DNA of 64,000 bases from Rhodocytophaga aerolata (GTDB lineage: Bacteria; Bacteroidota; Bacteroidia; Cytophagales; 172606-1), in the NCBI RefSeq assembly GCF_030503435.1, contig NZ_JAUKPO010000005.1:186001-250000 (forward strand), in the 5' to 3' direction. The position numbers and the translations under genes are program-made. Below are positions 1 through 64,000 of this stretch, one piece after another. The stretch's first letter is position 1. The number at the start of each line of letters is the position of its first letter. The notes under the pieces are model-generated. The model saw only the letters and a program-made list of their open reading frames with translations, did no database searches and was not told the DNA's origin.

Positions 1-844
1 TGCCATCTTTACTTAGTTTGCCATCCAGGTCGGTAGTAGCCCGGTAAGTATCAAAACTACCCACGGTTAAGGTAGCGGCCCCTCTGGTAAGGCCGGTAGG
101 TTTTTTAGTTACAACATTATAAAAACCACTAGGCTCGCCATTGGCCATCATAAAACCTGCCGGGCCTTTTACAAACTCAATCCGCTCTACCATCGACATA
201 TCTTCTGCCAGAGGTCCCCAGCTGGACTGTACATTCATTCCGTTTCTGAAAGGAGCTATCCGCGACCCGCGCATATTCAACCGGGCATAGTTATCCCAGT
301 GTTCTAGTTTAGTTACCCCACTTACATTTCTGGAAACACCTTCCAACATATCGAATATCTGCTGGTCGGCGAGTACCTGTCCGGTAATTACCTGAATATT
401 TTGGGGTGTTTCCAGGATAGGTGTTTGCAAGCGGAGGCTTGGAGAGGGAGAATTGGCAATATAGGTATTAGCGGCTCCGCTAACAACAATTTCACTCAGT
501 TGCTGTGTACTCTCATTTAATTGCAATTCCAGCCGGGTGGTTTTTCCCCGCACGACTGTTACATTTTGTTTGGAAGCTGAATATCCTACCCCGCTGGCTA
601 CTAACGTATAGGTGCCCTCGGCAACATTCCGTATTTCAAATCTCCCTTGTTCATCGGTAGAATTTCCAAATGTGGTTCCTTGTAAGCCAACGTTAATGCC
701 CTCTAACGGCTGGTTTTCAGTATTCTGTATGGAGCCAGAAATTGTGCCCTGGCCAGATTGTGCTATTGTATAATAAGTGATGGTTTGAAAAAGAATCAGT
801 GCAAATAGCCTTAAGATTTTAGGTTTATTTAGATGTGCTTTCAT
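1..844 (-). CDS. TonB-dependent siderophore-type receptor, N-terminal part (cut by window edge)
   Basis: Outer-membrane receptor for TonB-driven uptake, probably of ferric siderophores. Reading leftward from the ATG at 842-844 gives a signal peptide ending near YTIAQS, then a carboxypeptidase-regulatory-like (CarboxypepD_reg) domain at about residues 30-115. A plug domain follows (ETPQNIQVITGQVL, the RLNMRGSR segment, VERIEFVKGPAGFMMANGEPSG). The plug wording matches the FhuE/FecA-like siderophore receptor family. About 281 residues are present; the rest of the plug and the beta-barrel lie outside the window. Two operator-like palindromes upstream (853-869 and 910-932) suggest metal-dependent repression. 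The substrate cannot be read from the sequence. Confidence 0.88.
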   Translation of the reverse strand, partial: MKAHLNKPKILRLFALILFQTITYYTIAQSGQGTISGSIQNTENQPLEGINVGLQGTTFGNSTDEQGRFEIRNVAEGTYTLVASGVGYSASKQNVTVVRGKTTRLELQLNESTQQLSEIVVSGAANTYIANSPSPSLRLQTPILETPQNIQVITGQVLADQQIFDMLEGVSRNVSGVTKLEHWDNYARLNMRGSRIAPFRNGMNVQSSWGPLAEDMSMVERIEFVKGPAGFMMANGEPSGFYNVVTKKPTGLTRGAATLTVGSFDTYRATTDLDGKLSKDG

Positions 845-852
845 TATAGTTA

Positions 853-869
853 TTTAGATTAATTCTAAA
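853..869. promoter_or_regulatory. Metal-repressor-like operator, proximal copy
   Basis: TTTAGA-N5-TCTAAA lies just upstream of the TonB receptor ATG. It has the spacing and symmetry of DtxR/IdeR-type boxes (TTAGG-type half-sites) and is repeated 60 bp further upstream. The assignment to an iron or manganese repressor is inferred from the downstream gene. Confidence 0.5.
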
Positions 870-909
870 GAAGCACAAATATTAAAATAATTGCTTGGTG
901 GCACAAGTA

Positions 910-932
910 TTATTTAGAATATTTCTAAATAA
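910..932. promoter_or_regulatory. Metal-repressor-like operator, distal copy
   Basis: Perfect 10-bp arms (910-919 and 923-932) around a 3-base centre contain the same TTTAGA-N5-TCTAAA core (913-929) as the proximal copy. The two centres are 60 bp apart. On the minus strand a possible Bacteroidota promoter lies between the two boxes (a TTG about 20 bases upstream of AATATTTG), so occupancy of both could block transcription. Confidence 0.5.
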
Positions 933-1115
933 TTTTTATTGTAGTCTATCTCAGTCGGGTAAAAATGAAGTTAATACATAGAAAAGATGCGTTACACCTG
1001 TAGAGGGAAACTATGTAATAGAATGTGTAGAATACGCATCCAGCCTATTAAGCGATAAAAATAAATGAAAGTATATCTCCTGGTTAGTTAAGTAAACATG
1101 GAGGCAACTAATTAC

Positions 1116-1793
1116 TTAAGATCCTAGCCACCCTTTTGCTTTTGCTTCCTCATACCCTTTGGCGCGTAGGATAGAGGCCGGATTATCTAACTTTCCATAA
1201 CCCCACTCCTGATAACTGCTCCGGTCTCCATTATAATCAGTGTGAGAGTACTCCCTAACAATATCCAGTACGCCTAAGTCATAGGCTAATTTCCATGTTT
1301 GGGCTTTGGTCAAATACATTAGAGGCGTATGAATTCTAATATCTTTTTCCAGGGCTAAGGTCATGGTGGTTTGCAAAGAATCTACAAAAACGCGGCGGCA
1401 ATCCGGATACCCGGAATAGTCAGTCTGGCACATCCCTCCTACCAGGTCTGCTATGCCTTTGGTATAAGCATAACTCGCCGCTAAAGTTAAAAATACAGCA
1501 TTTCGGCCGGGAACAAACGAAGCAGGCAAATGGCTATTCATTTCATGAGCTGCCGATACATCTTTATCATGTTCCGTTAAAGCAGAGCCTTGCAGCATCC
1601 CACTTATATCCATAATATGGAAGGGCACTTGCGCCATACTGGCAATGAGCTGGGCTTGCTGTAACTCTACTTCATGTTTTTGTCCATACCGGAAGCCTAA
1701 TGCTGCTACTTGGGAAAATTGTTTTTTTGCCCAATACAAACACGTGGTAGAATCTTGTCCTCCAGAAAATAATACTAAAGCAGATGTGCTCAT
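1116..1793 (-). CDS. queC: 7-cyano-7-deazaguanine synthase-like protein lacking the zinc cysteines
   Basis: QueC converts 7-carboxy-7-deazaguanine to preQ0 with ATP and ammonia in queuosine biosynthesis. The ATP-pyrophosphatase loop SGGQDSTT, FVPGRN, SGYPDCR and the HTPLM segment are all present. I chose the ATG at 1791-1793 (MSTSALVLFSGGQ) because the longer frame adds a non-family extension. Oddity: the usual C-terminal zinc site (TCYNG...CGxCxAC-LR) reads HTDYNG...YGKLDNPASILRAKG, so all four cysteines are replaced (D, K, N, S at the aligned positions). The frame is otherwise intact, 226 aa, normal length. No queD, queE or queF is seen nearby. It may be a functional subgroup with a zinc-free fold or a diverged paralogue. 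Confidence 0.82.
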   Translation of the reverse strand: MSTSALVLFSGGQDSTTCLYWAKKQFSQVAALGFRYGQKHEVELQQAQLIASMAQVPFHIMDISGMLQGSALTEHDKDVSAAHEMNSHLPASFVPGRNAVFLTLAASYAYTKGIADLVGGMCQTDYSGYPDCRRVFVDSLQTTMTLALEKDIRIHTPLMYLTKAQTWKLAYDLGVLDIVREYSHTDYNGDRSSYQEWGYGKLDNPASILRAKGYEEAKAKGWLGS

Positions 1794-1871
1794 ACGACGA
1801 ATATTTTGACAAAGTAAAAGTAAGGATTCACCCAAATGTTTAATCGAACCTTGTAATAATAAATACCGCCT

Positions 1872-2732
1872 CTATGGTAAAGCAACCCACTCAAGTATAG
1901 CCGGCCCCCAGTAAAACTTAGTAAAGAAGTACGTCCCAATCAGTAAAAAGGTAGTCATGAACAAGAGCAGAAAGGCAGAGAAGAAGTTAAGGAAAGGAGA
2001 AGCTTTGTATTGTTTTGCCCGGATAAATACCTCCACTACTAACAAATTAGGAATATAAAAGAAAAAAGCCATTACCCTGTCAAAAGGCCCGGTAAATTGT
2101 GGAGTATGCCCCATATTATGCGTTAAAAAATACCAGAATCCGTAATCCATCCGGTAGAGCCAGGAACCAATAGCTAAGGCATAAAGCCGCAATGCCCATG
2201 CCCGGTGTTTTTCCATACGTCCGGCAGCCGCATGCCGGTAGGTTTCAACAGCGGATACGAGCATAAGTAGGCCATAGAGCGAAAATCCAATATCCATTAC
2301 GGTGCCACCAATGGTCCCTTTAGCCACAATAAACACCAAGCCCCCGGCGGCAGTTAGCAGCGATGCCACCACATACATACGGCCAATCCACCGGTGAATG
2401 GCAGGAAAGCGGTTTCGTAGGCTGCCTATCAATTGAATGCTACCTAGTAGTAAGATTATACCCCCAGCAGCAAAATGCAAACCAATACCTGTGGTAGCTG
2501 TGCCAGAGCCGGGAGCATATAAGCCAGGTAAAACAGTATTCCACTTATCCAGATTCTCGCCATACAGGGCAGCTGCATAAAAAGCAAGAATATACAGGCC
2601 AAACAAGCCTGCACTGATCCAGACGGTGCTGACTAATATAATTCCTGACAAATGAATAGCAGCAGCACTCCACTTCTTCAATGGCTGTTTGGTAGCCGGG
2701 AAATTACGCTGCTCAAGCGTTAATTTTGACAT
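1872..2732 (-). CDS. DUF2306 family integral membrane protein
   Basis: 286 aa with about six to seven hydrophobic segments (near residues 25-55, 80-105, 115-140, 145-165, 180-200, 225-240, 250-275). The central GRMYVVASLL and MEKHRAWALRLYALAIGSW segments, with a conserved His-Arg, are typical of DUF2306, a Bacteroidota/Proteobacteria family of unknown function. The C-terminal half adds two further membrane passes. It lies 78 bp upstream of queC on the same strand, so co-transcription is possible but there is no functional link. No catalytic motif is recognised. Confidence 0.7.
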   Translation of the reverse strand: MSKLTLEQRNFPATKQPLKKWSAAAIHLSGIILVSTVWISAGLFGLYILAFYAAALYGENLDKWNTVLPGLYAPGSGTATTGIGLHFAAGGIILLLGSIQLIGSLRNRFPAIHRWIGRMYVVASLLTAAGGLVFIVAKGTIGGTVMDIGFSLYGLLMLVSAVETYRHAAAGRMEKHRAWALRLYALAIGSWLYRMDYGFWYFLTHNMGHTPQFTGPFDRVMAFFFYIPNLLVVEVFIRAKQYKASPFLNFFSAFLLLFMTTFLLIGTYFFTKFYWGPAILEWVALP

Positions 2733-2970
2733 AGTTTAGCTAATAATAGATGGGCAACCAGACCTGTATATTGACTAAGGCAAAGCCGGTGTTCTGAAGA
2801 AAAGACCAATATAAGCCTTGTTTTGTCGGATGTCATATTTCTATAGATTCTTCCACAAGCGTATTGCCCAACAGGAACTATATTGCTTCCTGCTTTACCT
2901 CAACACTTCAATATATAGGTTTAGTATCTTATTTTTTACCATACCGGTTGTATAAAAACCGGCCTATTGT

Positions 2971-5817
2971 ATGCTCAACACTAACGTAATGTATAATCTG
3001 CCGTCGTTTGCTTCCTATGTAGCGAGTATACACCTGGCAGACATTAGTACCAACTTTACAAAAGTACTAAAAGAAAAACAGCTTTATTTATCAGAAACAG
3101 ATAAATTGCTACCCGAGGATATTTTTAATAAGAGGTGTCTGATTAATCTGCAAAAACTCCTGAAGGGGTTAGCAACTCCAAAACCTTCCAAAGCCCTGGA
3201 AGAATATTTTTACCTGTGGTACCCCCACCTGCCAGATAATTGCTGCAACTATTTACTTATTACCGATACAATTTTATCATTTTTTCATATCCATCAGCAA
3301 CTGCTGCTGCAATATCTTCCATACTATACATCTGATGTTAGCCAGGCAGTAAACATAGCCGGTGACATCGGGAAACTATTCGCCAACGTTGAGCGGAAAG
3401 TTTTACACACGCACCTGCAACAGCAGCAAGATGTGCTGGTGAAGAGTCAGCACCTGCTTAGCGAAGCCCAGGAGATAGCACAGGTAGGGAGCTGGGAGTG
3501 GGATTTGGCAAGCGATCAAATCCTGTTTTCTGAGCAGATGCTTCATATTTTCGGGCTTAAACCGGATCAATCAATCCTGACTCCACAACTGTACTTGCAA
3601 CTACTTCACCCTGGGGATGTACAAAAAGCCTTTGAGATTTTTCACGAATGTATCAACACCGGACAATCCTTTGCTTTCGAACACCGGATCATCGATGCTG
3701 AAAAACAAAGCCGGTGGGTTCTCTGCAAAGGGAAAATCATACGAAATACAAAAGGCCATGTAGAACGCCTGGTTGGGGCTTCAGTGGATATATCGGAACA
3801 AAAACAAGCCCAGAAACAATTGCTGGAAACAAACCAGGAATTAGCCCACACCGCACAGTTGCTACGGGATTTAAATAATAAACTTGAGCAGCGGGTTGCT
3901 GAGCGCTCAGCCGAATTACTTGTTGCAATTGAAAAAATCAGGCAGTTGCTTAAACGCGAGCAAATCGCCCATCTGGAAACAGACCTTCACCGCAAACAGG
4001 TGGAAAACCTTTTTATGCAAGCACCAGTTGCCCTCGGTATATTTAATGGGCCTCATCATATTATCGTACTAGCTAATCAGGCATTATGCAATATTTGGGG
4101 CCGCAGCCAGGATGAGGTAGTTGGTAAGCCCTTATTTGAAGCCCTACCTGAGTTAAAAGGGCAAGTTTATGAGAATTTGCTGGAAACCGTATTTACCTCT
4201 GGCGAACTGTATGTGGGGAATGAAGTGCCGGGTTCAATTACCAGGAACGGTAAACGGGTAGATGGTTTCCTGAACTTTGTGTACCAGCCGGTAAAAAATG
4301 CAGAGGGAGAAATTACTAGCATCATCACGGTAGCCAATGAAGTAACCGAGCAAGTAATTTACCGGAAAAAGACAGAAGAAAGTGAATCACGGGTTTTACG
4401 TATTCTGGACAGTATGCCTGAAATAGCCTGGACGGCCAACACAGACGGGAAAAACACGTTTCTGAACAAAAAATGGTTTGAATTTACCGGCTATTATTCA
4501 ACCAAACTTTTTCATGAACTATCTCCCATTATTGTACATGAAGCAGACACTGACCGTGCAAAAAAACTATGGGAACACTCAGTAGCTACGGGCGAAGCTT
4601 TTCAGGCAGAATATCGCCTGAAGCGGCGAGACGGAGAATACCGCTGGGTATTGGTACGGGCACTGGCACTTAGAAATGAAGCCGGTGCTATTACCGAATG
4701 GGTAGGCACCGCTACGGATATACACGAACAGAAGCAGATACAGGATTTTCTATATACGGTGCTGGAAGCTATTCCACATCTGGCCTGGACCTCACTTCCC
4801 AACGAATCTTCGGTAAACTATTATAACAAGCGGTGGTATCAGTATACGGCTTTAACGCCGGAAGAAAGTATAGGGGGAGGCTGGAAAAACATAGTACATC
4901 CTGATGATTTTGCCCTTACCGTAGAGCGTATTACGGCGGGACGCAAAGCCGGCCAACCCTGGGAAGTAGAGAACCGATACCGGAGAGCAGCCGATGGTAT
5001 GTACCGCTGGCACCTGAGCCGGGCTGTACCCATTAAAGATGCTAGCGGAAATATTTCGTTGTGGGTAGGTACAGCCACCGACATACACGATCAGAAAAAT
5101 ACACAATATGCCCTGGAGCATACCTTGGATGAACTCAATGAAAAGAATTTTGAACTGGATCAGTTTGTGTATAAAACTTCGCACGATCTGCGGGCTCCCC
5201 TTTCTACTATTTTGGGCTTAGTTACCATCCTAAAGCAGGAAAAAGAAGAGTGTGTAAAGAATCAATATATAGATTTGATTGAAAGCAGGGTAAACAAACT
5301 CGATAAGTTTATTAAATCCATGCTTGATTATTCCCGCAATACCCGCACTGGGGTTAGCTGTGAGCAAGTAGATTTAGAAGCTTTAGCCAAAGAATGTGTG
5401 CACGAACTGGAATACATGAAACATTTCAGCCGGGTACAGATCATCTTAGATATCAGGCAAAAACAGTTATATACAGATCTCTTCCGGCTAAAAATCATTT
5501 TTTCGAATCTGATCTCCAATGCTATTAAATATCAGGATTTTGCAAAGGAACAAAGCAGGCTTACGATAGAGATCAGCACTTCGGCACAATCCTGCATCAT
5601 ACGCTTTACTGATAATGGCATTGGCATTGAACAAGCCTATCAGGACAGAATATTTAATATGTTTTTCAGAGCCTCTGAAAATTCAGAAGGTTCCGGACTG
5701 GGATTGTATATTATAAAACAAGGGTTGGCAGCGTTGAATGGAACAATCTCATTCAGTAGCGAAATAGGTGTAGGGACTGAGTTTGTGATAACCTTACCAT
5801 TGGTAAACCCAGTGTAA
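2971..5817 (+). CDS. Multi-PAS hybrid-free sensor histidine kinase
   Basis: 948-aa cytoplasmic sensor kinase with no transmembrane segment or receiver domain. Domain order: an unassigned N-terminal region (1-155), PAS (about 165-275), coiled coil (285-340), three more PAS domains (about 345-460, 475-590, 595-710; the last two end WVGTATDIHEQ/WVGTATDIHDQ), HisKA with His738 in KTSHDLRAPL, then HATPase_c (FSNLISNAIKYQ, DNGIGI, GSGLGLYIIKQG). The signal is unknown. No response regulator is adjacent. The convergent kinase at 5853-7841 has closely similar PAS and kinase segments and is probably a paralogue. The stops are 36 bp apart with no obvious hairpin between them. Confidence 0.9.
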   Translation: MLNTNVMYNLPSFASYVASIHLADISTNFTKVLKEKQLYLSETDKLLPEDIFNKRCLINLQKLLKGLATPKPSKALEEYFYLWYPHLPDNCCNYLLITDTILSFFHIHQQLLLQYLPYYTSDVSQAVNIAGDIGKLFANVERKVLHTHLQQQQDVLVKSQHLLSEAQEIAQVGSWEWDLASDQILFSEQMLHIFGLKPDQSILTPQLYLQLLHPGDVQKAFEIFHECINTGQSFAFEHRIIDAEKQSRWVLCKGKIIRNTKGHVERLVGASVDISEQKQAQKQLLETNQELAHTAQLLRDLNNKLEQRVAERSAELLVAIEKIRQLLKREQIAHLETDLHRKQVENLFMQAPVALGIFNGPHHIIVLANQALCNIWGRSQDEVVGKPLFEALPELKGQVYENLLETVFTSGELYVGNEVPGSITRNGKRVDGFLNFVYQPVKNAEGEITSIITVANEVTEQVIYRKKTEESESRVLRILDSMPEIAWTANTDGKNTFLNKKWFEFTGYYSTKLFHELSPIIVHEADTDRAKKLWEHSVATGEAFQAEYRLKRRDGEYRWVLVRALALRNEAGAITEWVGTATDIHEQKQIQDFLYTVLEAIPHLAWTSLPNESSVNYYNKRWYQYTALTPEESIGGGWKNIVHPDDFALTVERITAGRKAGQPWEVENRYRRAADGMYRWHLSRAVPIKDASGNISLWVGTATDIHDQKNTQYALEHTLDELNEKNFELDQFVYKTSHDLRAPLSTILGLVTILKQEKEECVKNQYIDLIESRVNKLDKFIKSMLDYSRNTRTGVSCEQVDLEALAKECVHELEYMKHFSRVQIILDIRQKQLYTDLFRLKIIFSNLISNAIKYQDFAKEQSRLTIEISTSAQSCIIRFTDNGIGIEQAYQDRIFNMFFRASENSEGSGLGLYIIKQGLAALNGTISFSSEIGVGTEFVITLPLVNPV

Positions 5818-5852
5818 GCAAACAGGTAACTGTTGGCAGTAGCTATTGTCAA

Positions 5853-7841
5853 TCAGGAAACGTGCGTAGCCAGGCGTTTAATATACACCTTGAACGTAGA
5901 GCCTGCACCTACCTGGCTCTCAACCTCAATTTTTCCGCCGGCATTGTCGAGTATTTTTTTCACAATATAAAGGCCTAAACCACTTCCCTCTACATGTGTA
6001 TGTAAGCGTTGGAACATGCCAAATAGTTTGGAATTATTTTTTAGGCTTATTCCCAATCCATTATCCTGGAAGCTGAGCAAAGAATAATTTTCCTCCGGGG
6101 TGCAGCTGATTTTTATGGCAAGCTTTCTTTCCTGAGCTCTGTATTTTAGGGCATTACTCAGCAGGTTATAGAAAATACTTTTTACGTTTTTTCTGGAGAA
6201 CATAATCTCTTCACATGCTTCCACATCAAGTACTATCTCTGCGTTTGCCTCTTCAATCTGCTCTTTCAGATTCAGATATACATCCTGATATACTTCCGTC
6301 AGATTCACCGGTTCTTTCTCATGAGTTATTTCCCGCTGAAGCTTCACAATATCTGAAAGATCATGAATAGTAGCTCTGAAACGGGTAACAGAGGAGTGAA
6401 TCATTCTTATTAGCTCTGAAACGGCATGGTCTTTTACTCCTTTTTTTTCCAGATTTTTCTCCAGCACACGAATCAGCCCATCAATGTTAGCAATAGGAGC
6501 TTTTAAATCATGTGACGCTGTATAAATGAAATTATCCAGATCTGCATTTACTTGCCGCAGCGACTCATTAGCTGAGGCTAACTCCTCATTGTTGGCCAGA
6601 ACCTCCTCATTTGCGGCAGATAATTCCTCGTTACTGGCGGCCAGTTGTTCGTTTAGCTTTTGCAACTCTTGCTGGGCTAGCCGTAAATCGTGTATATCGG
6701 TGGTAGTGCCTACCCAGAAAGTGATATCTCCCTTTTCATCTGTCAGGGGTAAAGCCCGGCTTAGCATCCAGCGGTACATACCATCCTGCCCTCTTCTGAT
6801 GCGGTGCTCCACCTCAAAAGGAACTCCCTGCTGCAGGCTGGCAGACCATATACCTAACGTAGCTTGCAGATCGTCTGTATGCAGAAACGCCTTCAGGCTA
6901 AATCCGGCCCTATCTTGCGAATAGCTGTTAGTATAGGCATACCATTGCTGGTTTAAATAGGTATTTTCTCCTTTTCCATTAGCCGTCCAGGCGATTTGTG
7001 GCAGACTTTCCAGAATCAGTTCTACTTTCCGGGCACTTTCCTCTATGGCTTTTTTAGATAATATCTGATGGCTTACATCAGAGAGTAATACGGTTTTGTA
7101 TGTCAGTGCATGGCCTCTTTTGAGCGAAGCCAGAGTAATTTCCACGTATTGCGAGGCATCATTGCTTTCTTTTTCAAGAACCAGCTTACTGGTGGCAGCC
7201 TCTGCATTGGTTACAAAGCTTTTTATTTGCTGTTTGTTTTTTTCCGGAAATAGTTCTTCCAGCCGTAAGCCTAACACTTCTCGTTCTGTTTTAGCGATCA
7301 ACTGAGCAGCATAGGGGTTAAATGCCTGAATAGTGCCACTTTCATTGAGCAGAATAATGCCAACAGGCGCTTCTTCAAAAACTTTATCAATGTATTGTTG
7401 CTTTAAGCGGTCGAAACTTTGTGGCACTGGAAATGTGAGGGAACCAACCAAGGATTTCATTTTTTTATAACTCCGGCGTTGTTCTGTTCTGGCCATCTGA
7501 TTCTCAAGTACCAAAGCCATTCCTTGCCTGCCTTCATTAGAAATACTATGAATGGTAGAGCCGCTAATGGGAGTAAACTGCAAGGCTTGTTTAATTTTCC
7601 GGTGGTTCACCGGATCGCTAATCAGCAGGATTGAAACAGCATTGTCTTTACTATAAATAACCTGCGCCAGTTGAATAGGGTTGCTGACCCTTTCTCCAAT
7701 AATGACTATTCCGGCCTTATCTAGCAGAAAGCTGGGTGAAGATAACTCCTGCTCAGACACTTGCCTGATACTAGTTGCTCCTCCCCCAGGCTGAATATAG
7801 TGTAACGTTTCGTCCAGTAAACCGCTGTATAGTATTTCCAT
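5853..7841 (-). CDS. PAS-domain sensor histidine kinase
   Basis: 662 aa, no membrane segments. The N-terminal ~130 residues are unassigned (they could be a degenerate receiver-like fold). Then PAS (about 150-265, EEAPVGIILLNESG), PAS (275-390, ending FWVGTTTDIHD), a Glu/Asn-rich coiled coil (395-435, repeats of NEEL/ANEE), HisKA with His444 in TASHDLKAPI, and HATPase_c (FYNLLSNALKYR, DNGLGI, GSGLGLYIVKKIL). It starts 16 bp after the acyl-CoA dehydrogenase-like gene and is probably translated from the same message. Its second PAS domain closely resembles the last PAS of the neighbouring convergent kinase. Confidence 0.9.
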   Translation of the reverse strand: MEILYSGLLDETLHYIQPGGGATSIRQVSEQELSSPSFLLDKAGIVIIGERVSNPIQLAQVIYSKDNAVSILLISDPVNHRKIKQALQFTPISGSTIHSISNEGRQGMALVLENQMARTEQRRSYKKMKSLVGSLTFPVPQSFDRLKQQYIDKVFEEAPVGIILLNESGTIQAFNPYAAQLIAKTEREVLGLRLEELFPEKNKQQIKSFVTNAEAATSKLVLEKESNDASQYVEITLASLKRGHALTYKTVLLSDVSHQILSKKAIEESARKVELILESLPQIAWTANGKGENTYLNQQWYAYTNSYSQDRAGFSLKAFLHTDDLQATLGIWSASLQQGVPFEVEHRIRRGQDGMYRWMLSRALPLTDEKGDITFWVGTTTDIHDLRLAQQELQKLNEQLAASNEELSAANEEVLANNEELASANESLRQVNADLDNFIYTASHDLKAPIANIDGLIRVLEKNLEKKGVKDHAVSELIRMIHSSVTRFRATIHDLSDIVKLQREITHEKEPVNLTEVYQDVYLNLKEQIEEANAEIVLDVEACEEIMFSRKNVKSIFYNLLSNALKYRAQERKLAIKISCTPEENYSLLSFQDNGLGISLKNNSKLFGMFQRLHTHVEGSGLGLYIVKKILDNAGGKIEVESQVGAGSTFKVYIKRLATHVS

Positions 7842-7857
7842 GCAAGCCGAACTAGCG

Positions 7858-9012
7858 TTAATCGTTTAACAGAGGTTGTTCCAGAACAGCTCTTCCAACC
7901 CAGGTATATAATAAATCAGTTGTAGGCGACATCACATGGGCAGCCCGGGCATCGCGTAGCAACACATCAAACCTGGAGTTTTCCCGGTAACCGATCCCTC
8001 CGGCAAGCGTCATGGCTTCATTTACTACGTCTACGGCACAGTGGGCCACTTCTGCTTTAGCGGAAAGAATGGCTAACAGTGCCGTTTCTTCGCCTTTATC
8101 CCCTTCGGCTGCTGCATGGTAGACAAGTTGCCGGGTACGTTCTAACTTTGCCCAAATCATCCCCAGGCGGTGCTGCAACAAAGGGATCTGATTTAAAGAA
8201 AGGCCATTATGCGAATAGCTTCGCTGCATCAGATGTTTTTTTGCTTCATCAAACGCAGCTTGTGCAATACCTAAATACGTACCAGCCATAGAGGTTAAGA
8301 AATAAGGAGCTACTACATGGAAGATATACCACAATTGGTCGCCCATCTCCCCCAGAAGATAAGAGGTAGAAACAGCTATATTATTTAGGGTAACACTCCG
8401 GGAAGAGTTCCCACGCATGCCAATACCTTCCCAGGCAGGGCCCCACTCTAAGCCCTGTGCGTTTTTTTCCAGCACCACACATGAAAACTGATGCATAGCT
8501 GCATCCGGATCTACACCGGCCGTTGTTACAACATACGAATCGGCATACCCTCCGCTAGTGACAAAGGTTTTCTTCCCTTTTACTAAAAAACGGTCTTCGG
8601 AAACAGGCAAAAGTTGAGTCTGCGGATAATAAAAGTGTGCCCCGGTTCCCGGTTCACTCAACGCTAAGGTAGTAATATGTTCACCAGCCGCAATAGGTTC
8701 CAGAAACTGTTTTTGCTGAGCTTTCGTAGGTTTGGCAGCAATAACCGCTGAGCCTACGCAGTGCATGCCAAAGCACAAAGCCGTAGAGGCCGATACCTGG
8801 CCAATAATCTCACAGGCTTTAGCTAATCCACTCAGCCCATGGCCTAATCCGCCAAACTGTGCAGGCACTACTAACCCCGCGAGCCCTTCCTGCTGCAGGT
8901 TTTGTATACTATGTTGTGGCCATTTTGCTTGTTTATCTACTTCAGCTGCTTCCCCACGGATGGTATCTTCGGTAACATGCTTAATCTTTATGAGGCTTTC
9001 TTCTAAACGCAT
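7858..9012 (-). CDS. Acyl-CoA dehydrogenase-like flavoprotein
   Basis: 384 aa with the ACAD fold: N-terminal helices (GLAGLVVPAQFGGLG), the FAD-binding middle segment (TLALSEPGTGAHF, KTFVTSGGYAD), a C-terminal helical domain and AGGIGYRENSRFDVLLRDARAAHVM. Classical dehydrogenases have a catalytic glutamate in a YEGT/S segment just after RDAR; here the position reads MSPTTD, so that base is absent. Relatives with this ending are often flavin monooxygenase-like or of unknown activity, so alpha,beta-dehydrogenation of an acyl-CoA should not be assumed. It is first gene of a probable two-gene unit with the histidine kinase 16 bp downstream. Confidence 0.8.
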   Translation of the reverse strand: MRLEESLIKIKHVTEDTIRGEAAEVDKQAKWPQHSIQNLQQEGLAGLVVPAQFGGLGHGLSGLAKACEIIGQVSASTALCFGMHCVGSAVIAAKPTKAQQKQFLEPIAAGEHITTLALSEPGTGAHFYYPQTQLLPVSEDRFLVKGKKTFVTSGGYADSYVVTTAGVDPDAAMHQFSCVVLEKNAQGLEWGPAWEGIGMRGNSSRSVTLNNIAVSTSYLLGEMGDQLWYIFHVVAPYFLTSMAGTYLGIAQAAFDEAKKHLMQRSYSHNGLSLNQIPLLQHRLGMIWAKLERTRQLVYHAAAEGDKGEETALLAILSAKAEVAHCAVDVVNEAMTLAGGIGYRENSRFDVLLRDARAAHVMSPTTDLLYTWVGRAVLEQPLLND

Positions 9013-9037
9013 AGGTTCTTTAACGGAACAACTTTAG

Positions 9038-9348
9038 TTTTGATAAGTAAAGTTTCACTCTTCGCTTGTATCTATCTCAAACAAATATAAACACCTTTTT
9101 TAATAGACTCTATGTAGTATACCAGGTAACTACAGCAATGCAATACATATCGTTATTCGCCTCTTCTTCACACAGGCAGGTAAGTGAATTTGTTGAAAAG
9201 ATATTTTATGATTTGTTGAATCTTATCATCAATGAATATACTGTTAATAAAAGCATTGTTTTACCTTTTCATTTATACATATTTACTGCCTGCACGTTAA
9301 AGTAATGCCTGGAGCGTAGCGTAACAAGAGTCCCGGGTAGAATTATGT
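9038..9348. other. AT-rich intergenic region between divergent genes
   Basis: This separates the minus-strand acyl-CoA dehydrogenase from the plus-strand metallophosphoesterase and must hold both promoters. It is strongly AT-rich. I see no convincing operator, RNA gene or coding sequence; an open frame at 9066-9305 has no protein-like composition. Confidence 0.5.
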
Positions 9349-11217
9349 ATGAATTCTGACAAACAACCTATCAGCCACGGTAATATTGAATTTACCAAAC
9401 AAGAAATGGTGAATTGGTACGACCCGCGCCAGCTTTTCCACACCGCTATCAGGGTATTGCTCTCCTCTGTTTTTAGCACCTATGCAGATAAGCGGGAATC
9501 GTTTGCGAATACAGGTGAAGAAATGGCTTATACCCTGGGAAACAAAGAAGACGTATGGCTCGACTACATAGCAGACCTGGGAGATGGCTGGAATCCAACC
9601 TATACTACCGCTTACCTGCTTGCCCAGGAAAAACTGGTCATTGATCAGACCATTCTCCCAAGAGGCGACGCACTCGTCATGGGAGGCGATCAGGTATATC
9701 CTACTTCCAGCCGGGAAGAGTACCACAACCGTATGTGGGGGCCATATGAATGTGCATTTCTGCGCGACAGATGTACAGGTGCACATCCACAATTGTATGC
9801 CATTCCCGGCAACCACGACTGGTATGATGGATTAAATAACTTTTTGAAGTTTTTTTGCCAGCAACGCCGAATGGGGGGCTGGCAAACTAAACAACACCGG
9901 AGTTATTTTGCTTTGAAGCTTACCCCTACTTGCTGGCTTTGGGGAATAGACATTCAGCTAAACTCAGATATTGATAAACCTCAACTGAATTATTTTAAAT
10001 CCATTGCCATCAAGCAGATGAAAGAGGGAGACCATGTTATTCTCTGTACAGCAGAACCTGCCTGGGTAAATTCCGATAAAAAAGCCTCCAAAGAACGATA
10101 TGAAAAGTTAGCCTATTTCCGCAGATCAAACATTGATAAAATAGAGTATACCGAACTGGTTGAAGGACAGGAAACAGCAAAAACCAGAAACTTGCATCTG
10201 GTGCTGATTTTATCTGGCGATTTGCACCACTATGCCAGATATATTCATTTAGTTGAAGGCCAACCAGAAACCTACCACATTACCGCTGGCGGTGGGGGTA
10301 CCTTTTTACATGCTACTCATAACTTACCCGATGCCATTACCTGGCACAATAAACACAGCCGTAAAAATGAGCAATTTGTATTGGCCAAAAGTTTTCCTGA
10401 TAAAACAACGTCAAAGGCGTTAGTCTGGCTCAATCTCTTATTTCCACTGAAAAACTTGTATTTCAGTTTTTTTCTGGGTTTTGTGTATATGTTTTTAGGT
10501 TGGGTTCTGCAAAGCTCCAGTATTTTGTACGGAAACAATTTCATTATTAGCCAGAGTTTATTTAAAAACCTGGCTACAACCACAGATCTTTCGCGGATGG
10601 TAGTTCTGTTCCTGAATGTACTCTGGTTTAATCCGGCAGCTCTGCTGGTAATTGCCTTGCTGGTTGGTGGATTTACCCGCTTTGCCGACACCCATTCTGC
10701 TTATAACAAGGTGCCGGTAATTTTGCTGGGATTTTTTCATGGATTGCTTCACGTATTACTGGCCTTTGTCGTGATATGGCTATACAGCAACTTAAATGAT
10801 TTTCTCCATACCGCCATTCTTCTGCCCAACTTACTGAATCTACTTCCGTTTTTGGGCGGTGTCGTGCTGATGTATGGCATTGGAGGAATCATGGGGGGAT
10901 TTCTTACGGGTTTTTACCTGATTGTGGCAAACTTACTGCTGAAAGTACACGACAATGAAGCCTTCTCAGCATTTCATCATCAGGATTATAAAAATTTCCT
11001 GCGTATTCGTGTGTCTTCTGACACAATTACTATTTATCCTATTGGTGTTAAGCATGTACCCAAACAATGGAAAGAGGGAACAACTATAACCTCCCCATCT
11101 TTATTTGAACCGGCAAACACCGGAAAAGACCCATTGTATGAACTAATTGAAGAACCTATTACCATCAAACTTATTAAACAAGGTAAATCAACTATTACCC
11201 CGGTGGTTAAAACATAA
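9349..11217 (+). CDS. Membrane-anchored calcineurin-like metallophosphoesterase
   Basis: 622 aa. An N-terminal phosphoesterase domain (about 50-340) shows the metal motifs in order: YIADLGDGW (replacing the usual DxH), VMGGDQVYP, IPGNHDWYDGL, SGDLHHYARY and ITAGGGGTFLHAT. The C-terminal half has about five transmembrane helices (near 360-380, 415-440, 450-475, 485-510, 520-540) followed by a hydrophilic tail of about 80 residues. The catalytic domain therefore sits at the inner membrane, probably on the cytoplasmic side because there is no signal peptide. The substrate is unknown; phosphodiesters, phospholipid heads or nucleotides are all possible. Start ATG at 9349. A terminator hairpin follows at 11238. 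Confidence 0.8.
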   Translation: MNSDKQPISHGNIEFTKQEMVNWYDPRQLFHTAIRVLLSSVFSTYADKRESFANTGEEMAYTLGNKEDVWLDYIADLGDGWNPTYTTAYLLAQEKLVIDQTILPRGDALVMGGDQVYPTSSREEYHNRMWGPYECAFLRDRCTGAHPQLYAIPGNHDWYDGLNNFLKFFCQQRRMGGWQTKQHRSYFALKLTPTCWLWGIDIQLNSDIDKPQLNYFKSIAIKQMKEGDHVILCTAEPAWVNSDKKASKERYEKLAYFRRSNIDKIEYTELVEGQETAKTRNLHLVLILSGDLHHYARYIHLVEGQPETYHITAGGGGTFLHATHNLPDAITWHNKHSRKNEQFVLAKSFPDKTTSKALVWLNLLFPLKNLYFSFFLGFVYMFLGWVLQSSSILYGNNFIISQSLFKNLATTTDLSRMVVLFLNVLWFNPAALLVIALLVGGFTRFADTHSAYNKVPVILLGFFHGLLHVLLAFVVIWLYSNLNDFLHTAILLPNLLNLLPFLGGVVLMYGIGGIMGGFLTGFYLIVANLLLKVHDNEAFSAFHHQDYKNFLRIRVSSDTITIYPIGVKHVPKQWKEGTTITSPSLFEPANTGKDPLYELIEEPITIKLIKQGKSTITPVVKT

Positions 11218-11237
11218 GTATAGATGTAGTAAAATCA

Positions 11238-11274
11238 AAACACCTCACTGGTTCAAAAAGCCAATGAGGTGTTT
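11238..11274. terminator. Bidirectional hairpin terminator
   Basis: Ten-bp perfect arms (11238-11247 and 11265-11274) plus three further inner pairs around a 9-base loop, between convergent genes. The A-run before it gives a U-tract for the leftward transcript. Confidence 0.7.
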
Positions 11275-11312
11275 GCAGGTAGTGAATTATATTCTGGTAC
11301 TGGAGTATATTG

Positions 11313-12407
11313 TTAGAACCGAACACCAAAACTAAGGGCATTTAACTCAGGTCCGCGGCCATCGACAAATAAGGAATTGAGGTCGTATTTCACAAACAAA
11401 TTAATATCTCCAATGCCTACCTGCCCTACTAAGCCATATCTTAGGTTATTGAGGTAGAAATTATCCCGTTCGTGCTCTTTGCGCTTCCCATTATCAAAGT
11501 ACATAATTTTGGAATAACTATGTATCCGGTAGCCAACATAGCCACCCACGCCAATCCGGAACTTCGCATTGTCCCGGGGTCCAAAGTTGAGCATAGGCAT
11601 TACCGGTAAACTTACATACCAAACAGTCAGCTTACTTTTTCTCAGATCCCGGGAAGCATCGGCAAATTCCACCGCTTCAGGGCCTCTTTGTATTTGTACA
11701 TCCTGGTTGAACATGAAGTTATTGGCAGAAAACTCCAGTCCATATTTTAGGTACAGCGGGCTTTTGCGGCCTCCAATGCGAGTGCGGAACTCATTGCCCA
11801 CTGCAATATAGCGTGACCCAAGTGGCCGTAGTCCGTATGCAGCATTGTTTTCGTCGGGAAAACGGTCTTTCTCCAGGTAGTTGTTCAGGCCCAGGTCAAA
11901 TACAAATTCATTGTCTGTACGCCTGGAAGATTTATTACTGCGGCGTTCCCACTTATCTTTATTGCGTTCAGAATATTCCCTGGGTTTGCTGCGGGTACGG
12001 ATAGTAACCGTTGTGGAATCATTTTCCGTAATAGTTACTTCATCGGTTTCTCCGCCTACTCTTACCCGGAAAGTTACCTCTGTTTCATTGTCTTTATCTT
12101 TTACCGTCACATGGCCATCTTTGATATCTACCTGGTTGCCATCTACCACAAAGCTGGTATCTTTCCTGCCTGCTCCAGTCTGTGTGGCTTCCGATACGGC
12201 TATTACCTGGCGAAGCAATGAATTAAAGTCATAATTTTTCAACTTGCTCAGTTCTTCTTTGTCTTCAGAATAAATGACAATCCGGGTATTCTTACCAAAA
12301 AGAATAACAATGGAGTCGTTTTCGGGAATGTGTACCGGATTGGATTTACTAAAACTTGCGCTGCTCATTCCCAGAACCAGGGCTATCAGTAGGTATATGC
12401 GTTTCAT
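11313..12407 (-). CDS. Outer-membrane beta-barrel protein, probably end gene of the sigma-factor operon
   Basis: About 364 aa from the ATG at 12405-12407 (MKRIYLLIALVLG, a signal peptide); the longer frame only adds seven residues before it. The N-terminal ~120 residues are hydrophilic and rich in charged residues and T/D (DGNQVDIKDGHVTVKDKDNE). The second half shows alternating aromatic/hydrophobic strands ending in YDLNSLFVDG and a terminal Phe (LSFGVRF), as expected of a barrel recognised by BAM. It follows the ECF sigma factor and the anti-sigma-like gene on the same strand, after a 178-bp gap. It may be an envelope-stress or porin-like protein; no specific ligand is visible. Confidence 0.65.
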   Translation of the reverse strand: MKRIYLLIALVLGMSSASFSKSNPVHIPENDSIVILFGKNTRIVIYSEDKEELSKLKNYDFNSLLRQVIAVSEATQTGAGRKDTSFVVDGNQVDIKDGHVTVKDKDNETEVTFRVRVGGETDEVTITENDSTTVTIRTRSKPREYSERNKDKWERRSNKSSRRTDNEFVFDLGLNNYLEKDRFPDENNAAYGLRPLGSRYIAVGNEFRTRIGGRKSPLYLKYGLEFSANNFMFNQDVQIQRGPEAVEFADASRDLRKSKLTVWYVSLPVMPMLNFGPRDNAKFRIGVGGYVGYRIHSYSKIMYFDNGKRKEHERDNFYLNNLRYGLVGQVGIGDINLFVKYDLNSLFVDGRGPELNALSFGVRF

Positions 12408-12585
12408 GTGAGTATAATTTATTTTCAAGGCTACATGGAATGGCTGGTGTTATGTATCAGGCCTGAATACGCTTCATTTCTGGCCATTTCATGTCTGTTA
12501 ATCAATTGAATGGTTTATAAAAAATTATCTGCTGATACTTTCAATGTTTTGCGCATGAACAGTTGAAACTTCACGTATTTATGGG

Positions 12586-13452
12586 TTATTGTTTTTCGTT
12601 GGATTGATTGTTGGAGGCCTTATCTTTTACATAAGCAACAATGGTTTCAGGCCGTATACCTAGCTCATCAAAATCCCCTTTCTTTATTTTTTTCAAGGTG
12701 CTGAAGAATTTTCCGGCTCTGCTTTTTTTCTGAACTTCTCCGGTTTCTTCTGTCAGCATTTCCTCTTCATATTCTTCCGGTTCTTCTTCCAGATTTACTG
12801 TTACTACAAGGGTGGTACTTTCTTTTTCCACCAAAGAAGATGGCGTAACTAGGGATGGTTGTTTCTCCTTTTCTAGCTGGGCTACCGTGTTTTCTAAAGA
12901 TGTAATAGCTGGGTTAAGGGTTTTCTTTGGTTCAGCTTCTTTTATTACCGGCTGAGTAAGTTTATTTTTCTCAGGTATATTTCTCTCCGCTGGACGGGTA
13001 GCTATCTTCTTGCGATCGCCTTCATTCTTCCCGACAGCTGCTTTTTCAGGGTTTTGTATTTTAGCTGCCTCTTCCTGCATTGCTATGTGCCCTTCTGTTT
13101 CCTTATTTTCTGGCAGCAGATTCGCTTGGTCTTTCGCAGCAGGCGTATCTGGTGTTGTAGCTCTTGTCTTCTGTTGCCCATCTTTCACTTGTTCAGTGGT
13201 AGCAAGTCCGGTAGGATTTCGTGTGCCGGCTGTTTGCTGGTGCAGTAGCCATACACTAACTACGAGCAAGGCAATAGCTGCTGCAGCCGCATACGGAAAC
13301 CAGAATATGGCTTTATTTTTTTTTCTGGGCTTTTGAGATAGTCCTTTTTCCAGGGCTTGCCAGGCATTTTCCGAAGGAGAGCCTTCCAGGTTGCCTAGTT
13401 TCTGGGCGAAGAGATTATCTATTGGATGTTCTTTATTATTCTTGTATCTCAT
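12586..13452 (-). CDS. Single-pass membrane protein, anti-sigma-factor-like
   Basis: About 288 aa from the ATG at 13450-13452 (MRYKNNKEHPIDNLFAQKL); a GTG 18 bp upstream is the alternative. A short cytoplasmic N-terminus containing PIDNLFAQKLGNLEGSPSENAWQALEKGL (an arrangement common in Bacteroidota anti-sigma-like proteins) precedes one transmembrane helix at about residues 55-75 (PYAAAAAIALLVVSVWLL). A long Lys/Glu/Pro/Thr-rich, presumably periplasmic, low-complexity region follows. It lies 66 bp downstream of the ECF sigma gene, so it probably binds or modulates that sigma factor. The function is inferred from topology and position. Confidence 0.6.
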   Translation of the reverse strand: MRYKNNKEHPIDNLFAQKLGNLEGSPSENAWQALEKGLSQKPRKKNKAIFWFPYAAAAAIALLVVSVWLLHQQTAGTRNPTGLATTEQVKDGQQKTRATTPDTPAAKDQANLLPENKETEGHIAMQEEAAKIQNPEKAAVGKNEGDRKKIATRPAERNIPEKNKLTQPVIKEAEPKKTLNPAITSLENTVAQLEKEKQPSLVTPSSLVEKESTTLVVTVNLEEEPEEYEEEMLTEETGEVQKKSRAGKFFSTLKKIKKGDFDELGIRPETIVAYVKDKASNNQSNEKQ

Positions 13453-13518
13453 AGTCGTATATTTTTTCACAGCCTTTGTAATCTACCCATCCGGCTGCGG
13501 GTTAGTTAATCTCGTATA

Positions 13519-14136
13519 TTATCTGGCAGCTACCCCAGCTTTTGGCAATTTATAGCCGGTCTTTTCGTCTGCCGTTTTTTTTTCTATTTCCTGCAAATAC
13601 TGCTGCAACAAGGCCCTTGCCCGGCTTAATTGCGACTTGGAAGTATTTTCGCTGATCTGCAGCATTTCTGCAATTTCTTTGTGCGAATAGCCTTCTATGG
13701 CATATAAGTTAAACACGGTTTTGTATCCATGCGGTAATTGTTGCACTAGTTTCAACAGATCTTCTGCCTCCAGGCCGGTATAGGCTTCTGTATTGATTTC
13801 TTTGTGATATTCTGCCTTTTCAATTTCTACTTCCAGGTAGATGCTTTTGTTTTTACGGATATAGCCCAGGGCTTCGTTTACCATTACCCGTCTAAGCCAT
13901 CCCTCAAAGCTGCCTTCGTGCTTATACTGCCCAATTTTATCGAACACCCGCATAAAGCCACTGATCAATATATCTTCTGCTTCAAATTGACTATTGACAT
14001 AGCGCATACAGATCCCCATCATTTTTCTGGAATATTTGTTATAAATCTCCCGCTGAGCAATAGCATCTCCTTTCTGGCAAGCCCGGATCAGTTTTTCTTC
14101 AGTATCGGATTTATATATGTAAAAATTCCAGTTCAT
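13519..14136 (-). CDS. ECF-family RNA polymerase sigma factor
   Basis: 205 aa. Sigma region 2 is at about 25-95 (YNKYSRKMMGICMRYV, EDILISGFMRVFDKIGQY, FEGWLRRVMVNEAL) and region 4 at about 125-180 (LPHGYKTVFNLYAIEGYSHKEIAEML, ISENTSKSQLSRARALLQ), with no region 1.1 or 3. It redirects RNA polymerase to a small regulon. It is first gene of a probable operon with the anti-sigma-like protein and the beta-barrel protein, which points to an envelope-sensing circuit. A long hairpin lies just upstream (14251-14304) but belongs to the preceding operon. Confidence 0.9.
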   Translation of the reverse strand: MNWNFYIYKSDTEEKLIRACQKGDAIAQREIYNKYSRKMMGICMRYVNSQFEAEDILISGFMRVFDKIGQYKHEGSFEGWLRRVMVNEALGYIRKNKSIYLEVEIEKAEYHKEINTEAYTGLEAEDLLKLVQQLPHGYKTVFNLYAIEGYSHKEIAEMLQISENTSKSQLSRARALLQQYLQEIEKKTADEKTGYKLPKAGVAAR

Positions 14137-14250
14137 TGATTATCGTTTTCAAAAAGGTAGATGCAAGTCTGTGAACACACGTTGCACGAAGTTGAAAAAA
14201 ATTTACAAGTTTTTGCAATTCTCTGCTTTCTTACTGAAACACAAAGAAGT

Positions 14251-14304
14251 ATAAACCAAAAAACCTGTTAGATAAGATTAAATCTAACAGGTTTTTTGGT
14301 TTAT
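14251..14304. terminator. Very long perfect hairpin terminator
   Basis: Twenty-three-bp perfect stem (14251-14273 with 14282-14304) and an 8-base loop, with T-runs in both arms. It lies 20 bp downstream of the lipoprotein stop on the minus strand and insulates the gpmI operon from the sigma-factor operon. Confidence 0.88.
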
Positions 14305-14323
14305 CAGCCGTAGTAAAAAACGT

Positions 14324-14986
14324 TTATAAGATTTTTGCCTCTATTTGGTACGGTACTTTATCGTTAAAAATCAGTTTTTGAAACCCTTTTATCTGGTAAG
14401 CTGAAATCTGCGGTTGCCCACTCGCATTGGTAATGCATTGTAAGCTGATCATTTTTTCGGATTCAAACAGGTAATTTTCCTGGCTGATACGTGCTTCAAG
14501 GGTTTTTATCTGCTGATTTTTCTCATCAAACGTCACTTTCAGGTAATCAATATCCGGATTTTCTCCTTCCCGGGGCCTGAATATGCGGATATTTTTGTCC
14601 TGTTCTTCTATATCAAAGCTTGCTTGCAAAGCCGGTTTACTGATATCTGCCTGAATAAAGAGTTCCAGCTCCCGTTGCCAGTCTATATTCTGTAAGGTTT
14701 GCTGTTCCTGCTTTTCACCAATAAGCACCTTTTTCTCTACAGCTGGGTTGAGGGAATCTAGTAAGGCTGTTTGATTACTGATAAAACCAGCGACATTCAC
14801 AAACTTTGAGGTACCTGAAGTATCCCGTACTGGCTCATCAATACAGCTAGACAAGAAGAAAAGGCTGATACACCCTATCAGCAAGCTCCCTGTTTTAGCA
14901 ATGCACAAGTGGCTAGCCTTAAGTAGCTCAAACCAATTCTTCCGTACACGGTCATTTAAAAACATATATTCCTGATTATCTGGCAT
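14324..14986 (-). CDS. Predicted lipoprotein of unknown function
   Basis: 220 aa. An unusually long N-terminus precedes a hydrophobic stretch and lipobox (LLIGCISLFFLSSC, Cys about residue 48), so it is probably exported and lipid-anchored; a shorter internal start is possible. The rest is a soluble domain with an alternating beta pattern (IDWQRELELFIQADISKP, DIDYLKVTFDEKNQQIKTLEARIS) resembling lipid- or ligand-binding barrels, but I do not recognise the family. Its start codon overlaps the gpmI stop by 11 bp, so the two genes are translationally coupled. Confidence 0.65.
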   Translation of the reverse strand: MPDNQEYMFLNDRVRKNWFELLKASHLCIAKTGSLLIGCISLFFLSSCIDEPVRDTSGTSKFVNVAGFISNQTALLDSLNPAVEKKVLIGEKQEQQTLQNIDWQRELELFIQADISKPALQASFDIEEQDKNIRIFRPREGENPDIDYLKVTFDEKNQQIKTLEARISQENYLFESEKMISLQCITNASGQPQISAYQIKGFQKLIFNDKVPYQIEAKIL

Positions 14987-16505
14987 CTACTAACACATCG
15001 CCGGACATTTCTTTGGGTATGGATATGCCCATGAGCGTAAGGATGGTGGGTGCCAGGTCGCCTAATTTTCCGTCTCTGATGGTTCCTTTGTAGTCCTTAT
15101 CTACCAGGATGCAAGGTACTAAATTAGTCGTATGTGCGGTGTTTGGCGTGCCATCTTCGTTAATCATCATATCAGAGTTGCCATGGTCGGCTATGATGAT
15201 GGAGGTGTAGCCATTTTCCAGGGCTGTTTGCACAACAGCCGAAGCGCAGGTGTCTACTGTTTCGCAGGCTTTTACAGCTGCTTCAAAAACGCCAGTATGT
15301 CCCACCATATCCGGGTTGGCAAAATTCAGGCATACAAAATCTACCTCTTTCTTTTGCAGTTCCGGAATAATGGCATCTTTAATCTCATAGGCGCTCATCT
15401 CTGGCTTTAAATCGTAGGTAGCTACTTTGGGAGAAGGGCACAACAGGCGTTTCTCTCCTTCAAAGGCTTCTTCGCGGCCACCTGAGAAAAAGAAGGTTAC
15501 ATGCGGATATTTTTCTGTTTCGGCAATCCGGATCTGTTTTTTTCCTGCTTTGGCCAGTACTTCACCCAGCGTGTTAGTTAAATTATCTTTATCGAAAATG
15601 ATATGCACGTTCTGGAAAGTATCATCGTAATTGGTCATGGTTACGTAATACAGGTTCAACTTGTGCATATCCTGTTCTGGAAAATCCTTCTGGGTAAGCA
15701 CCTCAGTAATTTCCCGGCCGCGGTCGGTACGGAAGTTAAAACAAAGCACCACATCGCCTTCTGCAATGGTAGCCAACGGTTGATTATTCGTATCGGTACA
15801 GATGATGGGCTTAATGAACTCATCCGTTACGCCGGCTTCGTAGGCTTTTTTCAGCGCAGCAATTCCATCCTGGGTTAATTCTCCCTGGCCTTTTACCATA
15901 GCATCGTAGGCTAACTTTACCCGTTCCCAGCGTTTATCGCGGTCCATAGCATAGTAGCGGCCAGTAATAGACGCTAATTTACCACCAGTTTTAGTTAAAT
16001 GGGCTTGCAGGTCTTGTAAGTAAGCTACACCTCCTTTGGGGTCTGTATCGCGGCCATCGGTAAAGGCATGTACAAAAACATCTTTCAATCCCTTATCGCT
16101 GGCAATAGAGCAGAGCGCCTTCAGGTGATTAATGTGCGAATGAACGCCTCCATCTGACACCAGGCCAATAAAATGCACTTTCTTACTGTTCTTTTTGGCA
16201 TGGTCCAGCGCTTCTAGCAGCACTGGTTCTTTATCCAGGGTATGTTCCTCGGCAGCTTTATTAATTTTTACCAGATCCTGGTACACTATACGGCCGGCGC
16301 CTATATTCATATGCCCTACTTCCGAATTTCCCATTTGTCCTTCTGGCAAGCCTACCGCTAGTGCCGAAGCTTGTAACTTGCTATGTGGATACTTGCCATA
16401 CAAGCTATCTATAAATGGGGTGTTTGCCTGATCGACAGCAGACACTTTTGGGTTGGTGGCAATTCCCCATCCATCCAAAATCATTAAAATAACTTTCCTG
16501 TTCAT
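14976..16505 (-). CDS. gpmI: 2,3-bisphosphoglycerate-independent phosphoglycerate mutase
   Basis: 509 aa, full family length. Interconverts 3- and 2-phosphoglycerate in glycolysis through a phosphoserine intermediate with two Mn ions. The N-terminal metal site is MILDGWG (Asp11), and the nucleophile is Ser61 in MGNSEVGHMNIGAGR. Further family motifs are HFIGLVSDGGVHSH, FTDGRDTDPKG, RYYAMDRDKRWER, NFRTDRGRE and, at the C-terminal metal site, NFANPDMVGHTG and IIADHGNSD. It is the first gene of a two-gene unit with the lipoprotein. A promoter -7 element is visible upstream at 16615-16622. Confidence 0.97.
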   Translation of the reverse strand: MNRKVILMILDGWGIATNPKVSAVDQANTPFIDSLYGKYPHSKLQASALAVGLPEGQMGNSEVGHMNIGAGRIVYQDLVKINKAAEEHTLDKEPVLLEALDHAKKNSKKVHFIGLVSDGGVHSHINHLKALCSIASDKGLKDVFVHAFTDGRDTDPKGGVAYLQDLQAHLTKTGGKLASITGRYYAMDRDKRWERVKLAYDAMVKGQGELTQDGIAALKKAYEAGVTDEFIKPIICTDTNNQPLATIAEGDVVLCFNFRTDRGREITEVLTQKDFPEQDMHKLNLYYVTMTNYDDTFQNVHIIFDKDNLTNTLGEVLAKAGKKQIRIAETEKYPHVTFFFSGGREEAFEGEKRLLCPSPKVATYDLKPEMSAYEIKDAIIPELQKKEVDFVCLNFANPDMVGHTGVFEAAVKACETVDTCASAVVQTALENGYTSIIIADHGNSDMMINEDGTPNTAHTTNLVPCILVDKDYKGTIRDGKLGDLAPTILTLMGISIPKEMSGDVLVDAR

Positions 16506-16614
16506 GTATATAAAAATTAGGTATAAAAGCTAACTATTCTTGTAAATCCTGTATATTCGAAGCTTTACGGTGGCTGACAGGCAAACAGCCATCTATTTAT
16601 TACGTAAAGCTCCG

Positions 16615-16622
16615 CAAATATA
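16615..16622 (-). promoter_or_regulatory. Bacteroidota -7 promoter element upstream of gpmI
   Basis: On the minus strand this reads TATATTTG, a perfect TAnnTTTG, about 110 bp before the gpmI start. The -33 element is not clear. The intergenic stretch 16506-16816 otherwise holds only the divergent promoters. Confidence 0.4.
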
Positions 16623-16816
16623 GTATAGGAAAACACCGGATAACAGCTATGTTCGTAAGATTATTTTGGCTGTTGGTCTAAAACCAGGGTATTAAATTAT
16701 TACAATTTCTTACTCACCGGGAGGTTTGGTTGAGTTAATGCCCGGGCAAAATTTATACTTAAAATTTTCTTTGGCATAGTTTTAGTAAATAATCTACCTG
16801 ATTTTGATTTTTATTT

Positions 16817-17236
16817 ATGATCAGACAACAAATGAAATATTTTTTACTTAGCCTGTTTTTTATCGGATTCATTTTCAGTTCATTTTCAGTAAAAGCCCAG
16901 AATGATGTGATGGGAGGAGCTAAAACTGCTTTGAAAGCCGGTAATTCCAGAGAACTGGCTAAATACTTTAACAGCAATATTGAGCTGATTATTGAAGCAG
17001 AAAATGTAGACTACGATAAAGTTAGCAAAACACAGGCAGAACTCATACTTAAAAATTTCTTCCAGAAATACCCAGCCAAAGATTTTAATTTTGGTCATCA
17101 GGGATCTTCGGAAGGTGGCCTGCAATACAGCACTGGTACGTATGTATCCGGAAACGGCTCATTTCTCGTGTATATTGTCCTTAAACAATTTGATGGCAGA
17201 TATATGATAGACCGGATAGACTTCCGGAACCAGTAA
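16817..17236 (+). CDS. DUF4783 family secreted protein
   Basis: 139 aa with a signal peptide (MKYFLLSLFFIGFIFSSFSVKAQ). The mature part of about 110 residues (AKTALKAGNSRELAKYFNSNIEL, LKNFFQKYPAKDFNFGHQGSS, GGLQYSTGTYVSGNGSFLVYIVLKQ) matches the small NTF2-like DUF4783 family, which in Bacteroidota is commonly found next to nadC. The exact role is unknown. A shorter start at the second Met (MKYFLL) gives a cleaner signal peptide. A strong terminator separates it from nadC. Confidence 0.75.
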   Translation: MIRQQMKYFLLSLFFIGFIFSSFSVKAQNDVMGGAKTALKAGNSRELAKYFNSNIELIIEAENVDYDKVSKTQAELILKNFFQKYPAKDFNFGHQGSSEGGLQYSTGTYVSGNGSFLVYIVLKQFDGRYMIDRIDFRNQ

Positions 17237-17260
17237 CTAAAGTTTCTAAAAAAAGGTATG

Positions 17261-17290
17261 AAGGCTATGCACTATTGCATAGCCTTTTTA
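17261..17290 (+). terminator. Rho-independent terminator before nadC
   Basis: Eleven-bp perfect stem (17261-17271 with 17276-17286), CTAT loop, then a T-run. It ends only 10 bp before the nadC start codon, so nadC must either be transcribed from a promoter inside or next to the hairpin or by read-through. Confidence 0.85.
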
Positions 17291-17296
17291 CTTTTG
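17289..17296 (+). promoter_or_regulatory. Candidate -7 element directly before nadC
   Basis: TACTTTTG fits TAnnTTTG. It would place the transcription start at or next to the nadC GTG at 17301, giving a leaderless message. It may instead be a chance product of the terminator U-tract, because no -33 element is evident. Confidence 0.3.
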
Positions 17297-17300
17297 TGCC

Positions 17301-18158
17301 GTGAAACCAGATTACCTGACTCCGGAAGCAATCCGGCAATTTATTACCCTGGCGCTACAGGAAGATGTAGGCGATGGGGATCACTCATCGCTGGCGGCTG
17401 TACCGGCCAATGCCAGCAACCGTGCCCGGCTACTTATTAAAGATACTGGCGTACTAGCCGGTATGGAACTGGCACAAGCCATATTTGCACAAGTAGACGC
17501 CAGTTTGCAAGTGCAGGTATTGCTACGTGATGGCAGCCCGGTGAAACCCGGTGATATTGGCCTTACGGTATCCGGCAATGCCCAGTCTATTCTGAAAGCA
17601 GAACGGCTGGTGCTTAATTGTATGCAACGCATGAGCGGAATTGCTACGTATACTAACCGCCTGGTAAAACTCATAGAAGGCACCGGGGCCAGCCTGCTGG
17701 ATACGCGTAAAACCACTCCCCTGTTCCGTATGATAGAGAAATGGGCTGTGGTCATAGGCGGTGGCCTTAATCACCGCTATGGCTTGTTTGATATGATTAT
17801 TCTCAAAGACAACCATGTAGATTATGCCGGAGGAATCAGGCAGGCGATTGAAGCAACCAACCGGTATTTAACCTCTACTAACAAAGACCTGAAAATTGTA
17901 ATTGAAACCCGCAACTTGCAGGAGGTGGAGGAAGTACTGGCTACAGGGAATGTATTCCGCATTATGCTGGATAATATGTCACCTGCTTTAATGAAACAAG
18001 CCGTTCAGCTGATTAATGGCCGCTATCCAACTGAAGCCTCCGGAGGTATTACCCTGGAAACGATCCGGGAGGTAGCTGAAAGTGGGGTAGATTTTATCTC
18101 AGTAGGTGCGCTAACGCATTCTATCAAAAGCCTGGATATTAGTTTGAAAGCCTATTAA
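17301..18158 (+). CDS. nadC: Nicotinate-nucleotide diphosphorylase (carboxylating)
   Basis: 285 aa. Quinolinate phosphoribosyltransferase, forming nicotinate mononucleotide from quinolinate and PRPP in NAD synthesis. Motifs: EDVGDGDHSS, ERLVLNCMQRMSGIAT, DTRKTTPLFRMIEKWAV, GGGLNHRYGLFDMIILKDNH, and IMLDNM and EASGGITLETI at the phosphate end of the barrel. Both the Arg/Lys substrate residues and the barrel length are as in the family. It starts with GTG, 10 bp after the terminator hairpin. No nadA or nadB is in view. Confidence 0.95.
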   Translation: MKPDYLTPEAIRQFITLALQEDVGDGDHSSLAAVPANASNRARLLIKDTGVLAGMELAQAIFAQVDASLQVQVLLRDGSPVKPGDIGLTVSGNAQSILKAERLVLNCMQRMSGIATYTNRLVKLIEGTGASLLDTRKTTPLFRMIEKWAVVIGGGLNHRYGLFDMIILKDNHVDYAGGIRQAIEATNRYLTSTNKDLKIVIETRNLQEVEEVLATGNVFRIMLDNMSPALMKQAVQLINGRYPTEASGGITLETIREVAESGVDFISVGALTHSIKSLDISLKAY

Positions 18159-18312
18159 TGTGCTTATCAGCTAATGGGTTGCTGTGTTGATGGACATACG
18201 CCTCTTTATCCTTTTTGGTAATCTTTATAATCTTTAGTTTTCTAATATTTATTAAGACTAGAGACTTATTCCTACATTTGCGGTCGCATTCGAAAAATAC
18301 TTGTTTTAACCA

Positions 18313-18801
18313 ATGATTGTCAAGACACGCAAATATCAGCTGGACAACAGCACGTATATTAAATTAGCCATGAAGCACCTGCTTCGCACCCAATGGTACT
18401 GGATTTTTGTGCCAATCGGTATTATTATTATTAATGTTATTTTAAATCTGACTGTTTATCCGAATATCTGGATTTATTTTTTAGCGCCGGTTGTGGTCAT
18501 TGGCTACCTGTTGTTCTGGTTGATTCAGTTTACCGGCGTTACCCAGGTAGAACAGAATAAAGTACTGTTTCAGAAATTATTATATGAAATAGATGGCCGG
18601 CAGATACTCATTAAACTCAATCAGCGGGAAGGGATGCAAATGAAGTGGGACATGATAAAAAAAGCCTATAAAGAGAAAGACCATTTTCTGCTGGTAGTTT
18701 CCAGAGCCCAGTTTATCCATCTGCCTTTCTCAATATTTAACTCCGAAAATGATGTAAAATTCACTGAATCCCTGCTGAAGCGTAAAAATCTGATTCCTTA
18801 G
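18313..18801 (+). CDS. YcxB-like membrane protein
   Basis: 162 aa. Two adjacent transmembrane helices (about 28-50, IFVPIGIIIINVILNL, and 55-75) are followed by a C-terminal domain of about 80 residues with the pattern MQMKWDMIKKAYKEKDHFLLVVSRAQFIHLPFSIF, as in YcxB-like proteins (function unknown). The upstream TACATTTG at 18273-18280 fits the Bacteroidota -7 element. It stands alone and is followed by a good terminator. Confidence 0.65.
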   Translation: MIVKTRKYQLDNSTYIKLAMKHLLRTQWYWIFVPIGIIIINVILNLTVYPNIWIYFLAPVVVIGYLLFWLIQFTGVTQVEQNKVLFQKLLYEIDGRQILIKLNQREGMQMKWDMIKKAYKEKDHFLLVVSRAQFIHLPFSIFNSENDVKFTESLLKRKNLIP

Positions 18802-18825
18802 GTAGTGAAAGCTGAAAATACTATG

Positions 18826-18857
18826 AAAGACAAGTGAATAGACTTGTCTTTTTTTAT
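18826..18857 (+). terminator. Rho-independent terminator after the YcxB-like gene
   Basis: Ten-bp perfect stem (18826-18835 with 18842-18851), 6-base loop, followed by a run of T. Confidence 0.88.
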
Positions 18858-18920
18858 TATGTCAGGTGTGATGTGTTTTACCAAGTACTAAGCCAATGCT
18901 ACACATAGTAATTCCATTTT

Positions 18921-18971
18921 GGTATGGCCTTATGTTGAGGAAGGGCTAGTTGGCAGCCGAAGCTGGCGTTA
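18921..18971. repeat. Island repeat D (GC-rich intergenic repeat)
   Basis: Contains CCTTATGTTGAGG at 18928-18940 and GAAGCTGGCGTTA at 18959-18971. Repeat C has the near-identical pair CCTTGTGTTGAGG (22971-22983) and GAAGTTGGCGTTA (23014-23026) in the same orientation. It marks the left border of the accessory island. Confidence 0.6.
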
Positions 18972-18990
18972 CTTGCCGATCTTCGTATTT

Positions 18991-19161
18991 TTATTTGATG
19001 TTTTCTAACAGTTTTTCCCCCTCTGTTTTACTTCTTTGCTTTTCCATCAACCGGTAGGCCTCCTGCAAATTCTGTGGCACAACACCAATCCCATTGCACC
19101 CACAAGTGAAAAAGCTAAAGGTATTGTTCGCTAAGCATTCAATTGCCAGCCAATGAATGTT
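18991..19161 (-). pseudogene. Remnant of an orphan gene (no start codon)
   Basis: Reading leftward from about 19161 to a TAA at 18991-18993, an open frame of about 56 codons reads as ordinary protein: NIHWLAIECLANNTFSFFTC, then CGCNGIGVVPQNLQEAYRLM, ending EGEKLLENIK. It has no start codon and is blocked upstream by a stop at 19162-19164, only 6 bp from the ABC permease stop. It looks like the 3' end of a short gene whose 5' part is lost. The family is not recognised. Confidence 0.4.
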
Positions 19162-19169
19162 TTACCTTT

Positions 19170-21503
19170 TTACTCTGCTTTCAAAACTTTGACAGGGTCA
19201 ATTTGCCCCGCCCGAATGGTTTGGGATAGGACAGTCAATAGCCCGACTAGGGCAACCAAACCAAAGCCTATGCTTATATTGATAAGACCCAAATCAAGAT
19301 GACTACCCATTTCACTTCTTAACAAATCGCCGCAAAACAAACCCGCTGGAATACCGATAAGTCCGGCAATTAGGAGAAGCATGCCAAAATTTCTGGTAAC
19401 TGTCCACACCAATATTATTTTGTTTGCTCCTAATACTTTTCGTATACCCAGTTCTTTCGTGCGTGTTTCTACGGAGTAACTGGCTATGCCTAAAATGCCC
19501 AAACCAGCGATTATCATGACAATCAGGGCAACTCCTCCAAAAATTTCCATTTCTCCACTGATTTCTCCTGAGTAACGATACTCTTTTAAGTTATAAAGAT
19601 TTGCTGTTTTCTCAGGAAAATGGTCTTCCCATACCGATTGAATGGCCTTGGTCGCTTCCATTTCTGTATTTGGCTTTATTTTTATGGTCAAGGTGGTTAT
19701 TTCATTGGGCAAATACCGATAGATTAAAGGGAGTTGTTGGCCAATAATCTCATTGGGTATGATACCAATGACTTGTACAGAGGCAGAGTCCAATAATAGA
19801 TTTTGCCCCACTAGGCTCTCCGATTTAGATTCCAACAATTTTGCGGCAGCTTCATTCACCAACACATATTGCTCCGTACTCTGGGGCATAGTTGAAGGAA
19901 AGTTTTGCCCAGCTAGTAAGCTGATACCTTCTGTTTCAATTGTTTTTGGGTCAATGCTTACGTACTTTATTTCCAGAATTTTATCGTTTACTGTTACAGA
20001 ATCTTTGCCCATTTTAATCGGTTCATAATACCAGTTAGTCGCCAATGTCGTTTCGACCTGATTTAACTGATTTATTTCGTTTTGCAGGTTTTCATATTTT
20101 TCACCTTTTAAATCCAGTGTCAGCACATTGGATGGAACGGTTGAGCGAATAATCGCATTGTTTTTTCTATCATAATCGGCTACTATGACAACCAATATCA
20201 TAAATAGGATGGTCACTGAAAATTGTACAACAATCAACGCTTTGTAAATAGCCACACCCCGGAACAGCTTTATATGCTGAATTTTACGCAAAACCTGTAT
20301 GGGCTGAAACGCTGACAATAGCCATGAGGGAAATGCCCCTGCGACTAAGCCTGTGACAACTGCGTAGGTTATCAAGCCTACTATTAAGGTTATATCCCAG
20401 GAGAATGTCACATCATCCATATCGGGTATATAGTGGGCTAAAATTTGAACACATGGCACGGTAAACAACAAAGCAACTAGGGCAATTATGGTCGATTCTA
20501 GTAAAAATTGACCAATAATTTGTTCTCTTCTTGCCCCTATCGTTTTGCGGATACCTACTTCCTGCGCACGGGAGAAAGCACGCGCCAATGCCAGACTGAT
20601 ATAATTGAAAGCAGCTAAAAGAGTTAAAGATAGAATTATGAATAGCTGCGTTTTTACGTCTTCCCAACTAACGCCCGCATTGGGGTTATTTTTAATAGCA
20701 ATTTTTCCAGGGGTAATCTCTTCTATGGGTTGTGCCAAAAATTGAAGATGGCTCTTATCCAATTTCCGGTTATAGTTCTGGAGCGTTGCATTAAGTTGCT
20801 CTAAATTACCTTCTGATTTTAAACGGGCATAAATTGCCCAACGTTTAAAGTCTCCCCAATCTTGTGAAATACTACTGATTGCTCCTTTTTTTTCAAGCAT
20901 TTGGGCAGAATTAATAGATAACATGGCCTCAATGGGCAGATGTGTTTCTAAAGGCGGGTCCTGAATAATTCCTTCAACGGTATACGAACCTAAGTTTTCA
21001 AATTGAACCGTATGTCCTAAGACATTGGTGCTGCCAAATATCTTTGCTGCTGTTTTCTCTGTTAAAAAAAGGGTGGTGGGATTATTGATAAGGCTTTGTG
21101 CATTACCTGACAGCAATTTAAAGCCAAACACATCGAAAAAAGAAGGCTCTGAAAATTTTATGTCAATAGGTACATCCCCTTTGTCGGTTTGCAGGTTATG
21201 TTTTCCTGCCAAACGTACTTTTACCGTTTTTTCAACAAAAGAGACGCTTTCCAGTTGAGTCGCCAACGGCAATGGAGTTGTTGCCCATTTGGTTTGTTCC
21301 CCCTCCTTTGTTTCCTGCGTGAGTATCCGCACGAGTTGATTTAATTCCGGATGAAAATGGTCTGTATCAAAAGTGGCTTTTAGGCCTGTAAAAAGAATAA
21401 CACCCACCGCCATACTCAGTGACAAGCTCAGTATATTGACTAATGAAAAAAGTTTGTTTTTCCAGAGTATCCGGATAGCGATTTTCAGATTGTTCTTTAT
21501 CAT
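19170..21503 (-). CDS. MacB/FtsX-type ABC transporter permease
   Basis: 777 aa. Two repeats of a MacB-type periplasmic core plus FtsX permease domain: TM1 (about 20-42), periplasmic region (45-280), three TMs (about 285-400, with EVGIRKTIGARREQIIGQFLLES), TM at about 420-445, second periplasmic region (450-640), and three TMs (about 650-770, ELGIRKVLGANKIILVWTVTRNFG), ending VDPVKVLKAE-type (IDPVKVLKAE). This is the usual Bacteroidota architecture for a putative export or mechanotransmission permease, normally partnered with a MacB-like ATPase, but no ATPase gene is nearby. It lies inside the repeat-punctuated island on the same strand as the orphan genes. Confidence 0.88.
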   Translation of the reverse strand: MIKNNLKIAIRILWKNKLFSLVNILSLSLSMAVGVILFTGLKATFDTDHFHPELNQLVRILTQETKEGEQTKWATTPLPLATQLESVSFVEKTVKVRLAGKHNLQTDKGDVPIDIKFSEPSFFDVFGFKLLSGNAQSLINNPTTLFLTEKTAAKIFGSTNVLGHTVQFENLGSYTVEGIIQDPPLETHLPIEAMLSINSAQMLEKKGAISSISQDWGDFKRWAIYARLKSEGNLEQLNATLQNYNRKLDKSHLQFLAQPIEEITPGKIAIKNNPNAGVSWEDVKTQLFIILSLTLLAAFNYISLALARAFSRAQEVGIRKTIGARREQIIGQFLLESTIIALVALLFTVPCVQILAHYIPDMDDVTFSWDITLIVGLITYAVVTGLVAGAFPSWLLSAFQPIQVLRKIQHIKLFRGVAIYKALIVVQFSVTILFMILVVIVADYDRKNNAIIRSTVPSNVLTLDLKGEKYENLQNEINQLNQVETTLATNWYYEPIKMGKDSVTVNDKILEIKYVSIDPKTIETEGISLLAGQNFPSTMPQSTEQYVLVNEAAAKLLESKSESLVGQNLLLDSASVQVIGIIPNEIIGQQLPLIYRYLPNEITTLTIKIKPNTEMEATKAIQSVWEDHFPEKTANLYNLKEYRYSGEISGEMEIFGGVALIVMIIAGLGILGIASYSVETRTKELGIRKVLGANKIILVWTVTRNFGMLLLIAGLIGIPAGLFCGDLLRSEMGSHLDLGLINISIGFGLVALVGLLTVLSQTIRAGQIDPVKVLKAE

Positions 21504-21828
21504 GACTTAACGTGTGGATTTTTAATAAAAAATAGGCCAACTACTGAAGGGGTGATCCCTCTCAATTCTATTGGCAACGTTAGCGCCAAAATACAACTAA
21601 TTAATTGTCAATTTATTATGCAACTGTTTATTAAAACCTGTTCGATTTTGCTACACTTGTTGTGTCAATCTGATACAGTCTAGTACAAAATAGTTAATAC
21701 CCAAATTAGACTGCGGTATTTAATTTATCTCAGTGAGTGTTTGCCGTGGAGAAGCTTATGGCTAAGATTGTCAAACGTTTCTTTATTGTATGGGAACATT
21801 TGTCGGGTTACATGGAAGGGCATTATTA
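21504..21828. other. Intergenic region upstream of the ABC permease
   Basis: Mostly featureless and AT-rich. One palindromic element, TTGGC-AACGTTAGC-GCCAA (21571-21589), carries the AACGTTAGC core seen at the edges of the neighbouring island repeats. No gene is seen. Confidence 0.45.
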
Positions 21829-21907
21829 CTAATGGCGTAACATGAGCAGCCGTCAAACCGCGGCCTCATGCGCGAGCCTTAAGTGTTGGCGGCCCGGTTG
21901 CCAGCTG
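21829..21907. repeat. Island repeat A (hairpin-forming)
   Basis: A GC-rich stretch in an AT-rich background. The arms at about 21848-21866 and 21888-21907 are imperfect reverse complements (CAGCCGTCAAACCGCGGCC against GGCCCGGTTGCCAGCTG), with TAATGGCGTAAC outside. It lies between orphan gene 3 and the ABC permease and shares GAGCCTTA with repeat B. Confidence 0.55.
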
Positions 21908-21955
21908 AACAGTGTATATGCTCTTTTTTTAATTTCTTATTCACTTTGTTACCTC

Positions 21956-22354
21956 TTACCAATCATTTAAATGTATTTGTAGAAAGTTGTCAGATGTCAT
22001 CAATGTATCCAACTTTATCTTACCATTGATATACATTTTGAATCTGTTGGCTTGTAAATCTACATCCACAAATTCAACTTGGTAAGCATACATACTAATG
22101 CTAGCAATCTTCTTATCGGGTAACCATTCTTTTTTCTTATATACTTTTATTTTTTCTATCGTTTCTACGTTAGGAAATCCACGGGTTTGTCGGGTGAAAT
22201 AATATTCTGAATTGATGTTGGTTGTCGATACGGGTGAATTATCAGTGAATATTATGGAGATTATAACCCCTAGCAAACAAATCAATAATACAGCAATTAT
22301 AAATCCTGATACAATTTGCCAAATTACTCAAATTGTAATCCAATCAATATTCAT
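21956..22354 (-). pseudogene. Orphan gene 3 with an early in-frame stop
   Basis: From the ATG at 22352-22354 the frame reads MNIDWITI, then TGA (22328-22330), then VIWQIVSGFIIAVLLICLLG, a signal-anchor helix. About 85 further residues follow (FTDNSPVSTTNINSEYYFTR, KVYKKKEWLPDKKIASISMY) to TAA at 21956. Either codon 9 is a nonsense mutation of a small membrane-anchored protein, or translation starts at the TTG at 22283-22285 and loses most of the helix. The family is unknown. It is flanked by island repeats B and A. Confidence 0.5.
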
Positions 22355-22380
22355 TTTTCAATAGAATATAATGGAGCATG

Positions 22381-22461
22381 ACTAACTGACGCCGAGCCTT
22401 ACTGCTCTAGGTCTGCGTGTGGGCAGGCCGGTGGAAAGCTTAGTTGATGTAAGCATGCGTT
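22381..22461. repeat. Island repeat B
   Basis: GC-rich spacer between orphan genes 2 and 3. Outer ACTAA (22381-22385) pairs with TTAGT (22440-22444). Its right part (AGCATGCGTT at 22452-22461) is the exact reverse complement of AACGCATGCT at 22933-22942 in repeat C. Read on the minus strand, its first ~40 bases (AACGCATGCT, then ATCAA, CTTTCC, CGGC, TGCCC) follow the plus-strand order of repeat C. Confidence 0.55.
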
Positions 22462-22463
22462 TC

Positions 22464-22925
22464 CTAATCATATCCGTTATAAATCACTTCTCCAAATGTC
22501 TTTGATTTCCAATAAACAATCTGTTGTAGTTCATTCTGGGATAATTCCTCTAAATCTTTTTTATCAAATTGAGCAGTAAGAACTTGTGGCGTTAAATATA
22601 TGAAGCCTGCCTCTTCAAAAGCTTGGCTTATTTCTTTAGGCAATGAAACAAACTCTAAATTCATCCAACTGCTCTCTGGATTAATTCCTGCAAAATAAGG
22701 ATAATGACTATTAACAACTACATCAATCTTTTCATTTGACCTGCAATGCTTATAAGACATCCTGTAGTAATTTGATGTTTGATCAGGATTCAATATCTTT
22801 TCTAATCTATAATCTGTTGAGTAAGTACAGTTATAGGCACAATCTTTCAAGCTTTTTCTATCAAGCTTTGGTATTGTATCATGGGCATGATTATAAAATC
22901 CGGTTATCCCTTTCTTCAATTTCAT
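22464..22925 (-). CDS. Orphan gene 2, hypothetical protein
   Basis: 153 aa from the ATG at 22923-22925, no signal peptide or membrane segment. Cys- and Tyr-containing N-terminal half (KSLKDCAYNCTYSTDYRLEK, YKHCRSN) and a centre VVVNSHYPYFAGINPESSWM. The family is not recognised. A perfect 10-bp inverted repeat brackets the gene, 8 bp before the start (22933-22942) and 3 bp after the stop (22452-22461). Spacing and flanks suggest it is a self-contained cassette. It could be an accessory, toxin or immunity protein, but nothing in the sequence decides this. Confidence 0.55.
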   Translation of the reverse strand: MKLKKGITGFYNHAHDTIPKLDRKSLKDCAYNCTYSTDYRLEKILNPDQTSNYYRMSYKHCRSNEKIDVVVNSHYPYFAGINPESSWMNLEFVSLPKEISQAFEEAGFIYLTPQVLTAQFDKKDLEELSQNELQQIVYWKSKTFGEVIYNGYD

Positions 22926-22931
22926 CTTCTT

Positions 22932-23026
22932 TAACGCATGCTAATGGATCAAAACTTCCCGTCGGCGTGCCCTTGTGTTGAGGTTATGCATTGGCATGGG
23001 CCGCTGATCGGGTGAAGTTGGCGTTA
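22932..23026. repeat. Island repeat C (attC-like quasi-palindrome)
   Basis: A 95-bp element with nested complementary arms: TAACGC (22932-22937) with GCGTTA (23021-23026), and AACTTCCCG (22953-22961) with CGGGTGAAGTT (23009-23019), the latter with an unpaired base. The GCGTTA end overlaps the stop codon of orphan gene 1. Structure and placement recall integron attC sites, but the arm-to-end spacing (about 14 bases on one side) is not canonical. Confidence 0.6.
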
Positions 23027-23605
23027 GTAGTTGTTTTTGATTATCTTTTTTCTCTCTTTCCTACTCATCTGGGATAATTGCTCGTTATAGTAGGCTTCCA
23101 AATCTGCATAAAACTGTTTCTTCCAATCTTTGCCATTAATATCAATCAAGTGGCATTCCATCTGCTGATTAAAATATTCCATAGCTTCCCATACCTTTCC
23201 TCCACAGCAATCACCTCCCATACTGATATATCGTAATCTGTATTTTGAAGCAAAGCCATTAAAAATCTCTGTTACTTTTCCACTATTGTAATAATCAGTT
23301 AATAGGATCAATGTATCTGTTTGAATATATTTTACAGCAATGTCTCTCACTCTTTGGTAAACTACTCTTGTCTCCTGCTCATTTGTAATATTGGATTGTA
23401 AGAGAAAAAAACAAGTGAGTACAGAAGTTAAGGGGAAATATCGTTTTTCTACTGTATCTAATATAGGGTTAGAAGGTAAGTCATTAAATTCCTTAGATAT
23501 AATTTGAAGATGAACGCCTCTATGGACATCTTCACAAACAGACTGAGCCTGTAGTAAATAGCTTATCAGGGTCAATGAAGCTGTCAATAAAGTCTTTTTC
23601 ATCAT
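23024..23605 (-). CDS. Orphan gene 1, secreted hypothetical protein
   Basis: 193 aa from the ATG at 23603-23605 (MMKKTLLTASLTLISYLLQAQ, a signal peptide); a TTG two codons upstream is the alternative. Mature part: ILDTVEKRYFPLTSVLTCFF, VRDIAVKYIQTDTLILLTDYY, ISMGGDCCGGKVWEAMEYFN and a basic tail (MSRKERKKIIKNNY). The family is not recognised. It is bracketed by a perfect 10-bp inverted repeat (23023-23032 and 23613-23622), one arm overlapping the stop codon and the other 7 bp before the start. Confidence 0.55.
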   Translation of the reverse strand: MMKKTLLTASLTLISYLLQAQSVCEDVHRGVHLQIISKEFNDLPSNPILDTVEKRYFPLTSVLTCFFLLQSNITNEQETRVVYQRVRDIAVKYIQTDTLILLTDYYNSGKVTEIFNGFASKYRLRYISMGGDCCGGKVWEAMEYFNQQMECHLIDINGKDWKKQFYADLEAYYNEQLSQMSRKERKKIIKNNY

Positions 23606-23674
23606 TTTCAATAACTACTAACATTTGCGTATAGGCTACTATAGCAGATATATTCCCAATATACGAAATACCCG

Positions 23675-24211
23675 CTAGTGATAATGGCATTCGTAAGGTT
23701 TCCCGGCTTCTTCAATCTGGCTCAGCAAATCCATTCCGTGCAGCTCAAACACCAGAAACGGATTTTTATCTATTTCATTAGCAAACAGGTAAATAACAGC
23801 AGCAATATGTTTGTAGGGCACGGCATAATCCGGGCACGAACAGGTGGCCTCCATATCCCGCCAGCTTCCGGGAAATACATATATCCGCTGTCTGGCCAAT
23901 GCATCTTTCAGTTCAGAAGGCAATTCCCGGGACAGCAGTTTGGCCAGAAAAGCAGGGTTGCCTATAATGGTTTCCAGGATTGTTTTCTTCTCAGCGGCGG
24001 AAAAGGGCATTACCGTAATTTTTACTTTGTAGGGGGTTCGCTGGGAGCCCTGCACCTTTCCGGTAATAGTGGGTTTTTCAAACAACATGCTTTTTACCGA
24101 ACCATTCCGGGCATAGGTTCTGCCGCGGGGAAGGCGGTTACTGAAATCAATATGCGTAAAAGCATTAAGCCACTGTTTTCCCCACCAGGTGTTTCCAAAC
24201 TGGACAGTTAT
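23675..24211 (-). pseudogene. Decayed SWIM zinc-finger protein
   Basis: The protein matches the N-terminal half of the SWIM-finger proteins that Bacteroidota often encode near SNF2 helicases. The frame runs TVQFGNTWWGKQWLNAFTHI, RLPRGRTYARNGSVKS, then PFSAAEKKTILETI. The codon at the expected start (24209-24211) is ATA rather than ATG; the first ATG (24086-24088) would delete about 40 conserved residues. The metal motif reads CSCPDYAVPYKHIAAV, so the third ligand Cys is Tyr. The protein stops soon after (IEEAGKPYECHYH), while relatives are longer. Lost start, lost ligand and short C-terminus together indicate decay, although a non-standard start is possible. Confidence 0.6.
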
Positions 24212-24417
24212 ACTACTGACTTTTAGTGATAAATTACTTTCTACCCATACCCCAAATTGATTAAATACCTCCTTAATTCAAAGTTTCCATAGAAATTCCG
24301 TTAATCATATGCCGCCTGACAACCATTTTCTCTGTAGCTTAACTAATTCCGTTTTTAGTTGTTATCTAGAGTGAATAAATAAGGTGTATCTTATAAACAT
24401 TCAACGCACCAACACTT

Positions 24418-25533
24418 ATGTATGATGTATTAATAGCCGGGGGAGGCCTGGCCGGCCTGGTAAATGCCATTCAGTTGGCCAGGGCAGGCTTGCAGGTGGT
24501 ACTAGTCGAGAAAAAACAGTATCCTTTTCATAAGGTATGTGGAGAATATATATCCAATGAAGTTTTGCCTTTTCTGCATTCAATGGGGATTTATCCGCAA
24601 AACCTGGATGCTTCTACGATTACACACTTGCAGGTAAGCTCCCCTTCCGGCAAGCGGGCACTGCTTGCTGAACTAGATCTGGGAGGGTTTGGTCTTAGCC
24701 GCTACGTACTGGATGAATTCATGTACAGAAAAGCAAAAGAGAAAGGGGCTACTTTTTTACTTGGCAAAAGTGTAGAACAAGTAAGCTTTAGGGATGATTA
24801 CTTTGAGGTGGAATTAGCGGATGGGCAGGTATTGAAAAGCAAACTGGTCATTGGTGCTTTCGGCAAACGTTCGCGGCTGGATAAGCAACTGAACAGGCCT
24901 TTTATTAATGAACGGTCGCCCTACATTGGCATTAAATATCATATTCAAACCACCTTTCCTCCACACCTGATTGCCCTACATAATTTTAAAGATGGGTATT
25001 GCGGGGTGTGTGCTATAGAGAATAATACGTATAATTTGTGCTACCTGACTACCAGGGCCAACCTGAAGCAGTATGGTACTATTGAAAACATGGAAAGTCA
25101 GACCTTGTATAAGAATCCGTATATGCAGCAAATAAAACAAAATGCCGTGTTCCTATACGATAAACCGGAAGTGATTAATGAAATTTCCTTTGCCCCGAAA
25201 CAAGCCGTAGAAAACCATATTTTAATGTCTGGCGATGCCGCTGGGCTGATTACTCCTTTGTGTGGCAATGGCATGGCTATGGCTATCCACTCTGCTAAAA
25301 TTCTTTCTGAACAAATAATCCTGTATTTTACTGGGCATCAAAACCGGAATCAGCTGGAATATGCCTATGCCAGGCAATGGCAGCAGGTATTTGCCAGAAG
25401 GTTATGGGCCGGCCGGCAGATACAGCACTTGTTTGGCAGCGAATGGCTTTCCAGTATGGCTGTTATGCTGCTGCAATCATTTACGCCGGCAACCAGATTT
25501 CTGATGAAACAAACACATGGGAAGGTGTTTTAA
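24418..25533 (+). CDS. FAD-dependent oxidoreductase (geranylgeranyl reductase-like)
   Basis: 371 aa. The N-terminal dinucleotide fold is VLIAGGGLAGLVNAIQLARAG with VVLVEKKQYPFHKVCGEYIS (the Cys-Gly-Glu after the FAD motif is typical of geranylgeranyl-reductase-like flavoproteins). The second FAD motif is HILMSGDAAGLITPLCGNGMAMA. The substrate is unknown; relatives reduce polyprenyl chains or act in aryl-polyene/alkylresorcinol pathways. No partner genes (type III PKS, methyltransferase) are adjacent, so the pathway cannot be assigned. The start ATG is preceded by an AT-rich promoter region. Confidence 0.82.
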   Translation: MYDVLIAGGGLAGLVNAIQLARAGLQVVLVEKKQYPFHKVCGEYISNEVLPFLHSMGIYPQNLDASTITHLQVSSPSGKRALLAELDLGGFGLSRYVLDEFMYRKAKEKGATFLLGKSVEQVSFRDDYFEVELADGQVLKSKLVIGAFGKRSRLDKQLNRPFINERSPYIGIKYHIQTTFPPHLIALHNFKDGYCGVCAIENNTYNLCYLTTRANLKQYGTIENMESQTLYKNPYMQQIKQNAVFLYDKPEVINEISFAPKQAVENHILMSGDAAGLITPLCGNGMAMAIHSAKILSEQIILYFTGHQNRNQLEYAYARQWQQVFARRLWAGRQIQHLFGSEWLSSMAVMLLQSFTPATRFLMKQTHGKVF

Positions 25534-25707
25534 TGCTGGCTTACCATAGGTGAAGTACACAGCAGCGATGGGTAGTGGAATGATGAACCATAGAACAAAA
25601 AAAAGTAAGTTCGGCGAAGCCAACGATGAACTTCCCTAATAGCAGCACTTACACGAGCAGGTATAGGTATTTTTTCATAGGAACCCGGCTTCTCATTATA
25701 AGCAAAA

Positions 25708-25732
25708 TGCACGTCACTAGCTGTGACGTGCA
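25708..25732 (-). terminator. Hairpin terminator of selO
   Basis: Ten-bp perfect arms (25708-25717 and 25723-25732) with a 5-base loop. Read on the minus strand it is followed by TTTTGCTT, as expected of an intrinsic terminator for selO. Confidence 0.7.
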
Positions 25733-25778
25733 GTATACTGGGAAACAATCCGTTGGTTTACTTCCTGAAGAATATAGC

Positions 25779-27338
25779 TTACGAGCTACACGATAGCATT
25801 GAACAACCTGCTTTTTGACTTGCCCAGGATGGCTTTTTAGCAAAAAACTCATCAAACTTCGCTGAATAGGGTTCTTTCATGGCTGCCTGAAGCTTTAAAA
25901 ACAAGGCATCATCTCCATTTTCCAGCGCTTGAATGGCCTGATGAAGCAGGTAGTTACGCAAAACAAACCGGGGATTATTTTCCTGCATGCGTTGCAGAGA
26001 AGCTTCCCGGCTACACGTATTAGTGTTGATTCTGGCTACATACGATTGAACTACCTGGTACAGGGTATCTGCTTCCTCGGGTTTAAGCTGTTTATAATAA
26101 CTTTCTTTAAAATGCTCCACTGCTACCTCTTTACTTTCTATGGTAAGCGGAAGTTGCATTAGCAGCTGGTAAAAAATAGTCATATCTGGTTTGATGGCAG
26201 AAAGCATTTCTATCAGTTGGTTGATCAGGTCCAGATCTTCAGCTCTTAGCTTGTCAAGGCCTAGCTTATTCCCCATCATCACATAATAGGTATGCCAATA
26301 TAACTCTTCGTACTTTTCCAGTTCAGCTATTAGTTGCTTGGTATCGCCTACTAACGGAGCTAAGGCACTCGCCAGGCAACCCAGGTTCCAGTAAGCAACA
26401 TAGGTTTGTTTGCCGAAAGCATATCTTCTCCCTGGCAGATCGGTAGTATTCGGTGTAAAGGTTGGATCATACTCATCCAGAAAAGAATAGGGACCATAAT
26501 CAATGGTCAAGCCCAGGATAGACATGTTATCTGTATTCATTACGCCATGCACAAAACCCACCCGCAACCACTCTACTACCATATGTACCGTACGTTCCAG
26601 TACTTCGCTAAACCATTCAATAAGCTTATTCTCTCCTTGAATATGCGGATAAAACCTGTTGATCGTCCAGTCAGTCAGCTTACGCAGGTTATCTAGTTCT
26701 TCTCTGGCAGCAAGTATCTCAAAATTGCCGAAACGCAAAAAACTGGGCGCTACCCGCATTACAATAGCACCAGGCTCATACGCCGCATTTCCGTTGTAGA
26801 ACATATCCCGTAGCACCTGGTCGCCGGTAGAGACCAGGCTTAAGGCTCTGGTGGTAGGTACCCGCAGGTAATGCATGGCTTCACTCATCAGGTATTCCCG
26901 CAGCGAAGAACGTAACACAGCCCGGCCATCGGCCCGGCGGGAATAAGGGGTTTGTCCGGCTCCTTTTAATTGCAATTCCCAGGTTTTTCCGTTTGTTGCT
27001 TCCCATTCGCCCAGAGTAATTGCCCGGCCATCGCCCAGCTGCCCGGCCCACTGCCCGAACTGATGTCCGGCATAACAGGCTGCATAAGGATACATAGAAG
27101 GGGTAACAAGGTTGCCTGCCAGGATGTGTACCTCTTCCGGATTTTCCGGTTTTTGGATGCCCAGTTCCCTGGCCAGATCATCAGACCAGGCAAGCTGTTT
27201 CGGATCGGCTACCGGCGTAGGAATAGCTTTGCTATATAATACTCCTGGGGTCTGCCGTGGACGTACGTTTCCGCTTTCATCGCCTGGAAACGTGTGTACA
27301 AACTCTTTCTTGTATTCTTTTAAACTTAGTTTTTGCAT
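25779..27338 (-). CDS. selO: Protein adenylyltransferase SelO
   Basis: 519 aa. Pseudokinase-fold enzyme that transfers AMP from ATP to Ser/Thr/Tyr of target proteins, linked to redox stress. Motifs: YAGHQFGQWAGQLGDGRA, WELQLKGAGQTPYSRRADGR, VLRSSLREYLMSEAMHYL, VGFVHGVMNTDNMSILGLTI (metal site) and IDYGPYSFLD. The tail GCSMLSCSS carries the conserved C-terminal cysteine, the position of selenocysteine in animal homologues. Full length. It is single, with a terminator at 25708. Confidence 0.95.
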   Translation of the reverse strand: MQKLSLKEYKKEFVHTFPGDESGNVRPRQTPGVLYSKAIPTPVADPKQLAWSDDLARELGIQKPENPEEVHILAGNLVTPSMYPYAACYAGHQFGQWAGQLGDGRAITLGEWEATNGKTWELQLKGAGQTPYSRRADGRAVLRSSLREYLMSEAMHYLRVPTTRALSLVSTGDQVLRDMFYNGNAAYEPGAIVMRVAPSFLRFGNFEILAAREELDNLRKLTDWTINRFYPHIQGENKLIEWFSEVLERTVHMVVEWLRVGFVHGVMNTDNMSILGLTIDYGPYSFLDEYDPTFTPNTTDLPGRRYAFGKQTYVAYWNLGCLASALAPLVGDTKQLIAELEKYEELYWHTYYVMMGNKLGLDKLRAEDLDLINQLIEMLSAIKPDMTIFYQLLMQLPLTIESKEVAVEHFKESYYKQLKPEEADTLYQVVQSYVARINTNTCSREASLQRMQENNPRFVLRNYLLHQAIQALENGDDALFLKLQAAMKEPYSAKFDEFFAKKPSWASQKAGCSMLSCSS

Positions 27339-27938
27339 CTCTCTTTATCTGCACATATAGATAGCTGTGCTATAGCTGATAATACAATTACCATAGGTAA
27401 GGTTCCTTTTGATAGAACTTGAATGGTATTGAGTTATGGATGGTTTCACTCCTCTATACAACCTGCCCTGCCAGTAGTCAGGATCAAACAAGTTTAGAGA
27501 AGTAACATCAAAAAATACTTACTTATGAGTATTGCAAAAGGTTAAAATTCTTTTTATACTTGACTATCAACCAGCTACCGTTTCCGAAGATAGAAATATC
27601 TCTTATGCCAGATTAAGTTCATACTCTGTTTTTGATACAATTTCTTCCGACTCTTTTGCCTGAATTTACCGGTGTCTTGCGCTGACCTTTTAGCTTTTTT
27701 GAAATAAACCCAATGTAGGCATACACGGATAGTTTATACTAAACTCACTTGCTGCCTTCTTTTGCTAGCAGTTGGTGGTATGTACATATGGAAACAGGTG
27801 CTAACAAGCGTGGATTCCATTGAAAAATAAACGTAAAATAGTTTACCAGGGAACAAACGGATGCTGTTCATTGCTTAAAACCTACTCTATAAATAGGCTT
27901 ATCAACTTTTCTTACCGGCCACCTTTATTCACAAATGT
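27339..27938. other. 600-bp intergenic region between divergent selO and the patatin gene
   Basis: No coding sequence, strong hairpin or operator pattern is recognised. It must carry both divergent promoters. Composition is like that of other spacers in the window. Confidence 0.4.
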
Positions 27939-30593
27939 ATGGATACATACAAACATTTTACCTCCGACTTACAGGAAGTTATTGATTCGGAACTCGACTA
28001 CATAACCACCCGGCGCAAGCTTTACGGCCTTCCAGATGACAAGCAAGAGGCAAAGAAGGATCTGTGGGGTATGTGTATTTCCGGAGGCGGTATCCGCTCA
28101 GCTACGCTGGGGCTGGGCATGATGCAAAGTTTTATCAAAAACAACTGGATGAAGAAGTTCGATTACCTGAGCACTGTCTCAGGTGGCGGCTATATTGGCA
28201 GTTGCTTATCGTCTTTACTCACCGGCGACAAAAAGGCTTTCACACACCAGGGAAAAACCATGGATGTAACTCCGGAGAACTCACCTTTTGTGCGGTTAGG
28301 CGAAGAAGAGAGCGACTATAAATATGCCGATGAAACCAGGCTAACGGTTATGCACCAGATGCACCACTTGCGCACCCATGGCGAATACCTGACCCCTCAA
28401 AAAAACTACGGAAGCCGGGATGTAAAACGGGCCGTAGGCAGTGTGGTTTCCGGAATCTTCCATAACTTTCTTCTGTATTTTTTCTTTCTGCTAACCTTTG
28501 TTGCTTTCAACTACAGTGTGCTGTATGTGATCTCAAATGGTACTTTTTTCCAGGAAATCCGGTATAGCAAACCTGTAAAGCTGGCAGACGATTCTACCCT
28601 GGAATATGTACTGGCTGTGTTTGGCAACTGGCTGACGGAAGGTATCTCTAGGCACCTCCAACTTATCGGACAAGGCTTAAAGGCACATCCGCTGGTAGGC
28701 ATTGCTTTTTGTCTGGCAGGTGTGCTAACAGGCATCTTCTACATTTACCGGATTGCTGCCGCTGTAAACAAAATCAAACAATACCAGAATAAATCTTTTG
28801 ATAAGGATTTAGATAGCAGCAAGATAGATCCATTAAAAATTAAATCTGGCTATAATCCTGAAGCTCATTTTGAAACAGAGTTTACCACCAGTTTATCCAG
28901 GCTAGCTATTTTAGGCACTCCCCTGGTAGCAATCCTGATAGGTTTCTATATCCGCGAATTTAGCAGCAACTACTGGATTATATTTTCTTTACCGTTCTGC
29001 TTTTCCATTGGTTTAAGCCTGGCTGTATACCTGATTATTCCATTTATGCGGCAAGGTAAAACAGGACGTTACCAACGCTTATTCCGCTCCTTACAGGGAA
29101 ATATACAGGGCAGTGCGTTATATAGCCTGGGTATTGCTGTGCTTATGCCTTTCGTTGTACTGGTTGCTTTCTCTGCCGGCCCTTCCGTTAACTTTCTGTT
29201 TTCCATTATATCCTTACTATTCGGCTATTTTGTTTTCAAGCTGAAGGTAGGCGGAGGCGACTCAAAGGTATATGCCAGCCTGATGAAAAAACTAAGGATT
29301 CCGCTGCTCAACCTGTCGGTTTTACTGTTTTTAGGTATTAGCATGGCTGCCCTGGCCGGGTACCTGACAGAGTTGAATTCGTTGCCTGTTGCGGCCGCCA
29401 TCTGCCTGGGTGCGGCTTTCGCCTTTGCCGCCTTTGGCTATTTTGTAGATGCCAACAAAGTATCGCCGCATTATTTCTACCGCGACCGCCTTTCAGAAGC
29501 TTACTTAAAAACGGATGCCAGGGTAAAACGCACTAAAGCTAATTCAGCTCAGGGCCTACCCCTGACCAATATCCGCAATGACGAGGATTTAAAACTGAAA
29601 GATTTAGGAAAAGACAATAACCGGGGTCCTTACCACCTGATTGTAGCTGCCCTGAACCTACAAGGGTCGGATGAACTGGTCCGCAGGGATTTAAAGTCGG
29701 AACATTTTATCTTTTCAAGCAAATATATAGGGTCGCAAAGTACCGGCTATGTAAAAACTGAAGCTTACCGGGGCGGAAATACGAAGCTTGCCAGAGCCAT
29801 GACTATATCTGCCGCAGCAGTTGGCTCTGCCGCCGGTTCGGCCAATGCATTTTGCCATTCATTTTTATGTACCCTATTCAATCTCCGTCTGGGCTACTGG
29901 ATTGAAAACCCCTGGTCTTACCGGGAAAGCATACCTTCTTACCGCAAACGGTATTTCTGGCCCGGCTATTTATTCAGCGAATTAATGGGTACCTGTACAG
30001 CCAGAGAATCGCTGGTAAATGTGTCGGACGGCGGGCATACCGGCGATAACCTGGGCTTAGTTCCCTTGCTCCAGCGAAGATGCAAAACCATTGTAATATG
30101 CGACTTTGAACAAGATTATAATTATGATTTTCAGTCGTTTACCAATGCAGTGAGGATGGCCTATATTGAAGAAAATATTTCGATTGATATAAATTTAAAA
30201 CCCCTTATTCCTTCCCCTTCTACGAGTGGCGGCATAGGAATCAGTAAGAAAAGTGTAGCCATTGGCAAAATAAAGTATCCGGATGGAACAGAAGGCAAAC
30301 TGATCTATATAAAATCTTCCTTAAGCGGCGACCTCCCGGTTCATGTATTTAACTATCATAAGTCATTTCCAGACTTTCCTCAACAATCTACTGGCGACCA
30401 GTATTTCGACGATACCCAGTTTGAAGCTTACCGTAGCCTGGGCGAACACCTGGCTAGCCAGGCTATTTTACAGATGAAAAAAGAAGAAACGGATAAAGAA
30501 AAGAGCAAAGCCGAACCTCCTTTTGAAGGTATAAAGTTAAAATCATCCGACGGACAAATTCATTTAGCCGGTAGTTCAGATATACGGGAATAA
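27939..30593 (+). CDS. Polytopic membrane patatin-like phospholipase
   Basis: 884 aa. Catalytic elements of the patatin/cPLA2-like fold: oxyanion loop GGGIRSATLGLG (49-60), nucleophile Ser81 in YLSTVSGGGYIGS and the Asp of VSDGGHTGDNLG (Asp697). Between the two halves of the active site, about residues 150-505 hold some nine transmembrane helices in three clusters (about 150-185, 230-260, 325-370, 390-445, 465-505). The hydrolase is thus split by a large membrane insertion. The nucleophile context is S-T-V-S-G rather than GxSxG. It probably acts on membrane lipids. A small membrane-anchored partner follows 65 bp downstream. Confidence 0.8.
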   Translation: MDTYKHFTSDLQEVIDSELDYITTRRKLYGLPDDKQEAKKDLWGMCISGGGIRSATLGLGMMQSFIKNNWMKKFDYLSTVSGGGYIGSCLSSLLTGDKKAFTHQGKTMDVTPENSPFVRLGEEESDYKYADETRLTVMHQMHHLRTHGEYLTPQKNYGSRDVKRAVGSVVSGIFHNFLLYFFFLLTFVAFNYSVLYVISNGTFFQEIRYSKPVKLADDSTLEYVLAVFGNWLTEGISRHLQLIGQGLKAHPLVGIAFCLAGVLTGIFYIYRIAAAVNKIKQYQNKSFDKDLDSSKIDPLKIKSGYNPEAHFETEFTTSLSRLAILGTPLVAILIGFYIREFSSNYWIIFSLPFCFSIGLSLAVYLIIPFMRQGKTGRYQRLFRSLQGNIQGSALYSLGIAVLMPFVVLVAFSAGPSVNFLFSIISLLFGYFVFKLKVGGGDSKVYASLMKKLRIPLLNLSVLLFLGISMAALAGYLTELNSLPVAAAICLGAAFAFAAFGYFVDANKVSPHYFYRDRLSEAYLKTDARVKRTKANSAQGLPLTNIRNDEDLKLKDLGKDNNRGPYHLIVAALNLQGSDELVRRDLKSEHFIFSSKYIGSQSTGYVKTEAYRGGNTKLARAMTISAAAVGSAAGSANAFCHSFLCTLFNLRLGYWIENPWSYRESIPSYRKRYFWPGYLFSELMGTCTARESLVNVSDGGHTGDNLGLVPLLQRRCKTIVICDFEQDYNYDFQSFTNAVRMAYIEENISIDINLKPLIPSPSTSGGIGISKKSVAIGKIKYPDGTEGKLIYIKSSLSGDLPVHVFNYHKSFPDFPQQSTGDQYFDDTQFEAYRSLGEHLASQAILQMKKEETDKEKSKAEPPFEGIKLKSSDGQIHLAGSSDIRE

Positions 30594-30658
30594 ACGGCAA
30601 ATTGTCGGAATGATTGATTTAAGCTAGTGAATGCACATCTACGCAAACTTACTTACCC

Positions 30659-31300
30659 ATGGCAGATACTAAACCGGCAGGTATGATGAATGAGTTGGTA
30701 AAACATGCTTTTACTACCGCCATCGGTGTAGTGGTAACTTTTTACGTTACCTCCGCCATCAAAGAAGATGATTTTAAGCAGGATGAAATAGAAAAAGGAA
30801 AGCAAATTATGGAGTCGCTGGAAAAAACCAATATGTTGCTCAGCAATTATATTTCCCGCTACGATAGTTTACATGAACGCTACATTCAGCTCAGAGAAAC
30901 CAAAAGCACTTCTCCCGAAGATACCCGCAAAACGTACCGGGCCGCCAATACCGGTACCCACGACACAAGCCCTGAATCTCAGCCTATGCCAACGTCCACG
31001 CTGATCCATAACAGTGACTGGATCACACCAGATGGCACCATACTTTGGCAGTTTTCTAAGGATAAAGTGTCTATGAAAGGCATCGGAAATTTTGAGGGAT
31101 TTATGGAAGCATCAGGCAAGTATGAAGTGTCCGGAGATAACCTGACTGGTACGGCTACTTACTCAAAACTGCTGTACTTGCCCTCCAACGAACATGTAAA
31201 ATTTGACTTCAAGCTGGATGGAGAAGGGAACGTACTGTATGGAAATATCATTGATAATCTGGGAAATGTTACGGTAGCCACCTTGTATAAAAAAAGATAA
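30659..31300 (+). CDS. Membrane-anchored partner of the patatin-like enzyme
   Basis: 213 aa. An N-terminal membrane helix (about 11-33, LVKHAFTTAIGVVVTFYVTS) is followed by a coiled coil (45-80), a Thr/Ser/Pro linker and a C-terminal beta-rich domain of about 90 residues (DWITPDGTILWQFSKDKVSM, GIGNFEGFMEASGKYEVSGD) like those in bacterial lipid-binding or extracellular modules. The family is not recognised. It is 65 bp after the patatin gene on the same strand, and a terminator-like hairpin lies at 31461, so the two genes probably form one operon. Confidence 0.6.
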   Translation: MADTKPAGMMNELVKHAFTTAIGVVVTFYVTSAIKEDDFKQDEIEKGKQIMESLEKTNMLLSNYISRYDSLHERYIQLRETKSTSPEDTRKTYRAANTGTHDTSPESQPMPTSTLIHNSDWITPDGTILWQFSKDKVSMKGIGNFEGFMEASGKYEVSGDNLTGTATYSKLLYLPSNEHVKFDFKLDGEGNVLYGNIIDNLGNVTVATLYKKR

Positions 31301-31760
31301 TACCCCAGTTTCTTACTTTTTAATCGTTTGTCAGGCATTATTCCTCCCTAAGCCATATCTCTGGCCGCCAAGACTGAGTACACAAATTTTACCGCAGAAG
31401 CAACAAATTTTGAAAAAGGATAGGCTGAGTAAAAATAATAAACCATCTGCATTTTATACTATCCCGAAAGCCTCGTCAAAAGGCTTGCGGGATGTGATGT
31501 TTCTGAGCTATAAAAAATAATAAATTCTTACTTCCTCCTTGCTATCACTTTTATTGTGCTACTGGCTATCCCTTACATTTTTAGTATCTTACCCGGCAAC
31601 TTATTATCCTATACTTACAGCTTCTAGTAGTTGAATCCAGGCAAAAGGGCGAAGTCTCTACAGACAAATTCATCAACTCAATGGAAACATCGTGCAGAAA
31701 TATAGGTATAACACGTAACCAAGCAATTCTTCTATTTTCTAAATTTCGCATTTGCAATTT
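31301..31760. other. Intergenic region before murI
   Basis: Holds the hairpin at 31461-31493 and, in its second half, the murI promoter region. Nothing else is recognised. Confidence 0.4.
31461..31493 (+). terminator. Hairpin, probable terminator of the patatin operon
   Basis: A stem of 6 + 6 bp with one mismatch (ATCCCG-A-AAGCCT against AGGCTT-G-CGGGAT) around a 7-base loop, about 160 bp after the stop. The T-tract is poor, so an RNA-processing or stabilising role is possible. Confidence 0.5.
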
Positions 31761-32570
31761 ATGCTTCAGCCAGCACAACCCATTGGTATATTCGACAGCG
31801 GTATTGGAGGGCTTACCGTTGCCCATGCCGTTTCACAAGCCTTGCCGCACGAACACATGATTTACTTTGGAGATACGGCCCATTTGCCTTATGGCGATAA
31901 ATCTACAGCAGCCATACAAGCCTATGCGGTAAAAATCTGTGACCTGTTGTTAAAGCAACAGTGCAAATTAATTCTGATTGCCTGTAACTCTGCTTCTGCG
32001 GCTGCTTTTGATCTAGTAACTGCGTATGTAGGCAGCAAAGCCAAAGCCATGAATGTAATTGATCCGGTAGTGGAATATGTGGGGCAGCGTTTTGAGGGCC
32101 AGACTATCGGGCTAATTGGCACCAAGCAAACGGTAAACTCGAATGTATACACAAAAAAAATAGACGATCTGCAAAAATCTATTACCCTGCATTCATTAGC
32201 TACTCCCCTGCTGGCACCCATGGTGGAAGAAGGCTTTTTTAATAATACTATTTCCGAAAGTGTGATCACAGCCTATCTGTCTGACCCGCATTTGCACCGG
32301 ATTAAAGCCTTGATATTGGGATGTACGCACTATCCACTAATAAAAAAAGAAATTGCCAGTTATTACCAGAATGAAGTAGAAATTATTGATTCATCAGAAA
32401 TAGTAGCCGCTTCTGTAAAGAAACAGTTGGCCCAATCCGGATTATTGAACAACGCAGAAAGGCCGTACAAGAAGTTCTTTGTCTCTGACTACACCCGTTC
32501 TTTTGAAGCCTCTACCAAAATATTTTTTGGCAAACAAGTAAGACTAGAGCAGTATCCATTGTGGGAGTAG
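31761..32570 (+). CDS. murI: Glutamate racemase
   Basis: 269 aa from the ATG at 31761 (MLQPAQPIGIFDSGIGG); a TTG three codons upstream is the alternative. Supplies D-glutamate for peptidoglycan. Motifs: IGIFDSGIGGLTV, YFGDTAHLPYG, first catalytic Cys in LIACNSASAAAFD, second catalytic Cys in ALILGCTHYPLI, and VEIIDSSE. Full length. It stands alone. Confidence 0.95.
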   Translation: MLQPAQPIGIFDSGIGGLTVAHAVSQALPHEHMIYFGDTAHLPYGDKSTAAIQAYAVKICDLLLKQQCKLILIACNSASAAAFDLVTAYVGSKAKAMNVIDPVVEYVGQRFEGQTIGLIGTKQTVNSNVYTKKIDDLQKSITLHSLATPLLAPMVEEGFFNNTISESVITAYLSDPHLHRIKALILGCTHYPLIKKEIASYYQNEVEIIDSSEIVAASVKKQLAQSGLLNNAERPYKKFFVSDYTRSFEASTKIFFGKQVRLEQYPLWE

Positions 32571-33085
32571 TTTTCTACTATTTTGAGTACCTTCTGATTG
32601 CTCATAAATATATTCAAATTATTGCCTGAGGATAATACGTATTAAGTATTTCTACAAGCATATCAACTGGTGATGTGCTTACATTTCTTGTCACTGTTTT
32701 GTAAAATTCAACAAGTGCATTTGTTGGTTTTCTATTGCTGAATTGAGGATACACTTGTTAGCTTCTCTACTTTCTCTTCAATAGATTAGGAAACAAAATT
32801 TAATTAATCAGATGCATGATTTTTGGTGAACCTAACAAATCGCCTAACTACGGAATGCTGATTACCTCTTTGAATGGAGCAATCTTTTTTATATTTCAGG
32901 TGTATAGCCACAGGAAAAATAGAAATATTGTCTAATACAATTATTGCAACAGCGCATGTAAATCCAATAATTTAAATCCTGTCTCAATCTTACATCTATA
33001 CCTTTCCTCAGAATAGCTTTCTAGAATCTAGTAAATCACTTTCTGTTAAATTGTTCTACGAAATCACTTCAAGTAACCCGAGTTT
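32571..33085. other. 515-bp intergenic region
   Basis: AT-rich, with no gene, hairpin or repeated motif that I can support. It presumably holds the promoter of the downstream secreted protein. Confidence 0.4.
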
Positions 33086-34504
33086 ATGCGTATTCAATTC
33101 ACTCTTTTAACTATTCTCTTCAATTTGCTCCAGCTTACTGCCTGGAGCCAGGTTTATAAAATAAGTCTTGCTAAACAAACAGTAGAGCTACCTGGCAGAC
33201 ATTTTTATGTATCCGATATTATTGATGCCCGTATATCGAAAAACAACATTGGATGGGTACAGAGAGGCCCTGTCAATAGCAGAAGAGAAGCGAATCTGGA
33301 AAAAGGTTTTACGCCAGAACTGACAGATTTTTTTAACAGAAATTTACCTGCTCAATCTAATTTACCAGGCGTTATTGTAAAAATTCTAAAGTTTCAGGTT
33401 TCCGAACATACCACTGCATTTTCTGAATTTGCTAAGGCTGAAGTGGCTATGGATTTTATTTACCAGAAGGATAATCAGTTTTATCATTTGTTCCGGGGAA
33501 TTGGTGTCGAAAAAAGGTATGGCCTGGATGTAACTGCCGGACATGATGATAATATAAAAACAGCTATTGAACAGTGTCTGAAACAGTTTTCCAGAGAGAG
33601 TATTGAGCAGCATTTAGCAAAAGCCAATCCGGCTACCTGGGCTGATGTTTCCAAAGATTTTCTGGCCACCTTGGAAGCCCACGATTACCCAATTCTGACA
33701 GATTCTGTTATGAAGAAGGGAATCTATGAGAGCTTTCTGGATTTCAGAAATAATAAAGCACTGCCAGCACACAATTTGGTTATTGAAAAAGTGAACAGAA
33801 CTTCCAAACAGTTACAGAATATTTATGAAGTAAAACCTTATCTGCTGGAAGCCGATGGAAGCAAAAAGCCGCTTAAGCATATATGGGGGTTTTCTGATGG
33901 AGCAAATCTTTATATCCATCACAACAAAGATTATTTTCTGATTGACAGAGATGGAAATACATTTTCGTTCTATGGCTATGGTCCGGTACAGACCAATACT
34001 GCAGCCGTAGTAGCTGGTGGAGTAGCCGGCGGTATGATCGGAGGTGCCATTGCAGGTGCTGCTACACAAAAAGCCACACAAGCCGAATATATTCTGGACA
34101 TGATGACCGGCCATATACTATCTGTAGAGAATGCACAGGTAGCCATTACACCTACCCCTGTAGCAGAGTATCCGGCTAAAATAAACATATATTGGTGGGA
34201 TGGTGCTGCCAGTGCTGGGGCATTGGATATATATGTAAATGATAGTCTGGTACATACTATTCAGCCAAAATCGCAGGTTGTTCTGGAATGGGAAAACATG
34301 CGTACAGAAATGAAGATTTGTGTAAAAAATCAGCAGGAAGCCTGTTTTACTTTCATTCCTAACTTTAATAAAATTAATTACCTAGCGTGTAGCGTAGTAA
34401 CGAAAGGAGGAGCCAATCAGCCGGAAATCAAACCCGTTATCGCAAAAGAAGGTGAATTCTACGTTAAAAAAATCTCATATCTGCAGGATAAAGAGAAGAA
34501 ATAA
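33086..34504 (+). CDS. Secreted protein with glycine-zipper segment
   Basis: 472 aa with a signal peptide (MRIQFTLLTILFNLLQLTAWSQ). Residues about 20-290 are a mixed alpha/beta region (LPGRHFYVSDIIDARISKNNIGWVQ; GIGVEKRYGLDVTAGHDDNI). At about 307-330 it carries a glycine zipper (AGGVAGGMIGGAIAGAATQ) of the kind that inserts in or oligomerises at membranes, and then a C-terminal beta domain (INIYWWDGAASAGALDIYVN). I do not recognise the family. It probably acts in the periplasm or at the outer membrane. It is followed by a strong bidirectional terminator. Confidence 0.6.
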   Translation: MRIQFTLLTILFNLLQLTAWSQVYKISLAKQTVELPGRHFYVSDIIDARISKNNIGWVQRGPVNSRREANLEKGFTPELTDFFNRNLPAQSNLPGVIVKILKFQVSEHTTAFSEFAKAEVAMDFIYQKDNQFYHLFRGIGVEKRYGLDVTAGHDDNIKTAIEQCLKQFSRESIEQHLAKANPATWADVSKDFLATLEAHDYPILTDSVMKKGIYESFLDFRNNKALPAHNLVIEKVNRTSKQLQNIYEVKPYLLEADGSKKPLKHIWGFSDGANLYIHHNKDYFLIDRDGNTFSFYGYGPVQTNTAAVVAGGVAGGMIGGAIAGAATQKATQAEYILDMMTGHILSVENAQVAITPTPVAEYPAKINIYWWDGAASAGALDIYVNDSLVHTIQPKSQVVLEWENMRTEMKICVKNQQEACFTFIPNFNKINYLACSVVTKGGANQPEIKPVIAKEGEFYVKKISYLQDKEKK

Positions 34505-34624
34505 ATTCTTTAAACTAAAAGCAGTGTCTTATAAAAGAAGTATTTGTTACTTTAGAAGTATAGTTGTAGCAAGTCGCAATCTGACACAAATCACTCTCTG
34601 ATTAAATAACATGTAAACAGATAA

Positions 34625-34678
34625 TATAAAATCTACCGGAAGCAAAGCTCAGAAAGTTTGCTTCCGGTAGATTTTATA
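34625..34678. terminator. Long perfect bidirectional terminator
   Basis: Twenty-two-bp perfect stem (34625-34646 with 34657-34678) and a 10-base loop between convergent genes; the A/T ends of the arms give U-tracts both ways. Confidence 0.88.
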
Positions 34679-34731
34679 GTTTAAAGCAATAAGGTATTTG
34701 AACTATTATAGCAAAGGTTGTATTTAAAAAG

Positions 34732-35718
34732 CTACTCCAGCACTTCCATAGAACTTAGCTCCGGGCTGCCGCCAGAGTTGCCAATGCCAGCCGCAATGTA
34801 AACTTTATTATTATACACTACGGCCTGCGTTCCATGGCGGCCAGTCTGTAAGGCGGGCAATGTTTGCCAGGTGTTGGTTTTCAGGTCAAATGCTTCTGTC
34901 TGGTTGTGGGCCAGTTTCTGCGGACTTTCTCCCCCAATAATTAATACCTGGTTGCCTACCGTAACAGCTGTACACCCAGCCCGTTGCGTAGGAATATTCT
35001 GTGCAGTCGGTAAGGTTTTCCAGGTGTTTTGTTTAAAATCGTATATATCTACTTCCGGCACCGTGATATCCAGTACCCGTTTAATTTTCTGGGTAGATTT
35101 TCTGCCACCTGCCACCACTAGCTGATCGCCTACCACTGCTGCCTGAAAATGATCTCTGGCATGGGGAATATCAGCAAGCTTTGTCCACTTTCCGGTTTTA
35201 GGATCAAACGCATCTACCCAGGTTACGTGTCCGTCCCAGTGGCCGTCGGTTATGCCAGATATTAAGTAAATTTTATCTTTATATAAAGTAACTCCGGCAG
35301 CCCCTCTGCGACGGTCCTGCGGAATTTCGGCTCCTTTGCGCCACTCGTCTTTTTTCGGATTGTAGATGTAGATATTTGGAATGGGTGTTTCATGCGGATA
35401 ATCACCAGTGAAGGCTCCTAGTACATAGATTTCTCCTTTGTATTCTACTGCCTGAAAATGGTGCATTTCCATAGGAACCTGGGCCACCTGCTTCCATTGG
35501 TTGGTTTTGGGTGTATATACATCTACCGTTTGCTTTTTGCGTCCGCCGAATAGATAGAACTGGTCTCCCACCCTGGCAAAGGCATTTTCTCCACGGGGCA
35601 TGGGTTCCTGCTGAGGAGTTACTGGCTTCCATCCGGTAAATAAAGTTTTATAGGCAAAACTGTAGAATAGGCAGGACAGCAAGACTACCAGAACTGGTAT
35701 GAGCAGCGTTTTTTTCAT
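34732..35718 (-). CDS. Exported kelch-repeat beta-propeller protein
   Basis: 328 aa. N-terminal hydrophobic export signal (LLIPVLVVLLSCLFYSFAYK), then about five to six kelch repeats with the GG...W pattern: FYLFGGRKKQTVDVY, IYVLGAFTGDYPHE, IYLISGITDGHWDG, LVVAGGRKSTQ, VLIIGGESPQ, VYIAAGIGNSGG. It makes a beta-propeller, probably periplasmic or extracellular. No enzymatic residues are visible; relatives bind glycans or form galactose-oxidase-like folds, so the ligand is unknown. It lies in the same stretch as the AraC regulator and the PQQ-type dehydrogenase but has its own terminator. Confidence 0.8.
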   Translation of the reverse strand: MKKTLLIPVLVVLLSCLFYSFAYKTLFTGWKPVTPQQEPMPRGENAFARVGDQFYLFGGRKKQTVDVYTPKTNQWKQVAQVPMEMHHFQAVEYKGEIYVLGAFTGDYPHETPIPNIYIYNPKKDEWRKGAEIPQDRRRGAAGVTLYKDKIYLISGITDGHWDGHVTWVDAFDPKTGKWTKLADIPHARDHFQAAVVGDQLVVAGGRKSTQKIKRVLDITVPEVDIYDFKQNTWKTLPTAQNIPTQRAGCTAVTVGNQVLIIGGESPQKLAHNQTEAFDLKTNTWQTLPALQTGRHGTQAVVYNNKVYIAAGIGNSGGSPELSSMEVLE

Positions 35719-35849
35719 ACTAAAAATCTAAAAGGTATTTAGGTAATACGATAGCCATGTCATTCCTCTATACCTGACTTGTACATAGTGGAATGAAAGC
35801 TATCAAATGTAAACTATTTTTTTTAGAAAGACAGCAGCTATCATTCCAT

Positions 35850-36263
35850 CTAGGCATCTACCGAATCATACACAATAACTTTTTTCCACAAGTTAGAGCA
35901 GTCTTCTACAAATTTCAGGTGCACCGGATGGTTCTGGTAAGTGTCCTGGTCTTTGCGGTTGTCGAATACCAGCAATAAAGATAATTGGTAAGAAGTATCA
36001 ATTACCTCCCGGTTGGTATCTGCCGGCACACCAATGTGCGACATTTTAATGGTTTCTATTTTTTTCAGGGTTTGCAGGCCTTTTAACAAACGGGCTTTGT
36101 CTCCTTTGCTGTCGGCATTTTTCAGCCAGAAATATACGTGGTGTACAAACATAGTAGTAGGTTTTTGTGCGGAAGACTCAAAAGGAAGCAGGCTTACCAT
36201 TCCGGCTCCAGCCAATGTTAAGGATGATTGTTTGATGAATTTTCTGCGGTTAATTTCTGTCAT
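35850..36263 (-). CDS. Tat-exported Dabb (stress-responsive A/B barrel) protein
   Basis: 137 aa. The N-terminus carries a twin-arginine signal (NRRKFIKQSSLTLAGAGMVSLLPF) and the mature part is a single Dabb ferredoxin-like domain (MFVHHVYFWLKNADSKGDKA, HIGVPADTNREVIDTSYQLS, HPVHLKFVEDCSNLWKKVIV). Dabb proteins are small dimeric barrels; some act in aromatic or stress pathways, but no active site is evident. Tat export implies folding, perhaps with a cofactor, before export. It is divergent from the AraC regulator 125 bp away. Confidence 0.82.
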   Translation of the reverse strand: MTEINRRKFIKQSSLTLAGAGMVSLLPFESSAQKPTTMFVHHVYFWLKNADSKGDKARLLKGLQTLKKIETIKMSHIGVPADTNREVIDTSYQLSLLLVFDNRKDQDTYQNHPVHLKFVEDCSNLWKKVIVYDSVDA

Positions 36264-36388
36264 GAATGAAAGACATTTAAATAAATGATGAAGCGTAAGC
36301 TAAGGTTATCTTCTGTTCAACAAAGCTAAGAAAGCTTTCGAAATGGCTTCTTGTAAAAATTCATTATTTCTCGGTATTTTGTGGGTAC

Positions 36389-37255
36389 ATGAAGCGTTTT
36401 AACCAGTACGAGCCATTCAATATTTCCCATTTCGAGCTAAACGAATGGCCCTATCCTCTGCATAACCACAACCATTTTGAAGTCATTTTTATTCACCAGG
36501 GCAGCGGATGGCACAATATCAACGAGCATCAGTTCAGCTATCAGGCTGGAGATGTATTCCTGCTGGGGCCGCAGGATTCTCATACATTTACCATTGCTGC
36601 CGCTACGCAGTTTACCTATATCCGCTTCACTGAATTTTTTTTCCAGAATACCTCCAGCGGACATACTGGTAAAAACTTGAAGCAAACGATAGAATATTTA
36701 TTTCATACGCCCTATCAGTCGTTGGGCAGCCTGATTAAAGAGAGCACGGAAAAAAAGAAGGTAGAAAACCTGATCACGGTCTTGCTGGAGGAATATGCCG
36801 AACGCAAAAAAGCCTTTGCTGAAAGTGTTATTGAAAATATTATCCGGTCTATTTTAGGTATTCTGGCCAGAAATATATCCGCACAAGCCTTTTTTAATCA
36901 GCTGGAAAGCCTTAAGCGTTCACAGGCCCTGGAAGATATTCTGGTATATGTCCGGCAGCATATATATTATCCCGATAAACTGCGCATGGAAAATCTGGCC
37001 GAACATATGGGCTATTCGCCTAATTATTTAAGCATCTTCTTTAAACGGCAGACGGGAGAATCGTTGCAACAATACATTCTGCGCTACAAACTCAAATTAG
37101 TAGAAACCCGCTTACGGTATAGTGAATGGAGTATTTCCCAGATTGCCTACGAATTAGGTTTTACTGATGAGAGCCATTTAAGTAAACTATTCAAAAAATA
37201 CTATCAGCTATCCCCAGGCGAATTCCGTAAATCTGTTGAGCAGAAAATTACTTAA
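36389..37255 (+). CDS. AraC-family transcriptional regulator with cupin sensor domain
   Basis: 288 aa. An N-terminal cupin-like arm (LNEWPYPLHNHNHFEVIFIHQGSG, YQAGDVFLLGPQDSHTF) precedes two C-terminal helix-turn-helix motifs (LRMENLAEHMGYSPNYLSIFFKRQTG; SISQIAYELGFTDESHLSKLFKKYYQLSPGEF). It is typical of regulators of sugar or stress-responsive genes. Candidate targets are its neighbours (Dabb/kelch on one side, PQQ-type dehydrogenase and DUF1080 on the other), but no operator is identified. It shares a bidirectional terminator with the dehydrogenase gene. Confidence 0.9.
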   Translation: MKRFNQYEPFNISHFELNEWPYPLHNHNHFEVIFIHQGSGWHNINEHQFSYQAGDVFLLGPQDSHTFTIAAATQFTYIRFTEFFFQNTSSGHTGKNLKQTIEYLFHTPYQSLGSLIKESTEKKKVENLITVLLEEYAERKKAFAESVIENIIRSILGILARNISAQAFFNQLESLKRSQALEDILVYVRQHIYYPDKLRMENLAEHMGYSPNYLSIFFKRQTGESLQQYILRYKLKLVETRLRYSEWSISQIAYELGFTDESHLSKLFKKYYQLSPGEFRKSVEQKIT

Positions 37256-37258
37256 TAC

Positions 37259-37287
37259 AAAAGGCCAGACATACTGCCTGGCCTTTT
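37259..37287. terminator. Bidirectional terminator
   Basis: Ten-bp perfect stem (37259-37268 with 37278-37287) ending in T4 on each strand, 9-base loop, between convergent genes. Confidence 0.85.
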
Positions 37288-37305
37288 GCTTCTACGTACA
37301 ATTTA

Positions 37306-39465
37306 TTATTTAGCTGCCACCGTAAACGTAGCCTGCATCACATACGCATGACCTGGATAGGTACATACAATGGTGTAGTCACCGGGTTTAGTTGGCGCAG
37401 TAAAATAAATGGTTTCTTCTGAACCTGGCTGTAACAATTTAGTATGGTACAATATTTTTTCAGTGTTCGGAATGTAGCTCATTTTAGTGCCTTCGATACC
37501 TAATTTAATCGCCAAATTTCCAACTTCTACAGCATCTCCCGGAGTGGTAATTACCAGATTATGTGTCATATCATCAGTGTTATTGAAGGTAAGCTTAATT
37601 TTAGCTCCTGGACTAACAGTTACTTTGTCTACATCGAACTTTAAACCTGGTTTGGTACCTACGGTAATTGTCTGGTCAGGTGCTTTCCAGGAAGCTGGCA
37701 TAGTGAGTTGCCGCTTAGCTGCGCCTTTGGCAGAAGTAGTAGCAGCATTACCTCCACTTTTGCTAGAAGTTTTTTCCATAGTAGCTCCGGTAGCACCGCC
37801 TTTTTTCTGAGTAGAAGCAGACATATTGCCGTGCATGGAATGATCAGCTTGTGTATTAATTTGCGCCAATGGCAACTTCTCCCCGTCGGGAATACGGTTT
37901 AAGGTATAGTAAGCCGTTTCATGCAACAAAGGCTGGTTATCTGCAGAACGTACGTCAGATGCCATTAACTGGTGAATAAAGCCTTCCCGCAATCCATCTA
38001 CCACTACTCTGGCCTTCATGCCATCCTCCGATACTTTTACACCCATAATTTTGCATGTCTGATCTTTGTAAACCGGGCTTCCATATACTGGATGATATTT
38101 GTACGTAAAGCTGGTTACACTATAGGCTGCCGGATTTTCAGCTGATTTTTTGTCTACTGGCATCGTAAACTCAATTTCAAATCCATCTGGCTGAGCCCGT
38201 ACAGTTTTCATTTCAAAAGGCGTTTTACCTGTCCATACCAGGCGTTGTAAACCATAGGGTTGATCTCCGGTAGAACCCCAGCCACGGTTAGACTGGCCTA
38301 CAAACATAGATCCATCGCTGCCCCAGGTAATCCGCATAACTCCAGATACAAATCCTTCACGGAATGGAAATACGGCTCCCTGGTAAACGCCTTTTACTTT
38401 CTCTAAAAATACCCGGTTAATCTTGCTGTGTCCCTGGTCGCCAACAAACAATTGATCTTCGAACGGGCCAAAGGAGCCTTTGGTGTTGTTCAGTAGAATA
38501 TCTGAGGTAGAAATGCCTACTAAGGTATGTGGGAACCACACAGCCGGTGTTTTAATAGCCGGAAAATCCTTCTCCATTTCATATAACGATTTAATCGTAG
38601 TAGATTCCACATCTTCAGGCTTTTTACCAAACGGCACTTTTGGATATTCTACTTTTGCTTCTACTTCTTCAGCTGTTAGTTTCACTGGTGATTCTGGCAG
38701 ATTAGCCCATTTCAAACCGGCAATATGTCCAACAAAATCTCCTTTTTCTACGTGTGTAATCCCGCCGGAACCCATCCAGTCGCCTTGATTTTCAGCATAG
38801 AATAAATCGCCCTCTTTGTTAAGCCCTATTCCATTAGGCGAACGCATACCAGTAGCAAAGGGAGTCATTTTACCATCTGGGGTAATTTGCATCGTCCATC
38901 CGCGCCATGGCACCCGGCTTTCGCCTTTCCACCATTCTACATCGCCAAAAGCTACGTTACCAGTTACCGTCATGGTGCCATCCGGGTGAATAACCGGGCC
39001 ATAGGAGTATTCATGGTAATGGCCGGATAATGGCCAGGCATAAATGGTCTCGTATTTGTCGGCAACGCCATCTTTATTGGTATCCGTTAGTTTTGTTAGT
39101 TCGCCGCGTTGAGACATGTATAAGGACCCATCTTTATAAGCCAATCCTAAAATTTCGTGCAAACCGTGGGCAAAGCGCTTATAATAGGGATTAGCTCCAT
39201 ACGGATTTTGAATTAACCATACCTCGCCTCTGCGGGTAGAAGCAGCCAGGGTACCATTGGGCAGCAAGGCCATACCACCTACTTCTAATGCCACACCTTC
39301 CGGCATAGGCAACGTAACCATCCTGTAGAAATCTTCCTCGGTAGCTGGGCCGGACTTTTTCTGCTCACCAGAATCTTGTGCACTGCTTGGAAGCGAAGTG
39401 AAAACCGATAGCAGGCAGCACAGAAACACTGCTAAACGGTTCTTTGTATAAAAATTGATTGTCAT
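37306..39465 (-). CDS. Secreted PQQ-type sugar dehydrogenase-like propeller fused to a cupredoxin domain
   Basis: About 719 aa from the ATG at 39463-39465 (MTINFYTKNRLAVFLCCLLS), which gives a normal signal peptide; the longer frame adds 20 residues. Residues about 50-420 are a beta-propeller (WLIQNPYGANPYYKRFAHGL, SPNGIGLNKEGDLFYAENQG, DQLFVGDQGHSKINRVFLEK). Then comes an Ig-like region (440-560) and a Lys/Ser/Thr/Gly-rich linker. The C-terminal plastocyanin/azurin-like domain has all type-1 copper ligands in order (MTHNLVI, VCTYPGHAYVM). It may pass electrons from the propeller to the copper domain. It is 77 bp downstream of the DUF1080 gene and probably co-transcribed. Confidence 0.8.
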   Translation of the reverse strand: MTINFYTKNRLAVFLCCLLSVFTSLPSSAQDSGEQKKSGPATEEDFYRMVTLPMPEGVALEVGGMALLPNGTLAASTRRGEVWLIQNPYGANPYYKRFAHGLHEILGLAYKDGSLYMSQRGELTKLTDTNKDGVADKYETIYAWPLSGHYHEYSYGPVIHPDGTMTVTGNVAFGDVEWWKGESRVPWRGWTMQITPDGKMTPFATGMRSPNGIGLNKEGDLFYAENQGDWMGSGGITHVEKGDFVGHIAGLKWANLPESPVKLTAEEVEAKVEYPKVPFGKKPEDVESTTIKSLYEMEKDFPAIKTPAVWFPHTLVGISTSDILLNNTKGSFGPFEDQLFVGDQGHSKINRVFLEKVKGVYQGAVFPFREGFVSGVMRITWGSDGSMFVGQSNRGWGSTGDQPYGLQRLVWTGKTPFEMKTVRAQPDGFEIEFTMPVDKKSAENPAAYSVTSFTYKYHPVYGSPVYKDQTCKIMGVKVSEDGMKARVVVDGLREGFIHQLMASDVRSADNQPLLHETAYYTLNRIPDGEKLPLAQINTQADHSMHGNMSASTQKKGGATGATMEKTSSKSGGNAATTSAKGAAKRQLTMPASWKAPDQTITVGTKPGLKFDVDKVTVSPGAKIKLTFNNTDDMTHNLVITTPGDAVEVGNLAIKLGIEGTKMSYIPNTEKILYHTKLLQPGSEETIYFTAPTKPGDYTIVCTYPGHAYVMQATFTVAAK

Positions 39466-39542
39466 GCGTTTGAAAGTTTTGTGTCGAGGTTTTACTAGCA
39501 ATGTGTACTTTTCCACATTAGCCATAAACCCAAACTAAGTTT

Positions 39543-41030
39543 TTACCAGATTAATGAATATTTTACACCAGTACTCTTACCTTCGATAGGTACTACCAAC
39601 TCTTTGCGATTGCCTGCATTCCGAATTTCTGGTTTAGCACCGCCAGTATCTCCCACTTTCACATAAAAAGCTTTTCCATCTACTGTATAGGTACCATCTT
39701 GCAGGGAAGTAATTTCAGTACCCTCGGCTATGCGGCAATATAAAGTACCTTGCTTCTGTCCGTTAATTTTAATCTCTCTGGTTAATACTTTCCCTTCTTC
39801 TTCAGGAAAGGTGCGATCGGTAACTTCGGTACCATTTACCAGATACTTAAATACTGGGCGGCCAGTAGCATCTATATCATAGCCTTTCGGGCGGAAGGTA
39901 TTTGCTTCGAAAGTGGCAGGCCAGGTAGCATTTTTGTCGGCGAGATAAGCTACCGTAGGTGCATCAGATAACCTTACTACACTTCCGGAAGCTCTGGCAC
40001 TGCCATCTCCACGGTCGTGCCACATGGGTGTTGCATCTAGAAAACCACCTTTCCATACTTGCACCAGAGCACCAGTACCCAAATCCATGGTATAATGTAC
40101 ACCAGAAGGTTCTCCTACCGAGATGGCATGTGTAATTCGCTTGGCTTTTGCGCTTGGTTCTTTCTGAAAATCTACAAAACTGCGGTGCATTAGTGGCTCG
40201 TTTCCAGGTTTCAGATAAATCTGCGGACGAGCTCCCCGGCGGTTAGTATTGGCTTGGGCAGCATTATCTACATTGACACTTCTGTATTTTATGTTGCGGA
40301 AAGCTACCGGACCATGGTCTCCCTGGATAACAATTGGGCCAGTTGCTTTTTCGCCCGGAAAGGCAGGACCTCTAGTGGGTCCGGTCAGCTCTACATTTTC
40401 ATGAATGAGCACTCCATTGTGTATTACTTTTACAAAACGGGCATTCTGGATTTTATTTCCGCTAGCGTCAAACCGGGGAGCCTGGAACACAATATTGAAA
40501 TGCTGCCACAACCCTGGGGCACGGCTTACATTCATTCTTGGGGCATAGCCTTCAAAGCCTTTCTGGCCTTCGGGCTTGCTGTCGTCCCAGCGTTCATAAA
40601 TGCCTCCACAATCGCCGGCTCTGGGATTTTGCACGCCCCAGCTATCCAGTAATTGTAGTTCATAGCGGCCCTGTAAATATATACCGGAATTAGAACCTTT
40701 AGCCATCATAAATTCTAAATCAAGTTCTACATCGCCATGTTCAAAGTTAGAAACCAGGTTATCTTTTTCTTTATCTGTTGGCTGGTTAACTAAAACTCCT
40801 TTTCCTGAAGAAATTTTAGTAGCTTTTGCATTGCCCGAACGGTCGTATACTACATCTGCGGCAACAGCCCAGTTTTTTGCCGCCGGCTTAAAGGCACTCA
40901 TGTCATTGAGGGGTACTTGGGTAAATTCGGCAGCATTGTTTTGTGCCTTAGCAAACAGGGGCGTAAGCAGGCATGCCCATAAGAGCAACGGCCAATACTT
41001 AGTACCCTTCATTCGTACATACATGGTCAT
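39543..41030 (-). CDS. Secreted DUF1080 (3-keto-disaccharide hydrolase-like) protein
   Basis: About 495 aa, choosing the ATG at 41028-41030; ATGs at 41022-41024 and 41010-41012 are also in frame, and the last gives the cleanest signal peptide (MKGTKYWPLLLWACLLTPLF). A laminin-G/concanavalin-like DUF1080 domain spans about 50-250 (SNFEHGDVELDLEFMMAKGS, NSGIYLQGRYELQLLDSWGV, GGIYERWDDSKPEG, VIQGDHGPVAFRNIKYRSVN). A second beta-rich domain follows. It probably acts on oligosaccharides or their oxidised forms outside the cytoplasm. The dehydrogenase/cupredoxin gene downstream fits a shared role in sugar oxidation and cleavage, which is an inference. Confidence 0.8.
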   Translation of the reverse strand: MTMYVRMKGTKYWPLLLWACLLTPLFAKAQNNAAEFTQVPLNDMSAFKPAAKNWAVAADVVYDRSGNAKATKISSGKGVLVNQPTDKEKDNLVSNFEHGDVELDLEFMMAKGSNSGIYLQGRYELQLLDSWGVQNPRAGDCGGIYERWDDSKPEGQKGFEGYAPRMNVSRAPGLWQHFNIVFQAPRFDASGNKIQNARFVKVIHNGVLIHENVELTGPTRGPAFPGEKATGPIVIQGDHGPVAFRNIKYRSVNVDNAAQANTNRRGARPQIYLKPGNEPLMHRSFVDFQKEPSAKAKRITHAISVGEPSGVHYTMDLGTGALVQVWKGGFLDATPMWHDRGDGSARASGSVVRLSDAPTVAYLADKNATWPATFEANTFRPKGYDIDATGRPVFKYLVNGTEVTDRTFPEEEGKVLTREIKINGQKQGTLYCRIAEGTEITSLQDGTYTVDGKAFYVKVGDTGGAKPEIRNAGNRKELVVPIEGKSTGVKYSLIW

Positions 41031-41373
41031 AGATTTTGGTAATAGGAAATAAATTAGATTTAACAAAGATGCAACTTGGCATTTCGGGGCATAAAGTTAT
41101 AAAATAATGATAGTTTCCGTAATAGAATGCGAATAATTTTAGAATTAAAATTGAACCCAGAACGGAACGTGATCAGTATAAGTAGGTTAATTTATGCATA
41201 CCACTCACCCCAATGCAAGCCGAATACCTACTCAGACAGTAGTACATTTTATAATTACGCTTTTTTTTGTAATCTTGGCAACATGATAACATTTTATAAG
41301 CAGTAACTGTTTACCATTTTTAAAATTTTGCTATCAAAAGGCAACTCTATAACTCAATCTTTCTCTCTGCTTT
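41031..41373. other. Intergenic region between divergent DUF1080 and manA genes
   Basis: AT-rich, with no clear hairpin or operator. Both promoters must lie here. Confidence 0.4.
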
Positions 41374-42369
41374 ATGGCAACAACTAACCAGACCCAAGTA
41401 TTATATCCGCTTATTTTTCACCCCATTTTTAAGGAACGAATCTGGGGCGGCAACAAGTTAAAAACTGTACTAAACAAAGAATGTCCTTTTGATCAATGCG
41501 GGGAAAGCTGGGAAATTTCCGCTGTACCAGGCGATGTATCGGTAGTAAAAGAAGGCAAGCTGCAAGGTAAAGCACTTGATGAACTCATCCGGACATACAA
41601 AGGCGAATTGGTAGGAGAGAAAGTATATAACAAGTTTGGCGAAACCTTCCCCTTGCTTATCAAATTTCTCGATGCGCAGGAAGACCTCTCTATCCAATTG
41701 CACCCCAATGACGAACTGGCACAAAAACGGCATAATTCCTTTGGAAAAACAGAAATGTGGTATGTGATGCAGGCCGATAAAGGGTCCAGCGTCCGAAGTG
41801 GATTTAACCGGAAAATTGATCAGCAAACCTATCTGGAGCATTTAGATACTAAAAAACTCGACGACATCTTGAATATTATACCAGTACAGGCCGATGATGT
41901 CATCTTTCTTCCGGCCGGACGGGTACATAGTATTGGCAAAGGGCTGGTAATTGCCGAAATTCAGCAGACATCGGATGTTACTTACCGCATCTATGACTTC
42001 GACCGGGCAGACAACCAGGGTAAAAAACGCCAGCTGCATACCGAAGAAGCACTCGGTGCCATTGATTATGAGCATTATCCGGAATATAAAACTTCCTACA
42101 AAAAAGTAAGTAATGAGATTACCCAATTGGTTTCCAGTGCATATTTTACAACTAACCGGCTACAGTTTACCCAGCCTATTCAGCGGAACTACCAGCAGAC
42201 AGATTCATTTGTGGTTTATATTTGCCTGGAGGGAAGTTTTACTATTGACTATGCGCAGGGTTCAGTTTCTGTAAAAAAGGGAGATTCCGTATTACTGCCA
42301 GCCTCTTTAAAAGCAGTTACTTTACGGCCAGATGGGGAGAGCAAGCTAGTGGAAACCTATGTACCCTGA
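41374..42369 (+). CDS. manA: Class I mannose-6-phosphate isomerase (short form)
   Basis: 331 aa, the short type common in Bacteroidota. Interconverts mannose-6-phosphate and fructose-6-phosphate. N-terminal IFHPIFKERIWGGNKL, GESWEISAV; zinc site QLHPND, the Glu of GKTEMWYVM and the His of PAGRVHSIG; QQTSDVTYRIYDFDR; and a C-terminal cupin-like half with KKGDSVLLPASL. All key ligands are present. It is single, followed by a 19-bp perfect terminator. Confidence 0.93.
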   Translation: MATTNQTQVLYPLIFHPIFKERIWGGNKLKTVLNKECPFDQCGESWEISAVPGDVSVVKEGKLQGKALDELIRTYKGELVGEKVYNKFGETFPLLIKFLDAQEDLSIQLHPNDELAQKRHNSFGKTEMWYVMQADKGSSVRSGFNRKIDQQTYLEHLDTKKLDDILNIIPVQADDVIFLPAGRVHSIGKGLVIAEIQQTSDVTYRIYDFDRADNQGKKRQLHTEEALGAIDYEHYPEYKTSYKKVSNEITQLVSSAYFTTNRLQFTQPIQRNYQQTDSFVVYICLEGSFTIDYAQGSVSVKKGDSVLLPASLKAVTLRPDGESKLVETYVP

Positions 42370-42398
42370 TTTCTTTTTTATAAATAAACATATCTTTT

Positions 42399-42442
42399 TA
42401 AAGCAGTAAAGGTTGATCCCAAAATCAACCTTTACTGCTTTA
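42399..42442 (+). terminator. Terminator of manA
   Basis: Nineteen-bp perfect stem (42399-42417 with 42424-42442) with a 6-base loop. Confidence 0.87.
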
Positions 42443-42677
42443 TACCTTAAGACATTAATAAAAAAACTCAAACTGTTTACTCTCCATACAAGTGATAACT
42501 GAGTCTTTTAGTAGGAATGCGATTGCAACTTAATTTATCACTTGTTTCCTGCTTTTCGCGGCTTCTTTGTTTTGGTGTTTATATCCAGAAAAATATTACG
42601 TAAAGTCAACTTACTGCCGGGTTACCAAGCTACTTTTTCTTTCATCAAGTGAATATTATTTCTAACGGATACTCATT

Positions 42678-43394
42678 ATGAAAACAATTCTAAAGAAAGC
42701 TTTCTTCTCCCTATTTTTTGCCTTCACTTTACAACAGAGTTTTGCCCAGACCTTCCTGCCAGCCATAGACCGGTTTTCTTCTAAAAAAGAAGGATATCTG
42801 GTAACGGCTAAAGGCGATACCACTAAATTTTTGCTTGATGACTTGGACCGTAAAAAAGGCCTGATTGTGAATGTGACTGGCAAAGATATGAATGGGAAAA
42901 AGTTTGAATATAAAGCGGAAGATATACAATTCCTGGCTTTAGCACCTGCCGACTTTTCCAAGCTTTCTGCCTATAGTGAGGGCAGCGGCTCCATATTGAG
43001 AGCAAGTAAAACAGATTTCAAATCTATTAACCGCGACCTGGTGTTTTTTTATCAGGAATACCTGGAAGACAAAAAGAGAACTGTTTTAGTGCAATTACTG
43101 AATCCTGGTTTTGACAATACCTTACGCGTATATAATGACCCGTATGCAATGGAAACCTCTGGTGTGGCCGTAGCCGGTGTACAAATGACTGGTGGTATGG
43201 ATAAATCTTATTATGTTAACTACAAAGGCAAAACTTTCAGAATGTATAAAAAAGATTACGATAAAAAATTCAAAGAATTCTTTGGAGACTGCCCCGAGTT
43301 AAAAGCAAAATATAAAAACGAAGCATGGCGTGATTTCGCTGAACATGTGTTCTTCTATGAACAAAGCTGTGCCAGTGCACTTTCTACTAAATAA
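42678..43394 (+). CDS. Secreted hypothetical protein
   Basis: 238 aa with a signal peptide (MKTILKKAFFSLFFAFTLQQSFAQ). The mature part is Lys/Phe-rich and alpha/beta mixed (EGYLVTAKGDTTKFLLDDLD, KFEYKAEDIQFLALAPADFS, VFFYQEYLEDKKRTVLVQLL); the C-terminus has Cys residues spaced as in CPELKAKYKNEAWRDFAEHV...EQSCASALSTK. The family is not recognised. It is followed by a terminator shared with the convergent Thg1-like gene. Confidence 0.55.
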   Translation: MKTILKKAFFSLFFAFTLQQSFAQTFLPAIDRFSSKKEGYLVTAKGDTTKFLLDDLDRKKGLIVNVTGKDMNGKKFEYKAEDIQFLALAPADFSKLSAYSEGSGSILRASKTDFKSINRDLVFFYQEYLEDKKRTVLVQLLNPGFDNTLRVYNDPYAMETSGVAVAGVQMTGGMDKSYYVNYKGKTFRMYKKDYDKKFKEFFGDCPELKAKYKNEAWRDFAEHVFFYEQSCASALSTK

Positions 43395-43423
43395 CTAATA
43401 CTTACTTCATCAACACTACTTAG

Positions 43424-43457
43424 CCGCCGGATAGTAACTATATCCGGCGGTTCTTTT
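43424..43457. terminator. Terminator between convergent genes
   Basis: Ten-bp GC-rich perfect stem (43424-43433 with 43441-43450), 7-base loop, then a T-rich tail on the plus strand. Confidence 0.83.
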
Positions 43458-43460
43458 TAT

Positions 43461-44219
43461 TTATAGTTTATTCAACATATGGAGCAGCCATTCTTTATAC
43501 CCCGGAAAAGGCAATTCTAATTCATATAATAATTCCCGCCTTTCTACGGTTGTCTCCTCATTCGTAACCGGATTTAGGCCTTTTTTGTATACAGTTTGCC
43601 AGTAAAATCCCATGCCTCTCTTTTGCCAGGCAGGTAGGGTATTGTAATTTATATTCATCTGAAATAACAGTTCGTTTTTCTCTGCAACAGAGAGTTTTTG
43701 TAAACGGTTAGTTGCTTCGGCCACTGATTTACCTTGTTCCCGCAGTTTCCAGTAGCAGTAAGCATTTAGCGAATTACGGTGGGCATCTTCTGCCCGCCAC
43801 AGAAAATAATCGGTTACCAGATCAAGCGTGGGTAATATGCACAACCGGCAGTCAAATACGCCAATATGCTGCAAAGCATGTGTAAAGGCTGCACTTGCTT
43901 CTCCGGCCAGTACAGAAAGCAATTTCCGGTATTTACGGTTAAACGATTGGTCATTAGGGTGAAAAAGCAAGGAGATTTCATCACTCTGTGTGTAGCCATA
44001 CTCTATAGTGAATCCGCTATTCATCAGATGCTTCATTGTACTAATCATGGCATCCCGGAACTCCATGGAAAAAGGTTTTTCCAGATCCAGGATTTCTTTG
44101 CTCAGTTTAGTAAAACCTCGGCCATCCAGGCGGGCTATCATGTATAGATCTGGCGGCACAAACTGATCGGCAGCCGTTTCGTAGAGGCGCATTTTTGCAT
44201 CAAAATCATTGAACTTCAT
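43461..44219 (-). CDS. Thg1-like 3'-5' RNA polymerase (tRNA-His guanylyltransferase family)
   Basis: 252 aa. Adds nucleotides to the 5' end of RNA in the 3'-5' direction, in bacteria usually to repair truncated tRNA rather than to add G-1. The catalytic carboxylates are Asp32 in ARLDGRGFTKLS and Asp80-Glu81 in YTQSDEISLLF. The eukaryotic HINN motif appears in relaxed form (EDAHRNSLNAYCYW). It overlaps the kinase gene start by 14 bp, so the two are translationally coupled; the kinase would prepare the 5' end. It ends with the LLYELELPFPGYKEWL segment, a normal length for the bacterial forms. Confidence 0.85.
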   Translation of the reverse strand: MKFNDFDAKMRLYETAADQFVPPDLYMIARLDGRGFTKLSKEILDLEKPFSMEFRDAMISTMKHLMNSGFTIEYGYTQSDEISLLFHPNDQSFNRKYRKLLSVLAGEASAAFTHALQHIGVFDCRLCILPTLDLVTDYFLWRAEDAHRNSLNAYCYWKLREQGKSVAEATNRLQKLSVAEKNELLFQMNINYNTLPAWQKRGMGFYWQTVYKKGLNPVTNEETTVERRELLYELELPFPGYKEWLLHMLNKL

Positions 44220-44658
44220 GTTGCCAAGGTTTAGTTATAAATTCATTGGATGAGGTTAGTTGCACATAATATAATTCATGATAGCCCTCTTCCCAGGAAG
44301 GAAGTTGCAAAGCCCGGTATTTAGCCAGTACGCCTTTTTCACTGACCAGTTGCCGGCCGCTTCTACTGGCATTCCTAGCCAGGCAACCTTGCAGGTTTGC
44401 TTCGAAATAGTATCCGGTGATAGTATAGCGGTGCTGAATGGCTTGGTCTATGTATTTCTTACGGTCTTGCAGGGTTACGTTGGTATTGTCTACCACCAGA
44501 GGCATGGATGTCTGAAAGCAATATTCGAGAAGGCGCTTCTCGCGGTTACGGGTACGCAGCATATCCAGGTTTACCCGCAGATGCGTATGGAAAAAGTGCT
44601 GTGTATAATAGGTGCTTTTGCCACTGCCAGGAATACCAATAAATAAAATTAGCTGCAT
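44206..44658 (-). CDS. P-loop kinase resembling the polynucleotide kinase domain
   Basis: 150 aa. Walker A GIPGSGKST (8-16), acidic NLDMLRT (Asp32) as in T4-type 5'-hydroxyl polynucleotide kinases, VVDNTNVT and a C-terminal lid (NASRSGRQLVSEKG). It probably phosphorylates 5'-OH RNA ends with ATP. Its stop overlaps the start of the Thg1-like gene, forming a two-gene repair unit (kinase first, then 3'-5' polymerase). It is single-domain, without the phosphatase or ligase domains of larger Pnkp proteins. The RNA substrate is inferred from the neighbour. Confidence 0.75.
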   Translation of the reverse strand: MQLILFIGIPGSGKSTYYTQHFFHTHLRVNLDMLRTRNREKRLLEYCFQTSMPLVVDNTNVTLQDRKKYIDQAIQHRYTITGYYFEANLQGCLARNASRSGRQLVSEKGVLAKYRALQLPSWEEGYHELYYVQLTSSNEFITKPWQHEVQ

Positions 44659-44789
44659 AAGGAATTTATTCTTAAATGTGAATAGATTTTACCGCAACTC
44701 GGGGTGTTTTCAGCAAAATAGTTGTATTTTTTGAGCCAGGAGTTATTTTCTTAAACAGCTTTCTCAATATTATCAATTTTACATACGCT

Positions 44790-45449
44790 ATGACTGAGAT
44801 CGTTACTTCCAAACCAAAAGTAAAGTGGAAAAAAGCGGGAAATTTTTTAGCAAAACAAGCCCTAATTATGTTTGCGCAATTGATTCCGGTTGCCGTTGGG
44901 GTATACCTGGGTATTGTTGCCAGTGATTGGAATGCAGAACAAAAACAAAGAGCTGCACAAAAAGAGTTTCTGAACAATTTACACCTGGAGCTTTTATCCA
45001 ACAAAATGAAAGTAGAAAAAGCTGTTGCCTATCATGCTGCTGCAGTTGCAAATGCAGAAAATTTACAAAAATCGTTGAACCAGGAAACATTGAACAAAGG
45101 TTTCTGGGCAGCCGGTGGATGGGGATTGCTTCAAAACTGGCAAGGTGTGCAAGTTCCTACCTTGGAAAGCTCGGTATACCAAACGGGTATTATTGGGAAT
45201 ACACTTTCAGGTTTAGATTTTAAGACCATTAATACCATTGCACAAGTATATAATTATCAAGCAGATTACAAGCCTTTATCAGAAAAATTGTTTACTGATA
45301 AGATTGTGAATTTAGAGGGTGACGAATCGGCAAGCTATGTTTTGGGAAATTTTGGATGGTTGAAAAGTTTTGTTGAAATCGAAAAAGAACTTTTGTATCA
45401 ATATGACATAAGTTTAAAACACTTAAAAGGTAAAGCAGCAACTTTATAA
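44790..45449 (+). CDS. Single-pass membrane protein (DUF6090-like)
   Basis: 219 aa. A membrane helix at about residues 20-45 (ALIMFAQLIPVAVGVYLGIVAS) is followed by DWNAEQKQRAAQKEFLNNLHLEL and a helical domain (EKAVAYHAAAVANAENLQKS, LESSVYQTGIIGNTLSGLDF). The TM plus DWNxxQKxxxxxxxxLxNL pattern is found in Bacteroidota DUF6090-type proteins of unknown function. It divides the kinase/Thg1 unit from the phosphoesterase/nucleotidyltransferase unit and is read in the opposite direction. Confidence 0.55.
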   Translation: MTEIVTSKPKVKWKKAGNFLAKQALIMFAQLIPVAVGVYLGIVASDWNAEQKQRAAQKEFLNNLHLELLSNKMKVEKAVAYHAAAVANAENLQKSLNQETLNKGFWAAGGWGLLQNWQGVQVPTLESSVYQTGIIGNTLSGLDFKTINTIAQVYNYQADYKPLSEKLFTDKIVNLEGDESASYVLGNFGWLKSFVEIEKELLYQYDISLKHLKGKAATL

Positions 45450-45470
45450 CTTTCTTTCTCTGAACATTTC

Positions 45471-45923
45471 ATGCTGACATCCGAAATTATTCAGCACAGC
45501 CTGCTATTAGTTACTTCTTTTGAAAAAGCAACTGGTAAACAATTGATCCCTTTATCAGCTAACTCAACTGAAACAGCGGAAACCTTATATGCAGCGCCTT
45601 TTGTACTGGTTTCTCATGGAACAGAAGCTGACCCTGTTTTTAACTACGCCAACCTGACAGCTCAACAGCTCTGGGAACTGGATTGGAAAAACTTTATTAA
45701 AATGCCTTCGCGCTTATCTGCCGAAAAAATATCGCAGGCAGAACGGCAAGCCATGCTGGAAGAAGCCCGGAAAAACGGATATATTTCCAATTATCAAGGT
45801 GTACGGATTTCCAGTACAGGCAGGCGGTTTATCATTAAAAATGCCATCTTATGGAATATATACGATGAGCAGGATATCTACTGCGGACAAGCAGCCACTT
45901 TTGCCCAATGGGAATTTCTATAA
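45471..45923 (+). CDS. MEKHLA-domain protein
   Basis: 150 aa, soluble. PAS-like MEKHLA domain across most of the length: PFVLVSHGTEADPVFNYANL, AQQLWELDWKNFIKMPSRLS, SNYQGVRISSTGRRFIIKNA and the ending WNIYDEQDIYCGQAATFAQW. The domain is shared with plant HD-ZIP III proteins and free-standing bacterial proteins; the ligand is unknown. It starts 21 bp after the preceding gene and probably forms a unit with it. It ends 22 bp from the stop of the convergent phosphoesterase. Confidence 0.78.
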   Translation: MLTSEIIQHSLLLVTSFEKATGKQLIPLSANSTETAETLYAAPFVLVSHGTEADPVFNYANLTAQQLWELDWKNFIKMPSRLSAEKISQAERQAMLEEARKNGYISNYQGVRISSTGRRFIIKNAILWNIYDEQDIYCGQAATFAQWEFL

Positions 45924-45945
45924 GCTTCTCGCTACCACGTATAGT

Positions 45946-46593
45946 TTATCGGCTGCCAGTAACAGACTTTTCATATTCAATAACCACAGGTGGATGCGAT
46001 GGGCGGTAACGGATATCCAGATAACTGGCATTAATATAGGTAGTTCCCTCCTGCTCTATTTGCCCATATTGCTCGTGAATATGGCCGAATATATGGTACT
46101 TTGGCCGGATATACGTAATCTTCTTTCTCAAGTCTTCGTCACCTACTGCTATTTCTCTCACCGTCATATCCAGGATACCGGCTGGGGGGCCATGGGTTAC
46201 TACTATATCCGTATCTTCTGAAATGAGTTTCCAGTGTTTGCGGATATCATCTCCGGGGTAGCGGTTAAAAGCCCAGTTGTGATAAAATGGCGTAACTGGT
46301 GATCCCCAAATTTTTATTCCTTCTACTTCTACCATCGAATCGTTCAGGTAGATACAATTCTTCGGTACCATCAATTCAAACAATTCCGGCTCTTTTTCGA
46401 GGTAAAAATCGTGGTTGCCTCCGATAAATAGTTTATAGGGATGTGGTAATTGGCTATACCACGTTAAAAAGTCTTCTATTTCTTCCGCCTTGCCAAGGGT
46501 ACTTATATCTCCGGCATGAATCAGTATGTCTCCTTGCGGTAATTGCAGCGAATGGTGCTGCCCATGTGTATCAGAAATGCAGATTATCCTCAT
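45946..46593 (-). CDS. Calcineurin-like metallophosphoesterase
   Basis: 215 aa from the ATG at 46591-46593 (MRIICISDTHGQH); a longer frame adds five residues without support. All metal motifs are present: SDTHG, ILIHAGDIS, FIGGNHDFYL, VTHGPPAG and IFGHIHEQYG. It resembles MPPED-type small phosphodiesterases. It is 66 bp downstream of the RlaP-type nucleotidyltransferase on the same strand, so it may remove 2',3'-cyclic or 3' phosphates from RNA, but the substrate is not shown by the sequence. Confidence 0.85.
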   Translation of the reverse strand: MRIICISDTHGQHHSLQLPQGDILIHAGDISTLGKAEEIEDFLTWYSQLPHPYKLFIGGNHDFYLEKEPELFELMVPKNCIYLNDSMVEVEGIKIWGSPVTPFYHNWAFNRYPGDDIRKHWKLISEDTDIVVTHGPPAGILDMTVREIAVGDEDLRKKITYIRPKYHIFGHIHEQYGQIEQEGTTYINASYLDIRYRPSHPPVVIEYEKSVTGSR

Positions 46594-46659
46594 AATGTAT
46601 TTGGCCATGGTCCAGAGTCAATGGTCCACAGAAATAGGTCTTTTGTCAGTCAACAGTCA

Positions 46660-47748
46660 TTACTCATTCGTGTCGTACCATTGTTTTCGTAGGTCTACCA
46701 ACAAGGCGTTTACGGCAGCATACGCTGGTTGGTTGGGTAAAAGAGAGTGTTTATATAGCTCTTCCATCTGTCTGGTTTTTTCTTCAGCCATATGTACCAG
46801 TTCTTCATAAGAGAATTCTCCCCGCCTGATCTGTAATAAGAATTCCCGGTTTGGCCGCCTGACCAGTACCTGATGTTGCGTAGCTATTTCGGTAGCCATT
46901 TCTAGCAGCCGGATGGTGTGCATCATATTTTTAGCATCGTAATTTTTACCATGTTGCAAAGTATTGGCATACCGTTCTTCGTTGCGTTTGTCTACCCATT
47001 CCCAATATTCTTTGTAATCTTTACAATAGGTAGAATAGCCATCTTTGTTGAAATACAGGTATGTTGCCGGAACCATTCCTTTCGGTACACTGCTTACGGC
47101 CACATCGTTGGATGCTTCTTTCCGGTATATACCTTTAAATCCTAGCTTATCCTGCCCGTCAGTCAGTTTAGCCTGCAGGTCAATATATATAGCATAGACA
47201 TTCCGCATGTGCGGCACATTTACTAATCCGCAATATTCCTGCGGTACCCCTTCCCTTTCCAGCCACTCTTTAGCTGCTACTGCCTCTGACCCTGAGGTGA
47301 TATAACAAAAATCCAATACATCTTTCCGCTTCTGCTCTACCGGATTCAGGATTTTTTTGTTCAATCCTCTGGCTTTCTGTATCTGGCTGATGGCATATCC
47401 GGCAAAGGTATCTTTGCAGAGTTTAGACAGAAACATTTCCGGTTTAATTAAATTGAAAAGCGAATGTTTGTACAGAATGCAATCTTCCGGTGCGTTGAGC
47501 ATTTCCAGAATATTCGGGTTGTTCCGGTTAAGCAGTTCAATAAACCGTTTCAACTCATAGTACACTACATCATTCGATTCGTTATTAATCTGTTCAATAT
47601 ACCGTAAGCTATAATATTCTTCTTTAGGAAGCACAAATACTCCTTTAATATCAGTGTCAGAAGTGGGTAAATCTGTGCCATAGGCTCTACTCCCAGAAAT
47701 ACATTCAAACAATAGCCAGTTTTGTTGTTTTAGTTCTTCTATGGTCAT
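46660..47748 (-). CDS. RlaP-type nucleotidyltransferase (RNA-repair-associated polymerase-beta fold)
   Basis: 362 aa. The nucleotidyltransferase motif is ISGSRAYGTDLPTSDTDIKGVFV (Gly19-Ser20; Asp31 and Asp33), followed by YELKRFIELLNRNNPNILEM and a helical C-terminal half. The COG3541-like proteins with this arrangement recur beside RNA ligases, Thg1-like enzymes, kinases and phosphoesterases in predicted RNA-repair systems. It may add nucleotides to 3' ends of damaged RNA. First gene of a unit with the phosphoesterase, 1.3 kb from the kinase/Thg1-like pair on the same strand. No RNA ligase is in the window. Confidence 0.8.
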   Translation of the reverse strand: MTIEELKQQNWLLFECISGSRAYGTDLPTSDTDIKGVFVLPKEEYYSLRYIEQINNESNDVVYYELKRFIELLNRNNPNILEMLNAPEDCILYKHSLFNLIKPEMFLSKLCKDTFAGYAISQIQKARGLNKKILNPVEQKRKDVLDFCYITSGSEAVAAKEWLEREGVPQEYCGLVNVPHMRNVYAIYIDLQAKLTDGQDKLGFKGIYRKEASNDVAVSSVPKGMVPATYLYFNKDGYSTYCKDYKEYWEWVDKRNEERYANTLQHGKNYDAKNMMHTIRLLEMATEIATQHQVLVRRPNREFLLQIRRGEFSYEELVHMAEEKTRQMEELYKHSLLPNQPAYAAVNALLVDLRKQWYDTNE

Positions 47749-47840
47749 AGGGTTGATGGGCTAATGTACTGATATGCTCATGGGCCGATGATTTAGTAAG
47801 ACCACTTTAAGAAACAGAATATCTGCAATTTAGCATTTGG

Positions 47841-47889
47841 CTAATAGAAACTGTTAAGTCCTTTGAAAGAACCTAACAGTTTCTATTAG
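47841..47889 (-). terminator. Long inverted repeat after the aldo/keto reductase gene
   Basis: Sixteen-bp perfect arms (47841-47856 and 47874-47889) with a 17-base loop, between the aldo/keto reductase stop and the nucleotidyltransferase start. It is placed as a terminator of the former; no long T-tract follows. Confidence 0.6.
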
Positions 47890-47966
47890 ATAGGTCTACC
47901 TTGTAACAGTTAAGATTCCTCAGTATATGCTATACTAACCAATCAGCATATAACCACATCAGCAAC

Positions 47967-48998
47967 TTACTCTGCTTTCGGAAACCGGTCAGCCATTTGC
48001 CTTTCTACCATCCAGCCCGGATATACCTTTGGCGGTTTACTTACTTCATCGAGTTCTTTCAGGTCTGCATCCGTAAGCTGAAAGGTAGTGGAATGAATGT
48101 TTGATTTTAATTGCTCAGGGGTTTTAGCCCCAATAATGGTACTGGTTACGCCTTTTTGCTGCCGTACCCAGGCTAAAGCTACTTCCGCTGCAGATACGCT
48201 GTACCCCTCTCCAATCCTGTTCAATACATCAATTATATCATAGGCTTTTTCTTTATCTATAACCGGGAAGTCAAAGGTATCTCTGCGGGAACCTCCGCCA
48301 GTATTGCTTTTCTCTCGGCTGAACTTCCCTGATAGAAATCCCCCGGCTAGCGGACTCCAGGGCATAAAACCCAGATTCTGATCTACAGCCAAAGGAATTA
48401 GGTCATGCTCTGCATCCCGGTTAGCAGCCGCATAAAAATACTGCATGGCGACAAATGAATGCCAGCCCTGCTTATTGGCTATGCCTATGGCTTTCATCAC
48501 CATCCAGGCAGGCCAGTTGCATACCCCTACATACCGTACTTTCCCACTTTGCACCAGGTCGTGCAGGGTATGTACAATTTGCTCTACGGAGGTGGCATAA
48601 TCTACCCCATGTACATACAACAGGTCAATATGATCCATTTGAAGCCGCTGCAAGCTTTCTTCCACCGACTGCATCACATGGTATCTGGAAAGCCCTAGCT
48701 GGTTCACTCCTTCTGCCATGCGGCCCCGTACTTTGGTGGCAATAAACAGATTATTCCGGGAAATACCTGTTTGTTTCAGGCTTTCACCCAGCAGCTGTTC
48801 TGATAAGCCAAAAGAATATACATTGGCTGTATCAATAAAATTAATGCCGGCCTCTACCGAGGCTTTTACCAATTGGTTTACTTCGTCCTGGGTTTGCCGG
48901 CCTATAGCTTCCCAGTAGCCTTTGCCTCCAAAGGTCATAGCTCCCAGGCAAAGTTCTGACACCAGTACACCAGTATCAGCTAATACATTGTATTTCAT
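47967..48998 (-). CDS. Aldo/keto reductase
   Basis: 343 aa NADPH-dependent oxidoreductase barrel. Catalytic tetrad in context: Asp and Tyr of FIDTANVYSFGLSEQLLGE, Lys of FIATKVRG and His of DLLYVHGVD; C-terminal cofactor segment STIIGAKTPEQLKSNI. The LGAMTFGG and GVSEQLLG-like pattern places it in the voltage-channel-beta/YajO-like branch; the carbonyl substrate is unknown. It stands alone with its own terminator and has no evident link to the RNA-repair genes. Confidence 0.9.
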   Translation of the reverse strand: MKYNVLADTGVLVSELCLGAMTFGGKGYWEAIGRQTQDEVNQLVKASVEAGINFIDTANVYSFGLSEQLLGESLKQTGISRNNLFIATKVRGRMAEGVNQLGLSRYHVMQSVEESLQRLQMDHIDLLYVHGVDYATSVEQIVHTLHDLVQSGKVRYVGVCNWPAWMVMKAIGIANKQGWHSFVAMQYFYAAANRDAEHDLIPLAVDQNLGFMPWSPLAGGFLSGKFSREKSNTGGGSRRDTFDFPVIDKEKAYDIIDVLNRIGEGYSVSAAEVALAWVRQQKGVTSTIIGAKTPEQLKSNIHSTTFQLTDADLKELDEVSKPPKVYPGWMVERQMADRFPKAE

Positions 48999-49149
48999 AG
49001 GGTTTTAGGGTTTATAAAATGGTTAGAAAATTAATTACACCTATAAATGGGCAAGTTCATCAAGTCAATTATGCTAGCCGGGCAACGTTCCTTCGCTAGA
49101 AACTATGCCCATAATCCGGGTTTTTATATGTTTCCTGTGTTAATAGACG

Positions 49150-49157
49150 TATATTTG
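49150..49157 (+). promoter_or_regulatory. -7 promoter element of the epimerase operon
   Basis: TATATTTG matches TAnnTTTG, about 45 bp before the epimerase ATG. No clear -33 TTTG is seen at the right distance. Confidence 0.4.
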
Positions 49158-49201
49158 GTTTTTCTATTGTATTCAACCAACAGCCTCCGCACAAAACGTA
49201 T

Positions 49202-50215
49202 ATGAAATTAGTCTTACGCAGATTCGACCTGCCTTTACGGCATACCTTCACTATTTCGTATGACTCCAGAGATATTCAGGAAACCCTGATTGTAGAATTG
49301 CAGGAGGGTGGCATCAGCGGGTATGGAGAAGCTACGGCAAATCCCTATTATGGCGTTACCGTGGAAGGCCTGATAGAAGTGCTGGAAAAGCTACGTCCGG
49401 CTATTGAAAATTACACCCTGGAAAGTCCGGAAAACTTCTGGGATTATATGCAGCCTCATTTAAAGGATCATTCTTTTGCCCAATGTGCCCTGGATATGGC
49501 AGCGCATGATTTATACGGAAAAAAACTAGCGAAACCCTTGTATCAGCTTTGGGGCCTAACTACTGAAAAAACACCGCTAACTAATTATACCATTGGTATT
49601 GATTCTATTGAAAAGATGGTATCAAAAATGAAAGAAATGCCCTGGCCCCTGTATAAAATTAAGTTAGGTACGAAAGACGATGTAGCTATTATCCAGGAGC
49701 TTCGCAAACATACCCATGCTACCTTCCGGGTAGATGCCAATTGTGCCTGGGAGGTGGAAGAAACCCTCCGGAATGCAGCTATATTTGCTAAATTAGATGT
49801 GGAATTTATTGAGCAGCCACTAAAAGCGGATAACCTGGCCGGCATGAAAGAAGTATTCAGCCAATCGGTGTTGCCACTGGTGGCCGATGAAAGCTGTATC
49901 GAGGAAAAGGATGTAGCTAAATGTTATGGACATTTTCATGGCATTAATATCAAACTGGTAAAATGTGGGGGCCTTACCCCTGCCCGCCGCATGATTGCCG
50001 AAGCAAAAAAACTGGGCATGAAGGTAATGGTTGGCTGCATGACGGAATCCAGTGTAGGTATTTCAGCTATTGCCCAGCTGCTGCCGATGTTAGATTATGT
50101 AGATATGGATGGCGCTTTGCTGTTGAAAGAAGATATTGCCAGAGGCGTAACCATTCATGATGGCAAAGTAAGGTACCCGGCAACCAATGGCACTGGCGTG
50201 GAACTGCTGAAGTAA
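49202..50215 (+). CDS. Dipeptide epimerase (enolase superfamily)
   Basis: 337 aa. L-Ala-D/L-Glu-type epimerase. N-terminal capping domain (LRRFDLPLRHTFTISYDSRD), then the barrel with catalytic Lys-x-Lys (YKIKLGTKDD), metal ligands in FRVDANCAW, EFIEQPL and VADESC, second base region INIKLVKCGGL, and the specificity loop GCMTESSVGISA with D-M-D-G near the end. It probably recycles murein-derived dipeptides. A NADAR gene starts 13 bp after the stop and an alpha-oxoamine-synthase-like gene follows, making a three-gene unit. Confidence 0.9.
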   Translation: MKLVLRRFDLPLRHTFTISYDSRDIQETLIVELQEGGISGYGEATANPYYGVTVEGLIEVLEKLRPAIENYTLESPENFWDYMQPHLKDHSFAQCALDMAAHDLYGKKLAKPLYQLWGLTTEKTPLTNYTIGIDSIEKMVSKMKEMPWPLYKIKLGTKDDVAIIQELRKHTHATFRVDANCAWEVEETLRNAAIFAKLDVEFIEQPLKADNLAGMKEVFSQSVLPLVADESCIEEKDVAKCYGHFHGINIKLVKCGGLTPARRMIAEAKKLGMKVMVGCMTESSVGISAIAQLLPMLDYVDMDGALLLKEDIARGVTIHDGKVRYPATNGTGVELLK

Positions 50216-50228
50216 ATTCAAACAAACA

Positions 50229-50798
50229 ATGAAATACACTGTAGCTTGGCTTCTAGAGCAATATCAAAAAGACAGTAAAATTAAGTATGTCTTTTTCTGG
50301 GGGCATCAGCCTACAAAAGACGGCAGTATCAGTGAAAGTTGCTTTAGCCAATGGTGGCCATCTCCATTTACGGTAGATGGGATAGCATACAAAACTGCCG
50401 AACACTGGATGATGGCGCAAAAAGCCCGGTTATTCGAAGATCAGCATCAGTTGAACCTTATTCTTACTTGTTCTTCTCCGGCTGAAGCCAAAAAACTAGG
50501 CAGACAAATAGCTAACTTTGATACTAATTTATGGGATCAGCATAAATATGCATTTGTTGTGGAAGGGAACTATCACAAATTCTCCCAGAACGCAAATTTA
50601 CGCACGTTTCTTCTCCATACAGGCGAAAGAGTGTTGGTGGAGGCTAGTCCGGTGGATAGTATTTGGGGAATTGGTATGGCAAAAAATGATGAAGCTATTT
50701 ATGATCCTACGAAGTGGAAAGGAGAAAACTTGTTAGGCTTTGCTTTAATGGAAGTACGTGACCAACTTAAGGCTTTCCAAACAATATCCTACAGTTAG
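50229..50798 (+). CDS. NADAR-family ADP-ribose glycosidase-like protein
   Basis: 189 aa. YbiA/NADAR fold: FFWGHQPTKDGSISESCFSQ, WPSPFTVDGIAYKTAEHWMM, QKARLF, QHKYAFVVEGNYHKFSQNAN, SPVDSIWGIGMAKNDEAIYD and GENLLGFALMEVRDQL. The conserved Glu (TAEHWM) and the DxxWGxG segment match the family. NADAR proteins hydrolyse N-glycosidic ADP-ribose, including ADP-ribosylated guanine in nucleic acid, or act on riboflavin intermediates. It lies within an epimerase unit, 13 bp after it. Proximity to the RNA-repair neighbourhood, 2.5 kb away, could mean a shared nucleic-acid-damage role, which is an inference. Confidence 0.88.
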   Translation: MKYTVAWLLEQYQKDSKIKYVFFWGHQPTKDGSISESCFSQWWPSPFTVDGIAYKTAEHWMMAQKARLFEDQHQLNLILTCSSPAEAKKLGRQIANFDTNLWDQHKYAFVVEGNYHKFSQNANLRTFLLHTGERVLVEASPVDSIWGIGMAKNDEAIYDPTKWKGENLLGFALMEVRDQLKAFQTISYS

Positions 50799-50872
50799 TA
50801 GTAAGGATGACGCTACTGATTATTGAGTTATAAAACATAGTTTCTTTTAGTTACTACCCATTTACTTATCAC

Positions 50873-51931
50873 TTGAACGAGGTTGTACACATAGACCATT
50901 TACCAGGAAGAACACTGACTGTAGAAGGGAAAGAGCACCTCTATTTCAGTGGTACCTCATACCTGGGAATGGCCAGAAATGAAGCTTTTCAAAAGCATCT
51001 ACTGGAAGGAATACGGTTATATGGCTCTAATTATTCCAGTTCCCGCATCTCCAATCTAAAACTCCAGATTTTTGAAGAATCCGAAGCGTATCTGGCTCAG
51101 TTTACCGGAGCAGAAACTGCCCTTACCATGTCCTCCGGCTTTCTTACCGGGCAAATGGTAGTTCGGCTTCTGGAAAATAAAGGCCGATTTCTGTATGCTC
51201 CACGTACGCACCCGGCCCTCTGGCGCACTCAGGCAGATTTTTATGATGGTTCTTTCAATACCTGGGTGGCTACACTCCCGGAAACAATTGGCACTTTTCC
51301 AGAAAACGACCTGATTCTAATCACCAATTCTCTGGACCCACTCCTGGCACAGCCGTATGATTTCAGCTGGGTTGCCCATTTGCCTGCTTCTAAAAGCATT
51401 ACCCTTGTCGTAGATGATTCCCATGGTTTTGGTGTACTAGGAAAAGAAGGAGCAGGTATTTTTTCAAAATTACAGCCGTATACTAATATTCGCCTGCTAG
51501 TACTTTCTTCTCTGGGTAAAGCCTTTGGTATTCCGGGCGGTGTAATTCTGGGTGAGAAAGAAACAATTGACCAATTTAAAGCAAATCCATTTTTTGGGGG
51601 AAGTTCGCCGGTTATTCCAGCGTATTTATATGCCTTTTTGCAATCTAAAGCAATCTACCAGCAAGAACGGGAGAGACTGTTTCAGAACATCCAGTTATTT
51701 ACCAGCCACATTGCAGGCTTGTCCATCTTTGACTACTTTTCCCGGTATCCGGTTTACTACACCCGGCAACACCAACTGTGCACTTATTTAAAAGATAATG
51801 GAGTACTCATTTCCAGCTTTCCCTATCCCTCTCCCCAAGATGACTTAATCACCAGGGTTATTATCAGCAGCCTGCATACGGAAGAAGATATTCATACATT
51901 AGCTAAGTTAATAGAGGAGTTTAGTAGCTGA
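50873..51931 (+). CDS. Alpha-oxoamine synthase-like PLP enzyme (aminotransferase class I/II)
   Basis: 352 aa starting with TTG at 50873 (MNEVVHIDHLPGRT). Fold type I PLP enzyme of the KBL/AONS group: GTSYLGMARNEAFQ, SSRISNLKLQIFEESEAYLA, VVDDSHGFGVLGKEGAG and the PLP Lys216 in SSLGKAFGIPGGV. It could condense an amino acid with an acyl-CoA, but the substrate-defining residues cannot be judged by eye, and Bacteroidota often pair such enzymes with dipeptide epimerases. Third gene of the epimerase-NADAR unit, 75 bp after NADAR. Confidence 0.82.
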   Translation: MNEVVHIDHLPGRTLTVEGKEHLYFSGTSYLGMARNEAFQKHLLEGIRLYGSNYSSSRISNLKLQIFEESEAYLAQFTGAETALTMSSGFLTGQMVVRLLENKGRFLYAPRTHPALWRTQADFYDGSFNTWVATLPETIGTFPENDLILITNSLDPLLAQPYDFSWVAHLPASKSITLVVDDSHGFGVLGKEGAGIFSKLQPYTNIRLLVLSSLGKAFGIPGGVILGEKETIDQFKANPFFGGSSPVIPAYLYAFLQSKAIYQQERERLFQNIQLFTSHIAGLSIFDYFSRYPVYYTRQHQLCTYLKDNGVLISSFPYPSPQDDLITRVIISSLHTEEDIHTLAKLIEEFSS

Positions 51932-52065
51932 GTTTATACACACTATTTGCTTTTTAGCTACCTATTCTACTATGTACGATTCTTGCAGAAACCTCTCATT
52001 TTTTTCTTCTCATCTTCCAACGTTTTTTGCTAAATCTCAAAAATCGCTATATGCTATAAGTCTGG

Positions 52066-52081
52066 CATACAAATTTGTATG
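52066..52081. promoter_or_regulatory. Perfect 16-bp palindrome
   Basis: CATACAAATTTGTATG, fully symmetric, 150 bp upstream of the lipoprotein gene at 52229 and 135 bp after the PLP enzyme. It could be an operator for a dimeric regulator; no protein partner is evident. Confidence 0.35.
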
Positions 52082-52228
52082 TTAGAATTTTTTCGCAAGT
52101 CGGTTTACCTGGTAAATGCATGAGAGTTATCCATAAAAGGCACATCTATAAAACGGGTATTTCAAGCCGACACTGTTACTATGCGCTGGGATGCTACATT
52201 AAGGTGTAAAAAAATTTATTTATAACTT

Positions 52229-52666
52229 ATGAGATCCTTACTGTTATCGCTTATTGCATTTCCTTTACTGTTTTCTTGTAATAATGTAGATGTATCACCC
52301 AAAGAAAAAACAACGGTTGAAACCCAAAAACCTACCACAAACACAGCACAAAGCCCATTGGTAGGTAATTATGTTAAGCTTGCTGATGATGACAGTTCAC
52401 AGCCTATGCCTAGCGTATCGCAATTGGTATTTATTGATGATAAACATCAGTTGATTTTACGTGATCAAGTAGTTGATTTACTCTACACCGGTAATCCTAC
52501 ATATATCTCTACGCAACAAGACTTTCCTTATACGCCAGGCGGCATAGCCAGAGTAGAAATAGGTGGGTTAGCAGATCAAACAACTTACCGGATTAACATT
52601 AGTTACTGGGCTAAGGATGCGAAAAATGGTACGTATACTATGGGCGCTACCTACAGAAAAAATTAG
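52229..52666 (+). CDS. Small predicted lipoprotein
   Basis: 145 aa. Lipobox at LLFSC (Cys about 17) after MRSLLLSLIAFPLLFSCNN, then a Thr/Lys-rich tether (SPKEKTTVETQKPTTNTAQS) and a small beta-sandwich-like domain (LVGNYVKLADDDSSQPMPSV, TYISTQQDFPYTPGGIARVE). The family is not recognised. It is single, with a 21-bp stem terminator directly after. Confidence 0.6.
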   Translation: MRSLLLSLIAFPLLFSCNNVDVSPKEKTTVETQKPTTNTAQSPLVGNYVKLADDDSSQPMPSVSQLVFIDDKHQLILRDQVVDLLYTGNPTYISTQQDFPYTPGGIARVEIGGLADQTTYRINISYWAKDAKNGTYTMGATYRKN

Positions 52667-52678
52667 ACATATAGTATT

Positions 52679-52721
52679 AAACAAAAGTGCCTGTACTGTA
52701 ACAGTACAGGCACTTTTGTTT
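52679..52721 (+). terminator. Strong terminator after the small lipoprotein
   Basis: Nearly continuous stem of about 21 bp (52679-52699 with 52701-52721) with T-rich ends; the inner bases open to give a small loop. Confidence 0.87.
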
Positions 52722-52888
52722 TTGTATAAAGGTATACAAGCTTTATTTATTTACTTAGGCTTTCACAAATTTAATGTACCCTATTTAAGCAGTATAGGCG
52801 ACTTAAGGCATTACTACCTATACTATTGGGCACTTTATCAATTGTTGCGCCATTTTCCTGCATTCGATTGAGTAAAGTCTATATTCTA

Positions 52889-55090
52889 CTATCCTTGCTT
52901 ATAAGGAAGAAATACTTCAAAGGCGCTTCCCTGGTTTGGCTGGCTTTCCACTTTGATTCTGCCGTTATGTCCCTGTAAAATAGTTTTTACATAACTCAGC
53001 CCCAATCCAAAACCCTTCACGTTATGCACATTGCCGGTAGGGACCCGGTAAAAACGGTCGAATATACGGCTGATGGCATCTTTGGTCATTCCAATCCCTT
53101 TGTCGGCAATCCGGATGCTGATCCCCTCTGGCTGACTCCAGGTGTGAATACTAATTTGTGGAGCTTGCGGAGAGTATTTATTGGCATTGTCAAGCAGGTT
53201 ATGAATAATATTGGTAATATGTACTTCGTCTGCTTCAATTACGGATTGTTCGGCTTCCAGATGTAAATCTACGGTTCCTTCCCGTTTTTCGATTTGTACA
53301 CCAATGTTTTGCAGCACATGGTCAATTACTTCATGCATATCTACCTGCGTTAGTTTTAACTTCACTTCTCCTCTATCTAACATGGCCGCTTGCAATACTT
53401 TTTCGACCTGTTGCCCCAGGCGTTTGTTTTCATCCCGGATAATATGCAGGTACCTGTTCATTTGGATAGGATTTTTATTTACTGCTTCGTCCTGCAATAC
53501 TTCACAAGCGAGGGATATCGTAGAAATGGGTGTTTTAAACTCATGCGTCATGTTGTTAATGAAGTCATTCTTTACATCCGAAAGCTTCTTCTGCTTAAGG
53601 ATGGTAGCAATAGCAAAATAGAAACAGCATAAAATCACGAGAATGAGTACACCCGAACTGGTAAATACTGTCCACATTTTACCCATAATAAACTCTTGCT
53701 GCGTAGGAAAATACACAAACAACATATCGTTATGGCTGAATACATCGGTTGGAAACAACGTAGTTTTATATACATTATCAGGCATTTGCATCGTAACCGT
53801 ATGAGAAGAAGCCATCACTACTTTATGTTTTTGTCCGGATATTACCCCATACTGGTAAGGGATTTCTATTTGCCGGTTGCGGATTTCTATGCTTAGCAGC
53901 GAATCCAGGGTTTGCTTATTTACCCGTTCGGTAATAGGGAGTTCTTTTTGTACCAACTCCCGGAAAACCTCACCAACCATTTCAGATTTGTGTTGTACCT
54001 TTTCAAAGTTCTTCTTTAAGTCGTCTTTTATGCGTACAGCTGAATCGGCCGGAGCAACTGCTGCCTGCACAGGCTTGGGAGTAGCTTTCTTAACGTTAGG
54101 CTTCTCCCGTCGTCTTTTGCCAATCATCAAATCAGTGCCTGGTACCCGTTCCCAGGTAAATGCCTGCAGTAAAGAATCACGGTTGAGCCTGCTCTGCATA
54201 AGTTCTGCCGGAAAAGAAAGCGTAAGATTGGGTAAATCTGTGCGGTTTGGCCAGGATAGAATATCTCTTGGATCATCAGAAAAGGAATAGATATAGCTGT
54301 TGGTAGCCTGCTCTTGGGTGGGCACATCTTCCGGCTGAACCTGGCTGTTTTTTTTCCCATCCTTTTTTGGCAAGGGTGTGTTTTTTTTGCTTCTACCCGG
54401 AACATTCTCATCTTTAAGGGCAGGTGGCAATCCCATCTGTTCCCAAGGAAGATCCTGTAATAACTCCTGCATATGAATATCCATCAGCACATTTATATCA
54501 GGGAAGGATACATGCGTATTGTGCTGCGACCATTCATCCAGAGGCAGATAAATGGAATCATAGAGAGAAAGCTTATCCATGGTTATGGGTTGCCAGGCTT
54601 GTAGCATGTGTGAAGGAAACGTAAAAGCCCCCTCTTCTAAGAAATTAATTGTGTCTGCCATTAGTCCATCTTCATTCCAGCTGAAGAAAAAACTACCTGG
54701 ACCTAACTGATTTTCCACCTTCAATTTGTTGTTGGGGACAAAGGCGATAACTGTTTTTTTGTCTGTAGCCTCCTGTGTAGTTTTGGGCGCAGGCTTGGGT
54801 TTCTTTGTAACCGCAGGCTTGGCAACTTCGGCAGGTGTTTGCGGATGGTGTGACGTCTGAATAGCCGGATGAGGGCTTTCCAGATCTTTTAGCTTCCGGG
54901 TTACGGTTTGTATAGCTTCTTGTCTTTCTAATTTCACTACTACCGCCTGCAAGGCATCTTGTACCTGCTGAGTAAACTGTTCATTTTTTACCGCAATGGC
55001 GTGGTTAATCCAGAATAATTGAAAAGCTACAACGCCTAACAGTGCAATGGCCATAGAGGCTATAATTAATTGTATCTGCCGCTTCTTCAT
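52889..55090 (-). CDS. Membrane sensor histidine kinase
   Basis: 733 aa. TM1 at about 8-30 (LIIASMAIALLGVVAFQLFW); a large periplasmic domain of about 430 residues, rich in Lys/Pro/Thr and low-complexity in its first third (TPAEVAKPAVTKKPKPAPKT); TM2 at about 475-500 (VFTSSGVLILVILCCFYFAI). Then HisKA with His516 in NNMTHEFKTPIS, and HATPase_c (NLLDNANKYS, IADKGIGM, GFGLGLSYVKTI). No response regulator lies next to it in the window. It is divergent from the secreted protein at 55263; the four TTTAAC repeats between them suggest both are controlled by one OmpR-type regulator. Confidence 0.9.
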   Translation of the reverse strand: MKKRQIQLIIASMAIALLGVVAFQLFWINHAIAVKNEQFTQQVQDALQAVVVKLERQEAIQTVTRKLKDLESPHPAIQTSHHPQTPAEVAKPAVTKKPKPAPKTTQEATDKKTVIAFVPNNKLKVENQLGPGSFFFSWNEDGLMADTINFLEEGAFTFPSHMLQAWQPITMDKLSLYDSIYLPLDEWSQHNTHVSFPDINVLMDIHMQELLQDLPWEQMGLPPALKDENVPGRSKKNTPLPKKDGKKNSQVQPEDVPTQEQATNSYIYSFSDDPRDILSWPNRTDLPNLTLSFPAELMQSRLNRDSLLQAFTWERVPGTDLMIGKRRREKPNVKKATPKPVQAAVAPADSAVRIKDDLKKNFEKVQHKSEMVGEVFRELVQKELPITERVNKQTLDSLLSIEIRNRQIEIPYQYGVISGQKHKVVMASSHTVTMQMPDNVYKTTLFPTDVFSHNDMLFVYFPTQQEFIMGKMWTVFTSSGVLILVILCCFYFAIATILKQKKLSDVKNDFINNMTHEFKTPISTISLACEVLQDEAVNKNPIQMNRYLHIIRDENKRLGQQVEKVLQAAMLDRGEVKLKLTQVDMHEVIDHVLQNIGVQIEKREGTVDLHLEAEQSVIEADEVHITNIIHNLLDNANKYSPQAPQISIHTWSQPEGISIRIADKGIGMTKDAISRIFDRFYRVPTGNVHNVKGFGLGLSYVKTILQGHNGRIKVESQPNQGSAFEVFLPYKQG

Positions 55091-55156
55091 ACACGTTAAA
55101 TTCTCTGATGCAACAACTTATACAAAAATACGGGGTATTATGAGTTTTAGTAAATC

Positions 55157-55193
55157 TTTAACACATTTTAACATTCTTTAACTGTTCTTTAAC
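55157..55193. promoter_or_regulatory. Four phased TTTAAC direct repeats
   Basis: TTTAAC occurs at 55157-55162, 55167-55172, 55177-55182 and 55188-55193, spacing 10, 10 and 11 bp, that is one helical turn. Such tandem phased half-sites are typical of OmpR/PhoB-family regulators. They sit 23 bp upstream of a perfect -7 element for the rightward gene, in place of a -33 element, as for an activator. Confidence 0.65.
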
Positions 55194-55215
55194 ACCCCTG
55201 TATTCACTTGTTGTG

Positions 55216-55223
55216 TATTTTTG
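55216..55223 (+). promoter_or_regulatory. -7 promoter element of the secreted-protein gene
   Basis: TATTTTTG matches TAnnTTTG; the ATG follows at 55263. The lack of a TTTG at the -33 position fits activator dependence on the upstream repeats. Confidence 0.5.
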
Positions 55224-55262
55224 TAGCATCAGTCAGTGTCTCCGGTATTTTTATTTTAGCTT

Positions 55263-56255
55263 ATGAAACCTTCTGCCTATCCATTTATTCCAGTTTTAGG
55301 AATGTTTTGTCTTTGTTTTTTCCTCGCAGTTCCCGCATCTGCTCAGAATGAGAATAAAACAGATAAAGAGAAAAACAAGAAAGACGGTACGATTCATCTG
55401 CGTATAGAAAAATCTGAGAATGGAGAAAAAAAGGTATATGAACGGACCTACAAAGAAAATGAAATGGATGGGCATTCTTTTCCGGATGGTTTTATGTTCC
55501 AGAATGGCGATTCAGTAAGTAACTTTAGCTTCTTCGGCGATAAACTCTTTGACTCGATACGGGTAATGAATCCTAGCGGAAAAATGTTTTTTGATTCGCT
55601 GCAAAATGATAGTTCAGACAGATCATTCTTCTTCAACTTTGATATGGATAGCCTTATGAACCATTCAGGAAATATGTTTTATCAGTTTGACCATTCGCTG
55701 ATGCCAGCTATGGATAGTTTGCTTAGAAAAACCCTGGATGCCAACAGCTTCTTGTTTGAGAACCTGGGAGAAAATTTTCAGTTCCGGATGGATACAGCCT
55801 TCAATAAAGGATTTGATTTTAGCTGGGATGATAAAAATTTTCCTTTTGGAGGGGGCAACATGGATTTGCTGTTAGACAAAGAGCATTATGAAATAGAGGA
55901 GATAGAAAAAGATGGAAAAACGATGCTGCGGATTGTTCCTAAAAAATCTACTATAACTCCAGATAAAAAATCTGAAAATTTCTCTGGTGACATGCAACCT
56001 TCCGGCACTGGTTTGAATCTAATAGCCAAAGGGAACAAAGGAACAGTTAGCCTCTACTACCATGTGCCAGCTGATGGCCTCACTACCATCACTGTAACGA
56101 ATGAAAAAGGTAAACGGGTATACCGGGAGAAGATCAAAAACAAAGCAGGAAAAATAGTGATGGATATTAATTTGAGCAGACAAGCTCCCGGCGACTACAC
56201 AGTACACGTGCTGCATAACGGAAAAAGCGTTAGCAAGACGGTTACAATTCGATAA
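55263..56255 (+). CDS. Secreted protein with T9SS type A-like C-terminal domain
   Basis: 330 aa with a signal peptide (ending VPASAQ). A charged segment (ENKTDKEKNKKDGTIHLRIE) leads to a region of about residues 70-200 unusually rich in Phe, Asp, Met and Ser (FFFNFDMDSLMNHSGNMFYQ). It ends in a beta-sandwich tail (SLYYHVPADGLTTITVTNEK, INLSRQAPGDYTVHVLHNGK, VSKTVTIR) of the Por secretion type. Likely exported by T9SS and attached to or shed from the cell surface. It is divergent from the sensor kinase and probably controlled with it. The function of the Phe/Asp/Met-rich core is unknown. Confidence 0.7.
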   Translation: MKPSAYPFIPVLGMFCLCFFLAVPASAQNENKTDKEKNKKDGTIHLRIEKSENGEKKVYERTYKENEMDGHSFPDGFMFQNGDSVSNFSFFGDKLFDSIRVMNPSGKMFFDSLQNDSSDRSFFFNFDMDSLMNHSGNMFYQFDHSLMPAMDSLLRKTLDANSFLFENLGENFQFRMDTAFNKGFDFSWDDKNFPFGGGNMDLLLDKEHYEIEEIEKDGKTMLRIVPKKSTITPDKKSENFSGDMQPSGTGLNLIAKGNKGTVSLYYHVPADGLTTITVTNEKGKRVYREKIKNKAGKIVMDINLSRQAPGDYTVHVLHNGKSVSKTVTIR

Positions 56256-56332
56256 AAAATTCAATAAGAGGTAGCAATAGGCAAAAGTAAAAAAATATAG
56301 TACTATGTTATACAAGGTATTGTTTAATGTAC

Positions 56333-56340
56333 TATATTTG
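56333..56340 (+). promoter_or_regulatory. -7 promoter element upstream of the small secreted protein
   Basis: TATATTTG matches TAnnTTTG, 45 bp before the ATG at 56385. Confidence 0.35.
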
Positions 56341-56384
56341 GTATACAATAGTAGCATTACCCATAATAGTCAAACTTTACCGAT

Positions 56385-56819
56385 ATGAAAACGCTGCAAT
56401 ATTACATGTATGGTATCCTGTTCTGTGTACTGAGCATGGGTATGGGCTTTCCAGATATCATTTTGGAGAAGGATTTGCCAAAAGTGGCTAAACATAAAGA
56501 AGTTAAAAAAGCTGTTTCTACAGCCAAAAACACTTCTACACGTGAAGCAGTTTATTGTACCAAAGCCGCCAAACCTGCCAACAGGCACGCCCAGCAAAAA
56601 CCTAGTACTAGTGTAAGCTGTGCTGAATTAGCGGTTGATTCGCTCCGGGATATTTATCTTAAACTTTTTGATAAAAAAGGAAATCTGTTACTGATTGAAA
56701 ATATCAAGGTAGAAGAATTTTTGAGTAAGCATTACGCTTCCCAGCATTTACCGGTGGGGAGTAAGTTTGTGATGTTTCATGGAAATACAGCTTATTACTA
56801 TATAGAAACCTCCATTTAA
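56385..56819 (+). CDS. Small exported hypothetical protein
   Basis: 144 aa. N-terminal hydrophobic export signal (MKTLQYYMYGILFCVLSMGM), a Lys/Thr/Ala-rich middle (KVAKHKEVKKAVSTAKNTST) with two Cys, and a C-terminal segment of about 60 residues (LRDIYLKLFDKKGNLLLIEN, HLPVGSKFVMFHGNTAYYYI). The family is not recognised. It has its own promoter element and terminator. Confidence 0.5.
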   Translation: MKTLQYYMYGILFCVLSMGMGFPDIILEKDLPKVAKHKEVKKAVSTAKNTSTREAVYCTKAAKPANRHAQQKPSTSVSCAELAVDSLRDIYLKLFDKKGNLLLIENIKVEEFLSKHYASQHLPVGSKFVMFHGNTAYYYIETSI

Positions 56820-56930
56820 GAGAAGATACACCAAAAATGACTACCCACTCAGATAGGCAGTAACAACTTTTTTTGAACTTTTTTCTTTCAAAGACATTAT
56901 ATAAGTACTCAATTGGTTTAAGGTTGCACC

Positions 56931-56967
56931 AAAAAGGAAGTATACATCTGTATATACTTCCTTTTTT
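56931..56967 (+). terminator. Terminator of the small exported protein gene
   Basis: Fourteen-bp perfect stem (56931-56944 with 56953-56966), 8-base loop, T-run on the plus strand. Confidence 0.85.
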
Positions 56968-57123
56968 ATTATCTATACTCCTACCTGATACAGGCAACCA
57001 ATAATCAAAAGGATTTTTAGTTTTTTACGAACCTGTTGCTACTTGCAAAGGTTTTGTAAGTATACTCGCAACAGATTTTGTAAGTTAGCAACCTAAAATA
57101 AACGTATATAAATTCATTCCTAT

Positions 57124-58422
57124 ATGATCACCGACACCAGCCATTCTCTTTTTGAAAAAGCTAAATCCTATATCCCTGGAGGCGTAAACTCGCCTGTGCG
57201 GGCTTTTAAAGCTGTAGGAGGCAATCCGCTATTTATCAAATCTGCGAAAGGCCCTTACTTATACGACGAAGATGGCAACCGCTACTTGGAACTGATTAAC
57301 TCCTGGGGGCCCATGATTTTGGGTCATGCTCATGAGCTGATTGAAAAAGCCGTAAAAGATGCAGTAAGTAGCTCACTTTCTTTTGGTGCTCCTACACGCA
57401 AAGAAGTAGAAATGGCGGAGCTGATTACCCACATGGTGCCTTCTATTGAAAAAGTACGTATGGTAAATTCTGGTACTGAAGCTACTATGTCGGCCATACG
57501 TTTAGCCAGAGGGTATACAGGCCGGGCGAAAATTATCAAATTTGAGGGGTGTTATCATGGACATGGAGATTCGTTTCTGATTGCCGCTGGCAGTGGAGCT
57601 GTTACAACAGGTGTACCGGATAGTGCTGGTGTAACTAAAGGTACAGCCAATGACACCCTCACAGCCCCATTCAACGATTTGCAGGCGGTACAAACATTAG
57701 CCGATGCCAATAAAGGAAATATTGCCGCTATTATTGTAGAACCAGTAGCAGGAAATATGGGACTAGTACTTCCTCAACCAGGATTTTTGGAAGGTCTCCG
57801 GCAGCTATGCACCAAAGAAGGAATTGTTTTAGTATTCGATGAAGTAATGACTGGTTTCCGGCTGGCGAAAGGAGGAGTTCAGGAACGGCTAGGGGTATTG
57901 CCGGATATTACAACACTCGGAAAAATTATTGGAGGTGGTATGCCTGTAGGTGCATATGGTGGAAAAAAAGAAATCATGGATTTTGTATCACCGGTAGGCC
58001 CGGTATATCAGGCTGGTACCTTGTCAGGCAACCCCATAGCTATGTCTGCCGGTCTGGCTATGCTGCATTACCTCAATACCCATCCGGAAGTATATACTCA
58101 GTTAGAAAACATAGGCAACAAACTTGTCAGTGGGTTTACTGAAAACCTAAAGAAGCTAGGATTGTCTTATACCATTAATCATATTGGCTCCATGTTCAGC
58201 ATTTTCTTCACAGACAAGCCAGTAGTTGACTTTGATTCAGCCAAAACATCTGATACCGTTCTGTTTGGAAAATACTTCCAGGCTATGTTAAATAAAGGCA
58301 TATACCTGGCTCCTTCTCAATATGAAAGCTTATTTTTATCTACTGCACTTACCGATGAGCACATTCAAACTATACTACAGGCAAACTATGAATCTTTAGA
58401 AGAAATTCTGGTGAAAGCCTAA
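57124..58422 (+). CDS. hemL: Glutamate-1-semialdehyde 2,1-aminomutase
   Basis: 432 aa. Makes 5-aminolevulinate for tetrapyrrole synthesis. Motifs: IPGGVNSPVRAFKAVGG, LINSWGPMILGHAH, MVNSGTEATMSAIRLARGYT, KFEGCYHGHGDS, AIIVEPVAGNMG, VLVFDEVMTGFR, and the PLP Lys267 in TLGKIIGGGMPVGAYGG; QAGTLSGNPIAMSAGLAML. Full length. Two copies of TTTTGTAAGT lie 24 bp apart upstream (57052 and 57076), of unknown meaning. A terminator follows. Confidence 0.96.
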   Translation: MITDTSHSLFEKAKSYIPGGVNSPVRAFKAVGGNPLFIKSAKGPYLYDEDGNRYLELINSWGPMILGHAHELIEKAVKDAVSSSLSFGAPTRKEVEMAELITHMVPSIEKVRMVNSGTEATMSAIRLARGYTGRAKIIKFEGCYHGHGDSFLIAAGSGAVTTGVPDSAGVTKGTANDTLTAPFNDLQAVQTLADANKGNIAAIIVEPVAGNMGLVLPQPGFLEGLRQLCTKEGIVLVFDEVMTGFRLAKGGVQERLGVLPDITTLGKIIGGGMPVGAYGGKKEIMDFVSPVGPVYQAGTLSGNPIAMSAGLAMLHYLNTHPEVYTQLENIGNKLVSGFTENLKKLGLSYTINHIGSMFSIFFTDKPVVDFDSAKTSDTVLFGKYFQAMLNKGIYLAPSQYESLFLSTALTDEHIQTILQANYESLEEILVKA

Positions 58423-58455
58423 AATTTAGCGTGCCTATATTGCATTAATTAATTT

Positions 58456-58483
58456 AACGCAGATAATTTATTGTCTGCGTTTT
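58456..58483 (+). terminator. Terminator of hemL
   Basis: Eight-bp perfect stem (58456-58463 with 58474-58481), extended inward by three weak pairs, followed by T residues. Confidence 0.75.
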
Positions 58484-58506
58484 GTGTTGTTAAAACTAGG
58501 TAATGG

Positions 58507-59505
58507 TTAGTAAATAAGGCCCGCAATAATAATCGCAATGGTAGTTATTAAAGACACACATATAGTATAGGGAATGAATAACAGAAATCCTTTGAATACA
58601 GTTTTGGTCCATGACTGCCGGTAAACGTTTCTGGCAGCGACAACACCATACACTAAAATGCCTAGGAAAGCGATAGTTCCTATCCAGTCATTACTCCAGA
58701 TTTTTTCTACACCCATCATCAGCAGCAGTACCAAAAAAGCAAACGCATGAATGTGCAGCGAAAAGGTTAGATGCTCCACATAATACCGTTTGCGACGTAG
58801 GTAGAACAGCTTTAACAGCAGCGCAAAAATAGGTAGCATAAAAAACATTAAAAGAGAAGCCTTATTTAACAGATATTCCCTGAAGTAGGCTCCTATAGAC
58901 TGGGAATCAGCCCGAGCAAATTTAATTACCTGATGAGCCATATACCGGTTGATAGCTGTTTGCTTCCACCCTAATGAGTCCACTACTTGTGGATCCGTTG
59001 TACGTTTGTCTTTCAAAAAATCTATAGAAAAAGACTTCCCAAATATATCTATCTCCTCTCTGTTATCTCGCCTTAACGAATCAGGATTTGTAGTGATGTT
59101 TACACCTGTAGGCAAGTCATCCACATCCACATCAGTTGCAGGGGAAGTTTGCTCCTTTGAATTTGCGGAAGCAGTATCTGTAGTTTGTTTATAAGCCAGG
59201 GTTAAAGCAAAAAAATAAAAAAAACTGATAACAAAATACAGCCGCAACGGGTGAATATAACTTGCCCGCCTCCCGGCTATAAACTCATTGGTTAAGTAAC
59301 CTGGCTTCCACAGAAATGGCTTCACAGACTTGGCAAGTTTGGAATCGTACCCAATCAGGTTACTGAAAAATTCAGACACTAACGTAGAAAAAGGAACGAG
59401 TTTATCAGAATTATCCTGTCCGCAGTGGGGGCAGAAATTATAATTGTCAAGTAAGGGATATTGGCAATTCTGGCAGTTGGATTTCTTTCGGTAAAAAGTG
59501 CGCAT
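58507..59505 (-). CDS. DUF3667 membrane protein with zinc ribbon
   Basis: 332 aa. N-terminal zinc ribbon CQNCQYPLLDNYNFCPHCGQ, then the DUF3667 signature (ANELISEFF-like LVSEFFSNLIGYDSKLAKSV, PGYLTNEFIAGRRASYIHPL), and five to six membrane helices (about 87-108, 215-240, 250-270, 275-295, 310-330) with a hydrophilic loop at 115-205. DUF3667 is a Bacteroidota family of unknown function. It is single; convergent with hemL. Confidence 0.85.
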   Translation of the reverse strand: MRTFYRKKSNCQNCQYPLLDNYNFCPHCGQDNSDKLVPFSTLVSEFFSNLIGYDSKLAKSVKPFLWKPGYLTNEFIAGRRASYIHPLRLYFVISFFYFFALTLAYKQTTDTASANSKEQTSPATDVDVDDLPTGVNITTNPDSLRRDNREEIDIFGKSFSIDFLKDKRTTDPQVVDSLGWKQTAINRYMAHQVIKFARADSQSIGAYFREYLLNKASLLMFFMLPIFALLLKLFYLRRKRYYVEHLTFSLHIHAFAFLVLLLMMGVEKIWSNDWIGTIAFLGILVYGVVAARNVYRQSWTKTVFKGFLLFIPYTICVSLITTIAIIIAGLIY

Positions 59506-59725
59506 GGAAGGCTAAGGAAATACCTTAATATTAGCAAGAATTACGTAAGCCAACAAAATACCAGCCATCTACCTTTGTAACGCCTCTCAAGAAAACAAGA
59601 TACACATTTCAGTAAACAACCTTAGACAAGTAATATTTCAGGCATATTCATGCAAAGCAGGTCTGGCTATGTAAGTACCTTGAAAAAGGTAAAAATCAAT
59701 ACTGTTGACAAAATACATAAGAATC

Positions 59726-60742
59726 GTGAAAAAAAATATATTCTGGATAAGCCTCATTTTTATTAGTTTCGGCACTTGCCCTTCTCTTTTTGCCCAGCAA
59801 AGTGCCGCACCCAGTAAGAGTGACATAGAATACGATGCAGTGTATGACGACCCATACGACATTAACAAACTATGGCTGCACTTCTATCCGATGTATGCCG
59901 ATGGGTTTGTAACAAACTTCAATGTAGGATATGGCGGCCAGGCCAATTATTACCTGAAAGATAAGTTTGATTTCCGCCTGCATATGCGGAAAACATACAC
60001 CAGAGGAACCGACTTTTCGAGGACTAATGGTGAAAAAAGCAGCACTGTAGATAATCCTTTAGAGATTTATAAACATTTTGAAGGGGGTGCTACCTATCAC
60101 TTCAAAGACAATGGAGATGCAGGCGAATCAAAAATTGTGGTATATACCAAACGGTTTTCAGCCAACAAGTGGGCTTCTACTGTTCCTGAACATATTGCGG
60201 TTCCATCTAAAGTTCGTAAAATTACTGGTATCCGATTGGGAGGTATGTACTGGGGTAGTTCTACTAATCTGAATGAGGCACTTATCAAACAGAACAAGTT
60301 TCTGGTATCTGCCGCTGGCGATACATTAAGCAAGACAGAGAAAATATATGGCAACGTAAGCTCGGCTGCCATATATGTGGGTGGTTCCATGAGCCGGATC
60401 AGAAATGTAGTAGTGAAGCCTAAAAAATATGATCTGGCTATGAACGATTTAATGGTTACGATGTATGGGGATATTATTGTGGCACCAATGGTACAGGTAG
60501 ATAATATTGTAAAAAACAAAACTTTGTATACTACCGATCATATTAAAACCCGGATGCTGGGGTTCAGAGCGGGGGTAGAAGGAATGTTTAACCGGGATTT
60601 TGCCTGGACATATGGCGCAGAATTTGGCTACAAGCCATCTATCCAGAGCCGGGGTTTTTATGCTACCGTAAAAGTAGGGTTTTCGTTTGCATCCCGCTTA
60701 CAACAGCAACGGCAGTCATACCAGATGGAAAAGAAAGAATAA
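59726..60742 (+). CDS. Secreted, probable outer-membrane protein
   Basis: 338 aa from the GTG at 59726 (MKKNIFWISLIFISFGTCPS, a good signal peptide); a TTG 21 bp upstream is the alternative. The mature protein has alternating strands with Gly/Tyr/Phe (WLHFYPMYADGFVTNFNVGY, GGQANYYLKDKFDFRLHMRK) and ends in a barrel-like SFASRLQQQRQ segment, with YGNVSSAAIYVGGSMSRIRN in the middle. It is likely a beta-barrel or barrel-associated protein. The family is not recognised with certainty. It shares a terminator with the convergent CHU_C gene. Confidence 0.55.
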   Translation: MKKNIFWISLIFISFGTCPSLFAQQSAAPSKSDIEYDAVYDDPYDINKLWLHFYPMYADGFVTNFNVGYGGQANYYLKDKFDFRLHMRKTYTRGTDFSRTNGEKSSTVDNPLEIYKHFEGGATYHFKDNGDAGESKIVVYTKRFSANKWASTVPEHIAVPSKVRKITGIRLGGMYWGSSTNLNEALIKQNKFLVSAAGDTLSKTEKIYGNVSSAAIYVGGSMSRIRNVVVKPKKYDLAMNDLMVTMYGDIIVAPMVQVDNIVKNKTLYTTDHIKTRMLGFRAGVEGMFNRDFAWTYGAEFGYKPSIQSRGFYATVKVGFSFASRLQQQRQSYQMEKKE

Positions 60743-60767
60743 TAAGCTGATCATACTTACCTTTAAC

Positions 60768-60808
60768 AGTCGCTCACAGCTATTCGAATCTGTGAGCGAC
60801 TTTTTTTA
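60768..60808. terminator. Terminator between convergent genes
   Basis: Twelve-bp perfect stem (60768-60779 with 60790-60801), 10-base loop, T-run on the plus strand. Confidence 0.87.
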
Positions 60809-63031
60809 TCTCAGCAGGGAAACCGTACCTTTGAACGTGCGGCTCCGGTAATGAATGAGATAGTAATATATGCCCGTAGGAAAATCCATTCCGGTCCAGC
60901 TAAATTCGCGGCTTTCTCCTATAAAAACTTGTTTACCCCACCGGTTATAAATTTCAATGCTCTCAAACCCATCCCGGCAGTTATCAGCTGGTAAGTTAGG
61001 AATGAAAAAAGTGTCATTCTTTCCATCGCCATTAGGTGTAAATACATTGGGAGGCTCAAATCCCTCAAAAGTCATTTCGGCATCAGTAATTTCCAGCTCC
61101 ACGGTTATAGTATCGGCCCGGTTGCGGGCACAACTGTTATCAATAACAATAAAATCAATAATGTACGTACTTTGGTCAGCCAGAATATTCTGGCAGACTG
61201 GTTGCCAGGAGAAAGGCTCGGTAATCTGGCCGATGCCTGTAGAATTATTTTTAAACTTCATCCCTACCTGTTCCAGGCTGAATCCTCTTCCGACGGCACG
61301 TAGCACAATGGCATCATTATCAGGATCAGTGGCGAGTACATCAAATTTAATTTCTTCATTGGTCAGTAGTTTTGCTTTATTACCCGGTAATGTAGTAACA
61401 ACAGCTGGCTGATTGGTAACTCTGGATTTGTAGGTAAGATTTACGGTAACTGTATCTACTTTTTGCTCACCCGGACAACGGCTGTCTTTTACAATAAAGT
61501 CGATCGTATAGAGTTTATCTGCTTCTGTTTTTTCACAATCTGGCGCCCAGACAAAAGGGGAGGCAACCATGCCAACCGCTGTGCCATTGGTAAAAGCCAT
61601 ACCGGCAGCGGCCATATCAAATCCGCGGCCAATACCAGTTAAGCTAATCTGCTCATTATCTGCATCAGTACCGGTTACCATAAACTGAATAGACTCTCCG
61701 GCAATAACTGTAGCAGCATTGCCTGGTAAGTCCGTAATGCTTATGGGAGCTTTATTGGGTTTCTGCTCAAAATCAATTGCCACTTGCAGGGTGTCACGTT
61801 TGGGAACCGGGCAACCGTTATCACTGGCAATAATCTGAAACAGATAAGGTTCGCCAGGTTTATTATAGGCGCAATCCTCAAAACATACTTTCGCCCGCAA
61901 GGTGTCACCTGGCCCATTCAGTGTACCTTGGGTAGGAGACAAAGTAGCCATATTGGCGGAAAAGTTCAGCGGACGCAGAGACAAGTTAATTTGCTCCTTG
62001 GCATTAGAATCAGCAATGGCTATATTAAAGCACCGCTCGGCATCAACAGATATTTTCATTACCTGGCCTGCACGATAGACTTTGTTGGTGGCTGGCTCCC
62101 GCATCTGTAATTTGGGCGGCATATTTTTGGGGCAGTCAATTACCATCAGCTGAAAGTCGCGCCGTACCTCGCCTATCTTTTTGCCGTCCCGGTATTCTTC
62201 ACATAATACCGAAAAAACAAATAGCCCGGTACGGGAGGAAGTAAACGTAAGCTGTCCGGTGGAAGGATTTACCCGTAAGGGAGCTTTGCCAGAAATAACA
62301 TTTGCCAGGTTGAATCCTTGTGCCCACCGCACTTCCGGATAAGGAGCTGTATAAAACCTGCCGGTATTATAGGGATTCCTGTTCCAGGTGGGCTGAGAAG
62401 AACTATGGCCATTATAAGGGGTTACCAGTTTATAAACCAGTTGATCCCCATCCGGGTCGGTTGCGCCAAAGTCAAATACAAAGGGCTCATTTACACACGC
62501 ATAATCGCCTTTAGGCACAATAAAGGAAGGAGAACTATTGTAAAGCCGGATATTATTCAGCACAACTGGAGGAAATTCCATATAGAAAGCCATACCGGCA
62601 TCTTGCGGATTAATAATATTAGAAATAGTATTATTCCGGCAGCATCTTTCCCATACGACATAATAGCCTTCAGGGTCTGTATACACATTCTGCGACAGGG
62701 TGATGGGGGCCGAATACCGGATCAGGCGGGTTTGTAGACGGGCTGAAGTACATTCAGGGTTGGTATAGTTTACCTGCCCATACGACACACGAGGCAACAC
62801 TACTACCTGCATTTGCTGATTATTTCTTTTGCTATAAATGACTGCATACACACTTGCATCTTCCGCGCCTTTATCTCCATTAATATCGTCGAAATATAAA
62901 TTCAGGGTGAGGGTATATTGGTTGCCCCTTCCGGCAGAGGTAAGCTCAAAATCTCCTCCTACTATATGGGTGGCAAAGGCGGAACAGAGCGTTAAGTAAA
63001 AAAGTATACAACAGATGTATAGGTGTTTCAT
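60806..63031 (-). CDS. Secreted protein with gliding-motility-associated C-terminal (CHU_C) domain
   Basis: 741 aa with a signal peptide (LYICCILFYLTLCSAFATHI). It has HYR/PKD-like beta-sandwich repeats: three near-copies of a unit of about 95 residues with DPDNDAIVLRAVGRGFSLEQ or TDADNEQISLTGIGRGFDMA, closing PADQ...YIIDFIVIDNSCARNRADTI. The C-terminus is the CHU_C/type B sorting domain (NVFTPNGDGKNDTFFIPNLP, YNRWGKQVF, FPTGIYYYLIHY). T9SS substrate, surface-displayed, possibly adhesive. It is single. Confidence 0.88.
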   Translation of the reverse strand: MKHLYICCILFYLTLCSAFATHIVGGDFELTSAGRGNQYTLTLNLYFDDINGDKGAEDASVYAVIYSKRNNQQMQVVVLPRVSYGQVNYTNPECTSARLQTRLIRYSAPITLSQNVYTDPEGYYVVWERCCRNNTISNIINPQDAGMAFYMEFPPVVLNNIRLYNSSPSFIVPKGDYACVNEPFVFDFGATDPDGDQLVYKLVTPYNGHSSSQPTWNRNPYNTGRFYTAPYPEVRWAQGFNLANVISGKAPLRVNPSTGQLTFTSSRTGLFVFSVLCEEYRDGKKIGEVRRDFQLMVIDCPKNMPPKLQMREPATNKVYRAGQVMKISVDAERCFNIAIADSNAKEQINLSLRPLNFSANMATLSPTQGTLNGPGDTLRAKVCFEDCAYNKPGEPYLFQIIASDNGCPVPKRDTLQVAIDFEQKPNKAPISITDLPGNAATVIAGESIQFMVTGTDADNEQISLTGIGRGFDMAAAGMAFTNGTAVGMVASPFVWAPDCEKTEADKLYTIDFIVKDSRCPGEQKVDTVTVNLTYKSRVTNQPAVVTTLPGNKAKLLTNEEIKFDVLATDPDNDAIVLRAVGRGFSLEQVGMKFKNNSTGIGQITEPFSWQPVCQNILADQSTYIIDFIVIDNSCARNRADTITVELEITDAEMTFEGFEPPNVFTPNGDGKNDTFFIPNLPADNCRDGFESIEIYNRWGKQVFIGESREFSWTGMDFPTGIYYYLIHYRSRTFKGTVSLLR

Positions 63032-63278
63032 GGGATAGCAATCGAATTAAGATAACAGGTAATGGGTAAGGTAACGCTGGTACCAGACCTGGCACTGCTT
63101 TATTTAACTTTGAGAGTAAAGTAACTTTAGCGCGTCTGATTGCAATAGTTTTTAGCTAAATTACTTAAATATTTTTTTATTACAAACCTCACTTTCGATT
63201 GGATTATTTCCACAAAAGCAGGCTCCTTTTTATTTGCAGGTTGTACAGATGAGATAAAAGGCTTATCCGGCAAAAGTA

Positions 63279-63309
63279 TTGATAGGCTAGCCGCTATTTG
63301 GTATATTTG
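63279..63309 (+). promoter_or_regulatory. Promoter of rlmD
   Basis: TTG at 63279-63281, 20-base spacer, TATATTTG (TAnnTTTG) at 63302-63309. The ATG at 63318 is only 8 bp after the -7 element, so the leader would be very short. Confidence 0.5.
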
Positions 63310-63317
63310 CAGGCCTC

Positions 63318-64000
63318 ATGAGAAAGAACAACAAAGAAAAATTCCCTTTACTAGAAAAAATACCCATCACCGGAATTGCTGCTGAAGGCAAATGCATTGC
63401 CCGTACCCTAGACATGGTCATATTTGTGGAAGGCGTGGCTGCTCCTGGTGATATTGCAGATCTGAGAATAACCCGTAAGAAAAAGAATTTTATAGAGGCG
63501 GTTCCAGTTCGTTTTCATCAGTATTCCTCTCAACGGGTAGAAGCTTTCTGTGAGCATTTTGGCGTATGTGGTGGTTGCAAATGGCAGCATATTCCCTACC
63601 AGGGCCAACTTGCCTATAAGCAGCAACAGGTAATTGATAACCTGGAGAGAATAGCCAAAGTACCTTTACCAGAAATACAGCCTATCCTGCCTTCTGCCCA
63701 AACCCAGTACTACCGCAATAAATTAGAATTTACCTTTTCGCCTAACCGCTGGCTCACCAATGAAGACATACAATCTGACAAACAGTTTGACAGACGTACC
63801 CTGGGATTTCATATACCCAAACGTTTCGATAAGATACTGGACATTGCTCATTGTTATTTGCAGCCTGAGCCTTCTAATCCGATCCGCCTGGCAGTAAAAG
63901 ACTATGCCCGGAAACATAATCTGTCCTTCTTTGATAATGTCAAAAATGAAGGTTTTCTGAGAAATCTCATTATCCGCACCTCTGGTACCGGAGAGATTAT
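63318..64000 (+). CDS. rlmD: 23S rRNA (uracil-C5)-methyltransferase RlmD-like, N-terminal part (cut by window edge)
   Basis: About 227 residues from the ATG at 63318, cut by the window end. TRAM-like N-terminus (KIPITGIAAEGKCIARTLDM, VFVEGVAAPGDIADLRITRK), iron-sulfur cysteines FCEHFGVCGGCKWQH, and the RNA-binding segment QYYRNKLEFTFSPN; these match the RlmD/RumA/TrmA-type uracil-5 methyltransferases, and the FeS motif favours RlmD or RlmCD. The SAM-binding and catalytic domain lies beyond the window. Whether it is RlmD or a paralogue cannot be decided from this part. Confidence 0.85.
   Translation, partial: MRKNNKEKFPLLEKIPITGIAAEGKCIARTLDMVIFVEGVAAPGDIADLRITRKKKNFIEAVPVRFHQYSSQRVEAFCEHFGVCGGCKWQHIPYQGQLAYKQQQVIDNLERIAKVPLPEIQPILPSAQTQYYRNKLEFTFSPNRWLTNEDIQSDKQFDRRTLGFHIPKRFDKILDIAHCYLQPEPSNPIRLAVKDYARKHNLSFFDNVKNEGFLRNLIIRTSGTGEI

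What the first reader, a model, noticed from the sequence alone, without database searches (positions are those of the whole stretch)
43461..44658. Polynucleotide-kinase-like and Thg1-like 3'-5' polymerase in one overlapping unit
A 5'-OH kinase-like P-loop protein overlaps by 14 bp with a bacterial Thg1-like protein. A kinase that restores a 5' phosphate followed by an enzyme that adds nucleotides to the 5' end suggests a 5'-end healing pathway for damaged tRNA or other RNA. Thg1-like proteins are uncommon in bacteria, and the relaxed HINN motif suggests repair rather than G-1 addition.
Basis: partly seen in the sequence, partly recalled or inferred. Interest (0 to 1): 0.68.

Follow-up and report, generated by a model that had tools for sequence, protein, structure and literature searches.

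The report
Kinase–Thg1 RNA end-repair gene pair
Two overlapping bacterial genes encode a probable RNA 5'-end kinase and a polymerase that builds RNA backwards; the pairing was already predicted to repair broken tRNA 5' ends, and relatives of this copy sit among other RNA-repair genes and, unexpectedly, sometimes inside histidine-biosynthesis operons.

Summary
Window 44206-44658(-) encodes a small polynucleotide-kinase-family kinase, 43461-44219(-) a Thg1-like protein (TLP) with its catalytic carboxylates intact; they overlap by 14 bp. The pairing is not chance: the kinase lies just upstream of Thg1 in 71 of the 80 best-matching named loci and 29 of 37 loci of the order. But it is already known: Anantharaman et al. 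2010 (PMC2904730) described bacterial Thg1–PNK operons and proposed RNA repair. Best explanation: a 5'-end healing module. Added here: (1) the window's Thg1 falls in an eight-member clade in which seven have RNA-repair genes (RtcB, Ro60, slipin, KptA, RlaP, Hen1, Pnkp) within 8 kb, against 7 of 96 other loci (a comparison made after the fact); in the window it is RlaP, 2 kb away, not in the same operon. (2) Thg1+ genomes of the order carry RlaP (35/37) and Pnkp (30/37) more often than Thg1- ones. (3) tRNA-His encodes G-1 and C73 in all 26 genomes read, so ordinary G-1 addition is not required. (4) Placement with histidine-biosynthesis genes needs three changes on the Thg1 tree, which keeps a tRNA-His-linked role open. 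Activity is untested.

The parts
44206..44658 (-). [quoted passage not shown] Walker A GIPGSGKST, D32, R37, DNTN, RNxxR lid
43461..44219 (-). 252-aa Thg1-like protein (TLP), predicted 3'-5' RNA polymerase; R30, D32, S79, D80, E81, K99, R125 present
   Evidence: residue roles from passages of PMC3701042
44206..44219 (-). 14-bp overlap of kinase end and Thg1 start (suggests translational coupling; inferred)
   Evidence: the two frames overlap in 89 of 100 linked pairs, by exactly 11 bp in 49, with mechanical start choice
46660..47748 (-). RlaP-family (PF10127) Pol-beta-type nucleotidyltransferase, about 2.0 kb upstream; same strand but a separate unit. Possible functional partner
   Evidence: linkage not kept in the same-genus genome G004
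45946..46608 (-). metallophosphoesterase next to RlaP (matches PADLOC candidate PDC-S10, E 3.8e-93); membership of the module doubtful
   Evidence: no match near RlaP in G004 and G024

Best explanation
The pair is a 5'-end healing module for RNA, most likely tRNA. The kinase puts a phosphate on a 5'-OH end left by a ribonuclease; the Thg1-like protein activates that 5' phosphate with NTP and adds the missing nucleotides in the 3'-5' direction, copying the opposite strand (for example a 5'-truncated acceptor stem). The healed end is then usable as it is or can be joined by a ligase encoded elsewhere (the genome has Pnkp–Hen1, two RtcB and an RNA_ligase-family protein); RlaP may restore the 3' side. 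Shown here: gene identity, intact core active sites, PNK-like fold of the model, conserved linkage, association with RNA-repair genes, encoded G-1. Inferred: substrates, order of steps, coupling by overlap, any physical complex. Predicted in print in 2010.
For: Linkage to the kinase in 71/80 and 29/37 loci; no other cluster came near it (kinase cluster in 94 of the 115 loci in the neighbour table, next partner in 10). Kinase subfamily in 38 of 291 genomes, 32 of them with Thg1. Kinase model nearest to PNKP/Cth Pnkp. Seven core Thg1 residues invariant in 20 of 20. RNA-repair neighbours in 7 of 8 members of the window's clade vs 7 of 96 others: RlaP–Thg1–Hen1–Pnkp in L046 and L055 (two RlaP in L055); WYL–Ro60–slipin–RtcB–PNK–Thg1–x–RlaP in L112 and L115 (second RlaP in L112; L115 ends there); Ro60–slipin–RtcB–PNK–Thg1–x–KptA in L143 (for the proteins run against Pfam or NCBIfam, the rest by tblastn). 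RlaP in 35/37 Thg1+ vs 64/254 Thg1- genomes, full Pnkp 30/37 vs 31/254; by genus 17/17 vs 34/98 and 14/17 vs 12/98 (counted by hand). Thg1 overlaps an RlaP gene on a Thiodictyon plasmid. tRNA-His encodes G-1 and C73 in 26/26 genomes read, 19 with Thg1. Published: bacterial and archaeal TLPs prefer 5'-truncated tRNAs in vitro (passages of PMC6471195).
Against: No ligase in the unit. In the window RlaP is a separate unit beyond two opposite-strand genes, and in G004 (same genus) RlaP, Thg1 and Pnkp all lie far apart. K48, which I align by eye with the activation-step lysine of ScThg1, is Lys in only 4 of 20 relatives, and the Asn implicated in activation in eukaryotic Thg1 is Ala-153 here. RtcB needs a 5'-OH end (recalled), so a 5' kinase beside RtcB could compete with it. 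Six genomes have the kinase without Thg1, five Thg1 without the kinase. Most other loci (89 of 96) show no RNA-repair neighbour within 8 kb. The clade comparison was made after the fact, with probe proteins taken mostly from clade members (L046, L055, L112, L143, window), and ignores relatedness. Co-occurrence may partly reflect large genomes. Placement with his genes fits a tRNA-His role better than general repair.
Confidence: 0.72

Rival explanations
1. tRNA-His-specific maintenance: the pair restores G-1 on tRNA-His that has lost its 5' end, and is co-expressed with histidine biosynthesis in some lineages.
For: In genus g14 the pair lies between HisC and HisB in 21 of 30 Thg1+ genomes (in three of them about 0.5 kb separates the HisC match from the kinase); in Dysgonomonas L138 it lies between HisD and HisC, and in a Cytophagales MAG (L165) Thg1 precedes HisF and HisIE; three changes on the Thg1 tree. 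Among 91 hand-thinned immediate neighbours, the Pfam families seen at least twice were RtcB, the aminotransferase family (two hisC, named) and generic methyltransferase, GNAT, LuxR and AAA_5 families.
Against: G-1 and C73 are encoded in all 26 genomes read, so the activity would normally be redundant; most loci, the window included, are not near his genes; the L138 operon also holds other genes (a DJ-1 gene by Pfam; a GNAT- and a cupin-like one by eye); the MAG case stands at a contig start with the upstream part missing; the 21 genomes of g14 are one clade, and changes on a tree may be gains or losses.
Confidence: 0.13
2. Thg1 acts mainly as a 5'-activating (adenylylating) enzyme that prepares kinase-treated ends for ligation, rather than as a polymerase (an alternative raised by the 2010 authors).
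For: Neighbouring ligases in L046, L055, L112, L115 and L143; suggestion in PMC2904730 passages.
Against: Residues assigned to nucleotidyl transfer (R30, K99, R125) are invariant, while the aligned activation lysine is not; ATP-dependent ligases activate their own substrate (recalled).
Confidence: 0.05
3. The kinase acts on a nucleoside, sugar or protein, and its linkage to Thg1 is regulatory or historical.
For: AAA_33 is a broad family; the kinase occurs without Thg1 in 6 of 38 genomes; phosphofructo-2-kinase and gluconate kinase structures rank above T4 Pnk.
Against: The 17 best fold matches are PNKP, Cth Pnkp or two fungal kinases of unstated function; DNTN and RNxxR motifs shared or similar in PNKP; linkage across phyla.
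Confidence: 0.06

Closest known systems
Bacterial Thg1–polynucleotide kinase operons (Anantharaman, Iyer and Aravind 2010, PMC2904730)
   Same: Same two genes in one predicted operon, same proposed logic (kinase makes the 5' phosphate that Thg1 uses), RNA repair as proposed role (abstract and passages).
   Different: The window's clade is tied to RlaP, Hen1–Pnkp and Ro60–RtcB clusters and other lineages to his genes; the passages read name RNA ligase and MACRO partners, not these (figure and additional file not seen).
Bacillus thuringiensis TLP (BtTLP, PDB 4kgk/4kgm; PMC3701042)
   Same: Thg1-like protein with the same metal carboxylates; described as a repair-type TLP (passages); PDB match E 1.1e-19.
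   Different: The nearest PDB sequence is another Thg1-like protein (5axk, 5e-27); activity of the window protein is unknown.
Bacterial Pnkp–Hen1 RNA repair
   Same: Related 5' kinase; full Pnkp and Hen1 are neighbours elsewhere in the window's genome (L192) and stand in a row with Thg1 in L046 and L055.
   Different: The window kinase is a lone ~150-aa domain without phosphatase or ligase.
RlaP (RNA ligase-associated Pol-beta nucleotidyltransferase)
   Same: PF10127 member 2 kb away; predicted in print to restore lost nucleotides before ligation (PMC7824862 passages).
   Different: Not in the same operon in the window; a Thg1–RlaP neighbourhood recurs in other lineages.

Membership tests
Thg1-like protein (TLP) of the Thg1 superfamily | Thg1 catalytic domain and Thg1 C-terminal domain | tested here: met
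   PF04446 4.9e-30 and PF14413 2.4e-16, above cut-offs
Thg1-like protein (TLP) of the Thg1 superfamily | Metal-binding carboxylates and transfer-site residues | tested here: met
   D32, D80, E81, S79, R30, K99, R125 invariant in 20 of 20 rows; aligned to human THG1; roles from PMC3701042 passages
Thg1-like protein (TLP) of the Thg1 superfamily | Activation-step lysine | tested here: inconclusive
   K48 in the window at the position aligned by eye, but Lys in only 4 of 20 relatives
Thg1-like protein (TLP) of the Thg1 superfamily | Templated 3'-5' addition to truncated tRNA | not testable with these tools
   biochemistry needed
Bona fide (eukaryotic-type) Thg1 | Intact HINN motif | tested here: not met
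   HRNS at 147-150
Bona fide (eukaryotic-type) Thg1 | tRNA-His genes lack encoded G-1 | tested here: not met
   G-1 and C73 encoded in the window's genome and 25 others (one gene each); 4 of 30 genomes had no pattern match
5'-OH polynucleotide kinase (PNKP/Pnkp/T4 Pnk type) | P-loop kinase fold nearest to PNK structures | tested here: met
   top hits 3zvn, 1yj5, then 4gp6; T4 Pnk 1ly1 only at rank 27, after phosphofructo-2-kinase and gluconate kinase
5'-OH polynucleotide kinase (PNKP/Pnkp/T4 Pnk type) | Walker A, catalytic Asp, lid arginines | tested here: met
   G8, G13-T16, D32, R37, R95, N96, R99 invariant in 18 of 18; their role in PNKs is recalled
5'-OH polynucleotide kinase (PNKP/Pnkp/T4 Pnk type) | Phosphorylates 5'-OH RNA | not testable with these tools
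   biochemistry needed
Thg1–PNK predicted operon (2010) | Kinase gene just upstream of Thg1, same strand, conserved | tested here: met
RlaP-associated RNA repair cluster | RlaP and RNA-repair genes in one operon | tested here: not met
   RlaP is 2 kb off with two opposite-strand genes between; RlaP next to Thg1 on one strand in L046, L055 and, after one small gene, L112

The most novel reading that the evidence does not exclude
The kinase–Thg1 pair serves tRNA-His in particular and has been wired repeatedly into histidine-biosynthesis operons, so that cells re-grow the G-1 end of tRNA-His when histidine is made; in the window's own clade the same 5' module is paired with the RlaP 3' nucleotidyltransferase, giving a system that rebuilds both ends of a broken RNA before ligation.
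Probability: 0.13. Interest if true: 0.75.

Novelty: new member of a known kind. Interest (0 to 1): 0.45.

Why it matters
The natural substrate of bacterial Thg1-like proteins is not settled (PMC6471195 passages). The window's clade links the 5' polymerase to several known bacterial RNA-repair modules, and the his-operon copies name a specific tRNA to look at; both give direct tests in bacteria that can be grown. The pair itself was predicted in 2010, so the advance is in context, not in discovery.

Tried and rejected
Considered and rejected: (a) G-1 addition as an essential maturation step: tRNA-His encodes G-1 in 26 of 26 genomes read. (b) The metallophosphoesterase as a conserved phosphatase partner: no match near RlaP in G004 or G024; a PADLOC match alone (PDC-S10) does not show a defence role, which listed papers with at least two of three terms, found none naming PDC-S10. 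(c) A defence-island reading: the kinase, Thg1 and RlaP have no PADLOC match; Thg1-like genes occur in 123 phage and 20 plasmid records, all at under 60% identity. (d) A shared operon of RlaP with the pair: two + strand genes lie between; promoter-like and terminator-like sites were no more frequent than in shuffles. (e) Loss of the small kinase where Thg1 joins Pnkp (L046, L055): it is present elsewhere in both genomes. (f) Acceptor-stem mismatches of tRNA-His as a Thg1 editing target: they lie at 5:68 and 6:67, deep in the stem, and also occur in G069, where no Thg1 was found (75% complete genome).

Led nowhere: the key follow-up paper (Burroughs and Aravind 2016) is not held, so I cannot say that Thg1–RlaP neighbourhoods are unreported. 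That I saw no mention of Thg1 in his operons rests (20 of 67 papers listed, titles and abstract starts) and a term search in PMC8305728 only.

Rows dropped and biases: the 80 named loci are the best-scoring of at least 553 relatives. Tree without L036, L037, L045, L054 (broken or cut Thg1), L228 (fragment) and duplicates L109, L110, L161. In one search six divergent Thg1 rows were set apart (3 of the 6 have RNA-repair neighbours), and most of the probe proteins came from members of the window's clade. The neighbour scan used 91 proteins: 90 picked by hand from the 142, plus the HisF gene of L165 added by me; one g14 his-operon row (L062) stood for that clade. The NCBIfam tally shows 25 of 491 families, the Pfam tally 25 of 132 but all that match twice. 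The tree is a quick one; the window clade has SH-aLRT 88, the g14 his clade 81.

Full report
OBSERVATION. The two reported ORFs exist on the minus strand: kinase 44206-44658 (150 aa) and Thg1-like protein 43461-44219 (252 aa), overlapping by 14 bp. The Thg1 call is unambiguous (PF04446 4.9e-30, PF14413 2.4e-16). The kinase belongs to AAA_33 (1.2e-13); by sequence its best solved relatives are mammalian PNKP (1.2e-5), a fungal P-loop protein (3.4e-5) and Clostridium thermocellum Pnkp (5e-5). Its AlphaFold2 model (pLDDT 89) matches PNKP, two fungal kinases and Cth Pnkp at ranks 1-17, then phosphofructo-2-kinase (18), gluconate kinase (19) and T4 Pnk (27).

ACTIVE SITES. In an alignment of 20 Thg1 proteins the residues that correspond to human R27, D29, the Ser-Asp-Glu triplet, K95 and R130 (window R30, D32, S79-D80-E81, K99, R125) are invariant; their roles are taken from passages of PMC3701042. 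Against a perfect match: the position that I align with the activation lysine is K48 in the window but Lys in only 4 of 20, and the Asn implicated in eukaryotic activation is Ala-153. HINN reads HRNS. In 18 kinases the Walker A lysine, D32, R37 and the RNxxR lid are invariant.

LINKAGE. In the order (37 of 291 sampled genomes have Thg1) the kinase lies within 700 bp upstream on the same strand in 29 of 37 loci, in two of them with a gene between; in the 80 best-matching named loci from Bacteroidota, Bacillota, Myxococcota, Pseudomonadota, Cyanobacteriota, Chloroflexota, Acidobacteriota and others in 71 of 80, three of these with a kinase frame under 130 aa (the two sets share 3 loci). Kinase end and Thg1 start overlap in 89 of the 100 linked pairs, by exactly 11 bp in 49 (starts are chosen mechanically, so long overlaps may be artefacts). 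No other neighbour cluster comes close: the kinase cluster spans 94 loci, the next partner 10. Across the 291 genomes the small kinase (E <= 1e-15) occurs in 38, of which 32 also have Thg1; 5 Thg1+ genomes lack it.

THE WINDOW'S CLADE AND RNA REPAIR. On a quick tree of 135 Thg1 proteins the window groups with G004 (same genus), G055 and G082 (same family), L131, L143, L112 and L115 (SH-aLRT 88). Seven of these eight have an RNA-repair gene within 8 kb, against 7 of 96 other main-type loci (Fisher 1.2e-6). This test was made after the fact, most of its probes came from clade members, and it ignores relatedness, so the P value is only a guide. The exception is G004. The contexts are RlaP–Thg1–Hen1–Pnkp (L046, L055), WYL–Ro60–slipin–RtcB–PNK–Thg1–x–RlaP (L112 and L115, a second RlaP in L112), Ro60–slipin–RtcB–PNK–Thg1–x–KptA (L143) and Ro60 alone (L131). 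In the window the neighbour is RlaP, 2.0 kb upstream on the same strand but beyond two + strand genes; in G004 it is not linked. Of the six divergent, kinase-less Thg1 loci, three (L031-L033) also lie by RtcB, two of them with KptA and Ro60, and L033 with a macro-domain gene directly upstream. Thg1 overlaps an RlaP gene on a Thiodictyon plasmid and lies 2.4 kb from one in a jumbo phage.

GENOME CO-OCCURRENCE. RlaP occurs in 35 of 37 Thg1+ and 64 of 254 Thg1- genomes; Pnkp over its family cut-off in 30 of 37 and 31 of 254. By genus, counted by hand from the listings: 17 of 17 vs 34 of 98 and 14 of 17 vs 12 of 98. Genome size was not controlled. The window's genome also holds Hen1–Pnkp, two RtcB genes and one RNA_ligase-family gene over cut-off.

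tRNA-HIS. A pattern for tRNA-His matched in 26 of 30 genomes; all 26 encode G-1 and C73, 19 with and 7 without a Thg1 match (one gene per genome). Ordinary G-1 addition is therefore not needed.

HIS OPERONS. In one genus of the order (g14, unnamed; probably Hymenobacter, my guess) 30 of 120 genomes have Thg1, and in 21 of the 30 the pair sits between HisC and HisB. In Dysgonomonas sp. PF1-14 the order is HisG–x–HisD–x–x–DJ-1–PNK–Thg1–HisC–HisB; in a Cytophagales MAG Thg1 is followed by a 100-aa ORF, HisF, another ORF and HisIE, its upstream side missing. These are three changes on the tree, which cannot tell gain from loss. Among 91 hand-thinned immediate neighbours, the Pfam families seen at least twice were RtcB, aminotransferase (two hisC by NCBIfam), and generic methyltransferase, GNAT, LuxR and AAA_5 families; HisB and HisF each appear once. 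The counts are small and the test was made after the fact, but Thg1 is by name a tRNA-His enzyme, so the link was not an arbitrary one.

PRIOR ART. [quoted passage not shown] PMC6471195 (passages) reviews TLP repair of truncated tRNAs; PMC7824862 (passages) treats RlaP and Thg1 as repair nucleotidyltransferases of jumbo phages. Burroughs and Aravind 2016 was not available.

VERDICT. A well-preserved member of a known predicted RNA-repair pair. The contextual links (RNA-repair islands in its clade; his operons elsewhere) are the informative additions. Mechanism inferred, not shown.

Noticed in passing
L059-L063, L065, L066; L138:3232-10949; L165:199-3462: PNK–Thg1 (Thg1 alone visible in L165) inside or beside histidine-biosynthesis operons in three places of the Thg1 tree; 21 of 30 Thg1+ genomes of genus g14.
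   Followed up: yes
L112, L115, L143: Large RNA-repair clusters (Ro60, slipin, RtcB, PNK, Thg1, with RlaP or KptA) with a conserved ~132-aa protein directly after Thg1 that has no Pfam match (tested in L112).
   Followed up: partly
L055:6263-8168; L197, L198, L199 (RlaP regions): RlaP occurs as two neighbouring paralogues (about 250 aa with a full Pfam match, about 360 aa with a partial one) near Hen1–Pnkp in several genomes; the window has only the long type.
   Followed up: partly
L081 (tRNA-His of the window's genome), also L079, L080, L082-L087, L103, L104: tRNA-His acceptor stems of the window's family and some other genomes of the order have non-pairing bases at 5:68 and/or 6:67; genus g14 stems read here are fully paired.
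   Followed up: no
L036, L045, L054, L228; L061: Thg1 frame broken or fragmentary in four genomes (G141, G209, G191, G732) with the kinase matched in one piece; the kinase frame is broken in G257 (L061). Decay or sequence error.
   Followed up: no
window 45946-46608: Metallophosphoesterase beside RlaP matches the PADLOC candidate family PDC-S10 over nearly its full length (3.8e-93).
   Followed up: partly
window 43422-43452: Inverted repeat of 12 pairs followed by a T run, a likely terminator of the + strand gene 42678-43394 that converges on Thg1.
   Followed up: no
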